Assembly: GCF_030149515.1 (NCBI RefSeq)
Contig: NZ_JASBRI010000001.1
Span: forward strand, 62,001-126,000
Source of the DNA: Maricaulis sp.
Lineage (GTDB): Bacteria; Pseudomonadota; Alphaproteobacteria; Caulobacterales; Maricaulaceae
Direction: 5' to 3'
Length of the DNA stretch: 64,000 nt
Each line of letters starts with the position of its first letter. Position 1 is the stretch's first letter. The translations under genes and the position numbers were made by a program. Below, piece after piece: positions 1 to 64,000 of this stretch. The notes under the pieces were generated by a model. That model ran no database searches. It was not told the origin of the DNA and saw only the letters and a list, made by a program, of their open reading frames with translations.

Positions 1-571
1 ACGACGGCTTCCACAGCACGAAATCGCAGGGGTCCTTCTTGTAGGGCGCCACTTCGACACGGGCCCCGGCGATCATGTCGTCCAGCGAGCGCTTGGACAG
101 CGCGCCATAGGCCTCATAGGACTTCACCGAGAACAGGACATGGCCCTCGGCCTCGTAGGCATGGCCGGTATCGACCAGGCGCTGCATCATCGCGATCATC
201 GGACCGATATGATCGGTCGCCTTGGGTTCCAGCGTCGGCGGGGCGATGCCCAGCGCGTCTAGATCCTCGCGATAGATGCGGGCAAACCGGGTCGCCACCG
301 CCTCGATGCTTTCACCGCTTTCGCGGGCTGCAGCCATGATCTTGTCGTCGATATCGGTGATATTGGCCGCCAGGACGACTCCGCTCTCGCCATATAGATG
401 CGCGAGCACGCGCCGCAGCACATCGAACACGACGGGCGGGCGGGCATTGCCGATATGGGCGTAGGAATAGACCGTCGGACCGCAGACATACATCGTCACC
501 CGGCTCTCGTCGATCGGTTCGAAAACGCGTTTTTTTCGCGCCATCGTGTCGTAAAGAGTAAGCGATTTCAT
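1..571 (-). CDS. cysS: Cysteinyl-tRNA synthetase, N-terminal part (truncated by window edge)
   Basis: Class I aminoacyl-tRNA synthetase that charges tRNA-Cys in the cytoplasm. This frame is open from the edge and is not in the ORF track because its stop lies outside the window. Translating from the ATG at 571 gives [14 protein letters not shown], then a zinc-ligand Cys in [18 protein letters not shown], which carries the HIGN form of the class I HIGH motif near residues 39-42. NITDIDDKI and LWKPS further on are also typical of CysRS. About 190 of the usual 450-480 residues are present; the KMSKS half is outside. It diverges from folE across about 230 bases. Confidence 0.95.
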
Positions 572-803
572 GATGCTATCTATCCGCCAACTATCCAGAT
601 ACTGAAAAATGCATACGCCGCATGCGGTCCTATCATTGGAAACGGCGCTGGGAAGCCTTAAATACGGGCAAGCGCGCAAGCGTGGAAACAGAGGATTTCA
701 GGCACCGCCCTGCAAAAAGAGCGGTCTGTGCATCCTCGATCCGGAAACCGGCACTACGGCTGCGTCGTATACCAGCGGAGCCGACCCGACAACGAAAGGA
801 TCC

Positions 804-1427
804 ATGAGGATGGACGCCGTGACACCTGAAGCCGTGCGCCTAGCTGGCGCTGCCAACACCCGTCCCACCCGCGAAGAGGCCGAAGAGGCCGTCCGCACGC
901 TCATTTCCTGGGCCGGAGACGATCCCGCCCGCGAAGGCCTGATCGATACGCCCAAGCGCGTCGTGAAAGCCTGGGAAGAGTGGTTCTCGGGCTATCAGGC
1001 CGACCCCCTGCAGGCCCTGGGCCGCACCTTCGAGGATGTGCAGGGCTATGACGACATGGTCATGCTGACCAATATCGATGTCGAGAGCCATTGCGAACAC
1101 CATCTCGCGCCGATCCTCGGAGTGGCTCATGTCGCCTACCTGCCGCAGAATTCCGTCGTCGGCATTTCCAAGATCGCCCGTGTCGTCGAGATCTTCTCCA
1201 AGCGCATGCAGACGCAGGAGACGATGACGGCCCAGATCGCCGACGCCCTGAACGAGGCGATGAGCCCGCGCGGCGTGGCAGTTCTGATCGATGCGAAGCA
1301 CCAGTGCATGACCACGCGCGGCGTACACCATCCGAACGTCTCGACCATCACCACCACCTTCACCGGCGAATTCAAGACCGACGCCGCACTGAAGGACCGC
1401 TTCATGCGCCTGGTGGAACGGGCCTAG
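804..1427 (+). CDS. folE: GTP cyclohydrolase I
   Basis: Converts GTP to 7,8-dihydroneopterin triphosphate, the first step of folate synthesis. The 207-residue product has the zinc and active-site signature ESHCEHH near residues 95-100 and the second zinc Cys in HQCMTTRGVHHP. GISKIARVVEIFSKR is the usual core helix. The track ORF begins at 609, but the ATG at 804 has GAAAGGA six bases upstream and gives the normal family length, so I use it; an ATG at 810 is an alternative. folP, another folate gene, lies about 9 kb away on the other strand. A strong hairpin follows the stop. Confidence 0.96.
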   Translation: MRMDAVTPEAVRLAGAANTRPTREEAEEAVRTLISWAGDDPAREGLIDTPKRVVKAWEEWFSGYQADPLQALGRTFEDVQGYDDMVMLTNIDVESHCEHHLAPILGVAHVAYLPQNSVVGISKIARVVEIFSKRMQTQETMTAQIADALNEAMSPRGVAVLIDAKHQCMTTRGVHHPNVSTITTTFTGEFKTDAALKDRFMRLVERA

Positions 1428-1469
1428 GAAACAAACGGCCAATAAAAGCGTTGTAATAGCGATGTAATA

Positions 1470-1508
1470 AATTGCACCCCGTGCGCCTGCAGGCCATGGG
1501 GTGCAATT
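1470..1508 (+). terminator. Strong hairpin downstream of folE
   Basis: ATTGCACCCC at 1471-1480 pairs perfectly with GGGGTGCAAT at 1498-1507, extendable by one A-T pair, and the loop contains a further GCC-TGCA-GGC stem. It begins about 40 bases after folE. The run of T after the stem is poor (TTATCAT), so it may be a weak terminator, an RNA stabiliser or a processing site rather than a classical intrinsic terminator. Confidence 0.5.
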
Positions 1509-1546
1509 ATCATGGATCGCTGTTAGGGCTTTTGCGTTCCCAATAC

Positions 1547-1568
1547 ATTGAGCGTGTTTGGGCTCAAT
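1547..1568. promoter_or_regulatory. Inverted repeat upstream of the DUF4168 gene (possible operator)
   Basis: ATTGAGC and GCTCAAT form perfect 7-base arms separated by 8 bases, ending 30 bases before the chosen start of the DUF4168 gene. Position and symmetry suit a dimeric regulator, but no regulator can be named from the sequence. Confidence 0.3.
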
Positions 1569-1597
1569 ACCGTTTCGCAACCCGGGAAGACATCGAC

Positions 1598-1987
1598 ATG
1601 ACGCAAAAGATTTTCGCCGCCGCCCTTGCCGCCGCCCTGACCGCAGGGACCGCCGCTGCTCCGGCTCTCGCCCAGGACGCCGCCGGCATGCAGGAACAGG
1701 CACCCCAGACCTTCGAACTGACCGACGAGCAGGTCCTTGCCTTCATCGAGGCCGCCCAGGGCATAAATGCGCTCGTCCAGGAGATCCAGCCGCAAATCCA
1801 GGCCGCGGAGACGCCGGAAGCCCAGCAGCAGATCCAGCAGGACGCCCAGGCCCAGATGGCGGGTATTGTGGAAGAGGCCGGCCTGACGGTGGTCGAGTAC
1901 AATTCCATCGCCAATGCCGCCCGCAACGATGAAAGCGTCGCCGCTCGCATCCGCGAAACCGCGCAGGCACAACAGTCCGCGCAATAG
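1598..1987 (+). CDS. DUF4168-type secreted protein
   Basis: A 129-residue protein with a clear Sec signal peptide: MTQK, a hydrophobic AAALAAALTAGTAAAPA stretch and an ALAQ cleavage site near residue 25. The mature part is Gln/Ala/Glu-rich and helical, with FELTDEQVLAFIEAAQGINALV and a C-terminal FNSIANAARND-like segment (here YNSIANAARND), as in the DUF4168 family. Its function is unknown. The track ORF starts at 1472, but the earlier part is not protein-like and the signal peptide fixes the start at 1598. It is a single-gene unit closed by a strong terminator and faces the GST gene. Confidence 0.8.
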   Translation: MTQKIFAAALAAALTAGTAAAPALAQDAAGMQEQAPQTFELTDEQVLAFIEAAQGINALVQEIQPQIQAAETPEAQQQIQQDAQAQMAGIVEEAGLTVVEYNSIANAARNDESVAARIRETAQAQQSAQ

Positions 1988-2012
1988 GCCGCGGACGCCG
2001 TTTATCAGCAGA

Positions 2013-2039
2013 AACGGGCGGCCCGGCGGGCCGCCCGTT
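2013..2039 (+). terminator. Intrinsic-type hairpin between convergent genes
   Basis: ACGGGCGGCCC at 2014-2024 pairs with GGGCCGCCCGT at 2028-2038 around a GGC loop. It lies between the stops of the DUF4168 gene (plus) and the GST gene (minus). The following T-run is short (TTCTC), so it may serve both directions. Confidence 0.7.
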
Positions 2040-2052
2040 CTCGTGTGCAGCG

Positions 2053-2673
2053 TTACATCGCTTCCAGCAGGCCTTCCGCCTCGAGCGCGGCCCGGACTGC
2101 CGGACGCGCATGCACACGGTCCATGAAGGCTGCCAGACGCGGCCGCTCGCCCAGGCCAACGCCCGTCGGGCCGGCCCAGTTGGTCAGGGTGTACAGATAC
2201 GCGTCGGCAATGGTGAAATCCGGACCGGTCAGGTAATCCCGGCCGTCAGCCAGAGATTGCTCGATGTAGTCGAGCCGGCTGCGAACCTTGTCGATCGCCG
2301 CCGCCTTGTCGGCTTCCGGGGCCTTCGGGTTGAACAGAGGGCCGAAGGACTTGTGCAATTCCGACGACAGAAAGGTCAGCCATTCATTTACCCGGGTGCG
2401 TTCCAGCGTGCCCGGCGCCGGCGCCAGGCCGGCATCGGGATATGTGTCGGCGATGTGCTGGACCAGCGCCGCGCCCTCGGTCAGCAGCACGCCGGAACCG
2501 ATGTCGAGCGCCGGAACATAACCTTTCGGATTGACCTCGCGGAAGGACCGGCCGGACGCGGCGATCACGCCCCTGGCGAGATCGACCTGTTCGAGTTCCA
2601 CGTCCACACCCGCTTCCCGCAGGGCGATATGCGGCGACAGGGAACAGGCGCCGGGGGAAAAATAGAGTTTCAT
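2053..2673 (-). CDS. Glutathione S-transferase, beta class (GstA-like)
   Basis: Cytosolic glutathione transferase of 206 residues. The N-terminus MKLYFSPGACSLSPHIALREAG matches bacterial beta-class enzymes, with the characteristic Cys10. A thioredoxin-like domain with the VPALDIGSG cis-Pro region is followed by the helical domain containing GPDFTIADAYLYTLTNW. The track ORF starts 11 codons earlier; the ATG at 2673 has AAGGAAA upstream and matches the family N-terminus. It lies 29 bases downstream of the nitronate monooxygenase gene and is probably co-transcribed, which suggests joint detoxification of electrophilic or nitro compounds. Confidence 0.93.
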   Translation of the reverse strand: MKLYFSPGACSLSPHIALREAGVDVELEQVDLARGVIAASGRSFREVNPKGYVPALDIGSGVLLTEGAALVQHIADTYPDAGLAPAPGTLERTRVNEWLTFLSSELHKSFGPLFNPKAPEADKAAAIDKVRSRLDYIEQSLADGRDYLTGPDFTIADAYLYTLTNWAGPTGVGLGERPRLAAFMDRVHARPAVRAALEAEGLLEAM

Positions 2674-2702
2674 GGATAATTTCCTTCTTCGGTGGGGGAG
2701 GA

Positions 2703-3791
2703 TCACGCGCCGGCGGGGGCCGGCGCGCGGGCGGGTGAAGCGGTGGTAAGCTCGGTCATGAGATCGCCGGCGCGGCGATGCGTGAGAAGCGGCGCACCCT
2801 GGCCGGCGTAGAGCGATGCGAAATCCTCGTCGCCCGCCTCGATCGCGGCGCGCTTGAGATGCCCGAGGAACCAGGCCTGGACCGGAAAAGGCGGGAGATC
2901 GGCCGCACGCGCTTCCATTTCGGCAATGACGCGATTGGGAATGCCCCGCGCCAGACGGCCGGTATAGGCACGGGTGAGAACCGTATGGCGCGCGCGTGGT
3001 GAAAACAGCACGTCGCGATGGGCATCACTCGTGCCGGACTCCGCGCAGGCCAGAAAGGCCGTGCCCAGCTGGGCGGCGCCGGCGCCCAGTGTCAGGGCGG
3101 CATCGATACCGGCCCGGTCCGCAATACCGCCCGCCGCGATGACGGGCCGTTTCAGACGGGCCGCGATCTGCCGGGTCAGGGGCAATGTTCCGACGAGATT
3201 GTTGTCGGCCGGTTCCAGGAAGGCCGGGCGGTGACCGCCGGCTTCAAATCCCGTCGCCAGAACGAGATCGACGCCTGCCGCATCCAGCGCTTCCGCTTCG
3301 GCCAGCGTCGTGGCCGCGCCCAGGGTGAGGATGTCGCGTTCGCGGCAGGCTTTCAGCGTCACCGCGTCGGGAATGCCGAACACGAAGGAAAACACCCGCG
3401 GGCGGGTCTCCAGGATCGCTTCGGCCTGGTCTTCGAAGCGCGGATGATAGCGTGCCTGCGGCTCGGGCTTGTCCAGCCCGTATTCGCGGAAGAAGGGAGC
3501 GAAGACCGGCCAGACGGCGTCGAAGGCGTCCCGGGAAAAGGGGTCGCCGCCCGGATCGTGGTCGGAAACCCAGAGATTGAGGGCGAAGGGCTCGTCCGTC
3601 GCCGCCCGCAGTTCGGCAGCCAGATCCTCGATCCCGTCCGGATCGAGAATATGCGCTCCGAACGAGCCCAGCCCGCCAGCATTTGAAACAGTGGCGGCCA
3701 GTTCTACCGTCGACAATCCGCCACCGAACGGTCCCTGGACAATCGGGTGGCGCAGTCCGATACGCCGTTGAGCTTCGCTTGCATCCGCCAT
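2703..3791 (-). CDS. Nitronate monooxygenase (2-nitropropane dioxygenase family)
   Basis: FMN-dependent TIM-barrel enzyme that oxidises alkyl nitronates such as propionate 3-nitronate. In the 362 residues, RHPIVQGPFGGGLS starts the barrel, GFEAGGHRP carries the catalytic His of the AGGHRG class I signature, and VIAAGGIADRAGIDAALTLGAGAAQLGTAFL is the phosphate/FMN-binding end. The length is normal. It is transcribed divergently from an HxlR regulator and followed by a GST, so the three look like one inducible stress-response module; the inducer is unknown. Confidence 0.92.
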   Translation of the reverse strand: MADASEAQRRIGLRHPIVQGPFGGGLSTVELAATVSNAGGLGSFGAHILDPDGIEDLAAELRAATDEPFALNLWVSDHDPGGDPFSRDAFDAVWPVFAPFFREYGLDKPEPQARYHPRFEDQAEAILETRPRVFSFVFGIPDAVTLKACRERDILTLGAATTLAEAEALDAAGVDLVLATGFEAGGHRPAFLEPADNNLVGTLPLTRQIAARLKRPVIAAGGIADRAGIDAALTLGAGAAQLGTAFLACAESGTSDAHRDVLFSPRARHTVLTRAYTGRLARGIPNRVIAEMEARAADLPPFPVQAWFLGHLKRAAIEAGDEDFASLYAGQGAPLLTHRRAGDLMTELTTASPARAPAPAGA

Positions 3792-3922
3792 CCTGAAGGC
3801 CTCCTGTCCGATGCGGTCGGAGGCTCAGATGGGATCCCTGATTACGAAATGTAACCTTGTCGCTTCAGGTAAGGAATATTTTGTACTATCCCTGTGGTAA
3901 GCTGCTTCCGGGAGGCACAGTC
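3792..3922. promoter_or_regulatory. Divergent promoter/operator region, nitronate monooxygenase and HxlR regulator
   Basis: The 131 bases between the two divergent starts are less GC-rich than the genes. They contain an imperfect inverted repeat, GTAACCT...AGGTAAG, near 3850-3877, and an AT-rich stretch GGAATATTTTGTACTATCC. HxlR-family proteins usually bind such divergent regions to control themselves and the neighbour. The operator is only suggested; no site is clear. Confidence 0.35.
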
Positions 3923-4285
3923 ATGCTCAAACGCCGGCACAACCGGTCCGCTCCGCTCGACGACGGGGTGGGTTGCCCCGTGAACGAGTGCATGAGATTG
4001 CTGGGCGGTGCCTGGACGCCGTATGTGATCTGGCATCTGAGCGGTGGACCGCGGCGCTTTTCCGAGCTGGAAAACGACATACCGCCGATCTCGGCGAAAG
4101 TGCTTTCGGCCCGGCTGAAGGAACTCGTCGCCAAGGGCGTCGTCATGCGCACCGTTCAGCCGACTTCCCCGCCCAGCGTCGAATACTCCCTCAGCGAACT
4201 GGGCCGCGAGCTCCTGCCGGTAATCGAAGCGATCGTCGATGTAGGAACACGGCTCAAGCGTTCGGCAGGTGTGTGCGACGTCTGA
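3923..4285 (+). CDS. HxlR-family winged-helix transcriptional regulator
   Basis: A 120-residue regulator with the HxlR signature: CPVNECMRLLGGAWTPYVIWHLSGGPRRFSELENDIPPISAKVLSARLKEL, then a wing and SPPSVEYSLSELGRELLPVIEAI. The Cys in GCPV could be the redox or electrophile sensor known in family members such as YodB and QorR; that is inference here. The ATG at 3923 follows GGGAGG. The track ORF from 3857 has no such site. It diverges from the nitronate monooxygenase-GST pair, its likely target. Confidence 0.9.
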   Translation: MLKRRHNRSAPLDDGVGCPVNECMRLLGGAWTPYVIWHLSGGPRRFSELENDIPPISAKVLSARLKELVAKGVVMRTVQPTSPPSVEYSLSELGRELLPVIEAIVDVGTRLKRSAGVCDV

Positions 4286-4339
4286 GCGCCGTAGCCCGCC
4301 TTCCCGTCAAGGTGCCGGAGAAGGCCGGCCCCGGGTTTC

Positions 4340-6037
4340 CTATTCCACTCGCTCCACCACCGGAACCGAGCCGTCCGCAGTGCGCTCCAGACGCCAGCGG
4401 CTGTCGAGCCCGGCACGATAGTCGCGCTGAAGAATGGTGGACACGGTAACGTATTCGGCCTCCGCCGCCTCCGGCGTCAGGGTCAGGCGGATATAGCCGT
4501 GGTCTTCCATATTGCAGTGGCGCACATCGGTGTTCGCATCGGCCATCATCTGTCCGTAATCGACACCGGGCGCCTTGAAGGACGAGAAGGGCGAAGGCGA
4601 GGTCACCGAAGTGCCGACGAATTCCGTGCCGATCCGGTGTCCGCCCGCATCGACCAGATCGTTGGCCCAGAAGGAGTGCACGTCGCCGGTGATGGTGATG
4701 ACATCGGCCTGCGCGTCGCGCAGGGCCGAAAACAGACGTTCGCGCTCGGCCGGATAGCCGTCCCACATGTCCAGATTGAAGGGGATGTCGAAGCGCGTGC
4801 GCAGGATGAAATTGCGCGCGAACTCGCTATCCCGCGTCGCCCACCAGCGCAGCCAGCCGGGCATTTCCCGCGAGAAGTCCGGGAAATTCACGCGTGACAT
4901 GATCACCTGGTTGGCCAGGATGCGCCAGGTTTTGCCCGCTGCGACAGACGCCGCGCAGGCTTCGCGTATACGCGCGATCTGCTCCGGCCCGATCAGCTCG
5001 CGGTCCCCGTCCCCCACTACATCGCGCTTCCACGACTCGACGGCGGCAAGAACTTCGGAATCCTCGATGTCGGCATCGGAGGCCACCGGGAAGCTGTCCT
5101 GCAGGATTTCCTGGTCACGCGCGGACAGCCGGCTTTCGATCAGGCACAGCGTCGCCAGATCGCCGATCTCGTAGGCGCCGTAGCGATGGCGCAGATCGTC
5201 CGGCTCGCGCGAGGGCGTCCAGTCATACCAGGCCCGCAGGGCGGCGTTGCGCCGGTCGTCCCACGAGCCCTCACCCTCATTGTGGTTCTGGGCGCCACCG
5301 GTCCAGGAATTATTGGCCGTCTCGTGATCGTCCCAGCTCATGATCCAGGGCGCCGCACCGTGCAGCGCCTGAAGGTCGGGATCCGACTTGTACTGGGCGT
5401 GGCGCGCCACATAGTCCTCGTAGGAGACGATCTCGTGCAGCGGATCGGGTACACGGTTCAGCGCCTGCGCATTCCCCGTGGCATAGCCGCCATACCCGTA
5501 TTCGTAGATGTAGTCGCCCAGATGGACGACCAGGTCGAGATCGCCATTCCCGGCAGCTTCGCGATAGGCATTGAAATGCCCGGCCGGGAAATTGGAGCAG
5601 GAGAACACGCCGATGCGGAACCGGCTGACCGCGCCTTCGGGCAAGGTGCGGGTGACGCCCGTGGGGGAATAGGTCTCGCCCAGGCGGAAACGGTAGAAAT
5701 AACGCCTTCCGGGCTGGAGTCCCGTGGCCAGGATCTTCAGGGTACCCAGGGGCTGGGGCCGGATATAGGTGCGCTCTTCGCCCTGCTGGAAAACAATGTC
5801 GGAGAAAGCCTCGTCGTGCGCCAGCTCGACGCCGCGATAGCCGCCGGCATCGTCGCTGAGCGCCGTCCACAACATCACCGAGGTCTGGTCGGGATCGCCC
5901 GAGGCAACACCATGGCGGAAATGCCCCTCGCCGCGGGGCTGGAAGGTGTCCGGCTTCGGCGAACAGGCGCTGGCGGCCAGACCGGTTCCCGCCGCTCCGA
6001 TCAGTGCGCCGCGGCGCGTAAGAGATGTCTTCGTCAT
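4340..6037 (-). CDS. phoD: PhoD-like alkaline phosphatase/phosphodiesterase, Tat-exported
   Basis: A 565-residue phosphoesterase of the PhoD family (calcium/iron enzymes releasing phosphate from mono- and diesters). The N-terminus SLTRRGALIGAAGTGLAASAC has a twin-arginine signal and possibly a lipobox ending at Cys, so it may be a Tat lipoprotein. FRHGVASGDPDQTSVMLWT starts the mature domain; GVFSCSNFPAGHFNAYREA, HLGDYIYEYG, MSWDDHETANNSW and TGDVHSFWA hold the metal-ligand positions. The track ORF is longer, but the Tat signal places the start at 6037. It is a single gene and stands divergent from the pseudouridine synthase gene. Confidence 0.92.
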   Translation of the reverse strand: MTKTSLTRRGALIGAAGTGLAASACSPKPDTFQPRGEGHFRHGVASGDPDQTSVMLWTALSDDAGGYRGVELAHDEAFSDIVFQQGEERTYIRPQPLGTLKILATGLQPGRRYFYRFRLGETYSPTGVTRTLPEGAVSRFRIGVFSCSNFPAGHFNAYREAAGNGDLDLVVHLGDYIYEYGYGGYATGNAQALNRVPDPLHEIVSYEDYVARHAQYKSDPDLQALHGAAPWIMSWDDHETANNSWTGGAQNHNEGEGSWDDRRNAALRAWYDWTPSREPDDLRHRYGAYEIGDLATLCLIESRLSARDQEILQDSFPVASDADIEDSEVLAAVESWKRDVVGDGDRELIGPEQIARIREACAASVAAGKTWRILANQVIMSRVNFPDFSREMPGWLRWWATRDSEFARNFILRTRFDIPFNLDMWDGYPAERERLFSALRDAQADVITITGDVHSFWANDLVDAGGHRIGTEFVGTSVTSPSPFSSFKAPGVDYGQMMADANTDVRHCNMEDHGYIRLTLTPEAAEAEYVTVSTILQRDYRAGLDSRWRLERTADGSVPVVERVE

Positions 6038-6363
6038 GCCGTCCCCCGCGGTTCGATATCGAAGACCACTAAACCGTATTCGCGACGACTTCACTACGAT
6101 ACGTGCCGGAAGGCCGTGCGCCGAACTCCCCCAGGCCCCGGCACACGGCCTTCCCCCACATCCTCGCAGGGCAGATGAAGCGACGCGCAGCATGCGGTCA
6201 CGCGTCCCGGTCCAGTGTCAGACGTCGACGCCGGCCCGGACGCCGTAAAGCATGGGGGGCGCTGGCAATGACGCTTTGCCGACAAGGCCGTGACAGGTAG
6301 ATCACGCGCTACAGCAACAGACGGTGCGTTGCATTCCTGCACCGGTTGAGGAACTGTCCGGAG
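6038..6363. other. 326-base intergenic region with a long inverted repeat
   Basis: No credible gene here. It holds the 5' regions of the divergent phoD and rluA-family genes. The only clear structure is an inverted repeat at 6108-6154. I looked for cobalamin-riboswitch boxes on both strands and found none. Confidence 0.6.
6108..6154. repeat. Long inverted repeat (15-base arms) between phoD and the pseudouridine synthase gene
   Basis: GGAAGGCCGTGCGCC (6108-6122) and GGCACACGGCCTTCC (6140-6154) pair over 15 positions with a single mismatch, which becomes a G-U pair in one transcript. The loop is 17 bases. It has no T-run, so it does not look like a normal terminator, and it sits 70 bases upstream of phoD. 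Confidence 0.6.
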
Positions 6364-7371
6364 ATGACCGGGATCGCCGAGACCACTCAGCTTACCGCCT
6401 CCAGCGAGGCCGCAGGCGCGCGCCTCGATCGCTGGCTGGCGGCCGAGATCGACACGCTGTCGCGCTCGCGGCTGAAGGCACTGATCGAGGACGGGCAACT
6501 GCGGGTCGACGGATCGGTTTTCACCGACCCATCGGCCAAGGTGGTGGAGGGCGCGCGCTATACGCTCGCCATTCCCGCCCCCCGCCCGGCCGAGCCGACG
6601 CCGGAAAGGATGGATCTCGACGTCCTGTTCGAGGACGGCGACCTGATCGTGCTGTTGAAACCGGCCGGCCTCGCCGTGCACCCGGCCGCCGGGAACTGGA
6701 CAGGCACGCTGGTGCATGGCCTGCTGCATCATTGCGCCGGCTCGCTGTCGGGTATTGGCGGTGTGGAACGTCCCGGCATCGTGCACCGGCTCGACAAGGA
6801 CACGTCCGGAGTGATGGTCGCCGCCAAGTCGGATACCGCGCATCAGGGCCTGACCGCCCAGTTCGCCGCCCACAGTGTCGAGCGCGCCTATGTCGCCTTC
6901 ACCCGCAATGCGCCCAGTCCCAAGGCCGGACGGGTCGAGACGCAGATCGTGCGCTCCCAGCAGGACCGCAAGAAATTCACCGTGCCGCGCGATCCGGCCA
7001 GCGAGGCCGGCAAACACGCCATTACCAATTACCTCACCCTGGCCCGCTACGGCCAGGCGCCGGACATGGCCGTCGGCACGGGGCTGGCGGCAAAGGTGGA
7101 ATGCCGTCTGGAAACCGGCCGCACCCACCAGATCCGCGTCCACATGGCCCATATCGGCTGCCCGCTGCTGGGCGATCCGGTCTATGGACACAAGCGCGGC
7201 AATCTGCTCGCGACAGCGGACAATGGCCGGGAGCTGAAGGATTTCCGCCGGCAGGCCCTGCATGCGGCAATCCTGGGTTTCGACCATCCGGTCACCGGCC
7301 AGCAGCTGCGCTTCGAGGCGGATCTGCCCAAGGACATGCAGCGCCTGGAGAAATTCCTTCTGCGATTGTAG
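6364..7371 (+). CDS. RluA/RluD-family 23S rRNA pseudouridine synthase
   Basis: A 335-residue enzyme that isomerises uridine in rRNA (or tRNA). An S4-like N-terminal RNA-binding domain (AGARLDRWLAAEIDTLSRSRLKALIEDGQLRVDG) precedes the catalytic domain with the GIVHRLDKDTSGVMV motif, whose Asp is catalytic; KVECRLETGRTHQIRVHMAHIGCPLLGDPVYG closes it. Presence of the S4 domain favours RluD over RluA. The track start at 6346 is a TTG; the ATG at 6364 has GAGGAA upstream at good spacing. The M24 peptidase gene follows at 66 bases. Confidence 0.9.
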   Translation: MTGIAETTQLTASSEAAGARLDRWLAAEIDTLSRSRLKALIEDGQLRVDGSVFTDPSAKVVEGARYTLAIPAPRPAEPTPERMDLDVLFEDGDLIVLLKPAGLAVHPAAGNWTGTLVHGLLHHCAGSLSGIGGVERPGIVHRLDKDTSGVMVAAKSDTAHQGLTAQFAAHSVERAYVAFTRNAPSPKAGRVETQIVRSQQDRKKFTVPRDPASEAGKHAITNYLTLARYGQAPDMAVGTGLAAKVECRLETGRTHQIRVHMAHIGCPLLGDPVYGHKRGNLLATADNGRELKDFRRQALHAAILGFDHPVTGQQLRFEADLPKDMQRLEKFLLRL

Positions 7372-7436
7372 CAACCGAACTGGACGCCGGCCTCCCCGGG
7401 GGCCATGGATAGGACGGATCGCGAGGAAAGCTTGCC

Positions 7437-8654
7437 ATGACTGAGAATCAGGCACCGGAAACGGCAACACGCGGCGTCGGCGGTTCCACGCCGGACGCAG
7501 AGCTGGCCCGGCTCAACCCCATGCTGAATGACTGCCGCCCCACTTCCGCAGATCGCTATCGTGCGCGGCTGGACGGCCTGGCACGGCGATTGAGGGCTGA
7601 CGGTTTCGCCGCGGCCTGGCTCAATGCCGGCAGCAACCTGACCTATTACACCGGCCTCGTCTGGCGGCCCTCCGAACGGCTGGTCGGCGCCTTGTTCACG
7701 GCCGATGGCGACCTGACCTATGTCGGCCCCGAGTTCGAACGCGGCACGATCGAGGGTTTTATGCGCCTGGACGCGCCTCTGCGCGGATGGGAGGAGCATG
7801 AGGATCCCTATGCGCTGACCGGATCGCTGCTGACGGGTGGCGATCTCGCCATCGATCCGGCCACCCCCCTCACCGTTGCCCGGGCGCTCGAATTCGGCTG
7901 GCCGGGCGCCTGCCGCGACGGCGACGAACTTGTTCTCTGCGCCCGCCGGGAAAAGGATGCCGGCGAGATCGCGCTGATGCAGGCCGCCAAGACCGCCACG
8001 CTGGAGGTGCACAAGGCGGCCGCGCGCATCCTGAGACCCGGCATCTCCACCCGGGAGGTGACAGAGTTCATTCACGCCGCCCACAAGAGGATCGGTGCAC
8101 CTGGCGGTTCAACATTCTGCATTGTCCTGTTCGGACCGGATACGGCTTTCCCGCACGGCGTCGCGAGGCCCAAGACTCTGGAAGAGGGCGATATGGTGCT
8201 GATCGATTGCGGCTGCGCCATCCATGGCTACCAGTCCGACATCACCCGCTCCTACGTTTTCGGCGAACCGACAGCGCGCCAACGCGAGATCTGGAATGTG
8301 GAGAAGGAGGCCCAGATCGCCGCGTTCGAAGCCGCCCGTATCGGCGCACCCTGTTCGGCCGTGGACGCGGCGGCCCGCGCCGTAAACGAACGCCATGGCC
8401 TGGGTCCGGGGTATGCCCTGCCCGGCATGCCGCACCGGACCGGCCACGGTATAGGCCTGGACATCCACGAAAGCCCCTACCTGGTGGGCGGCGACGATAC
8501 GCCGCTGTCTGCCGGCATGTGTTTTTCCAACGAGCCCATGATCTGCGTTCCCGGCGAATTCGGTGTGCGCCTGGAGGATCATTTCTACATGACACCGCAG
8601 GGCCCGCGCTGGTTCACGGCGCCGTCAAGGTCGATCGACGATCCTTTCGGCTAG
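7437..8654 (+). CDS. M24-family metallopeptidase (Xaa-Pro dipeptidase/aminopeptidase-like)
   Basis: A 405-residue cytoplasmic peptidase with a creatinase N-terminal domain (NLTYYTGLVWRPSERLVGALF) and the pita-bread domain. All five dinuclear-metal ligands are visible: Asp in LIDCGCAIHGYQSDITRS (two), His in HRTGHGIGLDIHE, Glu in FSNEPMI and Glu in RLEDHFY. Members cleave bonds next to proline; substrate cannot be told from sequence. GAGGAAAG precedes the ATG. The stop overlaps that of the convergent SMR gene (shared CTAG). Confidence 0.9.
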   Translation: MTENQAPETATRGVGGSTPDAELARLNPMLNDCRPTSADRYRARLDGLARRLRADGFAAAWLNAGSNLTYYTGLVWRPSERLVGALFTADGDLTYVGPEFERGTIEGFMRLDAPLRGWEEHEDPYALTGSLLTGGDLAIDPATPLTVARALEFGWPGACRDGDELVLCARREKDAGEIALMQAAKTATLEVHKAAARILRPGISTREVTEFIHAAHKRIGAPGGSTFCIVLFGPDTAFPHGVARPKTLEEGDMVLIDCGCAIHGYQSDITRSYVFGEPTARQREIWNVEKEAQIAAFEAARIGAPCSAVDAAARAVNERHGLGPGYALPGMPHRTGHGIGLDIHESPYLVGGDDTPLSAGMCFSNEPMICVPGEFGVRLEDHFYMTPQGPRWFTAPSRSIDDPFG

Positions 8655-8998
8655 GCCTGCCCCCCGCCGCTGGTCGCCTTCAGGCCCACAATTCCCAGCA
8701 GGATCATCGCCAGGAAGACGATCCGCGCCAGGGTAGCCGGTTCCTTGAAAACGAGGATGCCCACGGTCGCCACGCCGAGCGCGCCGATCCCGGTCCACAC
8801 GGCATAGGCCGTGCCGGCGGGCAGGTGTTTCATGGCGATGTAGAGCAGCGTCATCGAACCGATCAGCGCCAGCACCACACCGCCCTGCTGCCAGAGGGGC
8901 GCGTCCCGGCCGACATATTTGAAGCCGATCGCCCAGACCATTTCCAGAAGACCGCCCAGGACCAGGAGGGTCCACGGGCCCAGGAGCCCCGCGTTCAC
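8651..8998 (-). CDS. Small multidrug resistance family transporter, SugE/Gdx-like
   Basis: A 115-residue inner-membrane protein with four predicted helices. GGLLEMVWAIGFKYVG holds the essential membrane Glu in the SugE/Gdx-type context (WA-x-G-[FL]-K) rather than that of EmrE, so guanidinium/proton exchange is the more likely activity; this is inferred from the motif. The start is a GTG whose bases overlap the TGA of the upstream GST gene (GTGA), indicating translational coupling in a cupin-GST-SMR operon. Confidence 0.88.
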   Translation of the reverse strand: MNAGLLGPWTLLVLGGLLEMVWAIGFKYVGRDAPLWQQGGVVLALIGSMTLLYIAMKHLPAGTAYAVWTGIGALGVATVGILVFKEPATLARIVFLAMILLGIVGLKATSGGGQA

Positions 8999-9642
8999 GC
9001 CAGCGCCTCCGCATCGTAGTTGCGGGCCCAGACCCTTTTTATGACCGGATTACGCTCCAGCGCGTGCACGGCACCGGCGAGATGGGGGCAGTTCGCCTCG
9101 AACCAGTCGCGCCGGGGCGACCAGAAGCTCATCATCGCAACATAGACGTCCAGAAAACTCATATTCGCGCCCAGGAGACAGGGACCGGCGCACCCCTCGA
9201 ACGCCTCGTTCATGATCGTCCACATCGCCTTGCGGCGCTCATTGGCGCTGTGCCGCAGCGCTTCCTGAACCTCGGGATCGGGGTGATAGCGCGAAGGATC
9301 GTCCGACAGGGTGAAGGTGGAATAGATGCTGGCGGACAGAAAACTCATCCAGCGCAGGTATTGCGCCCTCTCAGGCGCATCCGGCGCCGGCACCAGGCCG
9401 GCCCCGGGATGGAGATCGCCGAGATAGGTCAGGATGGCGGCGCTCTCCGTCATCGGAGACCCGTCCGGCAGGATCAGCGCGGGCACCTGGCCCACCGGGT
9501 TTATGGCAGTAACGCGCCGGCGATTGGCCTCGTCGCCCAGCGGGTCGGCCTCGACAAATTCATAGTCCAGCCCCAGCAGCTCCAGTGCGGCCTCCACACA
9601 GACCGAACCGAAGCCCGACTGGCCGTACAGCGTATAGCTCAT
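8995..9642 (-). CDS. Glutathione S-transferase family protein
   Basis: A 215-residue GST: thioredoxin fold at the N-terminus (MSYTLYGQSGFGSVCVEAALELLGLDYEFVEADP), the NPVGQVPALILPDGSPMTESAAILTYLGDLHP glutathione-binding segment, then an all-helical domain ending LERNPVIKRVW. It is distinct from the beta-class GST at 2053. No obvious Cys/Tyr catalytic residue can be assigned, so the function may be other than conjugation. ATG at 9642 overlaps the cupin stop by one base (TGATG); a GTG lies one codon earlier. Confidence 0.88.
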   Translation of the reverse strand: MSYTLYGQSGFGSVCVEAALELLGLDYEFVEADPLGDEANRRRVTAINPVGQVPALILPDGSPMTESAAILTYLGDLHPGAGLVPAPDAPERAQYLRWMSFLSASIYSTFTLSDDPSRYHPDPEVQEALRHSANERRKAMWTIMNEAFEGCAGPCLLGANMSFLDVYVAMMSFWSPRRDWFEANCPHLAGAVHALERNPVIKRVWARNYDAEALA

Positions 9643-10034
9643 CACGCGTCCCCTATGGGTTTGTGCTCGGTGCCCTCGCCTTCGGTGACGAACAGCGCCT
9701 CGCCGGGCTCGTGCACCACACCGCGATGCCAGACGCCCGCTGGTACCAGCACTGCCTTGCCCGGGCCGAGCGGGACCGGGCGTTCACCCTCGGGCTCCTC
9801 CAGGATCACATCCATCCGCCCTGACAGCATCATCACCAATTCCTCTCCGGCCGGATGGCGCTCCCAGTGCGGGAAATCGCCCGTCATCGCCAGCACCATC
9901 GCGATACGGCCCGGATAGACTTTGCGGCCGCTGGCGAGATCGCCCCAGAAATCGCCGGAAGTGTCGATCTCCGACGCGCCACTGGGCGCCAGGTGGACAT
10001 AGGTATTGCGGGGATCGAAGGAAGAGCCGGGCAT
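9642..10034 (-). CDS. Cupin-domain protein
   Basis: A 130-residue single-domain cupin. Motif 1 appears as FPHWERHPAGEELVMMLSG (His, His and Glu metal ligands) and motif 2 as VPAGVWHRGVV. It is likely a small metal-binding enzyme or sensor; the substrate is unknown. It begins the operon cupin-GST-SMR, each gene overlapping the next by 1-4 bases, and lies 37 bases downstream of folP, so it may also be read from the folP transcript. Confidence 0.85.
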   Translation of the reverse strand: MPGSSFDPRNTYVHLAPSGASEIDTSGDFWGDLASGRKVYPGRIAMVLAMTGDFPHWERHPAGEELVMMLSGRMDVILEEPEGERPVPLGPGKAVLVPAGVWHRGVVHEPGEALFVTEGEGTEHKPIGDA

Positions 10035-10071
10035 GAATGCCTCCCGTCAGCCTGGTGTCAGCAGCGTTGTG

Positions 10072-10902
10072 TCAGGACCGGCCCTTGCGGATCGCGGCCT
10101 GCACTTTCAGCGCCTGCACCGTCATGCGCACATCGTGCACCCGTACCATGGCCACGCCGGCCTGCGCCGCGCGCAGGGCGGCGGCCAGCGAACCGCCCAG
10201 CCGCTCCGTCTCTGCAGCACCGTCGTCGATGGCAGCAATGAAGCGTTTGCGCGAAGCGCCGAAGAGAACGGGATAGCCCAGGGCGATAACCTGGTCGAGA
10301 TCGTGCATGAGGGCGAGATTGTGGTCCAGCGACTTGCCGAAACCGATGCCCGGATCGAGCCAGATACTGTCCGCCGTCACACCGGCGCCCATGGCGATGT
10401 CGGCGCGCTCGGTAAGAAAATCGCACACGTCGGAGACCACGTCTTCGTATTGCGGATTCTTCTGCATGGTTTGGGGCGTGCCTGACATGTGCATCAGGAT
10501 CACGGGCACGCCCAGCTCGGCCGCAGTCTCTACCGCTCCCTCATGGCGCAGCGCCATGACATCGTTCCAGATATCCGCCCCGGCCTCGATCGCGGCGCGG
10601 GCCACGGCGGGCTTGAACGTATCGATCGAGATACGCGCCGCCGTGCGTTCGCGCAGCGCCCGAATCACCGGAATGACCCGTTTGAGCTCTTCGGCTTCGG
10701 GGACGGGTTTTGCCCCCGGCCGGGTGGACTCTCCGCCGATATCGATGATGTCGGCACCGTTATTCAGCATTTCGAGGGCCCGACAGACCGCCGCTTCCTG
10801 ATCGATCCACTGGCCGCCATCGGAAAAACTGTCCGGCGTGACATTCAGCACACCCATGATGAAGGGCAGGTCAGATTTGCGGCGGGGACGGAGTTTGGCC
10901 AT
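10072..10902 (-). CDS. folP: Dihydropteroate synthase
   Basis: Condenses 6-hydroxymethyl-dihydropterin diphosphate with p-aminobenzoate, the sulfonamide-sensitive folate step. The 276-residue TIM barrel has MGVLNVTPDSFSDGG near residues 16-30, IDIGGESTRPG, SIDTFKP and the C-terminal FGASRKRF and RVHDV motifs. Length is normal. It follows ftsH, an order common in Proteobacteria, but a strong terminator separates the two here, so it probably has its own promoter in the 10903-11052 interval. Confidence 0.96.
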   Translation of the reverse strand: MAKLRPRRKSDLPFIMGVLNVTPDSFSDGGQWIDQEAAVCRALEMLNNGADIIDIGGESTRPGAKPVPEAEELKRVIPVIRALRERTAARISIDTFKPAVARAAIEAGADIWNDVMALRHEGAVETAAELGVPVILMHMSGTPQTMQKNPQYEDVVSDVCDFLTERADIAMGAGVTADSIWLDPGIGFGKSLDHNLALMHDLDQVIALGYPVLFGASRKRFIAAIDDGAAETERLGGSLAAALRAAQAGVAMVRVHDVRMTVQALKVQAAIRKGRS

Positions 10903-11052
10903 GCAGTTCTGCTAGTCCCGGGCAGACAGGTTGGCAAGGGCCCGACCGGACGGTCGGCGACCTGCGGGGTCGAACAGCCAATCCCTTGTGGTGCACCTGC
11001 ACCGGGCGGCCGCGACGATCGCGACACTCCGGGACAGCACCCTCGCCCCACC

Positions 11053-11083
11053 AAAAAACCCCGGACCAGCGGCCCGGGGTTTC
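11053..11083 (-). terminator. Intrinsic terminator of ftsH
   Basis: On the minus strand AAACCCCGG pairs with CCGGGGTTT around a 9-base loop and is followed by six T. It begins 23 bases after the ftsH stop and would end the long tol/tilS/ftsH transcription unit before folP. Confidence 0.88.
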
Positions 11084-11105
11084 TGATCTTCTGGCACGCA
11101 AGCGC

Positions 11106-13028
<1,923 letters not shown>

Positions 13029-13130
13029 GCGTTCATTCCGTTCAAACAGGCGGTCATTATCGACCGGATATGGGCATTGTGCCGTTGCATTGCCAGAACA
13101 GCCTACAGTATCCGCCGCCGCGGCGCTGCG

Positions 13131-14447
13131 TCATTTCGTATCAAACCATGGCGGCGCACCGCCCGGTACCAGCCGGGTGCAAAATCTGTGCTCCAGCAGC
13201 GGCGTGATTGTTACTTCGCTGCGATCCGCATCCGTCAGGCCCGGCAGGGCGGCAATCTCCCCCTTCCGGCGCAGCGCCAGAAGTCCGGAGCGGGCGATCC
13301 CGGGCACACCATCCAGTATAGCCCGGCAATCGAGGCCGTCATATGACCGGCCCAGCGGTTCCGCATGCCAACCGTCGGGCAAGGGCGCGATGGCGAACCG
13401 GCCATCCCAGACGTCGCCAGCCAGCGCCGGGGGTGCCGGCCGGTCGACCCGGCCCAGCACGGCGCCGGGGTCGCGCACAAGCCACGCCGTTCCGCCGGAC
13501 GCCGTCAGCAGCACACCCCCGGCCGTAGCCGTGCGCCTGCCGGACAGGGCGCCCTCGATACGGTCGATCGCGTGCGCGCCGGGCAGGCGCTCCTGTCCCG
13601 ACACCGCCAGCATCAGCGCCTCGAGCAGGCGCCGCCGGATCGCCGGCCGCGCGGCCTGCAGTGCCGGCGCGTCCAGCTCGGCCCCGCCCCAGCCGTGAAC
13701 GACAACCGTTCCGCGGGCCAGGTTCAGGGCCGCCCGCCCCTCGGCCTCGACGAGATGACGGATTTCCCGGGCCAGACGGGCAAACCGGGACGGGTCGAAC
13801 CCTGCCGCACGATATCCGCCCATGGCTTCGCGAATACGGATGCGGGCATGGCGGCGATCGGAGTTGGACGGATCCTCGACCCAGTCCTCACCCCGCTCGC
13901 GCAGCCAGTTGCGCAGATCGGCGCGCGAGGTCTCCAGCAATGGCCTCAAGAGGCGCAGCCCGCGCCCCCCGGGCCAGACCGGAGACGGGCCCGCCGGCGC
14001 CATGCCGGCACATCCGCGCCAGCCGCCGCCGGCCGCCAGCCGCATCCAGACGGTTTCCGTCTGGTCGTCCTGCGTGTGGGCGAGCATCAGATCGGCCAGC
14101 CCGGCCTTGCGGCACGCCGCGGCCAGAAGCCGGTGGCGGGCATCGCGGGCGGCCGCCTGCACGCCGCTGTCCGGTTTCGGACCGGTCCAGGAGAGGACTT
14201 CGCCCGCATGACCCAGTTCTGCAGCCCGCCCGGCCACGCTCCGTGCCTCCGCGCGCGCTTCGGGGCGAAGGCCGTGATCGACTGTGAAAACGTGCAGGGA
14301 CCGCCCCCGGGAGCGCGCCCAGGCTGAGGCCATCAACAAGAGCGCGTGAGAATCGCTGCCGCCGGAACAGGCGAGTGCCAGCCCGCCTTCGGGCGCGGCG
14401 TGCCGGTCAAGCCAGTCGTGGACGCGTTCGGGAATCGACGCGCGCAC
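13131..14447 (-). CDS. tilS: tRNA(Ile)-lysidine synthetase
   Basis: Modifies C34 of tRNA-Ile(CAU) to lysidine so that it reads AUA. The 438-residue product has the PP-loop ATP site SGGSDS near residue 30, HGLRPEA, HTQDDQTETVWMRLAAGGGWRG and the DPSNSDRRHARIRIR segment, all typical of TilS. The start is a GTG two bases after the cpoB stop; no better start is visible, and coupling to cpoB is likely. The C-terminal part is divergent but of normal length. Confidence 0.93.
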   Translation of the reverse strand: MRASIPERVHDWLDRHAAPEGGLALACSGGSDSHALLLMASAWARSRGRSLHVFTVDHGLRPEARAEARSVAGRAAELGHAGEVLSWTGPKPDSGVQAAARDARHRLLAAACRKAGLADLMLAHTQDDQTETVWMRLAAGGGWRGCAGMAPAGPSPVWPGGRGLRLLRPLLETSRADLRNWLRERGEDWVEDPSNSDRRHARIRIREAMGGYRAAGFDPSRFARLAREIRHLVEAEGRAALNLARGTVVVHGWGGAELDAPALQAARPAIRRRLLEALMLAVSGQERLPGAHAIDRIEGALSGRRTATAGGVLLTASGGTAWLVRDPGAVLGRVDRPAPPALAGDVWDGRFAIAPLPDGWHAEPLGRSYDGLDCRAILDGVPGIARSGLLALRRKGEIAALPGLTDADRSEVTITPLLEHRFCTRLVPGGAPPWFDTK

Positions 14448-14449
14448 GC

Positions 14450-15328
14450 CTACCGGCAGCCGGCGCGCAGGGATTCCCGGTTGGCCCGGGCCCGCGAGGC
14501 GGCCGGTGCATTCGGGAACTGACCGGAAAAACGGTCGAGCGTGGCGCAGGCATCGGCCTGCCGGCCCATCCCGTTGAGCGACGCCGCCAGGCGCACCAGG
14601 GCGTCTGGCGCCTTTTCGCCGTCCGGACGGCTGCGCAGCGATGCGATATAGGCGTCGGCGGCCTCGGCGAAATCCGACCGCACGAAGAAGGTTTCGCCCA
14701 GCCAGTACCAGGCTTCGCCGGCACGGGCATGATCGGGGTGCTCGTTCACGAAGGTCTCGAAACCGACCTGGGCACCGCCGAAATCGCCGTCCAGCAGCTT
14801 GGCGTGCGCCTGGTCGAACAGGCCCGCCGGATCCGCCTCGACTGCCGGCGCCATCTCGCCGGCCTCGGCAGCCCGCATGCCGTTCGGTGCTCCGAGCACA
14901 CCGGTCGCAGCGGCACGGGCCTCGGCGTGGGGATCATTCGGGTCGACAATGGCGATCCGCGAACCGTCGACCTCGTCCAGACCATCCCGCATCCAGGCCA
15001 CTGCCTCATCGTCCAGCGGCGTCTCCTGCGGTTGCGGCGGAGCAAGTTGCGCTTCCAGCGCCTCGACCTGCTGGCGCAATTGCCGGTTCTCGTAGTTCAG
15101 CCGTTCGGTTTCCCCGGTCAGTTCGCGCAGCTGGTATTCCATCTCGTCGATCCGGCGCATCAGCGCCTCGGCCACGGGATCGCCGGCCATGAACTGGTCT
15201 TCCAGCTCGCCGATGCGCACCTCGGCGGCGTCGATGCGTTCGGCCAGCTCACGGCGCGACTGGGCGTGGGCGGGAACCGTCAGCACGAAGGCCGCGGTCA
15301 GGACGGTTACACTGAGAGCTTTGATCAT
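14450..15328 (-). CDS. cpoB: Cell division coordinator CpoB (YbgF), Tol-Pal associated
   Basis: Periplasmic protein that links peptidoglycan synthesis to Tol-Pal constriction. The 292 residues comprise a signal peptide (IKALSVTVLTAAFVLTVPAHAQ), a coiled-coil trimerisation segment (RRELAERIDAAEVRIGELE to VEALEAQL), a linker and C-terminal TPR-like repeats (LFDQAHAKLLDGDFGGAQVGFETFVNEHPDHARAGEAWYWLGE). The track start is a GTG; the ATG at 15328 has AAGGTG upstream. It lies between pal and tilS, the normal order. Confidence 0.92.
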   Translation of the reverse strand: MIKALSVTVLTAAFVLTVPAHAQSRRELAERIDAAEVRIGELEDQFMAGDPVAEALMRRIDEMEYQLRELTGETERLNYENRQLRQQVEALEAQLAPPQPQETPLDDEAVAWMRDGLDEVDGSRIAIVDPNDPHAEARAAATGVLGAPNGMRAAEAGEMAPAVEADPAGLFDQAHAKLLDGDFGGAQVGFETFVNEHPDHARAGEAWYWLGETFFVRSDFAEAADAYIASLRSRPDGEKAPDALVRLAASLNGMGRQADACATLDRFSGQFPNAPAASRARANRESLRAGCR

Positions 15329-15394
15329 GATGCGCACCTTACAAACGAGCGCGGCAAAATTACGGCGGCGGCCCCGAAGACCGCAAGCCCAGCG

Positions 15395-15428
15395 AAAACG
15401 CCCGTGACGGAACCGCCACGGGCGTTTT
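15395..15428 (-). terminator. Hairpin terminator after pal
   Basis: AAAACGCCCGTG (15395-15406) pairs with CACGGGCGTTTT (15417-15428) around a 10-base loop. It begins about 23 bases beyond the pal stop on the minus strand and ends in TTTT. Because cpoB lies downstream, it may attenuate rather than fully end transcription. Confidence 0.75.
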
Positions 15429-15451
15429 GCTGTCAGCGAGGCAGATGCCCG

Positions 15452-15976
15452 CTAGTTGGTGTAGCCGCTGCCGACGATCGACGTCGTCGCATTGCGGTTG
15501 ATCGCCCAGCACTGCTCGTTCGACTGCGTGCAGGTCGGACGCTCCTTGCCGTAGGACACGGTGGAAATCCGCGAGGGATCGACACCCTGGCTGATCAGAT
15601 AGTCGCGGGCCGCATTCGCACGACGGGCGCCCAGGGCCAGGTTGTATTCGCGCGTACCGCGTTCGTCGCAATTGCCGGCGACGAGGATGCGGGCGTCCGA
15701 ATAGCTGGCCAGCCAGGCCGCCTGGCGGCGCAGCGTTTCACGGGCTTCATTGGTCAGATCGTGACGATCGAGGCCGAAGAAGACACGGTCGCCTGCCGTC
15801 TGGACAAAATGCTCGGTCGAACCCGGCGTCGGTCCGGCCGGCTCACTCGGGCCACGATCGACCGGCTCGGCCGAACGCGGCGGTTCAATCGGCTCCGGGT
15901 CGTCGGCCGGCGGCGTTGACGCGCAAGCCGTCGCGAAGGCGCCCAGCGCCGCAATGGCAAACAGTTTGATATTCAT
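15452..15976 (-). CDS. pal: Peptidoglycan-associated lipoprotein Pal
   Basis: Outer-membrane lipoprotein of the Tol-Pal system that anchors the outer membrane to peptidoglycan. The 174-residue product has a lipoprotein signal (LFAIAALGAFATAC, acylated Cys near residue 18), a Pro/Glu-rich linker and an OmpA-like domain with VFFGLDRHDLT, ILVAGNCDERGTREYNLALGARRANAARDYL and SYGKERP. The peptidoglycan-binding Asp/Arg residues of the NxDxRG-like region are present. Length normal. It follows tolB after about 130 bases. Confidence 0.96.
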   Translation of the reverse strand: MNIKLFAIAALGAFATACASTPPADDPEPIEPPRSAEPVDRGPSEPAGPTPGSTEHFVQTAGDRVFFGLDRHDLTNEARETLRRQAAWLASYSDARILVAGNCDERGTREYNLALGARRANAARDYLISQGVDPSRISTVSYGKERPTCTQSNEQCWAINRNATTSIVGSGYTN

Positions 15977-16108
15977 GATGTTACACCCTCATGCAGCCAG
16001 GCCGTGATGACCAATGGCATACTCTCGATCACGACTCGCGTGACGCAACTGAAAACGCGACCCCCCCAATGGCGCCGCATATCGCCACGAACGTTACGCA
16101 GAAATCCT

Positions 16109-17464
16109 CTACTCGATCAAGGGCGACCACGCGGGATCGGACGCCATGCCGCCCGTCGCCAGCCGCCTAAGATTGAAACCTGCCAGATCAACACTCCAGA
16201 TCTCGTAACGCGTACCGTCCGTGCGCGGTTCCCCGCGTGTGAACAGCAAGACACGGCCGTTCGGCGACCAGGCCGGCGTATCCACGAAATAGCCTTCAAA
16301 AAGAATGCGTTCGATGCCCGAACCGTCCGCCCTGACCACGCCGAGCGAGAATGTGCCGCCGGACTGTTTCGTGAAGGCGATCAAATCGCCGCGAGGCGAC
16401 CAGACAGGCGTGGTGTAGCGGCCATTGCCGAAAGTGATGCGCTGCACGTCCGAACCGTCGCGGTTCATGGTGTAGAGCTGCGATCCGCCGCCGCGCGAAG
16501 AGGAAAAGACGATCCGCTCGCCATCCGGCGAGAAGGAGGGTTCCACATCGTCGGCCGGATGCTGGGTCAGCCGGTCCAGCGAGCGGGTGCGCAGGTCATA
16601 GAGATGGATGTCGTGACCGGAGCGCGTCTCCACCGAAACTGCAAGCGACTCACCGTCCGGCGAGAACCGTGCCGACAGGCTCTGCCCGTCCGGATCGAGA
16701 CCGGCACTGCGCATCGCCGAGCTGAACAGGGCTTCCTGGCGCCCGGTCTCCAGATCGTAGAGATAGGTCGTCGCCTGCCCCTCGAGGAAGGAGACATAGG
16801 TGATCTCCTGGGAGTTCGGCGAATAGTTCGGCAGGAGCGCCATGTAGGACCGGTCCGTCAGGAATGAGGGGTTGGCCCCGTCCTGGTCCATGATTGCCAG
16901 CTGGCGCAGCGGTTCGCCCTCGATGCCACGACCCTCGGCGACGTAGACGATGCGGGTGTTGAAATAACCCTCCTCACCGGTCAGACGCTGATAGACGGCA
17001 TCGGCCACCTTGTGCGCCACGCGGCGCCAGTTTTCCGGTGCAGTGCGGTATTGCAGGCCCAGCAATTGTTCCTCCAGCCGCGTATCCCACAGCCGGAAGG
17101 CCACCACGAGACGGCCGTCGTCCTGGATTGTCACCGAGCCGACCAGCAGGGCCGACGCATCGATCACGCGCCAGTCTGAAAAGCGCGGGCGCAGATCGAT
17201 ATTCTCGATATCCTCGATATAGGCCGCCGGATCGATCGGGGCGAACAGGCCGGAGGAGGCCAGATCGTTGGTCACCACCCGGGTGATGTCCGAGCCTCGC
17301 GAGAGGGCTTCCTCGCTCTCCCCGGCAAAGTCGGGCAGAGCGATCGGAAGCGGATCCAGATTGCCGCGGGTTACATCGACGCGCAGCGGTTCCTGGGCCA
17401 TGGACAGCCCGGTGAAGACAAGGCTGGCAACAAGGGCGGCGGCAAGGGCGAGAAGACGGGTCAT
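16109..17464 (-). CDS. tolB: Tol-Pal system protein TolB
   Basis: Periplasmic beta-propeller that interacts with Pal. The 451 residues have a signal peptide (LLALAAALVASLVFTGLSMA), an N-terminal anticodon-binding-like domain (SSGLFAPIDPAAYIEDIENIDLRPRFSDWRVIDASALLVGSV) and WD40-like repeats of the form FSPDGxxIxFSSxRGG. The track ORF starts 48 codons earlier inside the tolA gene; the signal peptide sets the start at 17464. It lies just downstream of tolA. Confidence 0.96.
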   Translation of the reverse strand: MTRLLALAAALVASLVFTGLSMAQEPLRVDVTRGNLDPLPIALPDFAGESEEALSRGSDITRVVTNDLASSGLFAPIDPAAYIEDIENIDLRPRFSDWRVIDASALLVGSVTIQDDGRLVVAFRLWDTRLEEQLLGLQYRTAPENWRRVAHKVADAVYQRLTGEEGYFNTRIVYVAEGRGIEGEPLRQLAIMDQDGANPSFLTDRSYMALLPNYSPNSQEITYVSFLEGQATTYLYDLETGRQEALFSSAMRSAGLDPDGQSLSARFSPDGESLAVSVETRSGHDIHLYDLRTRSLDRLTQHPADDVEPSFSPDGERIVFSSSRGGGSQLYTMNRDGSDVQRITFGNGRYTTPVWSPRGDLIAFTKQSGGTFSLGVVRADGSGIERILFEGYFVDTPAWSPNGRVLLFTRGEPRTDGTRYEIWSVDLAGFNLRRLATGGMASDPAWSPLIE

Positions 17465-17486
17465 GCGGCAGGCTCCGGATGAAGGA

Positions 17487-18317
17487 TCAGCGGCTGTATA
17501 AGGACGGCGCGAAGTTGACCGTAATTTGACGCCATTGCGAATAATATTCGGGCGGCAGCGGATAGGGAGCGCATTGGGTCGCCGCGCGCAAGGCCCGTTC
17601 CCCCGCAACGCGCAAATAGGGGTTGGGCGAATTCAGTACCCGCGCCTGGTCCACCAGGCGCGGCGGTCCGGCCAGTTCGCCATTGCGGTTGAGGCTGAAC
17701 ACCACTTCCACAGCCAGTTCGTCCGGATCGGGCGCATCCAGCGAATTCCGCCAGCAGCGGGCGAGATGGCTCTGAATCAGGTCCTGCAACGTTGCCGTCA
17801 TCGCGTCACCGGCGCCGGCCGAACGGCGGCGTTCGCCCTCGTCGGGCGTTCCGGTTTCGCGGCGGACCTCTGCGACCTGGCGTTCTATATTGCCGAGCAT
17901 GTCCTCAAGAGAGGGTGTTGTGTCGCGCCGCTGTTCCGGTCGCACCGGCGGAGTTTCGCGGGCCGGCTCCGGTTCGGGCGCCTCCTCGACCGGTTCCGGT
18001 TGCGTTTCAGCAGGCTCGGGTTCGGGCTCCGGTTCGGGATCTATGGGTTCTGGCTCCGCCCGGGCCGGTTCCGGTTCGGGCTCGGGTTGCGGCTCAGGCG
18101 TCTCGATCTCGTCCTCGACGGTGTCCTCGACTGCCTCCTCGGGTTCCGGCTCGGGCTCCGGCGCGGCTGCACGGACATTGGTGCGCTCGGCGACCGTCAC
18201 CAGTTCGACCGGAACGATGGGCGTGTCCTCGAACACCTGGGCGGCGCGCGGCAGATACACCAGTCCCGCCGCCAGGATTCCGGCGTGGACGAGAAGGGAA
18301 AGGACAACACCTCGCAC
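17487..18317 (-). CDS. tolA: TolA-like energy-transducing envelope protein
   Basis: Links the inner-membrane TolQR motor to TolB/Pal. The 276 residues have one N-terminal membrane anchor (VVLSLLVHAGILAAGLVYLP), a long linker built of PEPEP/EPEPE repeats from about residue 52 to 125, and a C-terminal TolA/TonB-like domain (LQDLIQSHLARCWRNS...VVFSLNRNGELAGPPRLVD). The acidic Pro-Glu linker replaces the Ala/Lys helix of enterobacterial TolA, as is common in Alphaproteobacteria. Start is a GTG. It is assigned by position and architecture, since TolA sequences diverge. Confidence 0.88.
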   Translation of the reverse strand: MRGVVLSLLVHAGILAAGLVYLPRAAQVFEDTPIVPVELVTVAERTNVRAAAPEPEPEPEEAVEDTVEDEIETPEPQPEPEPEPARAEPEPIDPEPEPEPEPAETQPEPVEEAPEPEPARETPPVRPEQRRDTTPSLEDMLGNIERQVAEVRRETGTPDEGERRRSAGAGDAMTATLQDLIQSHLARCWRNSLDAPDPDELAVEVVFSLNRNGELAGPPRLVDQARVLNSPNPYLRVAGERALRAATQCAPYPLPPEYYSQWRQITVNFAPSLYSR

Positions 18318-18328
18318 GGGCGACCTCG

Positions 18329-18766
18329 CTAACGCTCGATCGGGTCCGTCACCAGGCCCAGATTGGAAAAGCCCGCGGCATTGATGCGCGCCATCACGCG
18401 CGCCACCTCGCCATAGGCCGCTCCATCATCGGCCCGGATGAAGATGCGGGCATCATAGCCCGTGCCGGCAATCGCCGTCAGCCGGGGCACGAGTTCGTCG
18501 CGGCCGACGACAGTTTCCTGGAGGTAGATCCGGCCATCGGCGGTAATTGTGATGGTCAGCGGTTCCTGGTCAGCCGGCAGGTTCTGCGCCTCGGTCTGCG
18601 GCAATTCCACCTCGACCCCGACAGTGAGCAGGGGCGCTGTGATCATGAACACGATCAGCAATACCAGCATCACGTCGACGAAGGGCGTGACATTGATCTC
18701 CGCCTTGGGCTTCCAGCGGGCGCGTCCGCGACCCGATCCGCCGTTGTTGTCGAGCGAAACAGCCAT
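18329..18766 (-). CDS. tolR: TolR (ExbD/TolR family)
   Basis: Inner-membrane motor component. The 145 residues have a cytoplasmic N-terminus, the EINVTPFVDVMLVLLIVFMITAPLL segment with the conserved proton-coupling Asp in the transmembrane helix, and a periplasmic domain ending in VMARINAAGFSNLGLVTDP. It starts 4 bases after the tolQ stop, so translation is coupled. Confidence 0.96.
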   Translation of the reverse strand: MAVSLDNNGGSGRGRARWKPKAEINVTPFVDVMLVLLIVFMITAPLLTVGVEVELPQTEAQNLPADQEPLTITITADGRIYLQETVVGRDELVPRLTAIAGTGYDARIFIRADDGAAYGEVARVMARINAAGFSNLGLVTDPIER

Positions 18767-18769
18767 GGC

Positions 18770-19438
18770 CTAGAGCGCATCCCGGTCGGCCAAGGCCGAC
18801 AGCTCGTCGACGAAACCGTCCAGCTTGGCGCCGTATTTGGCCAGATTGGCCGACAGCGCATTGAAGAAAATCACCGCCGGGATGGCAGCCAGGAGGCCCA
18901 GCGCGGTCGCGAACAGCGCCTCGGCAATACCCGGGGCAACGACGGCCAGATTGGTGTCCTGAGAGGCGGCGATGGCGCGGAAGGAATTCATTATCCCCCA
19001 CACCGTGCCGAACAGGCCGACGAAGGGCGCCGCCGAAGCAATGGTTGCCAGAATGCCCAGGCCGCCCTCGCAATTCGTCATCTCGCGCCCGGCTTCCGCG
19101 CCGGCGGCCTTCGATACCCGGCTGCCCGCATTCTCGCCCTCCCATTCGCGCAGTCCGGCGGCGAAGACGCGGGTGAACGGGTCCTTCGGCGTCTTGCCGA
19201 ACTGGTCGGCCAGGGCGTCCAGCGACCGCCCGGACCAGAATTCACGTTCGAAATGGCGGGCCTTGGCATGCAGACCGCGCAGCTGAAACGCCTTGTCGAT
19301 GGCAACCGCCCAGGACCAGACCGACATGAAGGCGAGAATGCCCATAACGATCTTCACGACCCAATCGGCACGCATGAAGAGCGCATAAAAGGAAAAGCCC
19401 TCAACCGCCTGCGCGATGTCGACGACACTCGATTCCAT
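18770..19438 (-). CDS. tolQ: TolQ (ExbB/TolQ/MotA family)
   Basis: Proton-channel subunit of the Tol motor, with three membrane helices: VVKIVMGILAFMSVWSWAVAI, GGLGILATIASAAPFVGLFGTVWGIMNSF and APGIAEALFATALGLLAAIPAVIFFNAL. The 222-residue length is normal. It is the first gene of tolQRAB-pal-cpoB. The 169 bases upstream to the SnoaL-like gene probably hold its promoter, but no clear -35/-10 pair was found. Confidence 0.96.
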   Translation of the reverse strand: MESSVVDIAQAVEGFSFYALFMRADWVVKIVMGILAFMSVWSWAVAIDKAFQLRGLHAKARHFEREFWSGRSLDALADQFGKTPKDPFTRVFAAGLREWEGENAGSRVSKAAGAEAGREMTNCEGGLGILATIASAAPFVGLFGTVWGIMNSFRAIAASQDTNLAVVAPGIAEALFATALGLLAAIPAVIFFNALSANLAKYGAKLDGFVDELSALADRDAL

Positions 19439-19607
19439 GAACCCTACCCTCTGGCTCCGGCCCGCCTACCGGCAGCGAACCGTGTGACTACTTCCGGCCT
19501 GATACCATGCAAGCCCGATGCCCGAACCCCCACCCGGCATCGTCCCCAGGCGCTATGCACAGCGATTAAGGCGAATTTCGGGAGCTGATAACACTTCTGC
19601 CGCGCGA

Positions 19608-20276
19608 TCAAGTCTCGTCATTGTGTGCAACGGTATGGGCGGAGACCTGTTCCACGACATCCCAGTGCTCCACGATCCGGCCGCCGGCCAGGCGGAACAG
19701 GTCGCAGGCGCGAAAGTGGACGCCCTCGGTGTCGAAGCAGGAGAACAGGGCAACAAATCTGCCCTCCCCGACCAAGTCGTCAACGCCGTGATAGCGCAAT
19801 CCGGGCCGCGGACGGCGGCGGGCAACCAGCTGTGCCAGACGATCCGGATGACTGCAGCCGCCCGGCGTATGGGACACGAAAACGCTGCGATCGATGAAAT
19901 CGTCCAGATTTTTCAGCTGCTGGCCGCGAACCACCTCGTCGATGAACTGCTGCACGACAGCTTTGCTCCCGGCGGTTTCTTCACGCGATCCGTTGGGTAG
20001 GGAGCAGGCCGCGAGGGACGAGCACAGGCAATCCTGCTGAAGATAGCGCGCCGAGATCTGCCGGCGCACCGACATCAGACCGTTCGAATCAGCACAGATA
20101 AGACTCATGGTCAGCCAGGAGGCCGCCGATCCGTCCGGCTCGTGCACCGCCTTGACGAACATGGCGTCACCGTCCTGGAGCACACGGGTGACGGAGAAGT
20201 CGAAATTGGGAGGCCGCTCCGGCTCTGCCGGGGCATTCACATCGTCCGGACGACGGGAATGGCGGATTTCGTCCAC
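19608..20276 (-). CDS. SnoaL-like (NTF2-fold) protein
   Basis: A 222-residue cytoplasmic protein resembling predicted SnoaL-like aldol-condensation enzymes. The C-terminal half has the family signature: VVQQFIDEVVRGQQLKNLDDFIDRSVFVSHTPGG, then VALFSCFDTEGVHFRACDLFRLAGGRIVEHWDVVEQV. The N-terminal half (FDFSVTRVLQDGDAMFVKAVHEPDGSAASWLTMSLICADSNGL) looks like the end of a second, incomplete NTF2-like unit. The track start is TTG; the GTG at 20276 follows AAAGGGGG and is better. It sits between ybgC and tolQ, where no gene is expected in the usual order. Function unknown. Confidence 0.7.
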   Translation of the reverse strand: MDEIRHSRRPDDVNAPAEPERPPNFDFSVTRVLQDGDAMFVKAVHEPDGSAASWLTMSLICADSNGLMSVRRQISARYLQQDCLCSSLAACSLPNGSREETAGSKAVVQQFIDEVVRGQQLKNLDDFIDRSVFVSHTPGGCSHPDRLAQLVARRRPRPGLRYHGVDDLVGEGRFVALFSCFDTEGVHFRACDLFRLAGGRIVEHWDVVEQVSAHTVAHNDET

Positions 20277-20367
20277 AGCTGAACCCCCTTTCAACTTCAG
20301 GGGTAACGCTGTCCCGGAATATCGGCAAGTGACGGTTCTGCAGCAATCGCAGCACCGCCGGAACGCC

Positions 20368-20826
20368 TCAGTCTCCGGATATCACATACCCGGCCCAGCG
20401 GGCCGCCATCTCACGCGGCGGCCGTTTCGCCCGGCCCGCGCCGTCAATGCAAACGGCTTCAACATCGGCTGTTGCGATCGTCTCGCCGGCCCGGCAGATC
20501 CGCTGGCCGATCATCAGACGCGCGCCCTTTTGCGGCCGATAGAAAGTCTCGACGATCAGGACATCATCGACCCGCGCAGCGCGCTCGAACTCGATATTCA
20601 TGCGCCGGACGGCAAATGCCAGGGGTGTCGCCTGCGCGGCGAGCTCGGAATGGTGGATGCCCAGCGCGCGCAGGCTTTCGGTACGGCCACGCTCTAGAAA
20701 GTGCAGATATCGGGCATGATAGACGATGCCGGAAAAGTCCGTATCTTCGTAATAGACCCGCACGGGCAGGCGGTGGATCCGGTCGTCGCCGAACGCGCCG
20801 GCCGCAGGTGTCATCCTTGCAGCCAT
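20368..20826 (-). CDS. ybgC: Tol-Pal-associated acyl-CoA thioesterase YbgC
   Basis: Hot-dog-fold thioesterase of 152 residues; PVRVYYEDTDFSGIVYHARYLHFLERGRTE carries the catalytic Asp of the YbgC/4-hydroxybenzoyl-CoA class. It acts on acyl-CoA or acyl-ACP in phospholipid metabolism and is normally encoded with tol genes. It starts 2 bases after the ruvB stop, so the ruv and tol groups may be one transcript. Confidence 0.93.
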   Translation of the reverse strand: MAARMTPAAGAFGDDRIHRLPVRVYYEDTDFSGIVYHARYLHFLERGRTESLRALGIHHSELAAQATPLAFAVRRMNIEFERAARVDDVLIVETFYRPQKGARLMIGQRICRAGETIATADVEAVCIDGAGRAKRPPREMAARWAGYVISGD

Positions 20827-20828
20827 GA

Positions 20829-21881
20829 CTACTTCCCGAACAAGCCGTTCTGACCGCCGCCCGCCTGTGGCGGGGTCAGGCCGAGATGCTCCCAGGCCCG
20901 CGGTGCCGCGAGGCGGCCGCGCGGGGTGCGCTGGATGAAGCCCTGCTGGATGAGGAAGGGTTCGACCACATCCTCCAGCGCGTCGCGAGCCTCGGCCAGG
21001 GCCGCCGCCAGGGTCTCCACGCCGACCGGCCCGCCACCGAAACTCTCTGTCAGGGCCTTGAGATAGCGACGGTCGAGGCTGTCCAGCCCCAGCGTATCGA
21101 CTTCGAGCCGTTTAAGCGCCCGGTCGGCAACCGCGGCGGATATTTCGGCGGCATCCTCGGCTTCGGCAAAATCGCGCACACGGCGCAACAGCCGGCCGGC
21201 AACGCGCGGCGTGCCGCGTGCCCGGCGGGCAATCTCGCGGGCGCCATCGGGCGTGGCATCAATGCCGAACTTCGCGGCTGCACGCGTGACGATGAAACCG
21301 AGTTCGGCCTCGTCGTAGAATTCCAGCCGCACGGGCACACCGAAACGGTCGCGGAGGGGCGTCGCCAGAAGCCCGGCCCGCGTGGTCGCGCCAACGAGAG
21401 TGAAAGGCGGCAGCTCGATCCGCACCGTCCGCGCCGACGGCCCCTCGCCGATCACCAGGTCGAGGCAGAAATCCTCCATCGCCGGATAGAGGATTTCCTC
21501 GACTGCCGGGGCGAGCCGGTGGATCTCGTCGATGAACAGGACATCGCGCGGTTCCAGATTGGTCAGGATGGCGGCGAGATCGCCGGCCTTGGCGATCACC
21601 GGCCCCGATGTTGCGCGAAAGCCCACCCCCATCTCCCGCGCCACGATCTGGGCCAGGGTCGTCTTGCCCAGTCCCGGCGGGCCGGACAGGAGGACATGGT
21701 CCAGCGCCTCCTCACGCCGGCGCGCGGCCTCCACGAAGACCTTAAGGTTGGCGATCGCCGCCTTCTGCCCGACGAAGTCCGAGAAGCTCTCCGGCCGCAA
21801 GGCGCGGTCCCGCCCGTCGCCGGCCTGGAGATCGCGATCGACCAGACGGTCGTCGCCGGATGTATCGGTGAGGTCTGTCAT
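20829..21881 (-). CDS. ruvB: Holliday junction branch-migration helicase RuvB
   Basis: AAA+ motor of the RuvAB complex. The 350 residues have [19 protein letters not shown] at the N-terminus, Walker [13 protein letters not shown], Walker [28 protein letters not shown] (sensor region) and the C-terminal winged-helix part ending [25 protein letters not shown]. Length and motif order are normal. It follows ruvA after about 58 bases. Confidence 0.97.
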
Positions 21882-21939
21882 GACGACAACGGGTCTAGAC
21901 TGATCCGCTCCGCTCCGGAAGCCGCGCGGGGCACAGCCA

Positions 21940-22584
21940 TCACGGCGCGAGCTCCTTCAGGGACAGCCGGATAACCTCGTTCAGCGCGGCCTCGTCTCCC
22001 GTTTCGCGCAACACGGTTGCCACGGCCTGGCGGGCCAGGCTTTCGTGATAGCCCAGATTGATCAATGCGGAGACGGCGTCGTCGCGCGCACCGCCATTGA
22101 CAGCGGCGGCCGGCGCCGGCGGCGGGGTGCCACCGTCGCCGGTCACGGCATGCACCGGCAGGCCGATCGAGAAACTGCGGCCCTGCGGCGGTGCCTTGTC
22201 TTTCAATTCGGTGGCGATGCGCGTTGCCAGTTTGGGACCCACACCCTTGGCGCGGGCGAACGTCGCCTTGTCGCCGAGCGCCGCCGCATTGGCGATTTCG
22301 CCGACCGGGCTGGTGTCGAGAATGGCAAAGGCGGCCTTGGCCCCCACGCCCTGGACATTTTGCAGATGCACGAACCAGGCACGCTCGATGTCGTCCAGGA
22401 AGCCATAGAGTTTGAAGGCGTCTTCGCGCACATGGGTTTCGATGTGCAATGTGACGGACTGGCCGGGTTCGAGCCGGGCCAGGGTGCGCGAGCCGGCGCC
22501 GACGAGATAGCCCACCCCGTTGACGTCGAGCACCACTTCGTCTGCCCCCACGGCTTCCACGATCCCCTTGAGCAGGCCGATCAT
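21940..22584 (-). CDS. ruvA: Holliday junction-binding protein RuvA
   Basis: DNA-binding subunit of RuvAB, 214 residues. The OB-fold domain begins [28 protein letters not shown]; helix-hairpin-helix motifs appear as [16 protein letters not shown] and [19 protein letters not shown]; domain III ([21 protein letters not shown]) binds RuvB. The track ORF runs to 23202, but that extension is the ruvC gene read out of frame. The ATG at 22584 overlaps the ruvC stop by 4 bases (ATGA). Confidence 0.96.
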
Positions 22585-23081
22585 GCCGCGCTCCCGATGC
22601 GGGCGGACCTGCGGTGATGGGCGTGACAAATGGCAACCGCCAGCGCATCGGCGGCGTCCGCCCTGGCCTTGGTGCCGGGCAGCAGGACGCCGACCATTGC
22701 GGCCACCTGGTCCTTTTCTGCCCCTCCGGTGCCGACGACGCTCTTCTTCACCAGGCGCGCCGCATACTCCGCGACCGGCAGTCCGGCCCGCGCCGGCGCA
22801 AGCAGGGCCGCGGCCCGGGCATGTCCAAGTTTGAGCGCCGACGACGCATTCGCCGCCATGAAGGCCTCCTCGATCGCCGCTTCGTCGGGAGCATGTTCCG
22901 CAACCAGATCGGTCACCGCCTGGAAAATGTAGTCCAGGCGCACAGCCATCGGCGCATCGGCGGGCGGAGCGACGACACCGTGTGCGACCGCTCCGAGCCG
23001 CGTGCCCTCCGCCCGGATCACGCCCCATCCCATCCGGCGAAGGCCCGGATCGATGCCAAGAATTCTGACCGCTGCCGACAT
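22581..23081 (-). CDS. ruvC: Holliday junction resolvase RuvC
   Basis: Endonuclease that cuts Holliday junctions. The 166 residues begin MSAAVRILGIDPGLRRMGWGVI, with the first catalytic Asp in GIDPG; AIEEAFMAANASSALKLGHARAA gives the catalytic Glu, and KSVVGTGGAEKDQVAAMV with the DAADALAVAICH end supplies the last acidic residues. CAGGGGG precedes the ATG at 23081; the track's longer start is unlikely. It is the first gene of the minus-strand ruv-tol block. Confidence 0.95.
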   Translation of the reverse strand: MSAAVRILGIDPGLRRMGWGVIRAEGTRLGAVAHGVVAPPADAPMAVRLDYIFQAVTDLVAEHAPDEAAIEEAFMAANASSALKLGHARAAALLAPARAGLPVAEYAARLVKKSVVGTGGAEKDQVAAMVGVLLPGTKARADAADALAVAICHAHHRRSARIGSAA

Positions 23082-23275
23082 GACGCCCCCTGTTTGCTCC
23101 AGACTTATCATCAAGCCCCGACCCGGAACAAGTCGTGAACGCAATGCGCCCTTGCAATGCGAATGAGCCGCAGAAACACATGAGACTGAATGTCAGACGC
23201 AAGTATACTGAGAAGCAGTTTCAATAAACCTTCTAACACATTGAATACCGTCGCTATTATTATTCCTGGTATTGT

Positions 23276-23305
23276 TTGACCGGGCTCAACGCACGCGCGT
23301 AAATT
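23276..23305 (+). promoter_or_regulatory. Possible sigma-70 promoter of the repeat-protein/oxygenase genes
   Basis: TTGACC at 23276-23281 and TAAATT at 23300-23305 are separated by 18 bases, directly upstream of the two repeat-protein genes. The boxes match the consensus at most positions. The assignment is by eye only. Confidence 0.4.
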
Positions 23306-23313
23306 ACCGGGGT

Positions 23314-23351
23314 GCGGCAATGCAGACTGGCCCGAACGGGCTGTTTGCCGC
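23314..23351 (+). promoter_or_regulatory. Nested hairpin in the leader of the repeat-protein genes
   Basis: GCGGCAA (23314-23320) pairs with TTGCCGC (23345-23351), and the interior contains a smaller GCCC-GAAC-GGGC stem. It begins just downstream of the suggested -10 box and about 60 bases before the first start codon, so it may stabilise or control the mRNA. Confidence 0.4.
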
Positions 23352-23410
23352 GCCATGAGGGACGCGGGCGGTTTCCTGGGGAGGATACTCGCCATCCATG
23401 GGAGCAAGAC

Positions 23411-23920
23411 ATGGCGAAGAAGGGGAAGCTGAGCCGGCGCTCATTCCTGACGCGGGTGGCCGGAACGGCTGTCGCGACAGGCGCGGCGTCCGTGGTCACC
23501 GGGACCGCTCAGGCACAGAATTATACCGGCCACACCGATAGCGACACCGGCAACTATGCCGACCGCGCAGGCTATGGCCGTACGGGTGTAACCGACAGCG
23601 ATGGCGGCGCCAATGCCGACCGTGCGGGCTATGGCCGCGGCGGCGGCAGTAGCGGTGTCACCGACAGCGATACAGGCGCCTATGCAGACCCGGCCGGTAA
23701 TGGCCGCGGCGGACGCACCAGCGGTATCACCGACAGCGACACGGGCAGCTATGCAGACCCGGCCGGCAATGGCCGCGGCAGCTCAAGCTATACCGACAGT
23801 GACAGCGGCAGTTGCGCCGATCCGGGCGGACGCGGGCGCGGGCCCGTGCGCAGCGGAACGACCGACAGTGATACCGGCGGGTGTTCCGACCCGGCCGGCC
23901 GTGGCCGTCCCGGCTACTGA
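23411..23920 (+). CDS. Tat-exported TDSDTGxYADPxGxGRG repeat protein A
   Basis: A 169-residue protein. Residues 1-35 are a twin-arginine signal (MAKKGKLSRRSFLTRVAG, then a hydrophobic Ala/Thr/Val stretch) with a signal-peptidase I site AQA-Q near residue 35. The rest is six imperfect units with consensus [VIYT]TDSDTGxYADPAGxGRG joined by Gly/Ser linkers. In the last two units Tyr is replaced by Cys (GSCADPGG, GGCSDPAG). I do not recognise a family. The acidic DSD spacing resembles calcium-binding loops, but this is only a resemblance. The ATG follows GGGAGC; the track's earlier start is rejected because the Tat signal must be N-terminal. A paralogue follows after 22 bases and a JmjC oxygenase gene follows that. 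Confidence 0.85.
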   Translation: MAKKGKLSRRSFLTRVAGTAVATGAASVVTGTAQAQNYTGHTDSDTGNYADRAGYGRTGVTDSDGGANADRAGYGRGGGSSGVTDSDTGAYADPAGNGRGGRTSGITDSDTGSYADPAGNGRGSSSYTDSDSGSCADPGGRGRGPVRSGTTDSDTGGCSDPAGRGRPGY

Positions 23921-24549
23921 TCCGGCGGCAAAGGACTGAACCATGGCAAAGCGCGGAAAGCTCTCCCGCCGCTCCTTCCTGACCCGGGTCGCCGGCGCGG
24001 CCCTGACCACCGGGGCCGCGGGCACCGTGACCGGATGCGCCTCGACGGGCTATACCGACAGCGATCCCTATGATCCGGTCGGCGGCGGACGGGGCGGTTA
24101 CAATACCGGTATCACCGACAGCGATTCAGGCCGCTATGCCGACCCGCCCGGCAATGGGCGCGGCGGCGGCATCACCGACCGCGATACCGGACAGTATGCC
24201 GACCCGGTGGGACGGGGCCGCGGCGGCGGCGTTACCGACAGCGATACCGGCACCTATGCCGATCCGCCAGGGCGCGGGCGCGGCAGTTCGGGCATCACCG
24301 ACAACGATACGGGCAGCTATGCAGACCCCGTCGGCCGCGGGCGCGGCGGCGGCTATCGCTCCGGCATCACCGACAATGACAGCGGCCGCTACGCCGATCC
24401 GGTCGGCAATGGACGCGGCGGCAATCGCGGCGGCGGCATCACCGACAGCGATCCCTACGATCCCGTCGGCGGTGGCCGTGGCGGGCGCCGGGGCAACTGT
24501 ACCGACAGCGATACCGGCAGCTATGCCGACCCCGCCGGCAATGGCCGTC
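23536..24549 (+). repeat. Degenerate coding repeats, about 14 units in two genes
   Basis: Units of roughly 50-75 bases, each containing a version of ACCGACAGCGATACCGGC then TATGCCGACCC and GGCCGCGGC, recur six times in repeat protein A and eight times in B. Two units in B are short (TDSDPYDPVGGGRGG). The frame is kept throughout, and variation is concentrated at third positions and in the Gly-rich linkers, as expected for protein repeats rather than DNA repeats. Confidence 0.8.
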
Positions 24550-24557
24550 ATTGCTAG
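23943..24557 (+). CDS. Tat-exported TDSDTGxYADPxGxGRG repeat protein B, probable lipoprotein
   Basis: A 204-residue paralogue of protein A; the first 18 residues (MAKRGKLSRRSFLTRVAG) differ at one position. Unlike A, the signal ends in VTGC near residue 32, a good lipobox, so B is probably a Tat lipoprotein while A is released. Eight repeat units follow, with more Pro-Pro/Pro-Val variants (YADPPGNGRG, YADPVGRGRG) and two short TDSDPYDPVGGGRGG units, at the first and seventh positions. A Cys pair brackets the last unit (NCTDSD...GRHC). AAGGA lies upstream of the ATG. It arose by duplication of A or the reverse. Function unknown; likely forms an operon with A and perhaps the oxygenase downstream. 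Confidence 0.85.
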   Translation: MAKRGKLSRRSFLTRVAGAALTTGAAGTVTGCASTGYTDSDPYDPVGGGRGGYNTGITDSDSGRYADPPGNGRGGGITDRDTGQYADPVGRGRGGGVTDSDTGTYADPPGRGRGSSGITDNDTGSYADPVGRGRGGGYRSGITDNDSGRYADPVGNGRGGNRGGGITDSDPYDPVGGGRGGRRGNCTDSDTGSYADPAGNGRHC

Positions 24558-24572
24558 ACGCCGATGACATGC

Positions 24573-24607
24573 GGCCGGGCCTTGTGACACCGGTCGCAGG
24601 TCCGGCC
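24573..24607 (+). terminator. Hairpin between repeat protein B and the oxygenase gene (possible attenuator)
   Basis: GGCCGGGCC (24573-24581) pairs with GGTCCGGCC (24599-24607), eight Watson-Crick pairs and one G-U, around a 17-base loop. Only CTTTCCC follows, so termination would be partial. It could set a ratio between abundant repeat proteins and less abundant enzyme. Confidence 0.35.
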
Positions 24608-24690
24608 CTTTCCCGTCAACACCGGGACAATTTTTCCGCGCCGCCGCCGCATGCGGGCGCCTGCGGACACCAAATCTGGGACCTGCCCGA

Positions 24691-25878
24691 ATGACCGATC
24701 CGCTCTGGCTGACCGATCCGATCCGCTGTCTTCTCGATCCGGTCGATGCCGGCACATTCTTTCGCGACTATCACGAACAGACCGCGCTGGTGGCGCACCG
24801 CGACGATCCGGAGCGCTACGGCGACCTCCTGTCGATCCAGCGCATTGACGAGATCGTGACCAGCCTGGACCTGCGCGCCGGCCAGCTGGACATGGCGCGA
24901 TCCGATCCGCCAGTCCGGCAGGAGGATTTCATTTTCGAGACCGGTCACATCGACCGGGGCGGCGTGGCGGAACAATACCGGCAGGGCGCCACCATCATCC
25001 TGCCCCAGCTGCACATGTCGGATCCCGTACTCGGCGAGTTCTGCCGCGCCATGGAGGCGCTGTTCTCCTGCCAGGTGCAGACGAATATCTACCTCACACC
25101 GCCGCACAATCAGGGCTTTCGCACCCATTACGACGACCACGACGTGTTCGTCATGCAGGTGTCCGGCGAAAAGTACTGGCGCCTTTACGACACGCCGGTG
25201 GAAAATCCCTATCGCGGGGAAGGCTTCAAGCCGGAAGACCACAAAGTCGGCGACCCGGTGGAGGAATTCGTGCTCAAGGCCGGGGAATGCGCCTATGTTC
25301 CCCGCGGGCTGATGCACGATGCCTCGACACGCGGCGAGGAACCCTCGCTCCACATCACGCTTGGCCTGATCGTGAAGACCTGGGCCGACCTGATGCTCGA
25401 GGCCGTGTCGGAGGTGGCGCTGCGTCATTCAGCCTTCCGGCGCTCGCTGCCACCGGGCTTTGCCAGTCCCGATTTCGACCGCAGCGGCGCCCGGGCCTAT
25501 TTCAAATCCCTGATCGAAGCGCTCGCACGGGATGCGGATCTCGATTCGTCGATGGACCTGTTCGCCGACACTTTCATCCGCTCGCGCATGCCCGATACGC
25601 GTGGCACGATCACGGGCTATGCGGACCCGGCCGCACAGGGCGCACGATTCACCCTCCGCCGCTTCGTACCCTGGCGCCTGGCAGGCGACGGAGACGATAT
25701 CGTGCTGGTGACGGCGGGCGGTGAGGTCCGCTTTCCTGCAGCCGCCGAGCCGGGTCTGCACGTCCTGCTCGACGGCGAAACCATCTCCCTGGAGACTTTC
25801 AAGGAGATGGACGAAGGCGCGGCGCGTGACACGCTGGGCCGGCTGCACGCCTTCGGGCTGATCGTTCCGGCCAGCTGA
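24691..25878 (+). CDS. JmjC/cupin-4 2-oxoglutarate-dependent oxygenase (RoxA/YcfD-like)
   Basis: A 395-residue protein of the cupin-4/JmjC class, whose known members (E. coli YcfD/RoxA, human MINA53/NO66) hydroxylate Arg or His in ribosomal proteins using Fe(II) and 2-oxoglutarate. Iron ligands are visible as the HxD of GFRTHYDDHDVFVMQVSGEKYW (H146, D148) and the distal His of VPRGLMHDAST (H209). TILPQLHMSDPVL and TNIYLTPPHNQG are the usual preceding strands; the C-terminal part is a winged-helix-like region. It starts 133 bases after two repeat-protein genes on the same strand, so those proteins, rather than ribosomal protein, could be its substrate; this is inference. No strong ribosome-binding site is seen. 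Confidence 0.85.
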   Translation: MTDPLWLTDPIRCLLDPVDAGTFFRDYHEQTALVAHRDDPERYGDLLSIQRIDEIVTSLDLRAGQLDMARSDPPVRQEDFIFETGHIDRGGVAEQYRQGATIILPQLHMSDPVLGEFCRAMEALFSCQVQTNIYLTPPHNQGFRTHYDDHDVFVMQVSGEKYWRLYDTPVENPYRGEGFKPEDHKVGDPVEEFVLKAGECAYVPRGLMHDASTRGEEPSLHITLGLIVKTWADLMLEAVSEVALRHSAFRRSLPPGFASPDFDRSGARAYFKSLIEALARDADLDSSMDLFADTFIRSRMPDTRGTITGYADPAAQGARFTLRRFVPWRLAGDGDDIVLVTAGGEVRFPAAAEPGLHVLLDGETISLETFKEMDEGAARDTLGRLHAFGLIVPAS

Positions 25879-26025
25879 GCGCCGGCATGGTTACCGCCTG
25901 GTTATAATTCAGTACCCGGCGGACCCTTGCGGTTTGTATAGACAAAAGACTACATGCGCCTCGCGTCGGCGGTCCGGACGTTCCGGGCCGCGATTTCTTT
26001 TGCACGAACAGATTTGCGAAACGGT

Positions 26026-27195
26026 ATGCGCGTGAGAACGATCACCATTGCACTGGGATTCGTCGCCATCTTCGGCGCCCTCTGGGTCATGTGGCCGGCG
26101 CCGGTCAGCCCCGCCTACTGGGACGAGCCGGAGCCGCCGGCCATGACGGGCCCGCTGGCACCGGACGCGGCCCTGCGCGAAGCGGCCCTCTATCCGGCCG
26201 GGCCGGCCGGCACCGCCGAGGGAATTGCCACCGGCGAGGACGGAACGGTCTATTTCGGCACGCCGGACGGGCGCATCCAGCGCCTGGCCGCCGGCGCACC
26301 GGACGGCGCGCCGATGCTGGAGGATGTCGCGCAGATCACCGACACGCGGATACTCGGGCTCGACTGGGTCCGGCCGGGGGTGCTGGGCATCGCCGCCGTC
26401 TCCGGACTGTACACTCTCGATCTGGATACCGGGCACCACCGTCTCGTCAGTACAGGCGTGCCGGCCCATTCCTACGGCTACATCAACGATCTCGCAGCGG
26501 CACCTGACGGAACGATCTATTTCACCGATTCCTCGACGCGCTGGGGTCATTCCGCGAACAATCCGGGCTATATCTACGATCTGCTGGAGAACAGGCCGAG
26601 CGGGGCCATCTATGCCTGGGACCCCGAACTGCATCAGTCCCGCCTCGTTCGGGACCGGCTATACTATCCCAACGGAATGGAGTTGGCGTCAGACGGCCGG
26701 TCACTCTTCATTGCCGAGTCGTTCCGGTATCGCATTCTCAGGCTCTGGATCGATGGTCCCAATGCCGGCAATATCGACATCCTCGCCGACAACCTGCCCG
26801 GCCTGCCCGACGGCATCGACTCCGACGGCCAGGGCCGCCTGTTCGTCGCAATGTCCACACGCCGCATCCCGCTGATGCGGACGCTGCACCGCAATCCGCC
26901 GCTTGCGCGGCTGATCGCCAAACTTCCCGGCTGGATGCGACCGTCCGGCGGACCTGCTCAGGGTTTCGTGCTCGTCATGGACGAGGCAACCGGTGCCCCG
27001 CTCGACACCCTGCACGACCCTGACGGTCGGCTATGCCTGCTCTCCAACGTGGATATTACGGCGGGCGGGTCGATCTGGCTCGGCTCAACCGATTGCGGCG
27101 TTATCGGTCGCCTCGCCCTGCCCGACCTGCCGGCCCCGTCCGGACAGCAGCCGGATACGGGACCGTCCGCCCCGCTCCTGTCGGAACATCGCTAA
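26026..27195 (+). CDS. SMP-30/strictosidine-synthase-like beta-propeller, membrane anchored
   Basis: A 389-residue protein with an N-terminal signal anchor (TITIALGFVAIFGALWVMW) and a six-bladed propeller of the strictosidine synthase/adipocyte membrane-associated protein type: GTAEGIATGEDGTVYFGTPDGRIQRL, GYINDLAAAPDGTIYFTDSSTRW, LYYPNGMELASDGRSLFIAESFRYRILRLW and LPGLPDGIDSDGQGRLFVAM. Members are lactonases or related hydrolases with a metal in the central channel; the substrate is unknown. The track start is 24 codons earlier; 26026 puts the anchor at the N-terminus. It lies 147 bases after the oxygenase gene on the same strand and converges on tkt. Confidence 0.82.
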   Translation: MRVRTITIALGFVAIFGALWVMWPAPVSPAYWDEPEPPAMTGPLAPDAALREAALYPAGPAGTAEGIATGEDGTVYFGTPDGRIQRLAAGAPDGAPMLEDVAQITDTRILGLDWVRPGVLGIAAVSGLYTLDLDTGHHRLVSTGVPAHSYGYINDLAAAPDGTIYFTDSSTRWGHSANNPGYIYDLLENRPSGAIYAWDPELHQSRLVRDRLYYPNGMELASDGRSLFIAESFRYRILRLWIDGPNAGNIDILADNLPGLPDGIDSDGQGRLFVAMSTRRIPLMRTLHRNPPLARLIAKLPGWMRPSGGPAQGFVLVMDEATGAPLDTLHDPDGRLCLLSNVDITAGGSIWLGSTDCGVIGRLALPDLPAPSGQQPDTGPSAPLLSEHR

Positions 27196-27208
27196 AGCGA
27201 CAAACGCC

Positions 27209-29191
27209 CTAGGACTTCAGCAGGCCTCGCGCGGCATCGGCGACTGCCTTCGCGGTGATGCCGAAATGGTCATAGAGCGCCTCGGCCGGAGCGCTGGCGC
27301 CGAAGCCTGTCATGCCGACAAAGGCACCCTCGCGGCCAATGATCCCGTCCCAGCCAAAACGCAGGGCCGCTTCCACCGCCACGCACGGAATGCCGGCCGG
27401 CACGACCTGGGCGCGATAGGCCGCGTCCTGGGCCTGGAAGCGTTCCAGGCAGGGCGCCGAGACGACGCGCGCCTCGATCCCCTCCGCCTTCAGCGCGGCT
27501 GCAGCGTCCACCGCCAGAGCGGTTTCCGTACCCGTCCCGATCAGCACGACATCCGGTGTCCGGTCGGTATCGGCCAGAATGTAGGCGCCTCGCTCGGAGC
27601 GGTTGTCGCGGCCGTTATCGTCGCGCAAATGCGGCACCTTCTGGCGCGACAGGGCCAGGATGGTGGGTCCCTCCAGGCGTTTCAGCGCCATTTCCCATGC
27701 CTCCGCCGTCTCCAGCGCGTCCGCCGGGCGGATCACCTCGACGTTCGGCATCGCGCGCAGCGAGGCCAGGGTCTCGACCGGCTGATGCGTGGGACCGTCC
27801 TCGCCCAGGCCGATGGAGTCGTGTGTCATCACATAGACGACTGGCTGGCCCATCAGGGCCGAAAGGCGGATCGAGGGGCGGCAATAGTCGGCGAAGACCA
27901 GGAAGGTCGCAACATGCGGCCGGAACCCGCCATGCAGCGACATACCGTTGGCGCAGGCCGCCATGCCATGCTCGCGCACACCGAAATGGATATACTGGCC
28001 GGCATAATCGCCCGCCTTCACTACACCGACATCCGGCGTTTTGGTCAGATTGGAGCCGGCCAGGTCCGCGGAGCCGCCAGCCAGGGCCGGCCACTCGCCA
28101 ATGATGGCCTCAAGCGCCTTGCCCGAGGCGGCACGGGTTGCCAGGGCGGGCTTGTCCTCGGCCACTTTCTGACGCCAGGCTTCCAGCGCCGTCAGCTCGC
28201 CCTGCCCCGGCTCGCCCGACAGCTGTGCCACGAAAGCATCGGCCTTGTCAGAGGCGGCCAGGCGTTCGGTCCAGGCCACGTGTTCGTCCGGCGCGCCGGC
28301 CGTGCGCCAGGCTTCCACGACCGGGTCGGGAATCTCGAACGGTCCGTGTTCCCAGCTCAGCGCCTTGCGGGCTCCGGCGATTTCCTCATCGCCCAGCGGC
28401 GCGCCATGGCTGGAAGCCTTGCCGGCCTTGGTCGGAGCGCCGTAGCCGATGGTGGTCTTGCAGGCGATCAGCACCGGCTGGTCCGAGGTTTTCGCAGCCT
28501 CGATCGCGGCATCGATGGCTGCCAGGTCGTGACCGTCGATGCGGGACACCGCCCAGCCGGCCGCCTCGAAGCGTTTCAGAACATCGGTCGATTCCGACAG
28601 TTCGGTCGGGCCGTCGATGGAAATCTCGTTGTCGTCCCAGAGCACGCACAGCCGGTTGAGCCCCAGATGGCCCGCCAGGGATATCGCCTCATGGCTGACA
28701 CCTTCCTGCAGGTCGCCGTCCGACGCGATTACCCAGGTACGATGATCGACCAGTTCGTCGCCGAAGCGCGCGTTCAGCATGCGCTCGGCAAGTGCCATGC
28801 CGACCGCCATGGAGATGCCCTGCCCCAGCGGTCCGGTGGTCGCTTCGACCCCCGGGGTGTGCCCGTATTCGGGATGGCCGGCCGTGATCGAGCCAAGCTG
28901 GCGGAACCGCTTGATCTGATCCAGCGTCATGTCTTCGAAACCGGTCAGATGGAGCAGCGAATAGAGCAGCATCGAACCGTGGCCGGCCGACAGCACGAAA
29001 CGATCGCGATCGGCCCAGGCGGGAGCGGCCGGATCGAATTTCAGGTGGCGGGACCAGAGAACCGTGGCAACGTCGGCCATGCCCATGGGCATGCCGGGGT
29101 GGCCGGAATTGGCGGCCTGCACGGCATCCATGGACAGGGCACGGATGGCATTCGCCATATCCGTCAGCGGCGTTCCGTTCGAAGCTTTCAT
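27209..29191 (-). CDS. tkt: Transketolase
   Basis: Thiamine-diphosphate enzyme of the pentose-phosphate and Calvin pathways. The 660 residues include [38 protein letters not shown], the diphosphate-binding [38 protein letters not shown] and the pyrimidine-binding part [15 protein letters not shown], whose Glu activates the cofactor. Length is normal. It lies about 50 bases downstream of pgi, a sensible sugar-phosphate pair. Confidence 0.97.
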
Positions 29192-29242
29192 CCGGCGATC
29201 TCCTGCGCTCTGCCGATTGGCGGCCCCGGCGCTCGTCGGAGA

Positions 29243-30796
29243 TCAGTCTCCGATCAGACCGGTACGGGCCAGCAAGGCTTTCGTCGACGCGTCATACTCG
29301 GATATGTCGCCGTCCAAAATCCCCTTGGTCAGAACTTTTCCCAGCTCAACGCCCCATTGGTCGAACGGATTGATGTCGTACATCACGCTCTCGACGAAAA
29401 CCTTGTGCTCTTGCAACGCGATAAGCGCACCAAGTGTGCGCGGCGTCAAATCGTCGAGCAGGATGGTCGCCGAAGGCCGCCCGCCGGGCATCGACTTGTG
29501 CGAAGCCAGCGCCGGCTCTACCGCCGGATCGATCCGGCGGCCGTCCAGCAGGGCGGCCCCCTGTGCGGCCATGTTCGCCGCCAGCGCCCGTTCGCGCGGA
29601 TTGTCGCTGGCGAAATGCCGGGCGATGCCGATGAAGTCGACAGGCACGACATCCTTGCCCTGATGCAGCCATTGGAAGAAGGAGTGCTGGATTTCCGTTC
29701 CGGACCCGCCCCAGACGAGCGCACCGCCCGGCGTCGGCCCCGGATGCCCGGCAATGGTCACGGACTTTCCAAGCGATTCCATCTCCAGCTGCTGGAAATA
29801 GTCGGCCAGCTTGCCCAGCCGGGCCGAATAGGCGGCCACGCAGCGGCTTGGATAGCCCAGGGCCGCGCGGTTCCAGACATCGACGAGACCCTTGAGGACC
29901 GGGAGATTGTCTTCCAGCGGAGCAACGGCAAAGTGGGAATCCATGTCGCGCGCGCCCGCCCGGAAATCGGCGAACAGGTCCGGGCCCTGCCCGATCTCCA
30001 GTGCCAGACCAACCGCCGACCAGACTGAATAGCGCCCGCCCACCCAATCGGGGAAATCGAACACCCTGTCCGGGTCGATACCGAAGGCGCGCGCCTTGTC
30101 CGGCGCCGCCGAGGCCGCTGCAAAATGGGCACCCGCCCGTTCCGGGCCGATCTTGCCGGCCAGCCAGTCGCGTGCGGCCTCGCCGGACATCAGGGTTTCC
30201 TGCGTGGAAAAGGATTTCGATGCGACGATGAAGAGGACGGTTTCCGGGTCCGCGCCCGCCACCGCGTGCTGGAGATCGCTGGGATCCAGGCTGGCAACAA
30301 ATCGCATCTGCGGCCCCGAACCTGTGTGATCGGCCAGGGCATCGGCAATCAGGCGCGGCCCCAGATCGGATCCGCCAATACCGATATTCACCACGCGTTC
30401 GATCGGCTTGCCCGAGGGCGCGTAGGCCCCGCTGCGAACCTGCTCGGCAAAGGCGCGGGTCTGCGCCTGCGTCCGCTCGACGAGTTCGGCCTCCTGCGAA
30501 CCGGAGATCCGTGCGCCCTGCCGGTACGCCATGTGCAGCGCCGGGCGGCCTTCCGTGGGATTGACAATCCCGCCCGAAAGCAGCTTTTCGCGCTTCTCCT
30601 CGAGGCCGGCCTTTCGCGCGGCATCGATCAATGCATCCAGCGTCACCGTATCGAGGCGTTGCTTGGTCGCGTCGAATTCCACGCCGGCGGCGCGCCGGAT
30701 CATACGGTTCGCCCGGTCGCCGGCCGCGTCGGCAAGAGCGCGAAGGGTCTCGCCCTTCAGGCGATCGGCGTGTTGAAGCAGGTCGGGAGTGAGCAC
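29243..30796 (-). CDS. pgi: Glucose-6-phosphate isomerase
   Basis: Interconverts glucose-6-phosphate and fructose-6-phosphate. The 517 residues contain VNIGIGGSDLGPRLIADAL, SKSFSTQETL (sugar phosphate loop), FPDWVGGRYSVWSAVGL, GGSGTEIQHSFFQWLHQGKDVVPVDFIG and QEHKVFVESVMYDINPFDQWGVELGK, the PGI signatures with catalytic Glu, His and Lys. The start is GTG. Together with manC and the AGE epimerase nearby it supplies hexose phosphates for surface sugars. Confidence 0.97.
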   Translation of the reverse strand: MLTPDLLQHADRLKGETLRALADAAGDRANRMIRRAAGVEFDATKQRLDTVTLDALIDAARKAGLEEKREKLLSGGIVNPTEGRPALHMAYRQGARISGSQEAELVERTQAQTRAFAEQVRSGAYAPSGKPIERVVNIGIGGSDLGPRLIADALADHTGSGPQMRFVASLDPSDLQHAVAGADPETVLFIVASKSFSTQETLMSGEAARDWLAGKIGPERAGAHFAAASAAPDKARAFGIDPDRVFDFPDWVGGRYSVWSAVGLALEIGQGPDLFADFRAGARDMDSHFAVAPLEDNLPVLKGLVDVWNRAALGYPSRCVAAYSARLGKLADYFQQLEMESLGKSVTIAGHPGPTPGGALVWGGSGTEIQHSFFQWLHQGKDVVPVDFIGIARHFASDNPRERALAANMAAQGAALLDGRRIDPAVEPALASHKSMPGGRPSATILLDDLTPRTLGALIALQEHKVFVESVMYDINPFDQWGVELGKVLTKGILDGDISEYDASTKALLARTGLIGD

Positions 30797-30872
30797 TGGA
30801 TTGTCCTATTCATGCCGTGTTGCGACGAGGGTAATGGTAGCGCTCCCATAAGACAATATGGTCAGCATCCGA

Positions 30873-32006
30873 TCAGTGCTCCCGGGTCCCCAGCGCATCC
30901 AGTTCGAGCAGACAGCCAAGCACATGATAGAGCGTGCTGGCCGGCATGTCCGACGATACACCGCTCCCGTCTTCCGCCACCGCATCGATCCAGCCGCCGG
31001 GGACCGCCGGCTCCAGATGATGCCGGTAGAGCGCCGCACAGGCCGACTTCAGGGCCTTCTCGCCGCAAGCACTGCCACGAACCGCCTCGACCGCCGCGGC
31101 GCGAACCCACTCGGTCTGCATCCAGGTGCGCGACCCCGCGTCCAGAGCCTCGCCCGACGGTGTCATGCGGGCCATCAGCAAGCCCGTGCGTGTATTCACG
31201 CCGGAGGTCATGGCCTGCGCGAACAGGACAACACCGGCCGGGGCGGCCGGCGCTCCGGTCAACCGGCTGTATTCGGCCAGCAACCAGACCCACTCGCACA
31301 GATGACCCGGTTCGACGATATGGCCCTTTTCCCCGTGCGGAACCCAGTCGGCGCGGAAGAACTCGCGCAGGACCCCATGTCCGCTGTCGTAGAAATGCCT
31401 GTCGAACAGCGTCCGGATGGCGTCGAGCCGCGGGCGCAACCCTTCATCGCCGGCAACCTCGTAAAGGGCCAGCAGGGCCTCGAACAGGTGCATGTGGGGA
31501 TTCTGCCGCCGCGGCAGCAGGTCTGCGCCGATGGCTTCCACATAGCCGCCCCGGGGGTCGGCCATGTGATCGTCCAGAAAGGCCAGCGTGTCGTAGGCCA
31601 TGTCGCGATAGCGCGTCTCGCCGGTCGCCTTGTAGACCCAGGCGCAGGCCAGAATGACAAAGGCCTGGTCGTAAAGATCCCGGCGCGTATCGCGCACCGA
31701 ACCGTCGTCATTGAGTGTATGCACCCAGCCCGGTTCGCCGCCGACATTCCAGGCGAGTTTGTAAAGCCGGTCCAGGCCGCCGGTTGCCAGATCGAGGCGG
31801 TCGAGCCATCCCTCATGCGCACATCGCGCGAAAACATAGGCCTGGCGTGCCTGAACCCTCACCCGGCGGACATCGCCGCGAACACCCGCGCCCTGCAGGT
31901 CGAGGGTTTCGTAGAAGCCGCCGCCGCGCTCGTCCCAGCTGTGGTCCGACCAGAAGGGCAGAGCCTGATGACGTCCCCATTCCAGCAATCGGCGTATCTC
32001 GGCCAC
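30873..32006 (-). CDS. AGE-family sugar epimerase/isomerase
   Basis: A 377-residue (alpha/alpha)6-barrel protein of the N-acylglucosamine 2-epimerase/mannose isomerase family. Landmarks are LPFWSDHSWDERGGGFYETLDLQG, VRVQARQAYVFARCAHEGW, RDLYDQAFVILACAWVYKATGE, NPHMHLFEALLALYEV and IVEPGHLCEWVWLLAEYSRLTG, whose His residues form the catalytic pair. The conserved RVQARQ and EPGH motifs are as in mannose-6-phosphate or mannose isomerase types; substrate not decided by sequence. Start is GTG after a GGGGGG stretch. It lies 76 bases upstream of pgi on the same strand. Confidence 0.85.
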   Translation of the reverse strand: MAEIRRLLEWGRHQALPFWSDHSWDERGGGFYETLDLQGAGVRGDVRRVRVQARQAYVFARCAHEGWLDRLDLATGGLDRLYKLAWNVGGEPGWVHTLNDDGSVRDTRRDLYDQAFVILACAWVYKATGETRYRDMAYDTLAFLDDHMADPRGGYVEAIGADLLPRRQNPHMHLFEALLALYEVAGDEGLRPRLDAIRTLFDRHFYDSGHGVLREFFRADWVPHGEKGHIVEPGHLCEWVWLLAEYSRLTGAPAAPAGVVLFAQAMTSGVNTRTGLLMARMTPSGEALDAGSRTWMQTEWVRAAAVEAVRGSACGEKALKSACAALYRHHLEPAVPGGWIDAVAEDGSGVSSDMPASTLYHVLGCLLELDALGTREH

Positions 32007-32041
32007 GTCGTCCCCCCGTGATGACCGCCGCCGCGGCGGGC

Positions 32042-32803
32042 CTAGCCTAGCGCGGCCATATCCTCATCCGAGACATCGAAATTGGCGTAGACATTCTGCA
32101 CGTCGTCGCAGTCTTCCAGCGCTTCCATCATCTTCATCAGCGTGGCGACCTTGTCGCCCGTGACCTCGATCAGGTTCTGCGCACGCCAGACCAGTTTTGC
32201 CGAAGCCGGGTCGTCGAACTTCTCCGACAGTGCGCCGACAACATCCATCAGATCCTCGCGCGCCGTATAGATGACATGCTGGCCTTCCTCGTCCTCGTCG
32301 CCGTCTTCGGACGTCACATCCTCGGCGCCGGCCTCGATCGCCGCTTCCATCATCGCGTCCTCGTCCGCGGTGGACAGCGGATAGCGGATCTCGCCGACAT
32401 TATCGAACATGAACGCGACCGAGCCCGTCTCGCCCATATTGCCGCCATTCTTGGCAAAGGCCGTGCGCACTTCCGCTGCGGCGCGGTTGCGGTTATCGGT
32501 CGAGACCTCGACGATCACACCGACGCCCGCCGGGCCGAAGCCCTCGTAACGGATATCCTCATAGGCCTCGCCGTCACCGCCGGACGCCTTGTCGATCGCG
32601 CGCTGGATATTGTCCTTGGGCATCGACTGGCCCTTGGCATTGGCGATTGCCAGACGCAGGCGCGGATTGGCGTCGGGGTCCGGACCGCCCATCTTCGCGG
32701 CGATGGAGATTTCCTTGGACAGGCGCGAGAACAGTTTGGAACGCAGCTTGTCCTGACGGCCCTTGCGGTGCTGGATATTGGCCCATTTGGAATGTCCGGC
32801 CAT
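32042..32803 (-). CDS. yebC: YebC/PmpR-family regulatory/translation protein
   Basis: A 253-residue protein: [50 protein letters not shown] is the family N-terminus, followed by [50 protein letters not shown]. Members act as DNA-binding regulators or assist translation of proline stretches. The track start lies 22 codons earlier; the conserved MAGHSKW sets the start. In many Proteobacteria yebC neighbours ruvC; here it is 9 kb away beside manC. Confidence 0.95.
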
Positions 32804-32892
32804 GGTCGGGATCCCTCTTCCTGCGGATTCGAGGCGCCTTGCATACCCACAATGCCGGGAATTGGCCACTGGGCAGGGCAGAACGGGGAATA

Positions 32893-33975
32893 TCAGAGCA
32901 GGTCGCCGCGGCCTTCCGCCTTCAGCCGCTCCACTATCGTCTTGACGTCCTGACAGGTGTCGCGGCGCGTCACCAGGACGGCATCCTCGGTGGTCACGAC
33001 GACCAGATCCTCAACGCCGATCACGCCGACCTTCTGGCCGGAGGACAGCACATAGCTGTTGCGCGTCCCGACCAGTTCGACATCGCCGCGCACCGCATTG
33101 CCGTCGGCATCCTTGTCGGCGATCGACCAGAGCGCGCTCCAGGCGCCGACATCCGACCAGCCGACATCGGCTGGCACGACCACGGCCTTGTCGGTGCGCT
33201 CCATGACGGCGTAGTCGAAGGAGATGGAGGGGCAGGCCTCGAACGGCTCAGGATCCAGCAGAATCTTGCTGCCCGACACCTCCGCCCGCTGCACCGCCGC
33301 CGTACAGGCGTCCAGCACGTCGCTGCAATGCGCGCGCATTTCGGCCTGGAGGCGGCCGGCACCGAACAGGAAGATCCCGGCATTCCAGTAATAGCCGCCA
33401 TCGGCGAGAAACGCCCGGGCGCGTTCCAGGTCGGGCTTTTCGGTGAACTTGGCCACCGTGTACCCGCCCTCCAGTGCCTCGCCGCGCTGGATATAGCCAT
33501 AGCCGGTTTCCGGACTGTCCGGCTGGATCCCGAAGGTGACGACATGCCCCTGTCCGGCCAGTCCCGCCCCGACGCCAACGGCCTGGCGGAAGCCGGGCAC
33601 GTCGCGGATGTGATGATCGGCCGGCAGCAGGAGGATCAGCGCTTCCTCGCCGTGCACGCGGCGCACCAGCTCCGCGGCCACCGCGGCGACCGGCGCGGTA
33701 TTGCGGCCGAAAGGTTCGACGACATAGTGGGACGGCGCCGTGCCCAGGGCCTCCAGCTGGGCGCGCGCCAGATCGTGCTGGCGCTCGTTGAGGACGACGA
33801 TGGGCGTTTCGAAATCGAAACCCTCGCCCGCACCCGAGACCCGGCGGACGGTTTCCTGCACCATTGTCATGTCGGTGACCAGCGCATGCAGCTGCTTGGG
33901 CAGCGCGGCGCGGGACAGCGGCCAGAGCCGGGTCCCGGAACCACCCGACATGATGACGGGAACAATGCGTGTCAC
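32893..33975 (-). CDS. manC: Mannose-1-phosphate guanylyltransferase (short form)
   Basis: Makes GDP-mannose from mannose-1-phosphate and GTP. The 360 residues contain the pyrophosphorylase motif [28 protein letters not shown], the [14 protein letters not shown] zinc-independent core and [10 protein letters not shown]. The C-terminal mannose-6-phosphate isomerase domain of the bifunctional enzyme is absent, so isomerase activity must come from another protein. Start is a GTG, because the conserved core begins within a few residues. It could serve the glycan island at 46-64 kb. Confidence 0.93.
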
Positions 33976-34126
33976 TGAAAACCCCTGTCTGTGCCGCGCC
34001 CGAATGTTCCCGCCCCGGCGCAACGGATCAAGCCGGAGGCACAGTCGCCATGCCGGTATGCCTACTACCAGGCGCGGTACACGTTCAAGCTCGTGACAGC
34101 CCGGAACCGCGCACCGGCCTACAGTC

Positions 34127-34393
34127 TCAGCGATCCCGTCCGGCCCGGCCCTGTGTCGTCGGCGGAAAATCGCGCCTGGTAAGATAGATCAGCAACCGGC
34201 CGAGAAGATCGGCACTGTCGGTCTGGACAACACGAATATGCGCCTCGTCATCCTGGAGACTGCTCGTGAAGAGGCAGGCGTCCGCTCCCGCACTGTCGCC
34301 CGCCGCGCCGCATGACCGCAGGAATTCGGCGATGTGCCGGTCGAAAACGAAAGCGTCCTGTGCCCGTTCGAACCGGATTGTCTGCCTGAACAT
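34127..34393 (-). CDS. Small hypothetical protein
   Basis: An 88-residue frame, MFRQTIRFERAQDAFVFDRHIAEFLRSCG, ending TDSADLLGRLLIYLTRRDFPP. Composition is protein-like (balanced charged and hydrophobic residues, no Arg/Pro excess), unlike the shadow ORFs. GGGGGAGG precedes the ATG at 34393 at rather short spacing; an ATG at 34405 is possible. No family recognised. It lies between manC and the metallophosphoesterase, same strand. Confidence 0.5.
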   Translation of the reverse strand: MFRQTIRFERAQDAFVFDRHIAEFLRSCGAAGDSAGADACLFTSSLQDDEAHIRVVQTDSADLLGRLLIYLTRRDFPPTTQGRAGRDR

Positions 34394-34632
34394 CGCCTCC
34401 CCCATATCGCAACGGCCGCTGCTTGCGCGAAGGAAGACCGTTCCCCTCACTCCCGACACGCATCGCCAGACCGCGATCCCCAGCCGGTCCCGCCTGTTCT
34501 GACCAGAGCGTGCAGCGGGACTATACCGGACCGGAGTGATCGTCGTCACGGCCGGGGGTGACCGATGCTATCGCTCCCGCACGCTGGCGCAATGCCGAGC
34601 GCAACCGGCTGAGAACACAGCCCGGTGTCCGG

Positions 34633-35448
34633 TCAGGCCGGGATGTGTTCCGACAGCTGGCCGCCGATCCGGATGGGCTCGCAGCGTGTTGCCAGGCCGG
34701 TTGCGTCGTCGGTTTCCACGAATACGCCGCTCAGTGTCGCCTCGCCCGTGGCGGGCTCGAAACGGGCCGTGCGCATGCGGGTGGTGAAGCGGCGCAGGGG
34801 CTCTTCCTTGTCCATGCCGATCACGCTGTCATAGTCGCCGCACATGCCGGCATCGGTCTGATAGGCGGTGCCGCCCGGCAGGATCCGGGTGTCGGACGTC
34901 GGCACGTGTGTATGCGTCCCCACGACCAGGCTCGCCCGGCCGTCACAGAACACACCCATCGCCGTCTTCTCGCTCGTCGCCTCTCCGTGGAAGTCGAGGA
35001 TCACGGCATCCGCCACCGTCCCCAGCGGGGCCGCGGAGAGTTCCCGCTCGACCGCCGCAAAGGGATCGTCCAGCGTCTCCATGAAGAGATTGCCCATGGC
35101 ATTGATGACCAGGACGCGGCGTCCGTCCGGCAGATCGTAGAGATTGGCGCCCGCGCCGGGTGTGGACCCCACCGGATAGTTGGCCGGCCGCAACAGGCGC
35201 GGCTCGCGCTCGATATAGGTCAGGGCCTCGCGCTGGTCCCAGGCGTGATTGCCCAGGGTGAGCACGTCCACGCCGAGATCGAACAGCTGGTTGCAGATCT
35301 TTTCGGTCGTGCCGAATCCGGCCGCCGCGTTCTCCGCATTCACCACGACAAAATCCAGACCCAGCCGCTTGCGGAGATCGGGCAGGTGCATCTCGACCGC
35401 GCGGCGGCCGGTCTTGCCGACAATATCTCCGAAAAAGGCTAGGCGCAT
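34633..35448 (-). CDS. ymdB: YmdB-type metallophosphoesterase (TIGR00282 family)
   Basis: A 271-residue dinuclear-metal phosphodiesterase related to Bacillus YmdB, which hydrolyses 2',3'-cyclic nucleotides. Metal ligands are seen in FFGDIVGKTGRRAV (Asp), VVNAENAAAGFG (Glu/Asn), LGNHAWDQ (Asn/His), DFHGEATSEK (His) and GTHTHVPTSD (His pair). The track start is 20 codons earlier; MRLAFFGDIVG is the family N-terminus. In Alphaproteobacteria it is often near yebC, as here (2 kb). Confidence 0.92.
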   Translation of the reverse strand: MRLAFFGDIVGKTGRRAVEMHLPDLRKRLGLDFVVVNAENAAAGFGTTEKICNQLFDLGVDVLTLGNHAWDQREALTYIEREPRLLRPANYPVGSTPGAGANLYDLPDGRRVLVINAMGNLFMETLDDPFAAVERELSAAPLGTVADAVILDFHGEATSEKTAMGVFCDGRASLVVGTHTHVPTSDTRILPGGTAYQTDAGMCGDYDSVIGMDKEEPLRRFTTRMRTARFEPATGEATLSGVFVETDDATGLATRCEPIRIGGQLSEHIPA

Positions 35449-35694
35449 GAATCGAGGCTCCGCTTGACTAAGGCCGTCGATATGGCCCATCCGCTTCGCA
35501 AAGTCCAAGTCATCGCTGATGCAGGTCTGCGGGGGACGGCCCTACATCACGGATGCGTTGGGATGGCCCTCATCCGGCGCACGGAAAAATGCGGAGATCA
35601 GCCACCCTATTCGCCGCAAAATACGCGGTGAATACCTAGCCTTTGTGGTGACCCACGCGCCCTATCCCGACCGCCGACTTTACAAGTCCGGCGC

Positions 35695-38355
35695 TCACGC
35701 CGCGTCTTCCTTCACGCCCGGCTGATAGTCCAGGATCGGCGCCAGGGTGCGTTCGGCCTCCTCGACGGTCCAGCCCTTGCGGTCCGCATAGTCCTCGACC
35801 TGGTCGCGCAGGATCCGGCCCACCGCGAAATAGCAGCTGTCCGGATGCGACAGATAGAGGCCGGACACCGACGAGGCCGGGGTCATGGCAAAGGAGTTGG
35901 TGAGGCTCACACCGGCATTGGCTTTCGCATCGAGCAGTTTGAACAGGGTGCGCTTCTCGGTGTGGTCCGGCTGGGATGGATAGCCGGGCGCAGGACGTAT
36001 CCCGGCATAGGCCTCGCCGATCAGTTCGCGGTTGGACAGGGCCTCGTCCGGCGCATAGCCCCAGTCCTCGCGGCGCACCTGTTCGTGCAGCCATTCGGCG
36101 CAGGCCTCGGCGAGACGGTCGGACAGGGCCTTGAACATGATCGAGCTGTAATCGTCCTTCGTCTTTTCGAATTCCGCCAGGAGTTCAACATTGTCGCCGG
36201 CCGTTACCGCAAAACCGCCCAGCCAGTCATCAATCCCCTCCGGAGCCAGGAAGTCGAACTGGCAGAAATGCGGCTTGTCGTTCGACTTTGCCGCCTGCTG
36301 GCGCAAGCCGTAGAAGGTTGCGAGCACCTCCTTGCGGCTGTCGCCGGTATAGAGCACGGCGTCGTCGCCAACCCGGTTGGCCGGCCAGATGCCGCACACG
36401 GCACGCGGTTTGAGCAACCTTTCCTCGACAATGCGCCTGAGCATGGCCTGGGCGTCGTCGAACAGCGCCCTGGCGGCCTCGCCCCGGTTCGGATCCTCGA
36501 AAATCGCCGGATAGGAGCCCTTCATCTCCCAGGTGAAGAAGAAGGGGGTCCAGTCGATATATTTCGTCAGGGTTTCAAGATCGGGTTCGAAGGCCTTCAC
36601 GCCCTGCAATACCGGTTTCGGCGGCGTGTGCGCCGACCAGTCGCAGTCCCAGGCCCTTTCCCGGGCCTTTTCTATGGAAACGCGCGACTTGGCCGAGCGC
36701 GCGGCCAGGCGGCGTTCGCGGATCCTGGCCAGGTCCTCGCGCACTTCCCGGGCATAATCGTCGCGCTTGTCGGAAAGGAGTTTGGAGACCACGCCCACGG
36801 CCCGGCTGGCATCGAGCACATGCACGACCGGCGCAACGGAAATCGACGGATCGATCTTCACTGCGGTGTGCGCCGGGCTGGTCGTAGCCCCGCCGATCAG
36901 CAGCGGGATGTCGACCTTCTGGCGCTCCATCTCGGAGGCGACGAACACCATTTCGTCGAGCGAGGGCGTGATCAGGCCGGACAGGCCGATAATGTCGGCC
37001 TTTTCCTTGCGCGCGGTTTCCAGGATTTTCTCGCAGGGCACCATCACGCCCAGGTCGATCACGTCATACCCGTTACACTGAAGGACGACGCCGACGATGT
37101 TCTTGCCGATATCGTGCACATCGCCCTTCACCGTAGCCATGACGACCTTGCCGGCGGACGACTGCGCTTCGCCGGCAGCTTCCTTTTCCGCTTCCATGTA
37201 GGGGATGAGATGGGCGACGGCCTGTTTCATCACACGCGCCGACTTCACCACCTGCGGCAGGAACATCTTGCCGTCGCCGAAGAGATCGCCGACGACATTC
37301 ATACCGTCCATCAGCGGACCCTCGATGACATGCAGGGGCCGTTCGAACTCCTGGCGCGCCTCTTCGGTATCCTCGACAATGAACTCGTTGATGCCGTGCA
37401 CGAGGGCGTGGCGGATGCGTTCGGCCACCGGAGCCTCGCGCCAACGCAGATCGCGTTCCTTGGTCGTGCCGCCGCCCTGGCCGCGATACTGTTCGGCCGC
37501 CTCCAGCAGACGGTCGGTGGCATCGTCGCGGCGGTTGAGGATGACATCCTCGACCAGTTCGCGCAGTTCCTCGTCGATATCGTCGTAGATATCGAGCTGA
37601 CCCGCATTGACGATGCCCATGTCCATCCCCGCCTTGATGGCGTGATAGAGGAAGACCGAGTGCATGGCCCGGCGCACCGGCTCGTTGCCGCGGAAGGAGA
37701 AGGAGATGTTCGACAGCCCGCCCGAGACGTGACAGCCGGGCAGGTTTTCGCGGATGCGGCGTGTCGCCTCGATGAAATCGACGGCGTAATTGTTGTGCTC
37801 CTCGATCCCGGTCGCCACGGCGAAAATATTCGGGTCGAAGATGATGTCTTCCGGCGGAAAGCCGATCTCGTCGACCAGGATCTTGTAGGCCCGTTCGCAG
37901 ATCTCGTACTTGCGATCGGCCGTGTCCGCCTGGCCGACCTCGTCGAACGCCATGACGACAACCGCAGCGCCGTAGGCCAGGCAGGTCTGCGCCTGTTCGC
38001 GGAACTGGTCCTCGCCTTCCTTCAGGCTGATCGAATTGACGATCGCCTTGCCCTGGACATTCTTCAGACCGGCCTCGATCACTTCCCATTTGGAACTGTC
38101 GATCATGACCGGAACGCGCGCCACATCGGGCTCGCCGGCGATCATGCGCAGGAAGGTCGTCATGGCCTCGACACTGTCCAGGAGGCCCTCGTCCATATTG
38201 ACGTCGATGACCTGGGCGCCATTCTCGACCTGCTGGCGGGCGACGGACACTGCCTCGGCATAATCGCCGTCGGTGATCAGCTTTCGGAACTTCGCCGAGC
38301 CAGTCACATTCGTCCGTTCGCCGACATTGACGAAGGTAGGTACGGATACTGTCAT
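35695..38355 (-). CDS. metH: Methionine synthase, cobalamin-dependent, C-terminal polypeptide (pterin, B12 and activation domains)
   Basis: An 886-residue protein corresponding to the second half of MetH. Residues 1-300 are the methyl-THF domain ([46 protein letters not shown]). Then come the helical cap and the B12 domain, with the axial His in [14 protein letters not shown] and with [15 protein letters not shown]. The C-terminal SAM-binding activation domain holds [15 protein letters not shown]. The homocysteine domain is a separate gene 12 bases upstream, so MetH works as two subunits, a split seen in some Alphaproteobacteria. Confidence 0.96.
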
Positions 38356-38367
38356 GAATTCTGTGCC

Positions 38368-39426
38368 TTAGGCGGAAAGCTCAAAGGGTTCGAGACCGGA
38401 TAGCCGCATGGCACGCTCGCGCCTCGCAGGGCGGCGCGGCTTGGCGGACTTCACGGCCTCGGCGATGGCCCGGATATGGTCGGGCGTGGTGCCGCAGCAG
38501 CCGCCGAGGATATTGACCAGGCCGTTTTCGGCCCAGTCCGAAACCTGGGCGGCCGTCTCTGCGGGTGTCTCGTCATATTCGCCCATATCGTTGGGCAGGC
38601 CCGCATTGGGATAGGTGATGATGCGGGTGTCGGCGACGCGCGCGATCTCGGTGATGTAGGGCCGCATCTCTTCGGCTCCCAGCGCACAATTCAGGCCGAC
38701 GGCCCAGGGCTTGGCGTGACGCACGGAGTACCAGAAGGCTTCGGCCGTCTGCCCGGACAGGGTGCGGCCGGACCGGTCGGTGATCGTGCCGGAGATCAGG
38801 ATCGGCCGGTCGATACCCGTAGCGGCCTTCAGATCGAGCAATGCCTTGATCGCGGCCTTGGCATTGAGCGTGTCGAAAATCGTTTCGATCAGGAAGAAGT
38901 CGACATGCTCGGCCATTGCTTCCGCCTGCTCGTAATAAGCATTGCGAACCGAGTCGAAATCGATGTCCCTGAAGCCGGGATCGTTGACGTCGGGCGAGAT
39001 GGAGAGCGTCTTGTTGGTCGGACCGATGGCGCCGGCGACCCCGCGCGGACTGCCGGTCTCGGCCTCGACCTCGTCGGCGGCGGCCCGCGCCAGCCGCGCC
39101 CCTTCCCGGGCGATTTCGGGCGCCAGATCCTGCATTTCATAATCGGCCTGGGCAATCGAAGTGGCGGAAAACGTGTTCGTCTCCACGATATCCGACCCGG
39201 CCTCGAAATAGGCCTTGTGGATTGCCTTGACAGCCTCCGGACTGGTCAGGTTGAGGATGTCGTTATTGCCCTTGATGGCCACCTGCCACTCGGCAAAGCG
39301 CTCGCCGCGATATCCGTCCTCGTCGAGCTTGAGATCCTGGATCTGGGTACCCATGGCACCGTCAAGGATGAGCACACGCTCCCTGGCCAGGGTTCCGAGT
39401 TTTTCGATGCGTCCGGATTGGGTCAT
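38368..39426 (-). CDS. metH: Methionine synthase, homocysteine S-methyltransferase polypeptide
   Basis: A 352-residue protein equal to the N-terminal domain of Met[16 protein letters not shown] opens the barrel; zinc ligands are Cys in GLNCALG and the Cys pair of [12 protein letters not shown]. It binds homocysteine and works with the 886-residue partner encoded next. The ATG at 39426 overlaps the metF TAA by one base (TAATG), giving a coupled metF-metH(N)-metH(C) operon. The track start is upstream inside metF and is rejected. Confidence 0.95.
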
Positions 39427-40331
39427 TATGCCACTCCTTCCGCCACCGGCTGCTCGGCCTTCACGCCGAGGAGCTGGCATGTGGACAGTGCGAGCTCGGC
39501 CCGGTTGAGCGTATAGAAGTGGAAGTATTCGGCACCGCCCGCCTGCAGCTGGCTGCAGAGTTTCGCTGCGATGTGGGCCGTCACCAGCTGGCGCGTACTC
39601 GCATCGTCTTCAAGCCCTTCATAGGCCTCGTGAAGCCATGCGGGCAGGTTGGCACCGCACAGCCCGGCCATGCGCTTGAGACCCTTGAAATTGGGCTGCA
39701 GCATGATCCCGGGCACGATGGGTATCGTGATACCGGCCCGCTCGGCCCGCTCGCGATAGCGGAAATACACGTCAGGATCGAAGAAAAACTGGGTGATCGC
39801 GCGTGTCGCGCCGTTGTCGATCTTCTGTTTGAGAAGGTCGAGATCATAGTCGAAATCGGGGCTTTCCGGATGCTTTTCCGGATAGCAGCCCACGGATATC
39901 TCGAAATCTCCGACCTTGCGGATGCCCGACGCCAGTTCGGCCGCGTTGGCATACCCGCCCGGATGGGGCACGTATGTTTCGCCGATACCGTCAGGCGGAT
40001 CGCCACGCAGGGCCACAATGTGGCGGATGCCTGCCTCCCAATAGTCCTTGATTACACCATCGATCTCTTCGCGCGTGGCCGACACGCACGTCAGGTGGGC
40101 GGCCGGACGGATACCGGTCTCCTGCACGATACGGCGCACCGTGCGGTGCGTCCGGTCCCGCGTCGACCCGCCCGCGCCATACGTCACCGAGACGAAATCG
40201 GGCGAGAGCGGCTCCAGCCGGGATATCGATTCCCAGAGCGTTTCCTCCATTGCCTCGGTCTTGGGCGGGAAGAATTCGAAGGAAACATTCAAGCCGCCAC
40301 GCGGCTGTATCGGACTTCCATCGGCACTCAT
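39426..40331 (-). CDS. metF: 5,10-Methylenetetrahydrofolate reductase
   Basis: FAD enzyme that makes 5-methyl-THF, the methyl donor of MetH. The 301 residues include VSFEFFPPKTEAMEETLWESI, VSVTYGAGGSTRDRTHRTV, AHLTCVSATREEI, IVALRGDPPDG and ATRAITQFFFDPDVYFRY, with the catalytic Glu in FEFFPPK. First gene of the minus-strand operon. Its leader contains the 40413-40432 palindrome, shared with the divergent metK. Confidence 0.97.
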   Translation of the reverse strand: MSADGSPIQPRGGLNVSFEFFPPKTEAMEETLWESISRLEPLSPDFVSVTYGAGGSTRDRTHRTVRRIVQETGIRPAAHLTCVSATREEIDGVIKDYWEAGIRHIVALRGDPPDGIGETYVPHPGGYANAAELASGIRKVGDFEISVGCYPEKHPESPDFDYDLDLLKQKIDNGATRAITQFFFDPDVYFRYRERAERAGITIPIVPGIMLQPNFKGLKRMAGLCGANLPAWLHEAYEGLEDDASTRQLVTAHIAAKLCSQLQAGGAEYFHFYTLNRAELALSTCQLLGVKAEQPVAEGVA

Positions 40332-40390
40332 GAGACACCTTCAATTTGCCCCGCAACCAGGCGGGGCGTGTGAAACGGGTATGTCCTTAC

Positions 40391-40411
40391 TCCATGCCAC
40401 ATAAACATGGA
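40391..40411. repeat. Short inverted repeat next to the metF operator
   Basis: TCCATG and CATGGA are separated by nine bases and end just before the first methyl-cycle palindrome. The spacer contains CATAAA, which is also the half-site seed of the palindromes, so this may be a weak third site or chance. Confidence 0.25.
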
Positions 40412-40412
40412 G

Positions 40413-40432
40413 ACATAAAGATATCTTTATGT
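40413..40432. promoter_or_regulatory. Palindromic operator 1 in the metF-metK intergenic region
   Basis: ACATAAAGATATCTTTATGT is a perfect 20-base palindrome about 80 bases upstream of metF. It shares ATAAAGxxATCTTTAT with operator 2, so both probably bind the same dimeric regulator. ArsR-family methionine-cycle repressors of the SahR type use AT-rich palindromes upstream of metF, metK and ahcY-type genes; that assignment is inference, as no regulator gene lies nearby. Confidence 0.75.
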
Positions 40433-40529
40433 GAGCCGGATGGCTAGAGGCCATGATGTTGGCGGTCCCGGCAATCGCAGCGGCCGCACCAAGAGGCTTG
40501 CATCCCGCCGCCGTATCTGTTCTATCCGC

Positions 40530-40551
40530 CATATAAAGTGATCTTTATATG
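40530..40551. promoter_or_regulatory. Palindromic operator 2, overlapping the metK ribosome-binding region
   Basis: CATATAAAG and CTTTATATG are perfect 9-base arms around a TGAT core. The site ends 12 bases before the metK GTG and touches its GAGG ribosome-binding site, so a bound repressor would block transcription just before the gene. Confidence 0.75.
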
Positions 40552-40563
40552 AGGATATGCGCA

Positions 40564-41730
<1,167 letters not shown>

Positions 41731-41750
41731 GCCGCGCCAAAGCGATAAGA

Positions 41751-41779
41751 GGGGCCGGTCTGCATCGCGCGCCGGCCCC
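41751..41779 (+). other. Hairpin between metK and ahcY
   Basis: GGGGCCGG (41751-41758) pairs with CCGGCCCC (41772-41779); a second small stem GGCGCT/AGCGCC lies at 41789-41808. There is no T-run. The interval does not match the conserved core of the SAH riboswitch, which is often found before ahcY, so I call it only RNA structure. Confidence 0.4.
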
Positions 41780-41844
41780 GACCGTCCCGGCGCTCAAAGC
41801 GAAGCGCCCCGATTGAAACCCGAACCACAAAGGACCTTGAGGTC

Positions 41845-43272
41845 ATGACTGCTGTTGCGGAAAAAACCCAGTTCGCCGCTGACAATCCCCACGTCATCAA
41901 GGACATCTCGCTGGCCAAATGGGGCCGGACCGAGATCGAGATGGCCGAGATCGAAATGCCGGGCCTGATGGCCCTGCGCGAGGAATACAAGGCATCGCAA
42001 CCGCTCAAGGACGCGCGCATTGCCGGCTCGCTGCACATGACCATCCAGACCGCGGTGCTGATCGAGACCCTCGTCGAGCTTGGCGCGGAAGTGCGCTGGG
42101 CCTCGTGCAATATCTTCTCGACCCAGGACCATGCCGCGGCCGCCATTGCCGACCGGCAGATCCCGGTCTTCGCCTACAAGGGCGAGACGCTCGAGGAATA
42201 TTGGGACTATGCCGACGCCATCTTCCATTGGCCCGACGGCGAAACCGCCAACATGATCCTGGACGATGGCGGCGACGCCACGATGTATCTGATCCTCGGC
42301 GAGAAGGCCGAGGCCGACCCGTCCGTTCTGGCGCATCCCAAGTCGGAAGAGGAAACCGCGCTCTTCGCCCAGATCAAGAAGCGCTTTGAAGCAAGCCCGG
42401 GCTGGTTCACCAAGGCCAAGACAGCCATCAAGGGCGTCTCCGAGGAGACGACCACCGGCGTCATGCGCCTCTATCAGATGGCCAAGCGCGGCGAGCTGCC
42501 CTTCCCGGCCATCAACGTCAATGACAGCGTCACCAAGTCGAAATTCGACAACCGCTATGGCTGCCGCGAAAGCCTGGTCGACGCCATCCGCCGCGGCACC
42601 GACGTGATGATGGCGGGCAAGAAGGCCGTCGTCTGCGGCTATGGCGATGTCGGCAAGGGTTCGGCGGAATCGCTGCGCGGTGCCGGTGCCCGGGTCTATG
42701 TCACCGAGATCGACCCGATCTGCGCCCTGCAGGCCTGCATGGATGGCTTCGAAGTTGTCCGCCTGGACGACGTAATTGGCCAGATGGACATCTTTGTGAC
42801 CGCCACAGGCAACAAGGATATCATCACCGTCGACCACATGCGCGCCATGAAGGACATGGCGATCGTCTGCAATATCGGCCACTTCGACAACGAGATTCAG
42901 GTCGAAAGCCTCAAGAATTTCAACTGGACGAACGTGAAGCCCCAGGTCGACCTGGTCGAATTCCCCGACGGCAACCGCATCATTCTCCTGTCGGAAGGCC
43001 GTCTGGTGAACCTGGGCAACGCCACGGGCCACCCCTCCTTCGTGATGTCCTCCTCCTTCACCAACCAGACGCTCGCCCAGATCGAGCTCTGGACGAAGGG
43101 CGAGCAGTACAAGAACGAGGTCTATATCCTGCCCAAGCATCTCGACGAGAAGGTCGCCCGCCTGCACCTGCCCAAGCTGGGCGCCCAGCTGACCGAGCTG
43201 ACGGGCGATCAGGCCGACTATATCGGCGTGCCGCAGGAAGGCCCGTTCAAGGCCGAGCATTATCGCTACTAG
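41845..43272 (+). CDS. ahcY: S-adenosylhomocysteinase
   Basis: NAD-dependent enzyme that splits SAH to adenosine and homocysteine, closing the methyl cycle formed by the neighbouring metF, metH and metK. The 475 residues contain [44 protein letters not shown], the NAD site [18 protein letters not shown] and the C-terminal KAEHYRY. A GAGG site precedes the ATG. It ends at a strong terminator. Confidence 0.97.
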
Positions 43273-43298
43273 GCCCGGCCGGCTTGGAAAACCTGGAG

Positions 43299-43331
43299 AA
43301 GCGCCCTGTTCCGGCAGGGCGCTTTTTCTTT
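43299..43331 (+). terminator. Intrinsic terminator after ahcY
   Basis: AAGCGCCCTG pairs with CAGGGCGCTT around TTCCGG and is followed by TTTTTCTTT. It ends the metK-ahcY unit; its last bases overlap the stop of the convergent STAS-like gene. Confidence 0.9.
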
Positions 43332-43704
43332 ACGCGGCGTAGGCCCGGATCCACTCCAGCGCACCATCCAGGCTCGGGAAATACTCAACCCTCAGGCCGG
43401 AGGAATGCGCCACCGTCGTCACGATCATCGACACGGTCTGCTGATCGGCCTCACGGGCCACAAAGGCCAGGCGCGTACCGGGTTTGAGATCCCGGGTCAG
43501 CGCCTCAACATTCTCGATAATGTCGACGGGCGTGGCCTCGATCTGCGCATCGAGAATATCGATAACCGCTCCTGCGGCCCCCTCGGCATTGGCCACGGTT
43601 TTCAGCTCGACGCGCGAAGCACGGATCTCCGGCTCGTCGACCGGTCCCTCATGGGCCAGGATCGCCGCGAGATGGGTCGCATCGTATCGAACCGAAAACG
43701 TCAT
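43330..43704 (-). CDS. STAS/SpoIIAA-like protein, function unknown
   Basis: A 124-residue soluble protein. The pattern of alternating strands and helices, with VDIIENVEALTRDLKPGTRLAFVAREADQQTVSMIV and a final PSLDGALEWIRAYAA, is like bacterial STAS or SpoIIAA-related domains that occur alone; the fold is inferred from this pattern only. It starts inside the stop of the 5-FCL gene (ATGA overlap), so the two are coupled. Confidence 0.6.
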   Translation of the reverse strand: MTFSVRYDATHLAAILAHEGPVDEPEIRASRVELKTVANAEGAAGAVIDILDAQIEATPVDIIENVEALTRDLKPGTRLAFVAREADQQTVSMIVTTVAHSSGLRVEYFPSLDGALEWIRAYAA

Positions 43705-44309
43705 GTCCGCCCTCCTGCGCCGCTTTCCGGCTTGTCCGTCCCGAACAAGTGAAACCCGCTGTCCGTGACCAAGGCGTCAAGTGGTTGATCGTGATCGTCG
43801 AATGGCACGCTGTCCAGTCGTTGTTCGGAAAAGGCCAATCCGACCGCGCGAACCGGCGCCAGGGTCCGCAGACGGTCCAGGGTTCGATCATAATAGCCCT
43901 TTCCGAAACCGATCCGCATGCCGTGCCTGTCGACGCCGAGCAGCGGGACCAGAACCAGATCGGGATGCCGGGCCGGTGCTTCGCCGGTGGGCTCCTCGAC
44001 GCCGAAAGCGGCCCGTTGCAGCGGATCGCCGGGCGACCAGGCGCGAAACAGGAGAGGACCGTCCTGAGCCTGCGTGACCGGAAGCGCCAGTTCGGCACCG
44101 CGCGAGGCCAAATGGCGCATCAGCGGTTCCGGATCGATCTCGCCAGGCAATGCCCGGTAGCCGGCGACTACACATCCGGCCGGAAGGGCCCAGGCTTCAG
44201 GCCAGTGTTCAACAAGAGCGGCGCCTGCATCGGGCCGGGCCGCAGAGACGTCCATCCGCAGCGCGAGGAGGCGGCGCCGAAGCGCGGCCTTTGGATCGTC
44301 AGCGGACAT
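43701..44309 (-). CDS. 5-Formyltetrahydrofolate cyclo-ligase
   Basis: Converts 5-formyl-THF to 5,10-methenyl-THF with ATP, returning stored folate to the one-carbon pool. The 202 residues contain KAALRRRLLALR, VVAGYRALPGEIDPEPLMRHL, DLVLVPLLGVDRHGMRIGFGKGYYDRTL (the phosphate-binding GxGxGYYDR motif) and the ending DALVTDSG. It is the usual partner of the 6S RNA gene in Proteobacteria. Start at MSADDPK; the track start is in the RNA region. Confidence 0.92.
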   Translation of the reverse strand: MSADDPKAALRRRLLALRMDVSAARPDAGAALVEHWPEAWALPAGCVVAGYRALPGEIDPEPLMRHLASRGAELALPVTQAQDGPLLFRAWSPGDPLQRAAFGVEEPTGEAPARHPDLVLVPLLGVDRHGMRIGFGKGYYDRTLDRLRTLAPVRAVGLAFSEQRLDSVPFDDHDQPLDALVTDSGFHLFGTDKPESGAGGRT

Positions 44310-44339
44310 GGTGTGGCGGCTCCGCTTGCGCCGTCGGCG

Positions 44340-44480
44340 CGTGTGTATCCCCACTGACCCGACAATTCAGGTGGGCACCGCGTGAAAGAGACCACGGTCC
44401 CGAACAGAGGCAGTTCCCTCGTGGAGATGTACGGTCGGCGGGATCAACGCCCCAGTCGCACGCAGCAGACGACCGCCACG
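44340..44480 (-). ncRNA. ssrS: 6S RNA (ends approximate)
   Basis: The interval between zapA and the 5-FCL gene is the standard place for 6S RNA in Alphaproteobacteria. The minus strand shows the expected near-symmetric hairpin form: CACGAGGGAACTGCC then TTCGGGACCGTGGTC, ending GGTGCCCACC. 6S RNA mimics an open promoter and sequesters sigma-70 RNA polymerase. The call rests on synteny and partial motif likeness; both ends are estimates. Confidence 0.68.
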
Positions 44481-44482
44481 CC

Positions 44483-44513
44483 TCTATGTGGCGTCTAATC
44501 GGCACGGGCTCAA
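44483..44513 (-). promoter_or_regulatory. Possible promoter of the 6S RNA
   Basis: TTGAGC, overlapping the zapA stop, and CATAGA lie on the minus strand with a 19-base spacer (18 if ACATAG is used). Initiation would fall near 44476, in agreement with the proposed RNA start. Weak match, by eye. Confidence 0.3.
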
Positions 44514-44932
44514 GCGCGCGCTTCTGCAAAGAGCGTGTCGGCTGCCTGGTCCTCACCATCTCCGCCTTCGGGTGGAAGGTCGTCCAGACTCGTTGCGAAC
44601 GCTTCCAGACGCTCGGCGATGCCGATCAGGTGCGCGGCAATCCGCTCCCGTTCCTCGGCCTGCAGGCTCGCCGCGCCATGGCGCTCGTTGCGCAGGCGAT
44701 CGACATGGGACTCCAGCGCTTCCACGCGGCGCTCCGCATCCTTCTGTTCGTCCACCAGCATGAGCGAGGCCATGAGCAGAAGGCGCAGATCGCCGATCTG
44801 TCCGACCTGGCCGGCAATCGAGGAGACGCGCGCGTCCAGCGTGCGCGCCAGATCCTTGAGATAGGCTTCCTGGCCGTCTTCGCAGCCAATGGTGAATTCG
44901 CGGCCATTGAGCGTGACTGTGACCCTGGACAT
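44510..44932 (-). CDS. zapA: Cell division protein ZapA
   Basis: Small FtsZ-ring stabiliser of 140 residues: MSRVTVTLNGREFTIGCEDGQEAYLKDLARTLDARV forms the N-terminal domain and QIGDLRLLLMASLMLVDEQKDAERRVEAL begins the coiled coil. A longer acidic C-terminus than in E. coli. It follows the DUF4164 gene by 6 bases and precedes the 6S RNA region. Confidence 0.92.
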   Translation of the reverse strand: MSRVTVTLNGREFTIGCEDGQEAYLKDLARTLDARVSSIAGQVGQIGDLRLLLMASLMLVDEQKDAERRVEALESHVDRLRNERHGAASLQAEERERIAAHLIGIAERLEAFATSLDDLPPEGGDGEDQAADTLFAEARA

Positions 44933-44938
44933 GCCGCC

Positions 44939-45229
44939 TCACTCCTCGCCTACTATGGCGCGTAACTCGCCAATAGCGCGGTCCAGCGCATCGGACGCTT
45001 CCTGTGCGGCGTCCTGCAAGGCAGCCTCGCGCCCACGGGCAACGTCCAGGGCCTCGGCCAGCCGCGCCCGGTCGTCGTCGGCATTGCGAGACTGGTCGGC
45101 CTCCGCCTCGGCCCGCTCGACACGGGCCCGCATGCGGCCGGCCACGCGTTCGACGCGAGCCATCGCGCCGTCAAGCCTGGCAACGGCTGCATCAATGGGA
45201 CTGTCGGGCACTTCGGGACGCACGTTCAT
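44939..45229 (-). CDS. DUF4164-type coiled-coil protein
   Basis: A 96-residue, Ala/Arg/Glu-rich protein, almost wholly coiled coil (DAAVARLDGAMARVERVAGRMRARVERAEAEADQ). DUF4164 proteins commonly precede zapA in Alphaproteobacteria, and the call rests on that position and the heptad pattern. The track start is a TTG at 45256; the ATG at 45229 is preferred although its ribosome site is weak. Confidence 0.75.
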   Translation of the reverse strand: MNVRPEVPDSPIDAAVARLDGAMARVERVAGRMRARVERAEAEADQSRNADDDRARLAEALDVARGREAALQDAAQEASDALDRAIGELRAIVGEE

Positions 45230-45453
45230 ACGCCCAGAATCGGCTGCGTCGGCCAAAAGTTCAAGTGCAACGTCAACTTCTTCTCCGGAGCGGCTGACTC
45301 ATGGCGACATTGAACACTTTGCAGATGGCCAAATTGAGTCCGTCCGGATCCCAGCTCAGTCACAGCAATCCCGCCTGCTCCTCAATTGACCTGACGGGCG
45401 TAGCAGGCCAAACAACCGCATCGAGCAGATCCATCGCAAATCACGGACAGTCC

Positions 45454-46035
45454 ATGATCAGCCTGCCGGATTGGGCCTTCTACCCCCTCGCCTCCCTCAT
45501 TGCCGGCGGCATGATTGCCGGCGCTCTCAGCTTTGGCGACGTAACGCACCGGGCCCCGGAAGAGATCCGTGCCGAAGGCCTGGCCTATGAGGGCGACAGC
45601 CTGAACGCGATCACGACCGGAAACGGACTGACGGCCGAACTGCTCACCGAGGGCGACACGACATTCCTGCGGGTCAGCGCGGTGCGCGGGCCGCTGGACG
45701 GCATTCAGTCGGCCGGCGCCTTCTTCACGCTGTCCCCGGACGAGTTGTCGGCGCTCGAAGGCCACCGGGTCCGCTTCACCTTCCGCGTCAGGCAGGCCGC
45801 GCCGGCGCCTGCCGACGGCGTTCGCTTCAACTTCTTTGTCCCGAATGTCGGGCAGGACTCCTGGCAGCGCCACACGGTTTCGGACGAGTACGGCGAAATC
45901 ATCTTCGATCTTTCGCCCCAGAGCTGCGACTGGGCACACGGCTATATCGGCATCTGGCCGGACTGGGACAATGACCGGAATGCAGTCGACATTGCACGCG
46001 TAACGCTTACCGCGCTCGAGCCTCTCGAGTGCTAG
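45454..46035 (+). CDS. Membrane-anchored protein of unknown function
   Basis: A 193-residue protein with one N-terminal membrane helix (WAFYPLASLIAGGMIAGALSFG) and a beta-rich domain (TFLRVSAVRGPLDGIQSAGAFFTLSPDELSALEGHRVRFTFRVRQA...GYIGIWPDWDNDRNAVDIARVTL) with a carbohydrate-binding-module-like look. No family recognised. The track start is 51 codons earlier, but that part is low-complexity Ser/Thr/Gln; ATG at 45454 puts the helix at the N-terminus. Its end overlaps the convergent glycosyltransferase gene by 29 bases. Confidence 0.72.
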   Translation: MISLPDWAFYPLASLIAGGMIAGALSFGDVTHRAPEEIRAEGLAYEGDSLNAITTGNGLTAELLTEGDTTFLRVSAVRGPLDGIQSAGAFFTLSPDELSALEGHRVRFTFRVRQAAPAPADGVRFNFFVPNVGQDSWQRHTVSDEYGEIIFDLSPQSCDWAHGYIGIWPDWDNDRNAVDIARVTLTALEPLEC

Positions 46036-47035
46036 CCTGCCCGTCCGGGTATGGCCGGATATCCGGGGACCGGGAGAGCAGCCGCAGCGGATTCCATGCC
46101 ATGGCCGCCGCAATCCGCGATGGCGGTATCCGCGCCGATTGCTGCAGAAGGCGCCGAGACCGCGCCATTTCAGGCCATGCCGCCCATGCGTCGCGGAGCG
46201 CGCGGCCGAAAAGTGTGAACTGGCCAAAGCGCGCCGCTGAGAGCCATAGCGCGAGTACCGTTGCAACATGCAGCGGCGACAGCACGGCGAGCAGCCAGCC
46301 CGGCGTATTCTTGAAGAATACCCATTCCCGATTGCGCACACCGTAGTAAGTGGCGAATTCCGACCGGCGGCCGGACGATGCATAGCCGGCATGATCGACC
46401 GCCGCACCGGACAGCTGGATGGCCCGGTGGCCGAGGAGCCGGGCCCGGTAAGCCAGATCGACATCCTCATTGTAGCAGAAGAAGCGCTCGTCGAAGCCAT
46501 CGAGCATGTCGAACACATCCTTCCGGATCAGCGCCGCGGCGGCGCACGGACCGAAGACCTCGCCCTCTGGCGGCAGCATCGATGCCGGCCTGAGATAACC
46601 GGCCCGGTAAGCCAGTCCTGTCGCGTGATAGACATCCCCGGCGCCGTCGAGCAGGTCGGGCCTTTCCGCGGAATATTGTGTCGAGCCGAACAGGGCGATG
46701 CCGGGATAACGCCCGGTCGCCTCGCAGAGCTGCTCGATCCAGTCCGGACGGGCATAGGCGTCGGGGTTGAGCAGGGCCAGCCACCGGCCCGTTGCAAGCC
46801 TTGCCAGCCGGTTGTTCCCGCCTGCAAAGCCCAGATTTTCATCGCTTTCGACCATATGCACCCAGTCGGGTACATCGGATACCGAGACCCGCTCGGCCGC
46901 TGGAGACCCGTTCTCCAGCAACAGAACTTCGCGGGGTTTGACGGTTTGTGCGGCGAGCGCATCGAGACAGCGTCCGATCGTGTCCCGGCTGCGATAGGCG
47001 ACAATCAGAACTGAGATATCCGACGTATGCGGCAT
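46007..47035 (-). CDS. Family 2 glycosyltransferase (rhamnosyltransferase-like)
   Basis: A 342-residue GT-A enzyme: ISVLIVAYRSRDTIGRCLDALAAQTVKPREVLLLENGS, LGFAGGNNRLARLATGRWLALLNPDAY (the DxD-like metal site is NPDA), DMLDGFDERFFCYNEDVDLAYRARLLG and a C-terminal hydrophobic/basic segment. The pattern fits dTDP-rhamnose or similar transferases. The start at 47035 has GGGAAAAG upstream. It opens the surface-glycan island and is divergent from cysQ. Confidence 0.85.
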   Translation of the reverse strand: MPHTSDISVLIVAYRSRDTIGRCLDALAAQTVKPREVLLLENGSPAAERVSVSDVPDWVHMVESDENLGFAGGNNRLARLATGRWLALLNPDAYARPDWIEQLCEATGRYPGIALFGSTQYSAERPDLLDGAGDVYHATGLAYRAGYLRPASMLPPEGEVFGPCAAAALIRKDVFDMLDGFDERFFCYNEDVDLAYRARLLGHRAIQLSGAAVDHAGYASSGRRSEFATYYGVRNREWVFFKNTPGWLLAVLSPLHVATVLALWLSAARFGQFTLFGRALRDAWAAWPEMARSRRLLQQSARIPPSRIAAAMAWNPLRLLSRSPDIRPYPDGQASTREARAR

Positions 47036-47220
47036 TGCTTTTCCCATCCGGCCGCGGTTCAGCCGATCGATGCCCCCTTGCCCGCCTACCGCACTTCCGG
47101 TGGCCGGACTGCCCGGGGCGAGGTCATTCGGGCTTGGCGGCACTATCCAATTCACCTATGCCGGTGGCTGCAGGGCACAGCCGCTCTGCGGCCGGCCCAG
47201 CTAGTGACGAGTCTCTACCC

Positions 47221-48018
47221 ATGTCCCGCCTTGACGACAAGAATTCGGTTGCGTTCGAACTTGCCCGCATCTGCAGCCTGGCCGCCGTGAAGATCATGAC
47301 GGTCTACAATTCCGATTTCGACGCTCGCGGCAAGAGCGACCGGTCGCCGGTAACAGACGCCGACGAATTGGCCGAAGACGTGATCCTGGCAGAACTCGAC
47401 GCGGCCTTTCCCGGCGTTCCGGTCCTCGCCGAAGAGAGTTTCGAGGCGGGCATGAGACCGTCGACCCAGGGCGCCTTCTTTCTTGTCGACCCGGTCGATG
47501 GCACGAAGGAGTTCATCAACAAGAACGGCGAGTTCACCGTCAACATCGCATTGGTGGAGAACCGCCGGCCAACGGCTGGGTGTGTTTTCGCGCCCGCGCG
47601 CGAACGCATTTTCCTGGGCGGCCGTGACGCCTGGGCCGGAAAGCTCGAGGCGGGCGAACCGGTATCCGCCGACACGCTGGAGCGCATCACCACACGGCCG
47701 CGGCCGGCAGAAGGCCTGGCCGCGGTCATGAGCCGCTCGCATGTCGACGAGCAGACCCTGGCCTTTGCCGAAGCCCAGGGCGTCGCGAATACCGTGTCGG
47801 CGGGATCGTCCCTTAAATTCTGCCTCGTTGCGGAAGGCAGTGCCGATGTCTATCCGCGCTTCGGACCCACGAAGGAATGGGATACGGGCGCCGGACATGC
47901 CGTCCTGAACGCGGCCGGCGGCAGCGTTCTCACGCCCGATGGCGGGGAATTCCTGTATGCCAAACAGGCAGCCGATTATCTCAACGGCCCCTTCATCGCC
48001 TGGGGACGCCCGGCCTGA
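47221..48018 (+). CDS. cysQ: 3'(2'),5'-bisphosphate nucleotidase CysQ
   Basis: Hydrolyses PAP, the inhibitory product of sulfotransferases, to AMP. The 265-residue inositol-phosphatase-fold enzyme has SPVTDADELAEDVILAEL, LAEES, the metal-binding DPVDGTKEFINKNGEFTVNIALV and KEWDTGAGHAVLNAAGG. It is the only plus-strand gene in this part and converges on the PAPS synthesis genes; with the sulfotransferase at 62 kb this makes a full PAPS cycle. Confidence 0.94.
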   Translation: MSRLDDKNSVAFELARICSLAAVKIMTVYNSDFDARGKSDRSPVTDADELAEDVILAELDAAFPGVPVLAEESFEAGMRPSTQGAFFLVDPVDGTKEFINKNGEFTVNIALVENRRPTAGCVFAPARERIFLGGRDAWAGKLEAGEPVSADTLERITTRPRPAEGLAAVMSRSHVDEQTLAFAEAQGVANTVSAGSSLKFCLVAEGSADVYPRFGPTKEWDTGAGHAVLNAAGGSVLTPDGGEFLYAKQAADYLNGPFIAWGRPA

Positions 48019-48055
48019 CCGGCCAGTCTCAAAAATCGCGCGCGTCCCGACGAAG

Positions 48056-49951
48056 TCAGCCCAGACGGCCCATTTCCCGCAGTTTCGCAATCACCTGGTC
48101 TGCGGCCTCCTCGGCGGAAACGGTCGTGGTGTCGATATGGATTTCGGCATTTTCCGGCCGCTCATACGGGCTGTCGAACCCGGTGAAGTTCTTGATCTCG
48201 CCGGCCTGTGCCTTCTTGTAGAGACCTTTCGGGTCCCGCTGGATGCACACCTCGATCGGGGCATCGACGAAGACCTCGATAAACTCGCCGTCTTCGACGA
48301 GCTCGCGCACCATCTGCCGCTCTGAGCGGAAGGGCGAGATGAAGGAGCAGGTGACGAGAAGACCGGCATCCACGAAGAGCCTACCGACTTCGCCGATACG
48401 GCGAATATTCTCCACCCGGTCGACATCGGTAAAGCCGAGATCGCGATTGAGACCATGGCGAATATTGTCCCCATCGAGCGAGTAGGTGTGATGCCCCGCT
48501 GCCGCCAGCTTGCGCTCGACTGCATTGGCCACAGTTGACTTGCCGGCACCGGAAAGGCCCGTGAACCAGAGAATGGCGGGCTTCTGGCCCTTGATCACGG
48601 ACCGGGCGTCCTTGGTCACGTCCATGGCATGCTGATGGATGTTCGACGCCCGGCGCAGGCCGAACTCGATCATGCCCGCGCCCACCGTCTGGTTGGAAAA
48701 GCGGTCCACCAGGATGAAGGCTCCCATGTCGCGGATCGACTGGTAAGGGTCGAAAGCGATGGGCCGTGCGGTCGAGACATTGCACATGCCGATGCCGTTC
48801 ATTTCCAGCTTGCGGCTCGGCTTCTTCTCATATGTGTTCACGTCGATCCGGTGTTTCAGCGCAGATACCGTCGCCGGCGTGGTCGCCGTTCCGATTTTCA
48901 GCAGATAGGACCGGCCCGGAAGCAGGTCTTCGCCGGACATCCACAACACCTCGGCGGCGAACTGGTCGGTCACTTCCGGACGCGCGTCAGCTGCAGCGAG
49001 AACATCGCCCCGCGACACATCGATTTCGTGATTGAGCACCAGGGTGACGGCATCGCCGGCCACCGCCTGTTCGAGATCGCCATCGGCCGAAACGATCCGG
49101 TCCACATTCGCGCCAACGCCGGAATGGGCCACAACAATGGCATCGCCGGGCCGAATCGTGCCCGACACTATGGTGCCGGAATAGCCGCGGAAATTCAGAT
49201 TGGGACGATTGACCCACTGGACCGGCATCCGGAAGGGCTCGTTCTGGATCTCCGTATCGATGTCCAGGTCTTCCAGATATTCGATCAGGGTCGGCCCGTC
49301 ATACCAGGCCATCGCCTCGGAACGCCTGGTGACATTGTCACCATAGCGCGCCGACATCGGGATCGGCGTGATAGTCTCGAAGCCGAGATCGTCCGCGCTC
49401 TTGAGGTATTCCGCAACAATTTCATGGAAACGGCCGCGGCTGTGATCGGCCAGGTCCATCTTGTTGACCGCCAGCACGATATGCCGGATGCCCATCATCC
49501 TGGCGATATAGGTGTGGCGCAGCGTCTGGACGAGGACGCCCTTGCGCGCATCGATCATCATGACCGCAGCATCCGCGGTCGAGGCACCGGTCGCCATGTT
49601 GCGGGTATACTGTTCGTGGCCGGGAGTATCGGCCACGACAAATTTCCGCTTCTCCGTTGCGAAGAAGCGGTAGGCCACATCGATTGTGATGCCCTGTTCG
49701 CGCTCGGCTTCCAAGCCATCGAGAAGAAGCGCGAAATCGATTTCGTCGCCGGTGGTGCCGTGCTTGCGGCTGTCCTTTTCAAGAACGTTGATCTGGTCTT
49801 CGAACAGAAGTTTGGAATCGTAAAGCAGGCGGCCGATCAGGGTCGATTTTCCGTCGTCGACGGATCCGCAAGTCAGAAAGCGCAGGACGCCGCGCTGCCC
49901 GGAATGGGTGAGGCGTTCGATGACTTCGGCGCGGGTGGTCTGAACATTCAT
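48056..49951 (-). CDS. cysNC: Bifunctional sulfate adenylyltransferase GTPase subunit / APS kinase (CysN-CysC)
   Basis: Makes PAPS together with CysD. The 631 residues comprise a translation-factor-like GTPase ([33 protein letters not shown]), beta-barrel domains, and from about residue 440 the APS kinase ([60 protein letters not shown]). Such fusions serve PAPS use and sulfation. It starts inside the cysD stop (TAATG). Confidence 0.96.
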
Positions 49952-50925
49952 TAGAAATAGCCCTCGCGCTTTTTCTTCTCCATCGACCCGGCTTCGTCAT
50001 GGTCGATGAGACGGCCGGAACGCTCGGAAGTCCGCGCTGTCAGCATCTCCAGAACAATCTCCTCAAGGGATTGCGCGCTGGATTCGATCGCGCCGGTGAG
50101 CGGGTAGCAACCGAGCGTCCTGAAGCGCACCATCTTCAGCTCCGGCGTCTCGCCATTCTTCAGGGGCAGGCGTTCATCGTCGACCATGATCAGCTGGCCG
50201 TCGCGCTCCACGACCGGGCGGCGGGCCGCGAAATACAGGGGCACAATCGGAATGTCCTCTTCGAGGATGTACTGCCAGATATCCAGCTCGGTCCAGTTCG
50301 ACAGCGGAAAGACCCGGATCGATTCGCCCTTGCGGATCTTGGTGTTGTAGTTGCGCCAGAGTTCGGGACGCTGGTTCTTCGGATCCCAGCTGTGATTGCT
50401 GTCCCGGAAGGAGAATATGCGTTCCTTGGCGCGAGATTTCTCTTCGTCGCGCCGCGCACCGCCAAAGGCCGCATCATAGCCGTGCCGCGTCATCGCGTTG
50501 CGCAGGGCCTCGGTCTTCATGATCTGGGTGTGCACTTGCGAGCCGTGGTCGAAGGGATTGATACCCTTGGCCCGGCCTTCCTCATTGATCTCGACCCGCA
50601 CCTCCAGGCCAAGCTCCTTGGCGATGGCATCGCGGAACGCAATCATGTCCCTGAACTTGAATGTCGAGTCGACATGCTGGAGCGGAAAGGGCGGACGCGA
50701 GGGGTAGAAGGCCTTCAGCGCCAGATGCAGCATGACGGCACTGTCCTTGCCGATCGAATAGAGCATGACCGGATTAGAGAATTCGGCCGCCACCTCGCGC
50801 ATGATATGCATGCTCTCGGCCTCGAGCGTTTTGAGGTGCGCCGACAGCGGACGCTCGCGCGTGCCGGCTTGCGTCGATCTAAACCGCTCCGCGTACGAAC
50901 GCACGGTTTGCGCTATACCACCCAT
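49951..50925 (-). CDS. cysD: Sulfate adenylyltransferase subunit 2
   Basis: ATP sulfurylase catalytic subunit, forming APS from sulfate. The 324 residues contain THIMREV-type [37 protein letters not shown] with the PP-loop [29 protein letters not shown] and [11 protein letters not shown]. The track begins at an ATG 20 codons earlier (50985) without a clear ribosome site; GGGG lies upstream of 50925. The choice of start is uncertain. Operon cysD-cysNC. Confidence 0.93.
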
Positions 50926-51062
50926 GTCATCCCCGGTGCTATCGGTGTCCAGCCCCCCGACACCGGGAAGCTTTCCCCGACGCATTTAGGATAGACGGAC
51001 GCAGAAAACCACCCGGGCGTTACCGCATCTTGTGCACCCGCACATCAGCGACGACGCGGGTT

Positions 51063-52190
51063 CTAGGCCACAAACCCCGTCACCGCATCAATGACGCGGT
51101 CGATATGATCCGCCGGCATGTCCGGATGCATGGGAAGCGATACCACCCTATCGGCCGCCGCCTCGGTGACCGGCAGCCCGCCCGGAGCAACCGGAAATCC
51201 GGCATAAGGCGCATGCTTGTGCAGCGGAATGGGATAGTAGATTGCGCTCGGAACGCCCTTGTCCGCAAGGTGCGTGCGGAAAGCATCCCGATTACCGGAT
51301 TCGATCGTGTACTGCGCCCAGGTCGATTGCGCCCCGGCAATTGTCCGGGGGCATTTCACTGCATTGCCGAAACCGGCCTGATACGCGTCCGCCACCCGCT
51401 GGCGCGCCTCAATTTCCCCGGCGAACACATCAAGCTTGGCCAACAGGATGGCAGCTTGGATGGTATCGAGACGCGAATTCAGGCCAATGCGTGCGTACTC
51501 GTATCGCGTCGCCCCCTCGCCGTGGACGCGGACGGATTTCATCACGTCGAACAGGTCATCGTCCTTGCACAGGACAGCTCCGCCATCACCATAAGCGCCC
51601 AACGGTTTGGCTGGATAGAACGAGATCGTCAGGACGTCGGCCCAATGGAGCGGCGACTGCCCGTTCAATGTGCAGCCAAAACCCTGGGCGCAGTCGGAAA
51701 CCAGCTTCAATCCATGCTCCCGTGCGACGGGCGCCAAGGCCGGATAGTCGGCCGGCTGTCCGAACAGGTCGACGGCGATAACGGCGCGCGGATTCAGCTT
51801 GCCATCCGCCTTTACACGCGCAATGGCGGATTCCAAGCTGGCCGGGGCCATATTGTATGTGTCCGGGTCGATATCGACGAAGACCGGCGACGCGCCGGCA
51901 AGCACGACCACCTCGGCGGTCGAAGCAAAGGTGAAACTTGGAACAAAGACGGCATCACCCGGACCGATTCCCCAGGCCATCAACGGGATCAGGATTGCGT
52001 CTGTCCCATTGGCGCAGCTGAGCGCCCGGCCTATCCCGGCAAAATCCGCGAGTTTCGCTTCGAGCTCCGACACTTCTGGGCCGAGAACGTAACGCCCCTC
52101 ATCGAGCACCTTCGCAACTGCGATATCAATGCGCTCCCTAATGCGGGCTCGCTGTGCCTTGAGATCGATAAAGGGAATCATGTCGGTCAT
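51063..52190 (-). CDS. DegT/DnrJ/EryC1-family sugar aminotransferase
   Basis: PLP enzyme that aminates keto-sugar nucleotides. The 375 residues begin MIPFIDLKAQRARIRERID and contain EGRYVLGPEVSELEAKLADF, ANGTDAILIPLMAWGIGPGDAVFVPSFTFASTAE, DCAQGFGC and the PLP-lysine region ISFYPAKPLGAYGDGGAV. Similar enzymes act in making amino sugars of O-antigens, such as WbpE or FdtB; the precise product cannot be told. It diverges from the GT2 pair. Confidence 0.92.
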   Translation of the reverse strand: MTDMIPFIDLKAQRARIRERIDIAVAKVLDEGRYVLGPEVSELEAKLADFAGIGRALSCANGTDAILIPLMAWGIGPGDAVFVPSFTFASTAEVVVLAGASPVFVDIDPDTYNMAPASLESAIARVKADGKLNPRAVIAVDLFGQPADYPALAPVAREHGLKLVSDCAQGFGCTLNGQSPLHWADVLTISFYPAKPLGAYGDGGAVLCKDDDLFDVMKSVRVHGEGATRYEYARIGLNSRLDTIQAAILLAKLDVFAGEIEARQRVADAYQAGFGNAVKCPRTIAGAQSTWAQYTIESGNRDAFRTHLADKGVPSAIYYPIPLHKHAPYAGFPVAPGGLPVTEAAADRVVSLPMHPDMPADHIDRVIDAVTGFVA

Positions 52191-52519
52191 CGGTTCGATC
52201 CGTTCCTGCCTTCGTTGCGCCGTGCGCTTGCTATTGACCGACCTATAAGCGCTGACTTCAGAAGGATAAATTCACGAAGCATTTCGGTTTTCCAGACTGT
52301 CGTTCGAGCGACGACCATTCGTTGGCCCGTGAGACGTTCCTGCTTTAGCCACTCGGAAAAGACGCGACTGCGATCAATGGACAAGATCATGATTCCGTTC
52401 GCAGCGAAGGGATGCACCTGCACTTTGGATTGCATTCGATTTCGGGCTAGAGAAGTGACTGGCGCGGATCGGGCCTTCGAGGCCATCGGCTTCGCGAATG
52501 GGTTGGGGTGGCCGAGGCT
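52191..52519. other. Divergent intergenic region of about 330 bases in the glycan island
   Basis: No convincing gene. Two long track frames cross it (52187-53032 minus and 51030-52523 plus), but both are shadows of neighbours and have shadow-like composition. No promoter pair or repeat stands out. Confidence 0.45.
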
Positions 52520-53272
52520 ATGACACCGACAGTTTCCTTTGCGGCCGCAATTCCAGTTGGAAGCTGGCACGCGTTCATACCGGCAGCGTTCGCGAGCTTG
52601 GCTGCGCAGGGGGTCAATCTGGAAGTGGCGCTTGTGGACGCCTCCGGCGATCCTCGCGTGGCAGAAGCCGCTGACCGCAGCAACCTGTCCTTTGCTTATC
52701 GCCGTCACGGTCCGGACAAGGGCCAGGCAGATGCGATCGACGAGGGATGGCGTCACACCCGCGGCGATATCGTCTTCTGGCTGAATGGCGACGACCGGCT
52801 GGCCTCGGGAGCGTTGAAGACAATCGGCGAGATCTTCGATGCGAATCCCGATGTTGACGTCATCTACGGTCGATCCGGATTTATAGACGCAAACGGTCGC
52901 CACATCGGAATGCATGACCAAGTCGAGGCCGTATCGGATTTGCTGTATCGATCGAATATCATTTCGCAGCCCTCCTGCTTCGTTCGGCGTAAAGCGCTGG
53001 AGGCAGCGAATGGTATCGACACCAGTCTGCACTACGTGATGGACTGGGAGCTATGGATTCGCCTCTATGCTTGCGGCGCCCGCTTCTTTCATACGGAACA
53101 GAGACTTTCAGATGTTTACGTCGGCGATGACACCAAGACAGGCGAGGTCTCGCTTCAGAGGCTGCGGGAAGTCTACACGGTTGTGCGGCGTTACGCCGGC
53201 CACTGGCCGGCCATTAAGTCCACAGTCTCCCTGTGGGCGCACACCCTAAGACACCGTCGGCAGCGACCATGA
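52520..53272 (+). CDS. Family 2 glycosyltransferase
   Basis: A 250-residue GT-A transferase. VSFAAAIPVGSWHAFIPAAFASLAAQGVNLEVALVDASGD, GPDKGQADAIDEGWRHTRGDIVFWLNGDDRLASGAL (GDD as the DxD-like site) and SNIISQPSCFVRRKALEAANGIDTSLHYVMDWELWIRL are typical. A GTG four codons earlier (52508) is an alternative start. Its stop overlaps the start of the next glycosyltransferase (ATGA), so the two are coupled and may act in turn. Confidence 0.85.
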   Translation: MTPTVSFAAAIPVGSWHAFIPAAFASLAAQGVNLEVALVDASGDPRVAEAADRSNLSFAYRRHGPDKGQADAIDEGWRHTRGDIVFWLNGDDRLASGALKTIGEIFDANPDVDVIYGRSGFIDANGRHIGMHDQVEAVSDLLYRSNIISQPSCFVRRKALEAANGIDTSLHYVMDWELWIRLYACGARFFHTEQRLSDVYVGDDTKTGEVSLQRLREVYTVVRRYAGHWPAIKSTVSLWAHTLRHRRQRP

Positions 53273-54480
53273 CCTATTTCCGGCGGCCTACCATCAGCCT
53301 AGTAACGCCGAACTACAATGGCGCCGATTTTCTCGAAGCGACGATTCAGTCGGTGCAGCGGCAGGCTTACGCCGAGCTGGATTACATACTTGTAGACGGG
53401 GCCAGCACGGACGGCTCGATTGAAATCCTCGATCGCTACCGGGACAGCGTCGCCTCGGTGATCATTGAGCGGGACGATGGCCATGCCGACGCCATCAACA
53501 AGGGGTTTGCCCATGCACATGGCGAGATCATGGGCTGGATCAATTCGGATGACGTGTTGCTGCCGGGCTGCCTTTCCATTGTGAGTCGAATTTTTGCCCG
53601 CTACCCGGAAGTGTCGTGGATCACAGGGCTACCGTCTACATGCGATGAGGCCGGGAAGCTCTCCTATGTCGGCCCACTCAAGCGCTGGTCCAGGCTCCGC
53701 TTCCTCTCCGGAGACCATCTCTGGATTCAGCAAGAATCCACCTTCTGGCGGCGTAGCCTATGGGAGGAGGCGGGTGGCGGGCTAGATACGAAGTTGAAAG
53801 TCGCAAACGATTTCGAACTCTGGGCCCGTTTCTTCCGGCATGCCGACCTATATTCAGTAGATTCGATGCTCGGATGTTTTCGGGTTCGAGAGGGGCAGCG
53901 CTCTGTTGCCAATCGCGCCGTCTACATGCGCGAGGTCGACAGCGTATTGAGGCGCGAGTTGTCGGAGGTCGAGCCGGAGTTCCGGGCCCGCTTCGGCACT
54001 TTGGTCCCGCTAGTGCCTCGCCGGCTTGACCCCGGCTCACACGCCGGCCTGGAAACGGAACTTGCGCAAGACGACCCTCCGGTCATCACACGGAAGGGGC
54101 TGCGTGACCAGATACCACTGCACGCCCAGACCGGGGTCGAAACGCGGAATCGTCCACGTCCACACACCGTCTCTGACGCAGCCGGATGGGTCAGTGTCGC
54201 TCGCCGGAACTGGCGCTTCCTAACCGCAGGCCTCGGCCTTCTAACGATGGGCGCGACGATGGCCGCAATCATGCCATCGGCAACGATCTGGATCGTCCTG
54301 GCGCTGGGCTTGGGCGCCTCATTTAGCATGATCGCTGCCATGGCGATCAAGACGCGGCGGATCGCCCACTCTCTACTCACGGCCATCGAAGAAAGCCATG
54401 TATCCATCGCCCATTCCGCCTATAGTCGGCACATGGTCGAACTGGAGCTGGATGAACTCAGCGAGCGGATGTCGAGGTAA
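53269..54480 (+). CDS. Family 2 glycosyltransferase with C-terminal membrane segment
   Basis: A 403-residue protein. The N-terminal GT-A domain has TISLVTPNYNGADFLEATIQSVQRQ, YILVDGASTDGSIEILDRY, DAINKGFAHAHGEIMGWINSDDVLLPG and FWRRSLWEEAGGGLDTKLKVANDFELWARF. After about residue 300 come two hydrophobic helices (FLTAGLGLLTMGATMAAIMP, IWIVLALGLGASFSMIAAMAI) and a helical tail, an unusual addition that should hold it at the membrane. Start overlaps the preceding stop. Confidence 0.87.
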   Translation: MTYFRRPTISLVTPNYNGADFLEATIQSVQRQAYAELDYILVDGASTDGSIEILDRYRDSVASVIIERDDGHADAINKGFAHAHGEIMGWINSDDVLLPGCLSIVSRIFARYPEVSWITGLPSTCDEAGKLSYVGPLKRWSRLRFLSGDHLWIQQESTFWRRSLWEEAGGGLDTKLKVANDFELWARFFRHADLYSVDSMLGCFRVREGQRSVANRAVYMREVDSVLRRELSEVEPEFRARFGTLVPLVPRRLDPGSHAGLETELAQDDPPVITRKGLRDQIPLHAQTGVETRNRPRPHTVSDAAGWVSVARRNWRFLTAGLGLLTMGATMAAIMPSATIWIVLALGLGASFSMIAAMAIKTRRIAHSLLTAIEESHVSIAHSAYSRHMVELELDELSERMSR

Positions 54481-54529
54481 GTAGCAAGGTAAAAGTCGAC
54501 CGGAAGGACGACCTATTGAGAGCTCCCAG

Positions 54530-55510
54530 CTAGATGCCCCATTGGCGTCGGTGAAAACGCCAGGCATCTTCAATGATTGTGTCAATATCCGACCTGACCG
54601 GATTGAACCCAAGTAGCTCTTCCGCGTAGGCCGTGTCAGCAGACAACACCGGAGCGTCGCCCGGCCGGCGTTCACAAACCTCGTACTTTGGTGTCAGCCC
54701 TGTGATGCGTTCGATCGCGCCGAGGATCTCGAGGACTGACACACCATCGCCAGTCCCCAAATTGGCCACGATCTTCCGCTCGCCCATTTTGAGCATGTCC
54801 AGGGCCGCGAGATGCGCATCTGCTAAGTCCAGAACATGGACGTAATCGCGGATGCACGTGCCGTCACGGGTCGGATAATCGGTCCCGAACAATTTCATTT
54901 TCGGCCCGATACCTGCAGCAGCCTTAAGGGCGTTCGGAATCAAATGGGTTTCCGGATCGTGTTCTTCACCGATATCCCCGTCCGGACTGGCGCCTGCTGC
55001 GTTGAAGTAGCGCAAAATCGCACACCTCACACCACCAACATTGGCTACATCTGACAGGATCTGTTCGACCGCCCGCTTGCTACGTCCATAAACGCTCAGG
55101 GGGTGGCACGCTTGTCGCTCCGAAATTGGGACAAACTCGGGCTGTCCGTAGACGGCACATGTTGACGAAAAGACCAGATTTTCAACACCGGTCGTCGCCA
55201 TTGCATTCAACAGGTTCAACGCACCGCCTGTGTTGTTCGTCCAGAACCTCAGCGGAGACCGCTCGCCTTCGCCCACTTCAATACACGCTGCAAAATGCAT
55301 GACGGCGTCAGGCTTGTACCGCGCCAGTACCCGTTCAATATCACCCTGAACCCGGATATCACCGACTTCCAGAGGCCCCCATTTCACCGCGTGCCTGTGA
55401 CCCGAAGACAAGTTGTCGAAAACAATCGGCTCGATTCCCCGTGCCGCGATCATCCTGCAAACATGCGAGCCAATATAGCCGGCACCCCCTACAACCAGAA
55501 TGCGCTTCAT
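54530..55510 (-). CDS. galE: UDP-glucose 4-epimerase
   Basis: Interconverts UDP-glucose and UDP-galactose. The 326-residue extended SDR has ILVVGGAGYIGSHVCRMI, FDNLSSGHRHAVKWG, the catalytic Ser/Tyr-Lys set (FSSTCAVYG, YGRSKRAVEQIL), LRYFNAAGASPDG and RDGTCIRDYVHVLDLADAH. An ATG four codons earlier is possible. Supplies galactose units to the island; converges with the GT2 pair. Confidence 0.93.
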   Translation of the reverse strand: MKRILVVGGAGYIGSHVCRMIAARGIEPIVFDNLSSGHRHAVKWGPLEVGDIRVQGDIERVLARYKPDAVMHFAACIEVGEGERSPLRFWTNNTGGALNLLNAMATTGVENLVFSSTCAVYGQPEFVPISERQACHPLSVYGRSKRAVEQILSDVANVGGVRCAILRYFNAAGASPDGDIGEEHDPETHLIPNALKAAAGIGPKMKLFGTDYPTRDGTCIRDYVHVLDLADAHLAALDMLKMGERKIVANLGTGDGVSVLEILGAIERITGLTPKYEVCERRPGDAPVLSADTAYAEELLGFNPVRSDIDTIIEDAWRFHRRQWGI

Positions 55511-55546
55511 TTCGCGCCCCATGCTTTTCGGTTACAAAATAGGCAC

Positions 55547-57121
55547 TTAGCCGATGTAAATGACAATCCTGTCCCCATCGATGAAGACGGAAGAGGGCGC
55601 GGGCCAAGGCGTACGACCTTCCAACAGCCCTTCTTCCCGGATCTGTTGAGCCGTCTGCGTGGGCCCGTAGGTTAGTTTGACGGCCGACCCCAGAAGTCCA
55701 AAGACGTGATCGTCGACCCAAAGGTCGGAAATCTCGCCATAGTCCATGTGCCCGTCGGCGATCTCATCCCAGTCCCGGCCCCTCGATCGAAGCAGCTGAA
55801 GCCGGTATCGCGGAAGATGCCCCACCCGCACCAGATCGTAGCGTTGATTGGGATCGAACTCTTCAAGTGATTCAATTCGGTACAGAATTCGATTGAAGGT
55901 AGCCAGGTCACGCTGCTGGCCGCGCAGCAGGACATGTTGCCGGACAAGATCAGCTTGCACGGAGACGATGATCACGAAAAGAGACAGCGCCAGCATTGCT
56001 TTACGCACCACCCCCCGGGGGAGGCGCTCGAGGGTAAATAAGGCGCAAAAGGCGTAAAAATAAATAAGGCCAGAATTGTACCTATATTGATATATACCTC
56101 CCGGATCAGATATAAAAAATATCGCCTTTGTTGCCAGCACTGCCAATGGCCAAGCCACAACGAGGCTGAACAGCGAGACAAGGTTGGTGCGAGCAGAAAC
56201 AAGTGACGTCATGACCGCCGCGACAACAAGCATACCAAACGCCGCCTTCGACGCATCAAGCATGTCTGGTTGCGTCGCCAGCAAGTGCCGAAACGCTACA
56301 AATGACACCTGCCTGACACGATTGGCCAACGCCCCGAAGTCAGAAATATCGATCGCCTTCCCGTTGTCCGGCAGGTACTGAATGCTAAGCATATATACAG
56401 TCAGACCCAAAATCGTCGCGCAAAGCGCACCCAAAGCGGGTGCCCACACCACAACAACTCGGGATATGATGTTTGCGTCGGCTTGGCGGCCGGTGCCTTC
56501 ATTGGCGCAGGATCGCCATATTACCCCTGTCAGTACTAATACGGCTAAGACACCGACTGCCGCCTGATAAGTCGCGAACATGAAGACGATCATTGCGACC
56601 GCTATGACAAATCTCCACAGGCTCAACCTACTCAGCAACAGAGCGGATGCACAAGCAAATGCGTTAGCGAAGAAAAATATCGGCGACATAAAACCATAAT
56701 AAAAAAACGCCAAATTTATGGGGCAAACAATAATTAAAGACCCAAATATCAATAGCGCGCTGGTTTTTATATTATTATTGTATATTCTAATAACGATTAA
56801 CGTTGATAAAATTGTTGCGGAAATAGATAGCATCGGCATCACTACGGGAACATTTGCGCCATAGTGAATCCAGCCGATCACCGGTCCCATCCATCGGCCA
56901 TTTTGGACTTGCTCGTTCTCCGCCAGCCAGGGCATTCGAAACGCGTGGTTGTCCAATAAGAATTGAGATAAGAAAATAAAGTAGGTAAATATACCCAACA
57001 CCAAGAAATAAATAATTGTGCCGCGCCGATCGACCAATTCATCTCGGGCGCCACGTCCAATCTCAATTAGAAATTTTTCAGCGTCAAGCAAGATTGCCCG
57101 GGCGAATACGTTCGCCTTCAT
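55547..57121 (-). CDS. GtrII-type membrane glucosyltransferase
   Basis: A 524-residue membrane protein with about ten helices (IIYFLVLGIFTYFIFLSQFLL, VPVVMPMLSISATILSTLIVI, LIFGSLIIVCPINLAFFYYGFMSPIFFFANAFACASALLLS and more) and a soluble C-terminus. The topology, the YYGFMSPIFFF region and the place directly after gtrB and gtrA fit the GtrII/glucosyl-transferase group of serotype-conversion cassettes, which add glucose from a lipid carrier to O-antigen in the periplasm. The DNA is strikingly AT-rich next to the rest of the window, suggesting acquisition from elsewhere. Confidence 0.82.
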   Translation of the reverse strand: MKANVFARAILLDAEKFLIEIGRGARDELVDRRGTIIYFLVLGIFTYFIFLSQFLLDNHAFRMPWLAENEQVQNGRWMGPVIGWIHYGANVPVVMPMLSISATILSTLIVIRIYNNNIKTSALLIFGSLIIVCPINLAFFYYGFMSPIFFFANAFACASALLLSRLSLWRFVIAVAMIVFMFATYQAAVGVLAVLVLTGVIWRSCANEGTGRQADANIISRVVVVWAPALGALCATILGLTVYMLSIQYLPDNGKAIDISDFGALANRVRQVSFVAFRHLLATQPDMLDASKAAFGMLVVAAVMTSLVSARTNLVSLFSLVVAWPLAVLATKAIFFISDPGGIYQYRYNSGLIYFYAFCALFTLERLPRGVVRKAMLALSLFVIIVSVQADLVRQHVLLRGQQRDLATFNRILYRIESLEEFDPNQRYDLVRVGHLPRYRLQLLRSRGRDWDEIADGHMDYGEISDLWVDDHVFGLLGSAVKLTYGPTQTAQQIREEGLLEGRTPWPAPSSVFIDGDRIVIYIG

Positions 57122-57124
57122 CGC

Positions 57125-58063
57125 CTACGTCCTTTCCTCGACAAAATATTTGGGCCTGTGCTTGGCCTCGAGGTACAACTTTCCGATGTACTCACCTATA
57201 AGGCCCAATGCGAACAATTGCACGCCGCCGAAGAAGGTGATCGCGATGATCACGGATGCCCAGCCCTCAACGCTCACACCCGCTATTGCTGCTCCGAACG
57301 CAAAAATCGACGTGGCGAAGGCGAGCATTGATATCACTACACCGAGAGCGGTTATAAACCGCAATGGCCTGATTGACAGTGATGTTATTCCCTCCCAGGC
57401 GAGCGACAGCATTTTAGCAAGTGGATACTTCGATTCACCTGCCGACCGTTCAGACCGGGAGTACTCCACGATACCGGATTTATAACCCAGCATCGGCACC
57501 AAACCGCGCAAGAATAAGTTAACCTCCTTGTACTCGAGAAAGCTGTCCACGGCTCGCCGGCTCATCAGCCTAAAGTCGGCGTGGTTGTGCACAACTTCCA
57601 CGCCCATTTTTTTCAGAAGCTTGTAGTACCATTCCGCCGTTGTTCGCTTGAATACCGTGTCGGTTTCTCTATCGGCCCGCACCCCATAAACGACGTCACA
57701 ACCATCTTTCAGATGCCTCCGCACCATGAGCTCAATGACAGCAGGGTCGTCTTGCAGGTCCGCATCAATGGTGACCACGAGATCTCCCTGTGCATTCGCA
57801 ATGCCCGCATACACGGCAATCTGGTGACCGCGGTTCCTGGACAATTTGACCCCCTGAACTCGGCTTGAGCTCGCGGCCAATTGAGCAATGAGGCTCCAAG
57901 TCTCGTCACGAGAGCCATCATCGACAAGAAGGGCATAGCTGTCGTCCGACACCAACCCCTTTTCAACAAGTTCCGAAATAGCGTCGATAAATACTGGGCC
58001 ACTGACGGGAATGACCTCTTGCTCATTGTAGCAGGGAACCACGACCACAAGCCTAGGCAGCAT
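57125..58063 (-). CDS. gtrB: GtrB-like bactoprenol glucosyltransferase
   Basis: Transfers glucose from UDP-glucose to undecaprenyl phosphate on the cytoplasmic face. The 312 residues comprise a GT2 domain (LVVVVPCYNEQEVIP, LLVDDGSRDET, SRNRGHQIAVYAGIANAQGDLVVTIDADLQDDPAVI, RTTAEWYYKLLKKMGVEVVHNHADFRLMSRR) and two C-terminal helices (LRFITALGVVISMLAFATSIF, WASVIIAITFFGGVQLFALGLIGEYIGKLY). The start at MLPRLVV, after an AAGG, overlaps gtrA by 11 bases. Part of the gtrA-gtrB-gtrII cassette. Confidence 0.93.
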   Translation of the reverse strand: MLPRLVVVVPCYNEQEVIPVSGPVFIDAISELVEKGLVSDDSYALLVDDGSRDETWSLIAQLAASSSRVQGVKLSRNRGHQIAVYAGIANAQGDLVVTIDADLQDDPAVIELMVRRHLKDGCDVVYGVRADRETDTVFKRTTAEWYYKLLKKMGVEVVHNHADFRLMSRRAVDSFLEYKEVNLFLRGLVPMLGYKSGIVEYSRSERSAGESKYPLAKMLSLAWEGITSLSIRPLRFITALGVVISMLAFATSIFAFGAAIAGVSVEGWASVIIAITFFGGVQLFALGLIGEYIGKLYLEAKHRPKYFVEERT

Positions 58064-58463
58064 CACCTTCCCCCTTCTCCGCTGAATCAACCCGCATGAA
58101 GACGTAACGTAATCCGACAAAATTTATGGCGCCGTAGGAAACAATTCCCGCCATTTGAGCCAAATAAGAATTTACCTTCAAGATCTCAACAAATACAATT
58201 ACAACACTTATGTTTATGGTATATGATATAAAAAATACAATCATGAACTTCGCTATTTCGAACGCTGAAACGGCATCGCGCCTCCGAAACGTCCACGCTC
58301 TATTCACAATAAAGCTTGCCGCCAAACCGGCGGAATAGCCTAGCATGTTTGAGAGAACGTAATTGACGCCGATAAACTGCAATGAAAATATGGAGATCGC
58401 GCCCAATCCAGTGTTCAATACACCGGTGGATATATATTTAAACATTTGATTTAATATAAGCAC
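58053..58463 (-). CDS. gtrA: GtrA-family flippase-like membrane protein
   Basis: A 136-residue four-helix protein: FKYISTGVLNTGLGAISIFSLQFIG, VLSNMLGYSAGLAASFIVNRAWTFRRR (the conserved N-x-x-W-T-F motif), FMIVFFISYTINISVVIVFVEIL and AGIVSYGAINFVGLRYVFM. GtrA proteins are thought to flip undecaprenyl-phosphate-glucose across the membrane. The start is a GTG with GGAAG upstream. First gene of the AT-rich gtr cassette. Confidence 0.92.
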   Translation of the reverse strand: MLILNQMFKYISTGVLNTGLGAISIFSLQFIGVNYVLSNMLGYSAGLAASFIVNRAWTFRRRDAVSAFEIAKFMIVFFISYTINISVVIVFVEILKVNSYLAQMAGIVSYGAINFVGLRYVFMRVDSAEKGEGDAA

Positions 58464-58467
58464 CCTT

Positions 58468-59157
58468 CTACTTCCGAGCGGCTATGGAATATTGACCTCC
58501 GAGCGGCAGCCACTTCAGGAGCGCCTCAACGGGTCGCATCCATTTTAGAACCCCCGGAAAGAAGACGTGAAATCTGGTTTCGATGGTTTCCCATCCAGCC
58601 GACTGGAAGCGTGCCTTCATCAGCTCGCTGCGGATCAGAACAGCATTTTCATCAAAAGGACACGTATTTACTGCGTGAACTGTCAGCGGATTGAGCGGGT
58701 TGTGTTCGAACAATACAAACAAACCACCCTTTCTCAAGACTCTGCGGACTTCCGTTAGCCAATACCCGTGTTCTTCAGGAGAAATATGATGAAAAACACA
58801 AGCGGTAAATGCCAGGTCGACACTCTCGTCCGGAAGTGGAATTGATCGATCTATCAGCAGGTTTTCCGCAACACCGGGAAATCGTCTTTCCGAAATTTGA
58901 AGGCTTTTTTCCGAAACGTCTGCGGCATATGTTTGCGCATCGGGAAAGTATGTATTCATGTGCGGGAGCGTATTTCCGATGCCAGATCCAAAATCGACGA
59001 TGATTTTGGGCTCTGTACCGTGTTGACGCGCGACCCGACTGGTCTCTCTAACTTTGTATTCCGCAAAATAGTCCGGAGCTTCTCCGGTTATCGCAATATT
59101 GGCGGCATGTTGCGCGTCGTACGCATCGGCGTATTGATCGAATTCGGCCCGATCCAT
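58468..59157 (-). CDS. Class I SAM-dependent methyltransferase
   Basis: A 229-residue methyltransferase: a conserved N-terminal FDQYADAYDAQHAANIAITGEAPDYFAEYKV, motif I IIVDFGSGIGNTLPHM, then ISLPDESVDLAFTACVFHHIS-like (IPLPDESVDLAF...) and VLRKGGLFVLFEHNPLNPLTVHAV. It resembles methyltransferases of polysaccharide loci; the acceptor is unknown. GAGGGGG precedes the ATG at 59157. It ends just 4 bases before gtrA and may be in the same transcript. Confidence 0.87.
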   Translation of the reverse strand: MDRAEFDQYADAYDAQHAANIAITGEAPDYFAEYKVRETSRVARQHGTEPKIIVDFGSGIGNTLPHMNTYFPDAQTYAADVSEKSLQISERRFPGVAENLLIDRSIPLPDESVDLAFTACVFHHISPEEHGYWLTEVRRVLRKGGLFVLFEHNPLNPLTVHAVNTCPFDENAVLIRSELMKARFQSAGWETIETRFHVFFPGVLKWMRPVEALLKWLPLGGQYSIAARK

Positions 59158-59209
59158 ACCGGCCCCCTCTAGCAACTATCCCAACCGTATAACCCGTGCC
59201 TCTGACAGG

Positions 59210-59237
59210 CGCTCTCCGGCTCGTCAACGTGAGAGCG
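59210..59237 (-). terminator. Weak hairpin downstream of the FkbM-type gene
   Basis: CGCTCTC and GAGAGCG (7-base arms) enclose a 14-base loop between the two methyltransferase genes. No T-run follows on the minus strand, so it is at most a weak terminator or RNA-stability element. Confidence 0.25.
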
Positions 59238-59288
59238 GCCCATATTCAACTAGGCCACGGGCACTTCCGTTGACTCCCGGCCTGTCCT

Positions 59289-60134
59289 CTAAACGAACCT
59301 TGCATTTTCCGCAACGACGACACCGTCGCCGAGCTGGATTCGGCCATACGGCGTCTCACAATACTGTCCGCGTTCGTAATTCATGCGGATGCGCCAGCCG
59401 GCATCCTTGAACAGTTTCACCATGGAATGGTGATGCTCCGAGGAAATATGAGTGCCGACGAGAGCCGCTTTCACCTTGTCATTCATCTGGCCCATCGCAG
59501 TCGGGAGGACATCATACTCCGCGCCCTGGATATCGACATGCATGAAGTCGGCAGGCCCCGACAACAGGTCGAGCACCTCCCGGATCGTGTAGGCCCGCAC
59601 ACTGACATATTCAGCCGCAGACTGGTTGCGCGTCGAAGCGCCATAGTCCTCGTCCGGGTTATCGATTACTGGGAACGACACTTTGCCTGATCTCGCACCA
59701 ACCGCGCCGTGGATCAGGTGGACGCCGTCGGACGGGAAATCGTTCTGGGCAAAATGGTCTTTCATCCAGTTCCAATGTGTGAGATCCGCTTCAACTGCAA
59801 CAGCCTCCACAGAGCCAATCCGCGAGTTCTGGCGGCAGGCGGCAAGTGCAGCAGATGCCCAGGTCCCCCAGCCTGCCCCGAGTTCAACGACCCGGTAGGT
59901 GTCATGGGCACGTGCAACGCTTTCCAGCACGACGACCCAGTCGAGATAATGTTCGTTGAGAACAGGCAGATTCGGCTGATAGATCGTGCCCGCCGACGGC
60001 GCGAACCTCTCCCACCCCTTCTTGAAGCGGGCCTGGGTCGCCACTCCCAGAAAATCATAAACCGAAGCACCATCGGCTTCGACTTTGACGGGTTGGAATT
60101 CGGAGAAGATCGGGTCGTGGCTCACCATTGTCAT
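59289..60134 (-). CDS. FkbM-like methyltransferase
   Basis: A 281-residue protein with an SAM-binding core: RVVELGAGWGTWASAALAACRQ (motif I), VEAVAVEADLTHWNWMKDHF, HGAVGARSGKVSFPV, VLDLLSGPADFMHVDIQGAEYDVLPTAM and KAALVGTHISSEHHHSMVKLF. FkbM-type enzymes methylate sugar hydroxyls in surface glycans. ATGs at 60134 and 60128 and a GTG at 60140 are possible starts; none has a strong ribosome site. Confidence 0.82.
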   Translation of the reverse strand: MTMVSHDPIFSEFQPVKVEADGASVYDFLGVATQARFKKGWERFAPSAGTIYQPNLPVLNEHYLDWVVVLESVARAHDTYRVVELGAGWGTWASAALAACRQNSRIGSVEAVAVEADLTHWNWMKDHFAQNDFPSDGVHLIHGAVGARSGKVSFPVIDNPDEDYGASTRNQSAAEYVSVRAYTIREVLDLLSGPADFMHVDIQGAEYDVLPTAMGQMNDKVKAALVGTHISSEHHHSMVKLFKDAGWRIRMNYERGQYCETPYGRIQLGDGVVVAENARFV

Positions 60135-60196
60135 ATTCACTTTCTAACGCCATCGAGCCAACGCAATTGCGCCGGCCGATCCGCTGCCAGGTTTCG

Positions 60197-62050
60197 TCAC
60201 TTCTGTAGCGTGTTCAGGACATCTGGGACGAAGTTCGCACGGCCGTACCGAGCGGCTAGCATCTTCAGGGCCGCCCGCCTACGCCGCAGGGCTTCCACAT
60301 CGGAGGAAAGCGCCTCGAGCCGCTCCGGCAGGGACCGGATACTGTTGCGGTCCTCTGCGCAATGAATGACAGCCTGCTCCCAGATTGTTTGTGAGCCGGG
60401 GGATTTGTAAGTATCGGCCAAGACCACAGGAATGGCCCCGCTCGCAATGGCCTCCCACAACCGGATGGAGTTCGGCCCCGTTCCGGATGGGCATAAGGCA
60501 AACTGGGTCTGCCCCATAATCTCTCTGAACTCGTCCGAGGCCTTGGAATCTACAAGACCGAGGTGATTGTCGGTCCGCTTGAGAATCTGGTGATCGTAGA
60601 CGATCTTGTTGTAATGCCACGTATCGCGGTCACGAACCAGACCACGGGGGTGATCCTTCAACTCTTCCAGAAGATAGGTCCTGGATTGCGTCAGATAGAT
60701 CGGCGTGGCCTTTGCCCCTACGAAGGAGAATAGATACTTCCGCTGTTCGATGGGCTCGTCCGACCCATCCGCGACCTGCACGGGATACAATGGGAAAGGA
60801 TGGATGGCGATACTGTCATCCGCCCCGAACCGGACCTGCGCGTGGGTGGCGTGGGACCAGAAAACATCCGTCACTCCCGCCGCATCGAACAGTTCCGGAA
60901 ATTTCAGCATGTGGATATGCTGGCAGACCGTGACAACCCGCTCATATCCAGCAACAGCCTTAGCGGCACGCTCCAAACCATCCCGCAACTCGTTCAGCCG
61001 GTCATTGTCTGTCAAATTGTGATTGCTCACATCAATTAGCGTCGCCCAAGGAAAGCCAAGATAGGCCGCGCCGCCCTGGCGTAGCGCTAGGAGACGAACC
61101 TGATTGAACGCATGCTGTTCGGTGATCGCGGGATGCTGCCAATGCGTATCGTAAGCCACAATGTTCCGGTCGACATAGAGATCATCGCTGCGTGCTGGGC
61201 GCGGCGACGCTTCTATGTTGGTAAACGCTGTACGGGAGAGCGCCCTAAGCGGATCGTCGTCCGATATGGGCTGGGGCCGCTTGACCGGCGGCAGCGGTGT
61301 GCCGCGTTCCTGAGCCCAGCGCTCCAGTGACTTGTTGATCTTGACCGCCTCGAACTGCTCGCTCTTGATCGGCCACATCTCCAAATCCAGCTTTGCCGGA
61401 TCCTTTATCCCATCGCTTGCATGAACCATGGCGACACCACCAACGATGCGCATATCGCCCTTCTTGTCATAGGTCCTCAATCCCGTCTCATGTACGTGTA
61501 TACTGCGGACCTCGCGGCATGGATTGTAGATTGCATGGCCATAGACCGCGAAGACATACGCCACCTTGTTATCGCAGCGTGGCACGCCAAGCGGGAAATT
61601 GAGACAGCGATCGCGGTCGGGATTGGACGCCTTGGCGGGTAAATAGGCCCACGTATCCTGGGACCAGTGCGGGTTCGGATGGAGTCTGGTTTCATTGCCC
61701 TGAAGCTCATACCGACTTAGCGCCACGAAGCCCGTCGGATCGGCCTCAAACACCTCTTCCAGCCGGCTGACAGTCTCGTCAAAATAAATGTCGGCATTAG
61801 CCAAAATCGAGATGTGATCGGGACAGCATGCCTCGGCGAGCTGCGTCCAATCCTGGTAGGTGGGGCGCCGGTCCATCCTGATGACGCTTACGTGCCCACC
61901 TGCAGTATCCACGACCGATTCATCGTCGACCATCAGATAAATGTGCGCAATGCGGTCATTGCCTCTGTTTCTTTCAAGACAAAACTCAAGCTCTTTCCGC
62001 CTGCCCTCCTCAGCAGGACTGAAATACGGCATGAAAAGAGAAATCGTCAC
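60197..62050 (-). CDS. Two-domain glycosyltransferase with exostosin-like C-terminus
   Basis: A 617-residue protein. The first ~260 residues look like a GT-A-type nucleotide-sugar fold (TISLFMPYFSPAEEGRRKELEFCLERN, DHISILANADIYFDETVSRLEEVF with a DIY metal-site-like pair). The second half has exostosin/GT47 features: YLFSFVGAKATPIYLTQSRTYLLEEL, MGQTQFALCPSGTGPNSIRLWEAIASGAIPVVLADTY. The two could be successive transferases. It lies between FkbM and the sulfotransferase, as in complex sulfated glycan loci. Function inferred. Confidence 0.8.
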   Translation of the reverse strand: MTISLFMPYFSPAEEGRRKELEFCLERNRGNDRIAHIYLMVDDESVVDTAGGHVSVIRMDRRPTYQDWTQLAEACCPDHISILANADIYFDETVSRLEEVFEADPTGFVALSRYELQGNETRLHPNPHWSQDTWAYLPAKASNPDRDRCLNFPLGVPRCDNKVAYVFAVYGHAIYNPCREVRSIHVHETGLRTYDKKGDMRIVGGVAMVHASDGIKDPAKLDLEMWPIKSEQFEAVKINKSLERWAQERGTPLPPVKRPQPISDDDPLRALSRTAFTNIEASPRPARSDDLYVDRNIVAYDTHWQHPAITEQHAFNQVRLLALRQGGAAYLGFPWATLIDVSNHNLTDNDRLNELRDGLERAAKAVAGYERVVTVCQHIHMLKFPELFDAAGVTDVFWSHATHAQVRFGADDSIAIHPFPLYPVQVADGSDEPIEQRKYLFSFVGAKATPIYLTQSRTYLLEELKDHPRGLVRDRDTWHYNKIVYDHQILKRTDNHLGLVDSKASDEFREIMGQTQFALCPSGTGPNSIRLWEAIASGAIPVVLADTYKSPGSQTIWEQAVIHCAEDRNSIRSLPERLEALSSDVEALRRRRAALKMLAARYGRANFVPDVLNTLQK

Positions 62051-62106
62051 ACGCTCACCTTCTTAATTTCTTGTGGCAACGGGTCGTTCACTATCGATTT
62101 CACTGA

Positions 62107-63051
62107 CTAGCCCTCGGCACCGCCGCCAAACCTATCAATTTCGGCGTCATAACCCAATCTGACGCACAACTCCTGATAGGAGGTGCTCATTTGAGCCTCT
62201 TGGACCAGTTCTTCCGAATATTCCCTGCGAACGCGCGGTGCGATCTTGTTTCCCCGGCGGCCGCTGTCCCCCGACAGCCTCATCACTGATATTAATGCCT
62301 TCCAGTCTGAGTTGTAGGGCAGATCCAGCTGTTTGCAAATACCGCGCATAGTCTCGTCGGGGTCGGAAACAAAAGTTTCATACCGCACGATCGGGACATT
62401 TTCATAGGTGGACAGGAAAGCCAGATAGCGCCTTGCATACTCGTCGAGCGTTGGCGGAGAGAAATGACACCACTGGTTCCGGTCTAGCGCAAGAAATGAA
62501 TCGATCGGATGCCGTACCGTGACGATCGACCGGAGCGGGGCCACTTCAGTGAGCATATCCGCGAGGCTTGGACGCTGACGCCAGTCAACGTCGGTGCAGA
62601 ACTGTGAGTGCGCATGATCGCGAAGGATAAGCCTTCGCCCGATACCATTCATGCGATCGTGGAGCACCTTCATGGCAGCAACGAACATTTCCACTGCGGT
62701 GATATCGCTGATCGGACTGAGCGCACTGCGCGCCAGCAGGATCGGGTCCGTCGGAGCGAAGCGCGATCTCTGGGTCGTTAACTGAATGGTGCTGAGCGGG
62801 TCCATTTCGCTCAGCAAAAGCGTGTTCGGTTGCGATTGCAGGCCCTTGGCAATCAACGTTCCGCCGGTGCAAGCAAAATGGTGTATGGTGCGGATCGGCA
62901 CCGCCTCTCGAGGAGGACGCTGCTTCAAAAGACCGGCCAGCCGGTTGAGATCGCTTTTGCTCAACCGGTCGATCGCGTCGACAGTCGGCCTGGCCAACTG
63001 ACCGTCGGCCACCAGCGAGTTTGCCGCAGACCCCGGGGTAAGTGCGCTCAT
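62107..63051 (-). CDS. PAPS-dependent sulfotransferase-like protein
   Basis: A 314-residue protein of the sulfotransferase fold. The 5'-phosphosulfate loop appears as IHHFACTGGTLIAKGLQSQPN near residues 56-71 and the 3'-phosphate-binding strand and helix as SIVTVRHPIDSFLALDRNQW (Arg and Ser). NVPIVRYETFVSDPDETMRGICKQLDLP is the typical later segment. It would sulfate sugar hydroxyls using PAPS from CysD/CysNC at 48-51 kb. It starts inside the stop of the coiled-coil gene (ATGA). Confidence 0.85.
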   Translation of the reverse strand: MSALTPGSAANSLVADGQLARPTVDAIDRLSKSDLNRLAGLLKQRPPREAVPIRTIHHFACTGGTLIAKGLQSQPNTLLLSEMDPLSTIQLTTQRSRFAPTDPILLARSALSPISDITAVEMFVAAMKVLHDRMNGIGRRLILRDHAHSQFCTDVDWRQRPSLADMLTEVAPLRSIVTVRHPIDSFLALDRNQWCHFSPPTLDEYARRYLAFLSTYENVPIVRYETFVSDPDETMRGICKQLDLPYNSDWKALISVMRLSGDSGRRGNKIAPRVRREYSEELVQEAQMSTSYQELCVRLGYDAEIDRFGGGAEG

Positions 63052-64000
63052 GACGGTTTGGCCTGGCGCTTGGTAGCAGCCTTCGTCGTTCGTCTTGCAG
63101 ACGTTCTGGACGCCGAGCCCGTTTTCTTGGCCCGTGTATCGGACACTGCGCGGTCCTCCGTCGAGGAGGCCAACATTACTTTGTGGGCAAGCTCGTCGAG
63201 AAAGTTCTCCAATTGCCGTTTCTCGTCTGCCAGTGCGGAATGACGCTCCTGTAGATCGGCCAGATCGGCTTGAGCTATTCTCTGTATCCGCAGCGACAGA
63301 CGGTTGTCGTCGCGCAGGCCTTCCAGCTCGGACCCCAGCCTTTGGACGGCCTGGCTCTGCTCGTCTGCACGAGCCTGGGCGGCCGTCAATTCAATCTTCA
63401 AGCTGTCACGCTGCCTGCGCATTTCCTCCAGGGCATCGAGATTCGCCTTGGCGTCCTGCGCAGCCTTGTCACGCGCCTGCTTGCAGGTCACTATTTCCTT
63501 TCGAAGCGCCTCCAACTCGTCCTTGAAGCCGTCGCGTTCGCTGCGCATGCCTTCCAAGGTGTCAATGGCGGCCTGAGCCTCTTCCGCGGCCTTGGCACGT
63601 GCCTCCCTGACCGATTCGAGTTCCTGCTTCAGCGCCTCTTGCTGCTGCCGCTTCGCCTCCAGGGCATCGAGATTCGCCTTGGCGTCCTGCGCAGCCTTGT
63701 CACGCGCCTGCTTGCAGGTCCCGATTTCCTTTCGAAGCGCCTCCAACTCGTCCTTGAAGCCGTCGCGTTCGCTGCGCATACCTTCCAGGGCGCGCTTCAA
63801 GTCTGCGATCTGTCGCTCCTGCCGCTTGTTCCGCGCCACCCAATCCCGGCGGATACGACCATAGCGGAGTTCGGGATCGCTGGGATTGGCTTCCCATTCA
63901 ATCCGACGCTCCGTCTGGTTCAGCCAGCCCTCCAGCGCCGCCCTGTCCGCTCCGCCCTGATGTAAAGGCGATTCCGGTACGTGCACGACGATGTCGTCAA
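63048..64000 (-). CDS. Coiled-coil protein with internal duplication (5' end outside the window)
   Basis: An at least 317-residue frame open to the right edge; the track's GTG at 63986 may not be the true start, since DDIV is readable before it. From about residue 55 to 270 it is one long heptad coiled coil (RNKRQERQIADLKRALEG, ...LADLQERHSALADEKRQLENFLDELAHKVM), followed by a basic Ser/Thr/Arg/Lys tail (KKTGSASRTSARRTTKAATKRQAKPS). A segment LEGMRSERDGFKDELEALRKEI...DALE occurs twice, from DNA duplication. The short N-terminal GWLNQTERRIEWEANPSDPELRYGRIRRDW is not recognised. It may be the tail of a larger glycan-locus protein, such as a chain-length or scaffold factor; this is a guess. Confidence 0.75.
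   Translation of the reverse strand, partial: DDIVVHVPESPLHQGGADRAALEGWLNQTERRIEWEANPSDPELRYGRIRRDWVARNKRQERQIADLKRALEGMRSERDGFKDELEALRKEIGTCKQARDKAAQDAKANLDALEAKRQQQEALKQELESVREARAKAAEEAQAAIDTLEGMRSERDGFKDELEALRKEIVTCKQARDKAAQDAKANLDALEEMRRQRDSLKIELTAAQARADEQSQAVQRLGSELEGLRDDNRLSLRIQRIAQADLADLQERHSALADEKRQLENFLDELAHKVMLASSTEDRAVSDTRAKKTGSASRTSARRTTKAATKRQAKPS
63430..63787. repeat. Intragenic direct repeat, two 127-base copies 231 bases apart
   Basis: 63430-63556 and 63661-63787 are nearly identical (about four differences seen, most at CACTATT/CCCGATT). The period of 231 bases is 77 codons, so the frame is kept. The interval between the copies has related but diverged coiled-coil sequence. 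This is a recent duplication inside the coiled-coil gene. Confidence 0.9.

Follow-up and report, generated by a model that had tools for sequence, protein, structure and literature searches.

A JmjC oxygenase gene linked to genes for Tat-signal aspartate-repeat proteins in proteobacteria, with predicted iron control

In a 64,000-nucleotide stretch of a Maricaulis sp. genome, referred to here as the window, we found a locus that we read, with a slight leaning and jointly with the whole iron and hydroxylation model set out below, as a conserved two-part cassette consisting of one to four Tat-exported Asp-repeat proteins and a dedicated JmjC oxygenase. The cassette is found in many water and marine bacteria. 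No description of such a pair of JmjC and Tat-repeat genes was found in the open-access literature searched, most subscription papers lying outside the search. If the enzyme modifies the repeats, as the sequences suggest, the product would be a secreted protein, possibly metal binding, of a kind not yet described.

Results

The preliminary description had placed two tandem Tat-signal repeat genes, with 6 and 8 units, and a JmjC gene at positions 23411 to 25878, and all three are present there on the forward strand. The first gene (23411 to 23920) encodes repeat protein A of 169 amino acids, which starts with a putative Tat signal peptide (23411 to 23515; SRRSFL; MAKKGKLSRRSFLTRVAG...AQA, the end being of the signal peptidase I type) and continues with six TDSDxGxYADxxGxGRG units (repeat region at 23534 to 23917). 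The signal was recognized from its sequence and from weak, sub-cutoff matches to TIGR01409 and TIGR02811 in NCBIfam, where the matches of the repeat proteins were confined to the Tat signal. An ortholog of the gene for A sits upstream of the JmjC gene in Maricaulaceae. The second gene (23943 to 24557) encodes repeat protein B of 204 amino acids, with eight units (repeat region at 24054 to 24554). B is a predicted Tat lipoprotein because it has a lipobox (TVTG-C32) whose cysteine (codon at 24036 to 24038), overlooked in the preliminary description, is near-invariant among its close relatives. A [RK]R[SD]F Tat signal was seen in 65 of the 71 nearest repeat genes, with starts chosen automatically, and by this twin-arginine motif the repeat proteins are predicted to be Tat substrates and to be exported.

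The repeats are more than a chance pattern, since their genes are under purifying selection (dN/dS of about 0 to 0.15 in three species pairs) and three positions of the unit are 98 to 99% Asp among 440 alphaproteobacterial units, which were collected by a search anchored on other residues to avoid the circularity of Asp-forced patterns. The mature alphaproteobacterial sequences contain 1,981 Asp residues versus 36 Glu, and His makes up only 0.5% of the alphaproteobacterial and 0.6% of the gammaproteobacterial repeat sequence. The gammaproteobacterial dialects and one alphaproteobacterial dialect keep an Asp core, D-x-x-D-x-x-G, and have mostly lost Arg; Pro and Tyr are also largely absent from the gammaproteobacterial ones. 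Cysteines, where they flank a unit, do so on both sides in 35 of 36 cases, so that pairs bracket single units, and the last unit of B is bracketed in this way. AlphaFold2 gave no confident fold for B (mean pLDDT of 36).

The third gene (24691 to 25878) encodes a JmjC_2 (PF08007) Fe(II)/2-oxoglutarate oxygenase of 395 amino acids, scoring 94.7 bits against a cutoff of 22; all 16 aligned relatives also match this family. It consists of a JmjC domain, a helical domain, and a C-terminal winged helix, and its AlphaFold2 model is confident (pLDDT of 93.9). The intact HxD...H motif noticed earlier held up across 66 relatives, in which the metal ligands H146 and D148 (25126 to 25134) and the distal ligand H209 (25315 to 25317) are invariant, as is K161 (25171 to 25173), which aligns with the corresponding Lys of NO66 and which we take from family knowledge to bind 2-oxoglutarate. 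With these Fe/2-oxoglutarate residues in place, catalysis on a protein substrate is predicted. The best fold match of the model in the PDB is NO66 (TM score of 0.77, 23% identity). Phylogenetic analysis places the repeat-linked enzymes in a monophyletic clade (support of 95/88) apart from Escherichia coli RoxA, human NO66, and 17 unlinked JmjC proteins, and the grouping with ribosomal L16 hydroxylases that would have spoken against a dedicated enzyme was not seen. The winged helix (25648 to 25875), delimited from the secondary structure of the AlphaFold2 model, is a possible RRE-like substrate-recognition module; RRE-like folds are fused to some eukaryotic PF08007 proteins, and RiPP-like contexts have been noted for bacterial PF08007 homologs (PMC12710340). 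The sequence GYADPAAQGAR near the C terminus of the enzyme was considered as a mimic of the repeat and dropped, as it is not conserved in relatives.

Oxygenase and repeats occur together almost without exception. In a set of 249 genomes from the order, repeat genes occur in 46, each of which carries a member of the JmjC clade, and the clade occurs in 48, each with repeats beside the JmjC gene; in the class sample, 10 of 10 repeat-positive genomes carry the oxygenase. Repeat genes usually found without the enzyme, the outcome named beforehand as damaging, were thus not observed. Over 249 and 289 genomes the co-occurrence is near-perfect, and within several genera the two are jointly present or absent. 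We surveyed the neighborhoods of the nearest 80 of 349 oxygenase relatives. A Tat repeat gene lies directly upstream on the same strand in 71 of these 80, with a median gap of 50 nt, in both Alpha- and Gammaproteobacteria, and the pair stays adjacent in differing genomic contexts. None of the 17 unlinked JmjC proteins is encoded next to a Tat repeat gene. Three relatives (L072 and L090, and G427 at the class level) have the JmjC gene without a repeat gene in the sequence covered, which counts against the model.

When the genes lying up to 6 kb from 60 loci were clustered, no wider conserved operon emerged: nothing but the pair is shared across lineages, and ruvCAB and dnaJ/dnaK were set aside as lineage-local synteny. 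No TonB receptor or transporter accompanies the cassette, which also counts against the model. Repeat genes distant from a JmjC gene have no common partner among their neighbors. No oxygenase relatives were found on viral contigs, and no repeat protein on plasmids.

The promoter region of the operon contains three imperfect Fur-type 7-1-7 palindromes (23158 to 23223, forward strand), namely, TGCGAATGAGCCGCA at 23158, TGAGACTGAATGTCA at 23181, and TGAGAAGCAGTTTCA at 23209, with scores of 19.5, 19, and 19 of 23, respectively. The best score was reached by none of 200 shuffles. The window box by itself is weak, with 2 mismatches, and the equivalent sites in relatives are much stronger. Boxes scoring at least 19 precede 42 of 57 operons, compared with 14 of 793 control promoters. 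The weights of the scan were fixed after the Maricaulaceae promoters had been seen, so the remaining lineages were tested apart: boxes were found at 16 of 26 operons versus 1 of 362 controls in the held-out other alphaproteobacterial lineages and at 10 of 10 operons versus 5 of 114 controls in the held-out Gammaproteobacteria. The same motif lies upstream of genes for TonB receptors, solute-binding proteins, a Bfd-type ferredoxin, and rubrerythrin, and one complete genome has three exact Fur-type sites in all, one of them at the cassette operon. Additional repeat genes at other genomic sites mostly have no Fur-type box, which, like the imperfect boxes of the window, counts against the model. 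Judged from these sites, the operon is very likely under iron/Fur control and apparently expressed when iron is short. A further point against the model is that induction at low iron is odd for an Fe-dependent enzyme, except if the enzyme is produced first or binds Fe with high affinity.

Discussion

We consider it likely that the oxygenase modifies the repeats and, with less assurance, favor Asp as the modified site. Asp, Asn, Arg, and Pro had been proposed as targets at the outset; Asp emerges as the best candidate because it is kept throughout, while the gammaproteobacterial dialects retain little Arg, Pro, or Tyr and one alphaproteobacterial dialect lacks Arg. The nearest solved relatives of the oxygenase hydroxylate His or Arg and not Asp, which counts against this choice.

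The whole model, which we slightly favor, runs from iron starvation through beta-hydroxylation of repeat Asp residues by the JmjC enzyme and Tat export to a metal-binding protein of the envelope. When iron is scarce, Fur would release the operon and the genes would be expressed. In the cytoplasm, the enzyme, with Fe(II), O2, and 2-oxoglutarate, would hydroxylate the beta-carbon of conserved Asp residues in each repeat, while its C-terminal winged helix is the probable docking site of the precursor, perhaps via the conserved signal region. The evidence is compatible with the proposal in the preliminary description that every repeat is modified ahead of Tat export. The modified chain would then leave through the Tat system, A as a free protein in the periplasm or outside and B as a lipoprotein. 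Each unit may form a loop whose two ends lie near each other, as the bracketing Cys pairs suggest, and each loop may bind a metal, most likely Fe(III), via beta-hydroxy-Asp. Beta-hydroxyaspartate is a component of iron-binding siderophores, e.g., cupriachelins (PMC10484230). We give about even chances to metal binding as the purpose of the repeat proteins, and only tentatively suggest a gene-encoded polymeric siderophore-like protein, Fur-induced and with beta-hydroxy-Asp loops each binding ferric iron at the envelope.

The repeats could instead be structural modules that bind calcium or a surface, with hydroxylation of Asp serving to adjust Ca2+ binding or adhesion and not the handling of iron. 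The spacing D-x-D-x-G-x-x-x-D is akin to that of Ca2+ loops, and the Cys-bracketed units resemble small loop modules. However, neither A nor B matched any Pfam family at an E value of ≤1, including known Ca2+-binding or other repeat families, and the Fur-type boxes indicate iron, which makes this explanation unlikely. Hydroxylation of the conserved Arg of GxGRG in the manner of RoxA, with Asp merely part of a recognition motif, would agree with the GxGR found in most alphaproteobacterial units and with the action of RoxA-type JmjC enzymes on Arg in Gly-rich contexts, as known for the family. We regard it as improbable because the gammaproteobacterial dialects are Arg poor: partners of the same enzyme clade include units without Arg, such as TDSSDQSGGE in Gammaproteobacteria and GSDYDPNDPIGGG in an alphaproteobacterial dialect, and the enzyme is far nearer to NO66 than to RoxA in profile comparison (E values of 2e-45 versus 1e-4).

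The repeat proteins might also be RiPP precursors that are modified and then cleaved to small released peptides, such as signals or antibiotics. A precursor gene adjoining a dedicated modifying enzyme, as expected of RiPPs, is what we see here, and the variable copy number, the paralogs, the winged-helix C terminus, and the RiPP-like contexts of bacterial homologs mentioned above point the same way. Against this, no gene for a protease, a transporter, or immunity accompanies the pair across lineages (proteases and transporters are not strictly required of the class), B is a predicted lipoprotein, and the repeat genes show purifying selection and not arms-race change; we doubt that release of peptides is the function. 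That the JmjC protein is a ribosomal-protein hydroxylase with an incidental repeat neighbor is very improbable, for although it shares the domain architecture of NO66, MINA, and RoxA, its clade is separate, the co-occurrence is close to perfect, with joint presence or absence inside several genera, and the adjacency persists in differing genomic contexts.

With this pair, the JmjC oxygenase family gains a concrete gene-linked candidate substrate across a large set of proteobacterial genomes, and carriers of the cassette include cultured strains of Maricaulis, Brevundimonas, Hyphobacterium, and Woodsholea. If the model of Asp hydroxylation before export is true, it would represent a new modification route for exported proteins, with cytoplasmic hydroxylation preceding export by Tat, and possibly a protein-based counterpart of siderophores; NO66/MINA-like enzymes would then serve a different purpose in bacteria.

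Among known systems, the closest solved structures are NO66 and MINA53 (RIOX1/2), ribosomal histidyl hydroxylases (described as ribosomal oxygenases in animals) that share the fold of JmjC, helical, and winged-helix domains, the HxD...H motif, and the Lys; the cassette enzyme differs in being bacterial, in forming its own clade, and in having as its partner a Tat-exported repeat protein that is almost His free. The L16 arginyl hydroxylase RoxA/YcfD shares superfamily and architecture but is very distant in sequence and not repeat linked, while the partners in the cassette are partly without Arg. FIH, an Asn/Asp/His hydroxylase of ankyrin repeats, is likewise a JmjC enzyme acting on many sites in repeat proteins, but as a structural match it is distant, ranking 43rd or lower, and it has cytosolic substrates and no genetic linkage to them. 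BipG, the JmjC ornithine hydroxylase of biphenomycin biosynthesis, also acts in a RiPP pathway, but this is a multienzyme antibiotic cluster with a single peptide, and the source text consulted mentions neither Tat repeats nor Fur boxes (PMC12707348). Bufferins, RiPP metallophores modified by MNIO enzymes, resemble the cassette in their small exported ribosomal product, the iron enzyme in the operon, and the theme of metal stress (PMC12452194), but they rely on an MNIO (DUF692), a Sec signal, a Cys core, and copper, whereas the cassette combines a JmjC enzyme, a Tat signal (SRRSFL), Asp repeats, and Fur-type boxes pointing to iron.

Gene cassette

As the preliminary description had it, three consecutive genes on the plus strand of the window (23411-25878) encode two repeat proteins, A of 169 aa with 6 units and B of 204 aa with 8 units, followed by a 395-aa oxygenase of the JmjC_2 type (PF08007). 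The oxygenase is 79% identical to that of the nearest named relatives, and the source of the window is a Maricaulis-like alphaproteobacterium. Both A and B start with MAK[KR]GKLSRRSFLTRVAG, by its sequence a textbook twin-arginine signal, which in A is closed by AQA. B carries a lipobox cysteine (TVTG-C32), near-invariant among its close relatives and not remarked on earlier, and is thus predicted to be a Tat lipoprotein. Neither protein matched a Pfam family. An SMP-30/strictosidine synthase-like protein is encoded directly 3' of the JmjC gene (25954-27195, plus strand); elsewhere it lies near JmjC in several Maricaulaceae only.

Linkage of repeat genes and oxygenase

We scanned relatives, using one genome per species, and examined the neighborhoods of the best 80 of 349. 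An immediately upstream, same-strand repeat gene was present in 71 of the 80 (median gap, 50 nt). Among the others, the repeat gene was recognized by eye or differently placed at three loci (L068, L105, and L095), was partial at a contig edge in L108, and was not found in the flanking DNA examined of L072 and L090; L069, L075, and L112 end at a contig end. In a survey of 61 relatives, the oxygenase occurred in all sampled congeners and patchily outside them, with repeat genes adjoining every close orthologue that had upstream DNA to inspect.

Co-occurrence, proposed earlier as a check, held at both taxonomic levels. The linked JmjC clade was present in 48 of 249 genomes of the order, and all 46 genomes scoring positive for repeat genes were among them; the remaining 2 showed repeat genes on inspection. 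For the class (289 genomes), all 10 repeat-positive genomes were among the 12 JmjC-positive ones; the other two were G042, which does have repeats, and G427, with none in the DNA inspected. Within several genera of these surveys the two genes are present or absent jointly. Some genomes have extra repeat genes distant from JmjC, all confined to JmjC-bearing genomes. None of 17 JmjC proteins outside the clade has a Tat repeat neighbor.

The oxygenase

In a tree of 66 clade members, these 17 unlinked proteins, human NO66, and RoxA of E. coli, a supported branch (95/88; recovered in 97% of bootstrap trees) separated the clade from the rest, including the ribosomal-type RoxA with which comparison had been suggested; several outgroup branches were long. 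The HxD...H iron ligands, described before as intact, are invariant (H146, D148, and H209), as is K161, in 66/66 members. AlphaFold2 modeled the enzyme with high confidence (pLDDT, 93.9) as JmjC, helical, and winged-helix domains. The top PDB matches of this model are NO66, which falls outside the clade in the tree, and MINA53, followed by YcfD and B. subtilis YxbC. A 55-aa peptide encoded beside one unlinked JmjC protein (L194:4083-4250, minus strand) has what may be a double-Gly leader (ELVSGGFGDGRAS...) and could be a RiPP precursor.

Repeat units

The alphaproteobacterial units are long (TDSD[ST]GxYADPxGxGRG) or short (TDSDPxDxxGxGR). In 440 long units, found with anchors leaving out Asp, positions 2, 4, and 10 are Asp in 98.9, 98.4, and 99.3%, with Glu once and Asn never. 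Asp outnumbers Glu by 1981:36 in the alphaproteobacterial mature sequences, from which Lys is almost missing. In Gammaproteobacteria, most partners of this enzyme clade are Tat proteins whose units read TDSSDQSGGE or SDSDSSDQSGR; one dialect from Alphaproteobacteria has GSDYDPNDPIGGG. Common to these dialects is D-x-x-D-x-x-G, to which the long unit adds a three-residue insertion; this makes Asp the likeliest candidate hydroxylation site. A dN/dS of about 0 to 0.15 shows strong purifying selection on the repeat genes.

Cysteines stand on both sides in 35 of the 36 units with flanking Cys, a count that overstates independent events because many units share descent, and 63 of 64 Cys-containing repeat proteins have an even number. 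This pairing suggests that both ends of a unit adjoin, forming a loop. For the repeat protein modeled without modification or metal, AlphaFold2 did not yield a confident fold (pLDDT, 36).

Further repeat sequences were a third dialect behind an SRRTF Tat signal adjoining a second JmjC in genome G534 (GSDYDPNDPIGGGSDTDPVDPIGEG; L258:2724-2996, minus strand), a different repeat protein neighboring a TDSD repeat gene remote from JmjC (VVESFADIDVEVVTSFPDLNVKVVESFADD; L188:7285-7569, minus strand), and, in the sphingomonad locus L105, a Cys/Pro-rich dialect (CSDTDSGSSADPGGRGRRC) that lies on the opposite (minus) strand, 1.2-1.8 kb 3' of the JmjC match end.

Probable iron control

A 7-1-7 Fur-type palindrome common to Maricaulaceae precedes the first repeat gene. 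We compared 57 nonredundant operon promoters with 793 other promoters from the same loci. Scores of ≥19 (maximum, 23) were reached by 42/57 versus 14/793, and scores of ≥21 by 22/57 versus 2/793; at ≥20, the Fisher P value was 1.6e-29. Since the scan weights were fixed after viewing Maricaulaceae, other lineages were tested separately, giving 16/26 versus 1/362 in other Alphaproteobacteria and 10/10 versus 5/114 in Gammaproteobacteria. The boxes in the window itself are imperfect and unconvincing on their own. The complete genome G025 has only three exact sites, one of them at this operon, where three boxes stand in tandem, and a second 5' of rubrerythrin. Further near-exact sites, spread over three genomes, lie 5' of genes for TonB receptors, a Bfd-like ferredoxin, and solute-binding proteins; Pfam places these last in solute-binding families, and we read them from their sequences as iron-ABC type. 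Given this company, the operon palindrome is very probably the local Fur box. In L229 and L232, from two genera, a TonB receptor gene and a DUF6607-type gene (Pfam check in L229 only) diverge from a shared Fur-type box, and DUF6607 may be an iron-regulated family.

Proposed mechanism and relation to known systems

The analysis establishes the gene pair, its signals, the intact enzyme residues, selection on the repeat genes, conservation of the motif, and the Fur-like boxes. Beyond these, we propose that JmjC would beta-hydroxylate Asp of the repeats in the cytoplasm and that Tat would export the repeat proteins, which would sit in the envelope and bind metal. Tat export suits a protein finished, perhaps metal-loaded, before leaving the cytoplasm. 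Iron-binding siderophores such as cupriachelins contain beta-hydroxyaspartate (PMC10484230), which would connect an Asp-hydroxylating enzyme with Fur control. The literature searched contained no description of a system with JmjC and Tat-exported Asp repeats under Fur. The nearest published hint found is a 2025 RiPP-recognition-element study, which reports that in fish and algae PF08007 is fused to RRE-like folds and that bacterial homologues occur in RiPP-like contexts (PMC12710340). The oxygenase comes from a known superfamily, and the logic of the cassette is RiPP-like.
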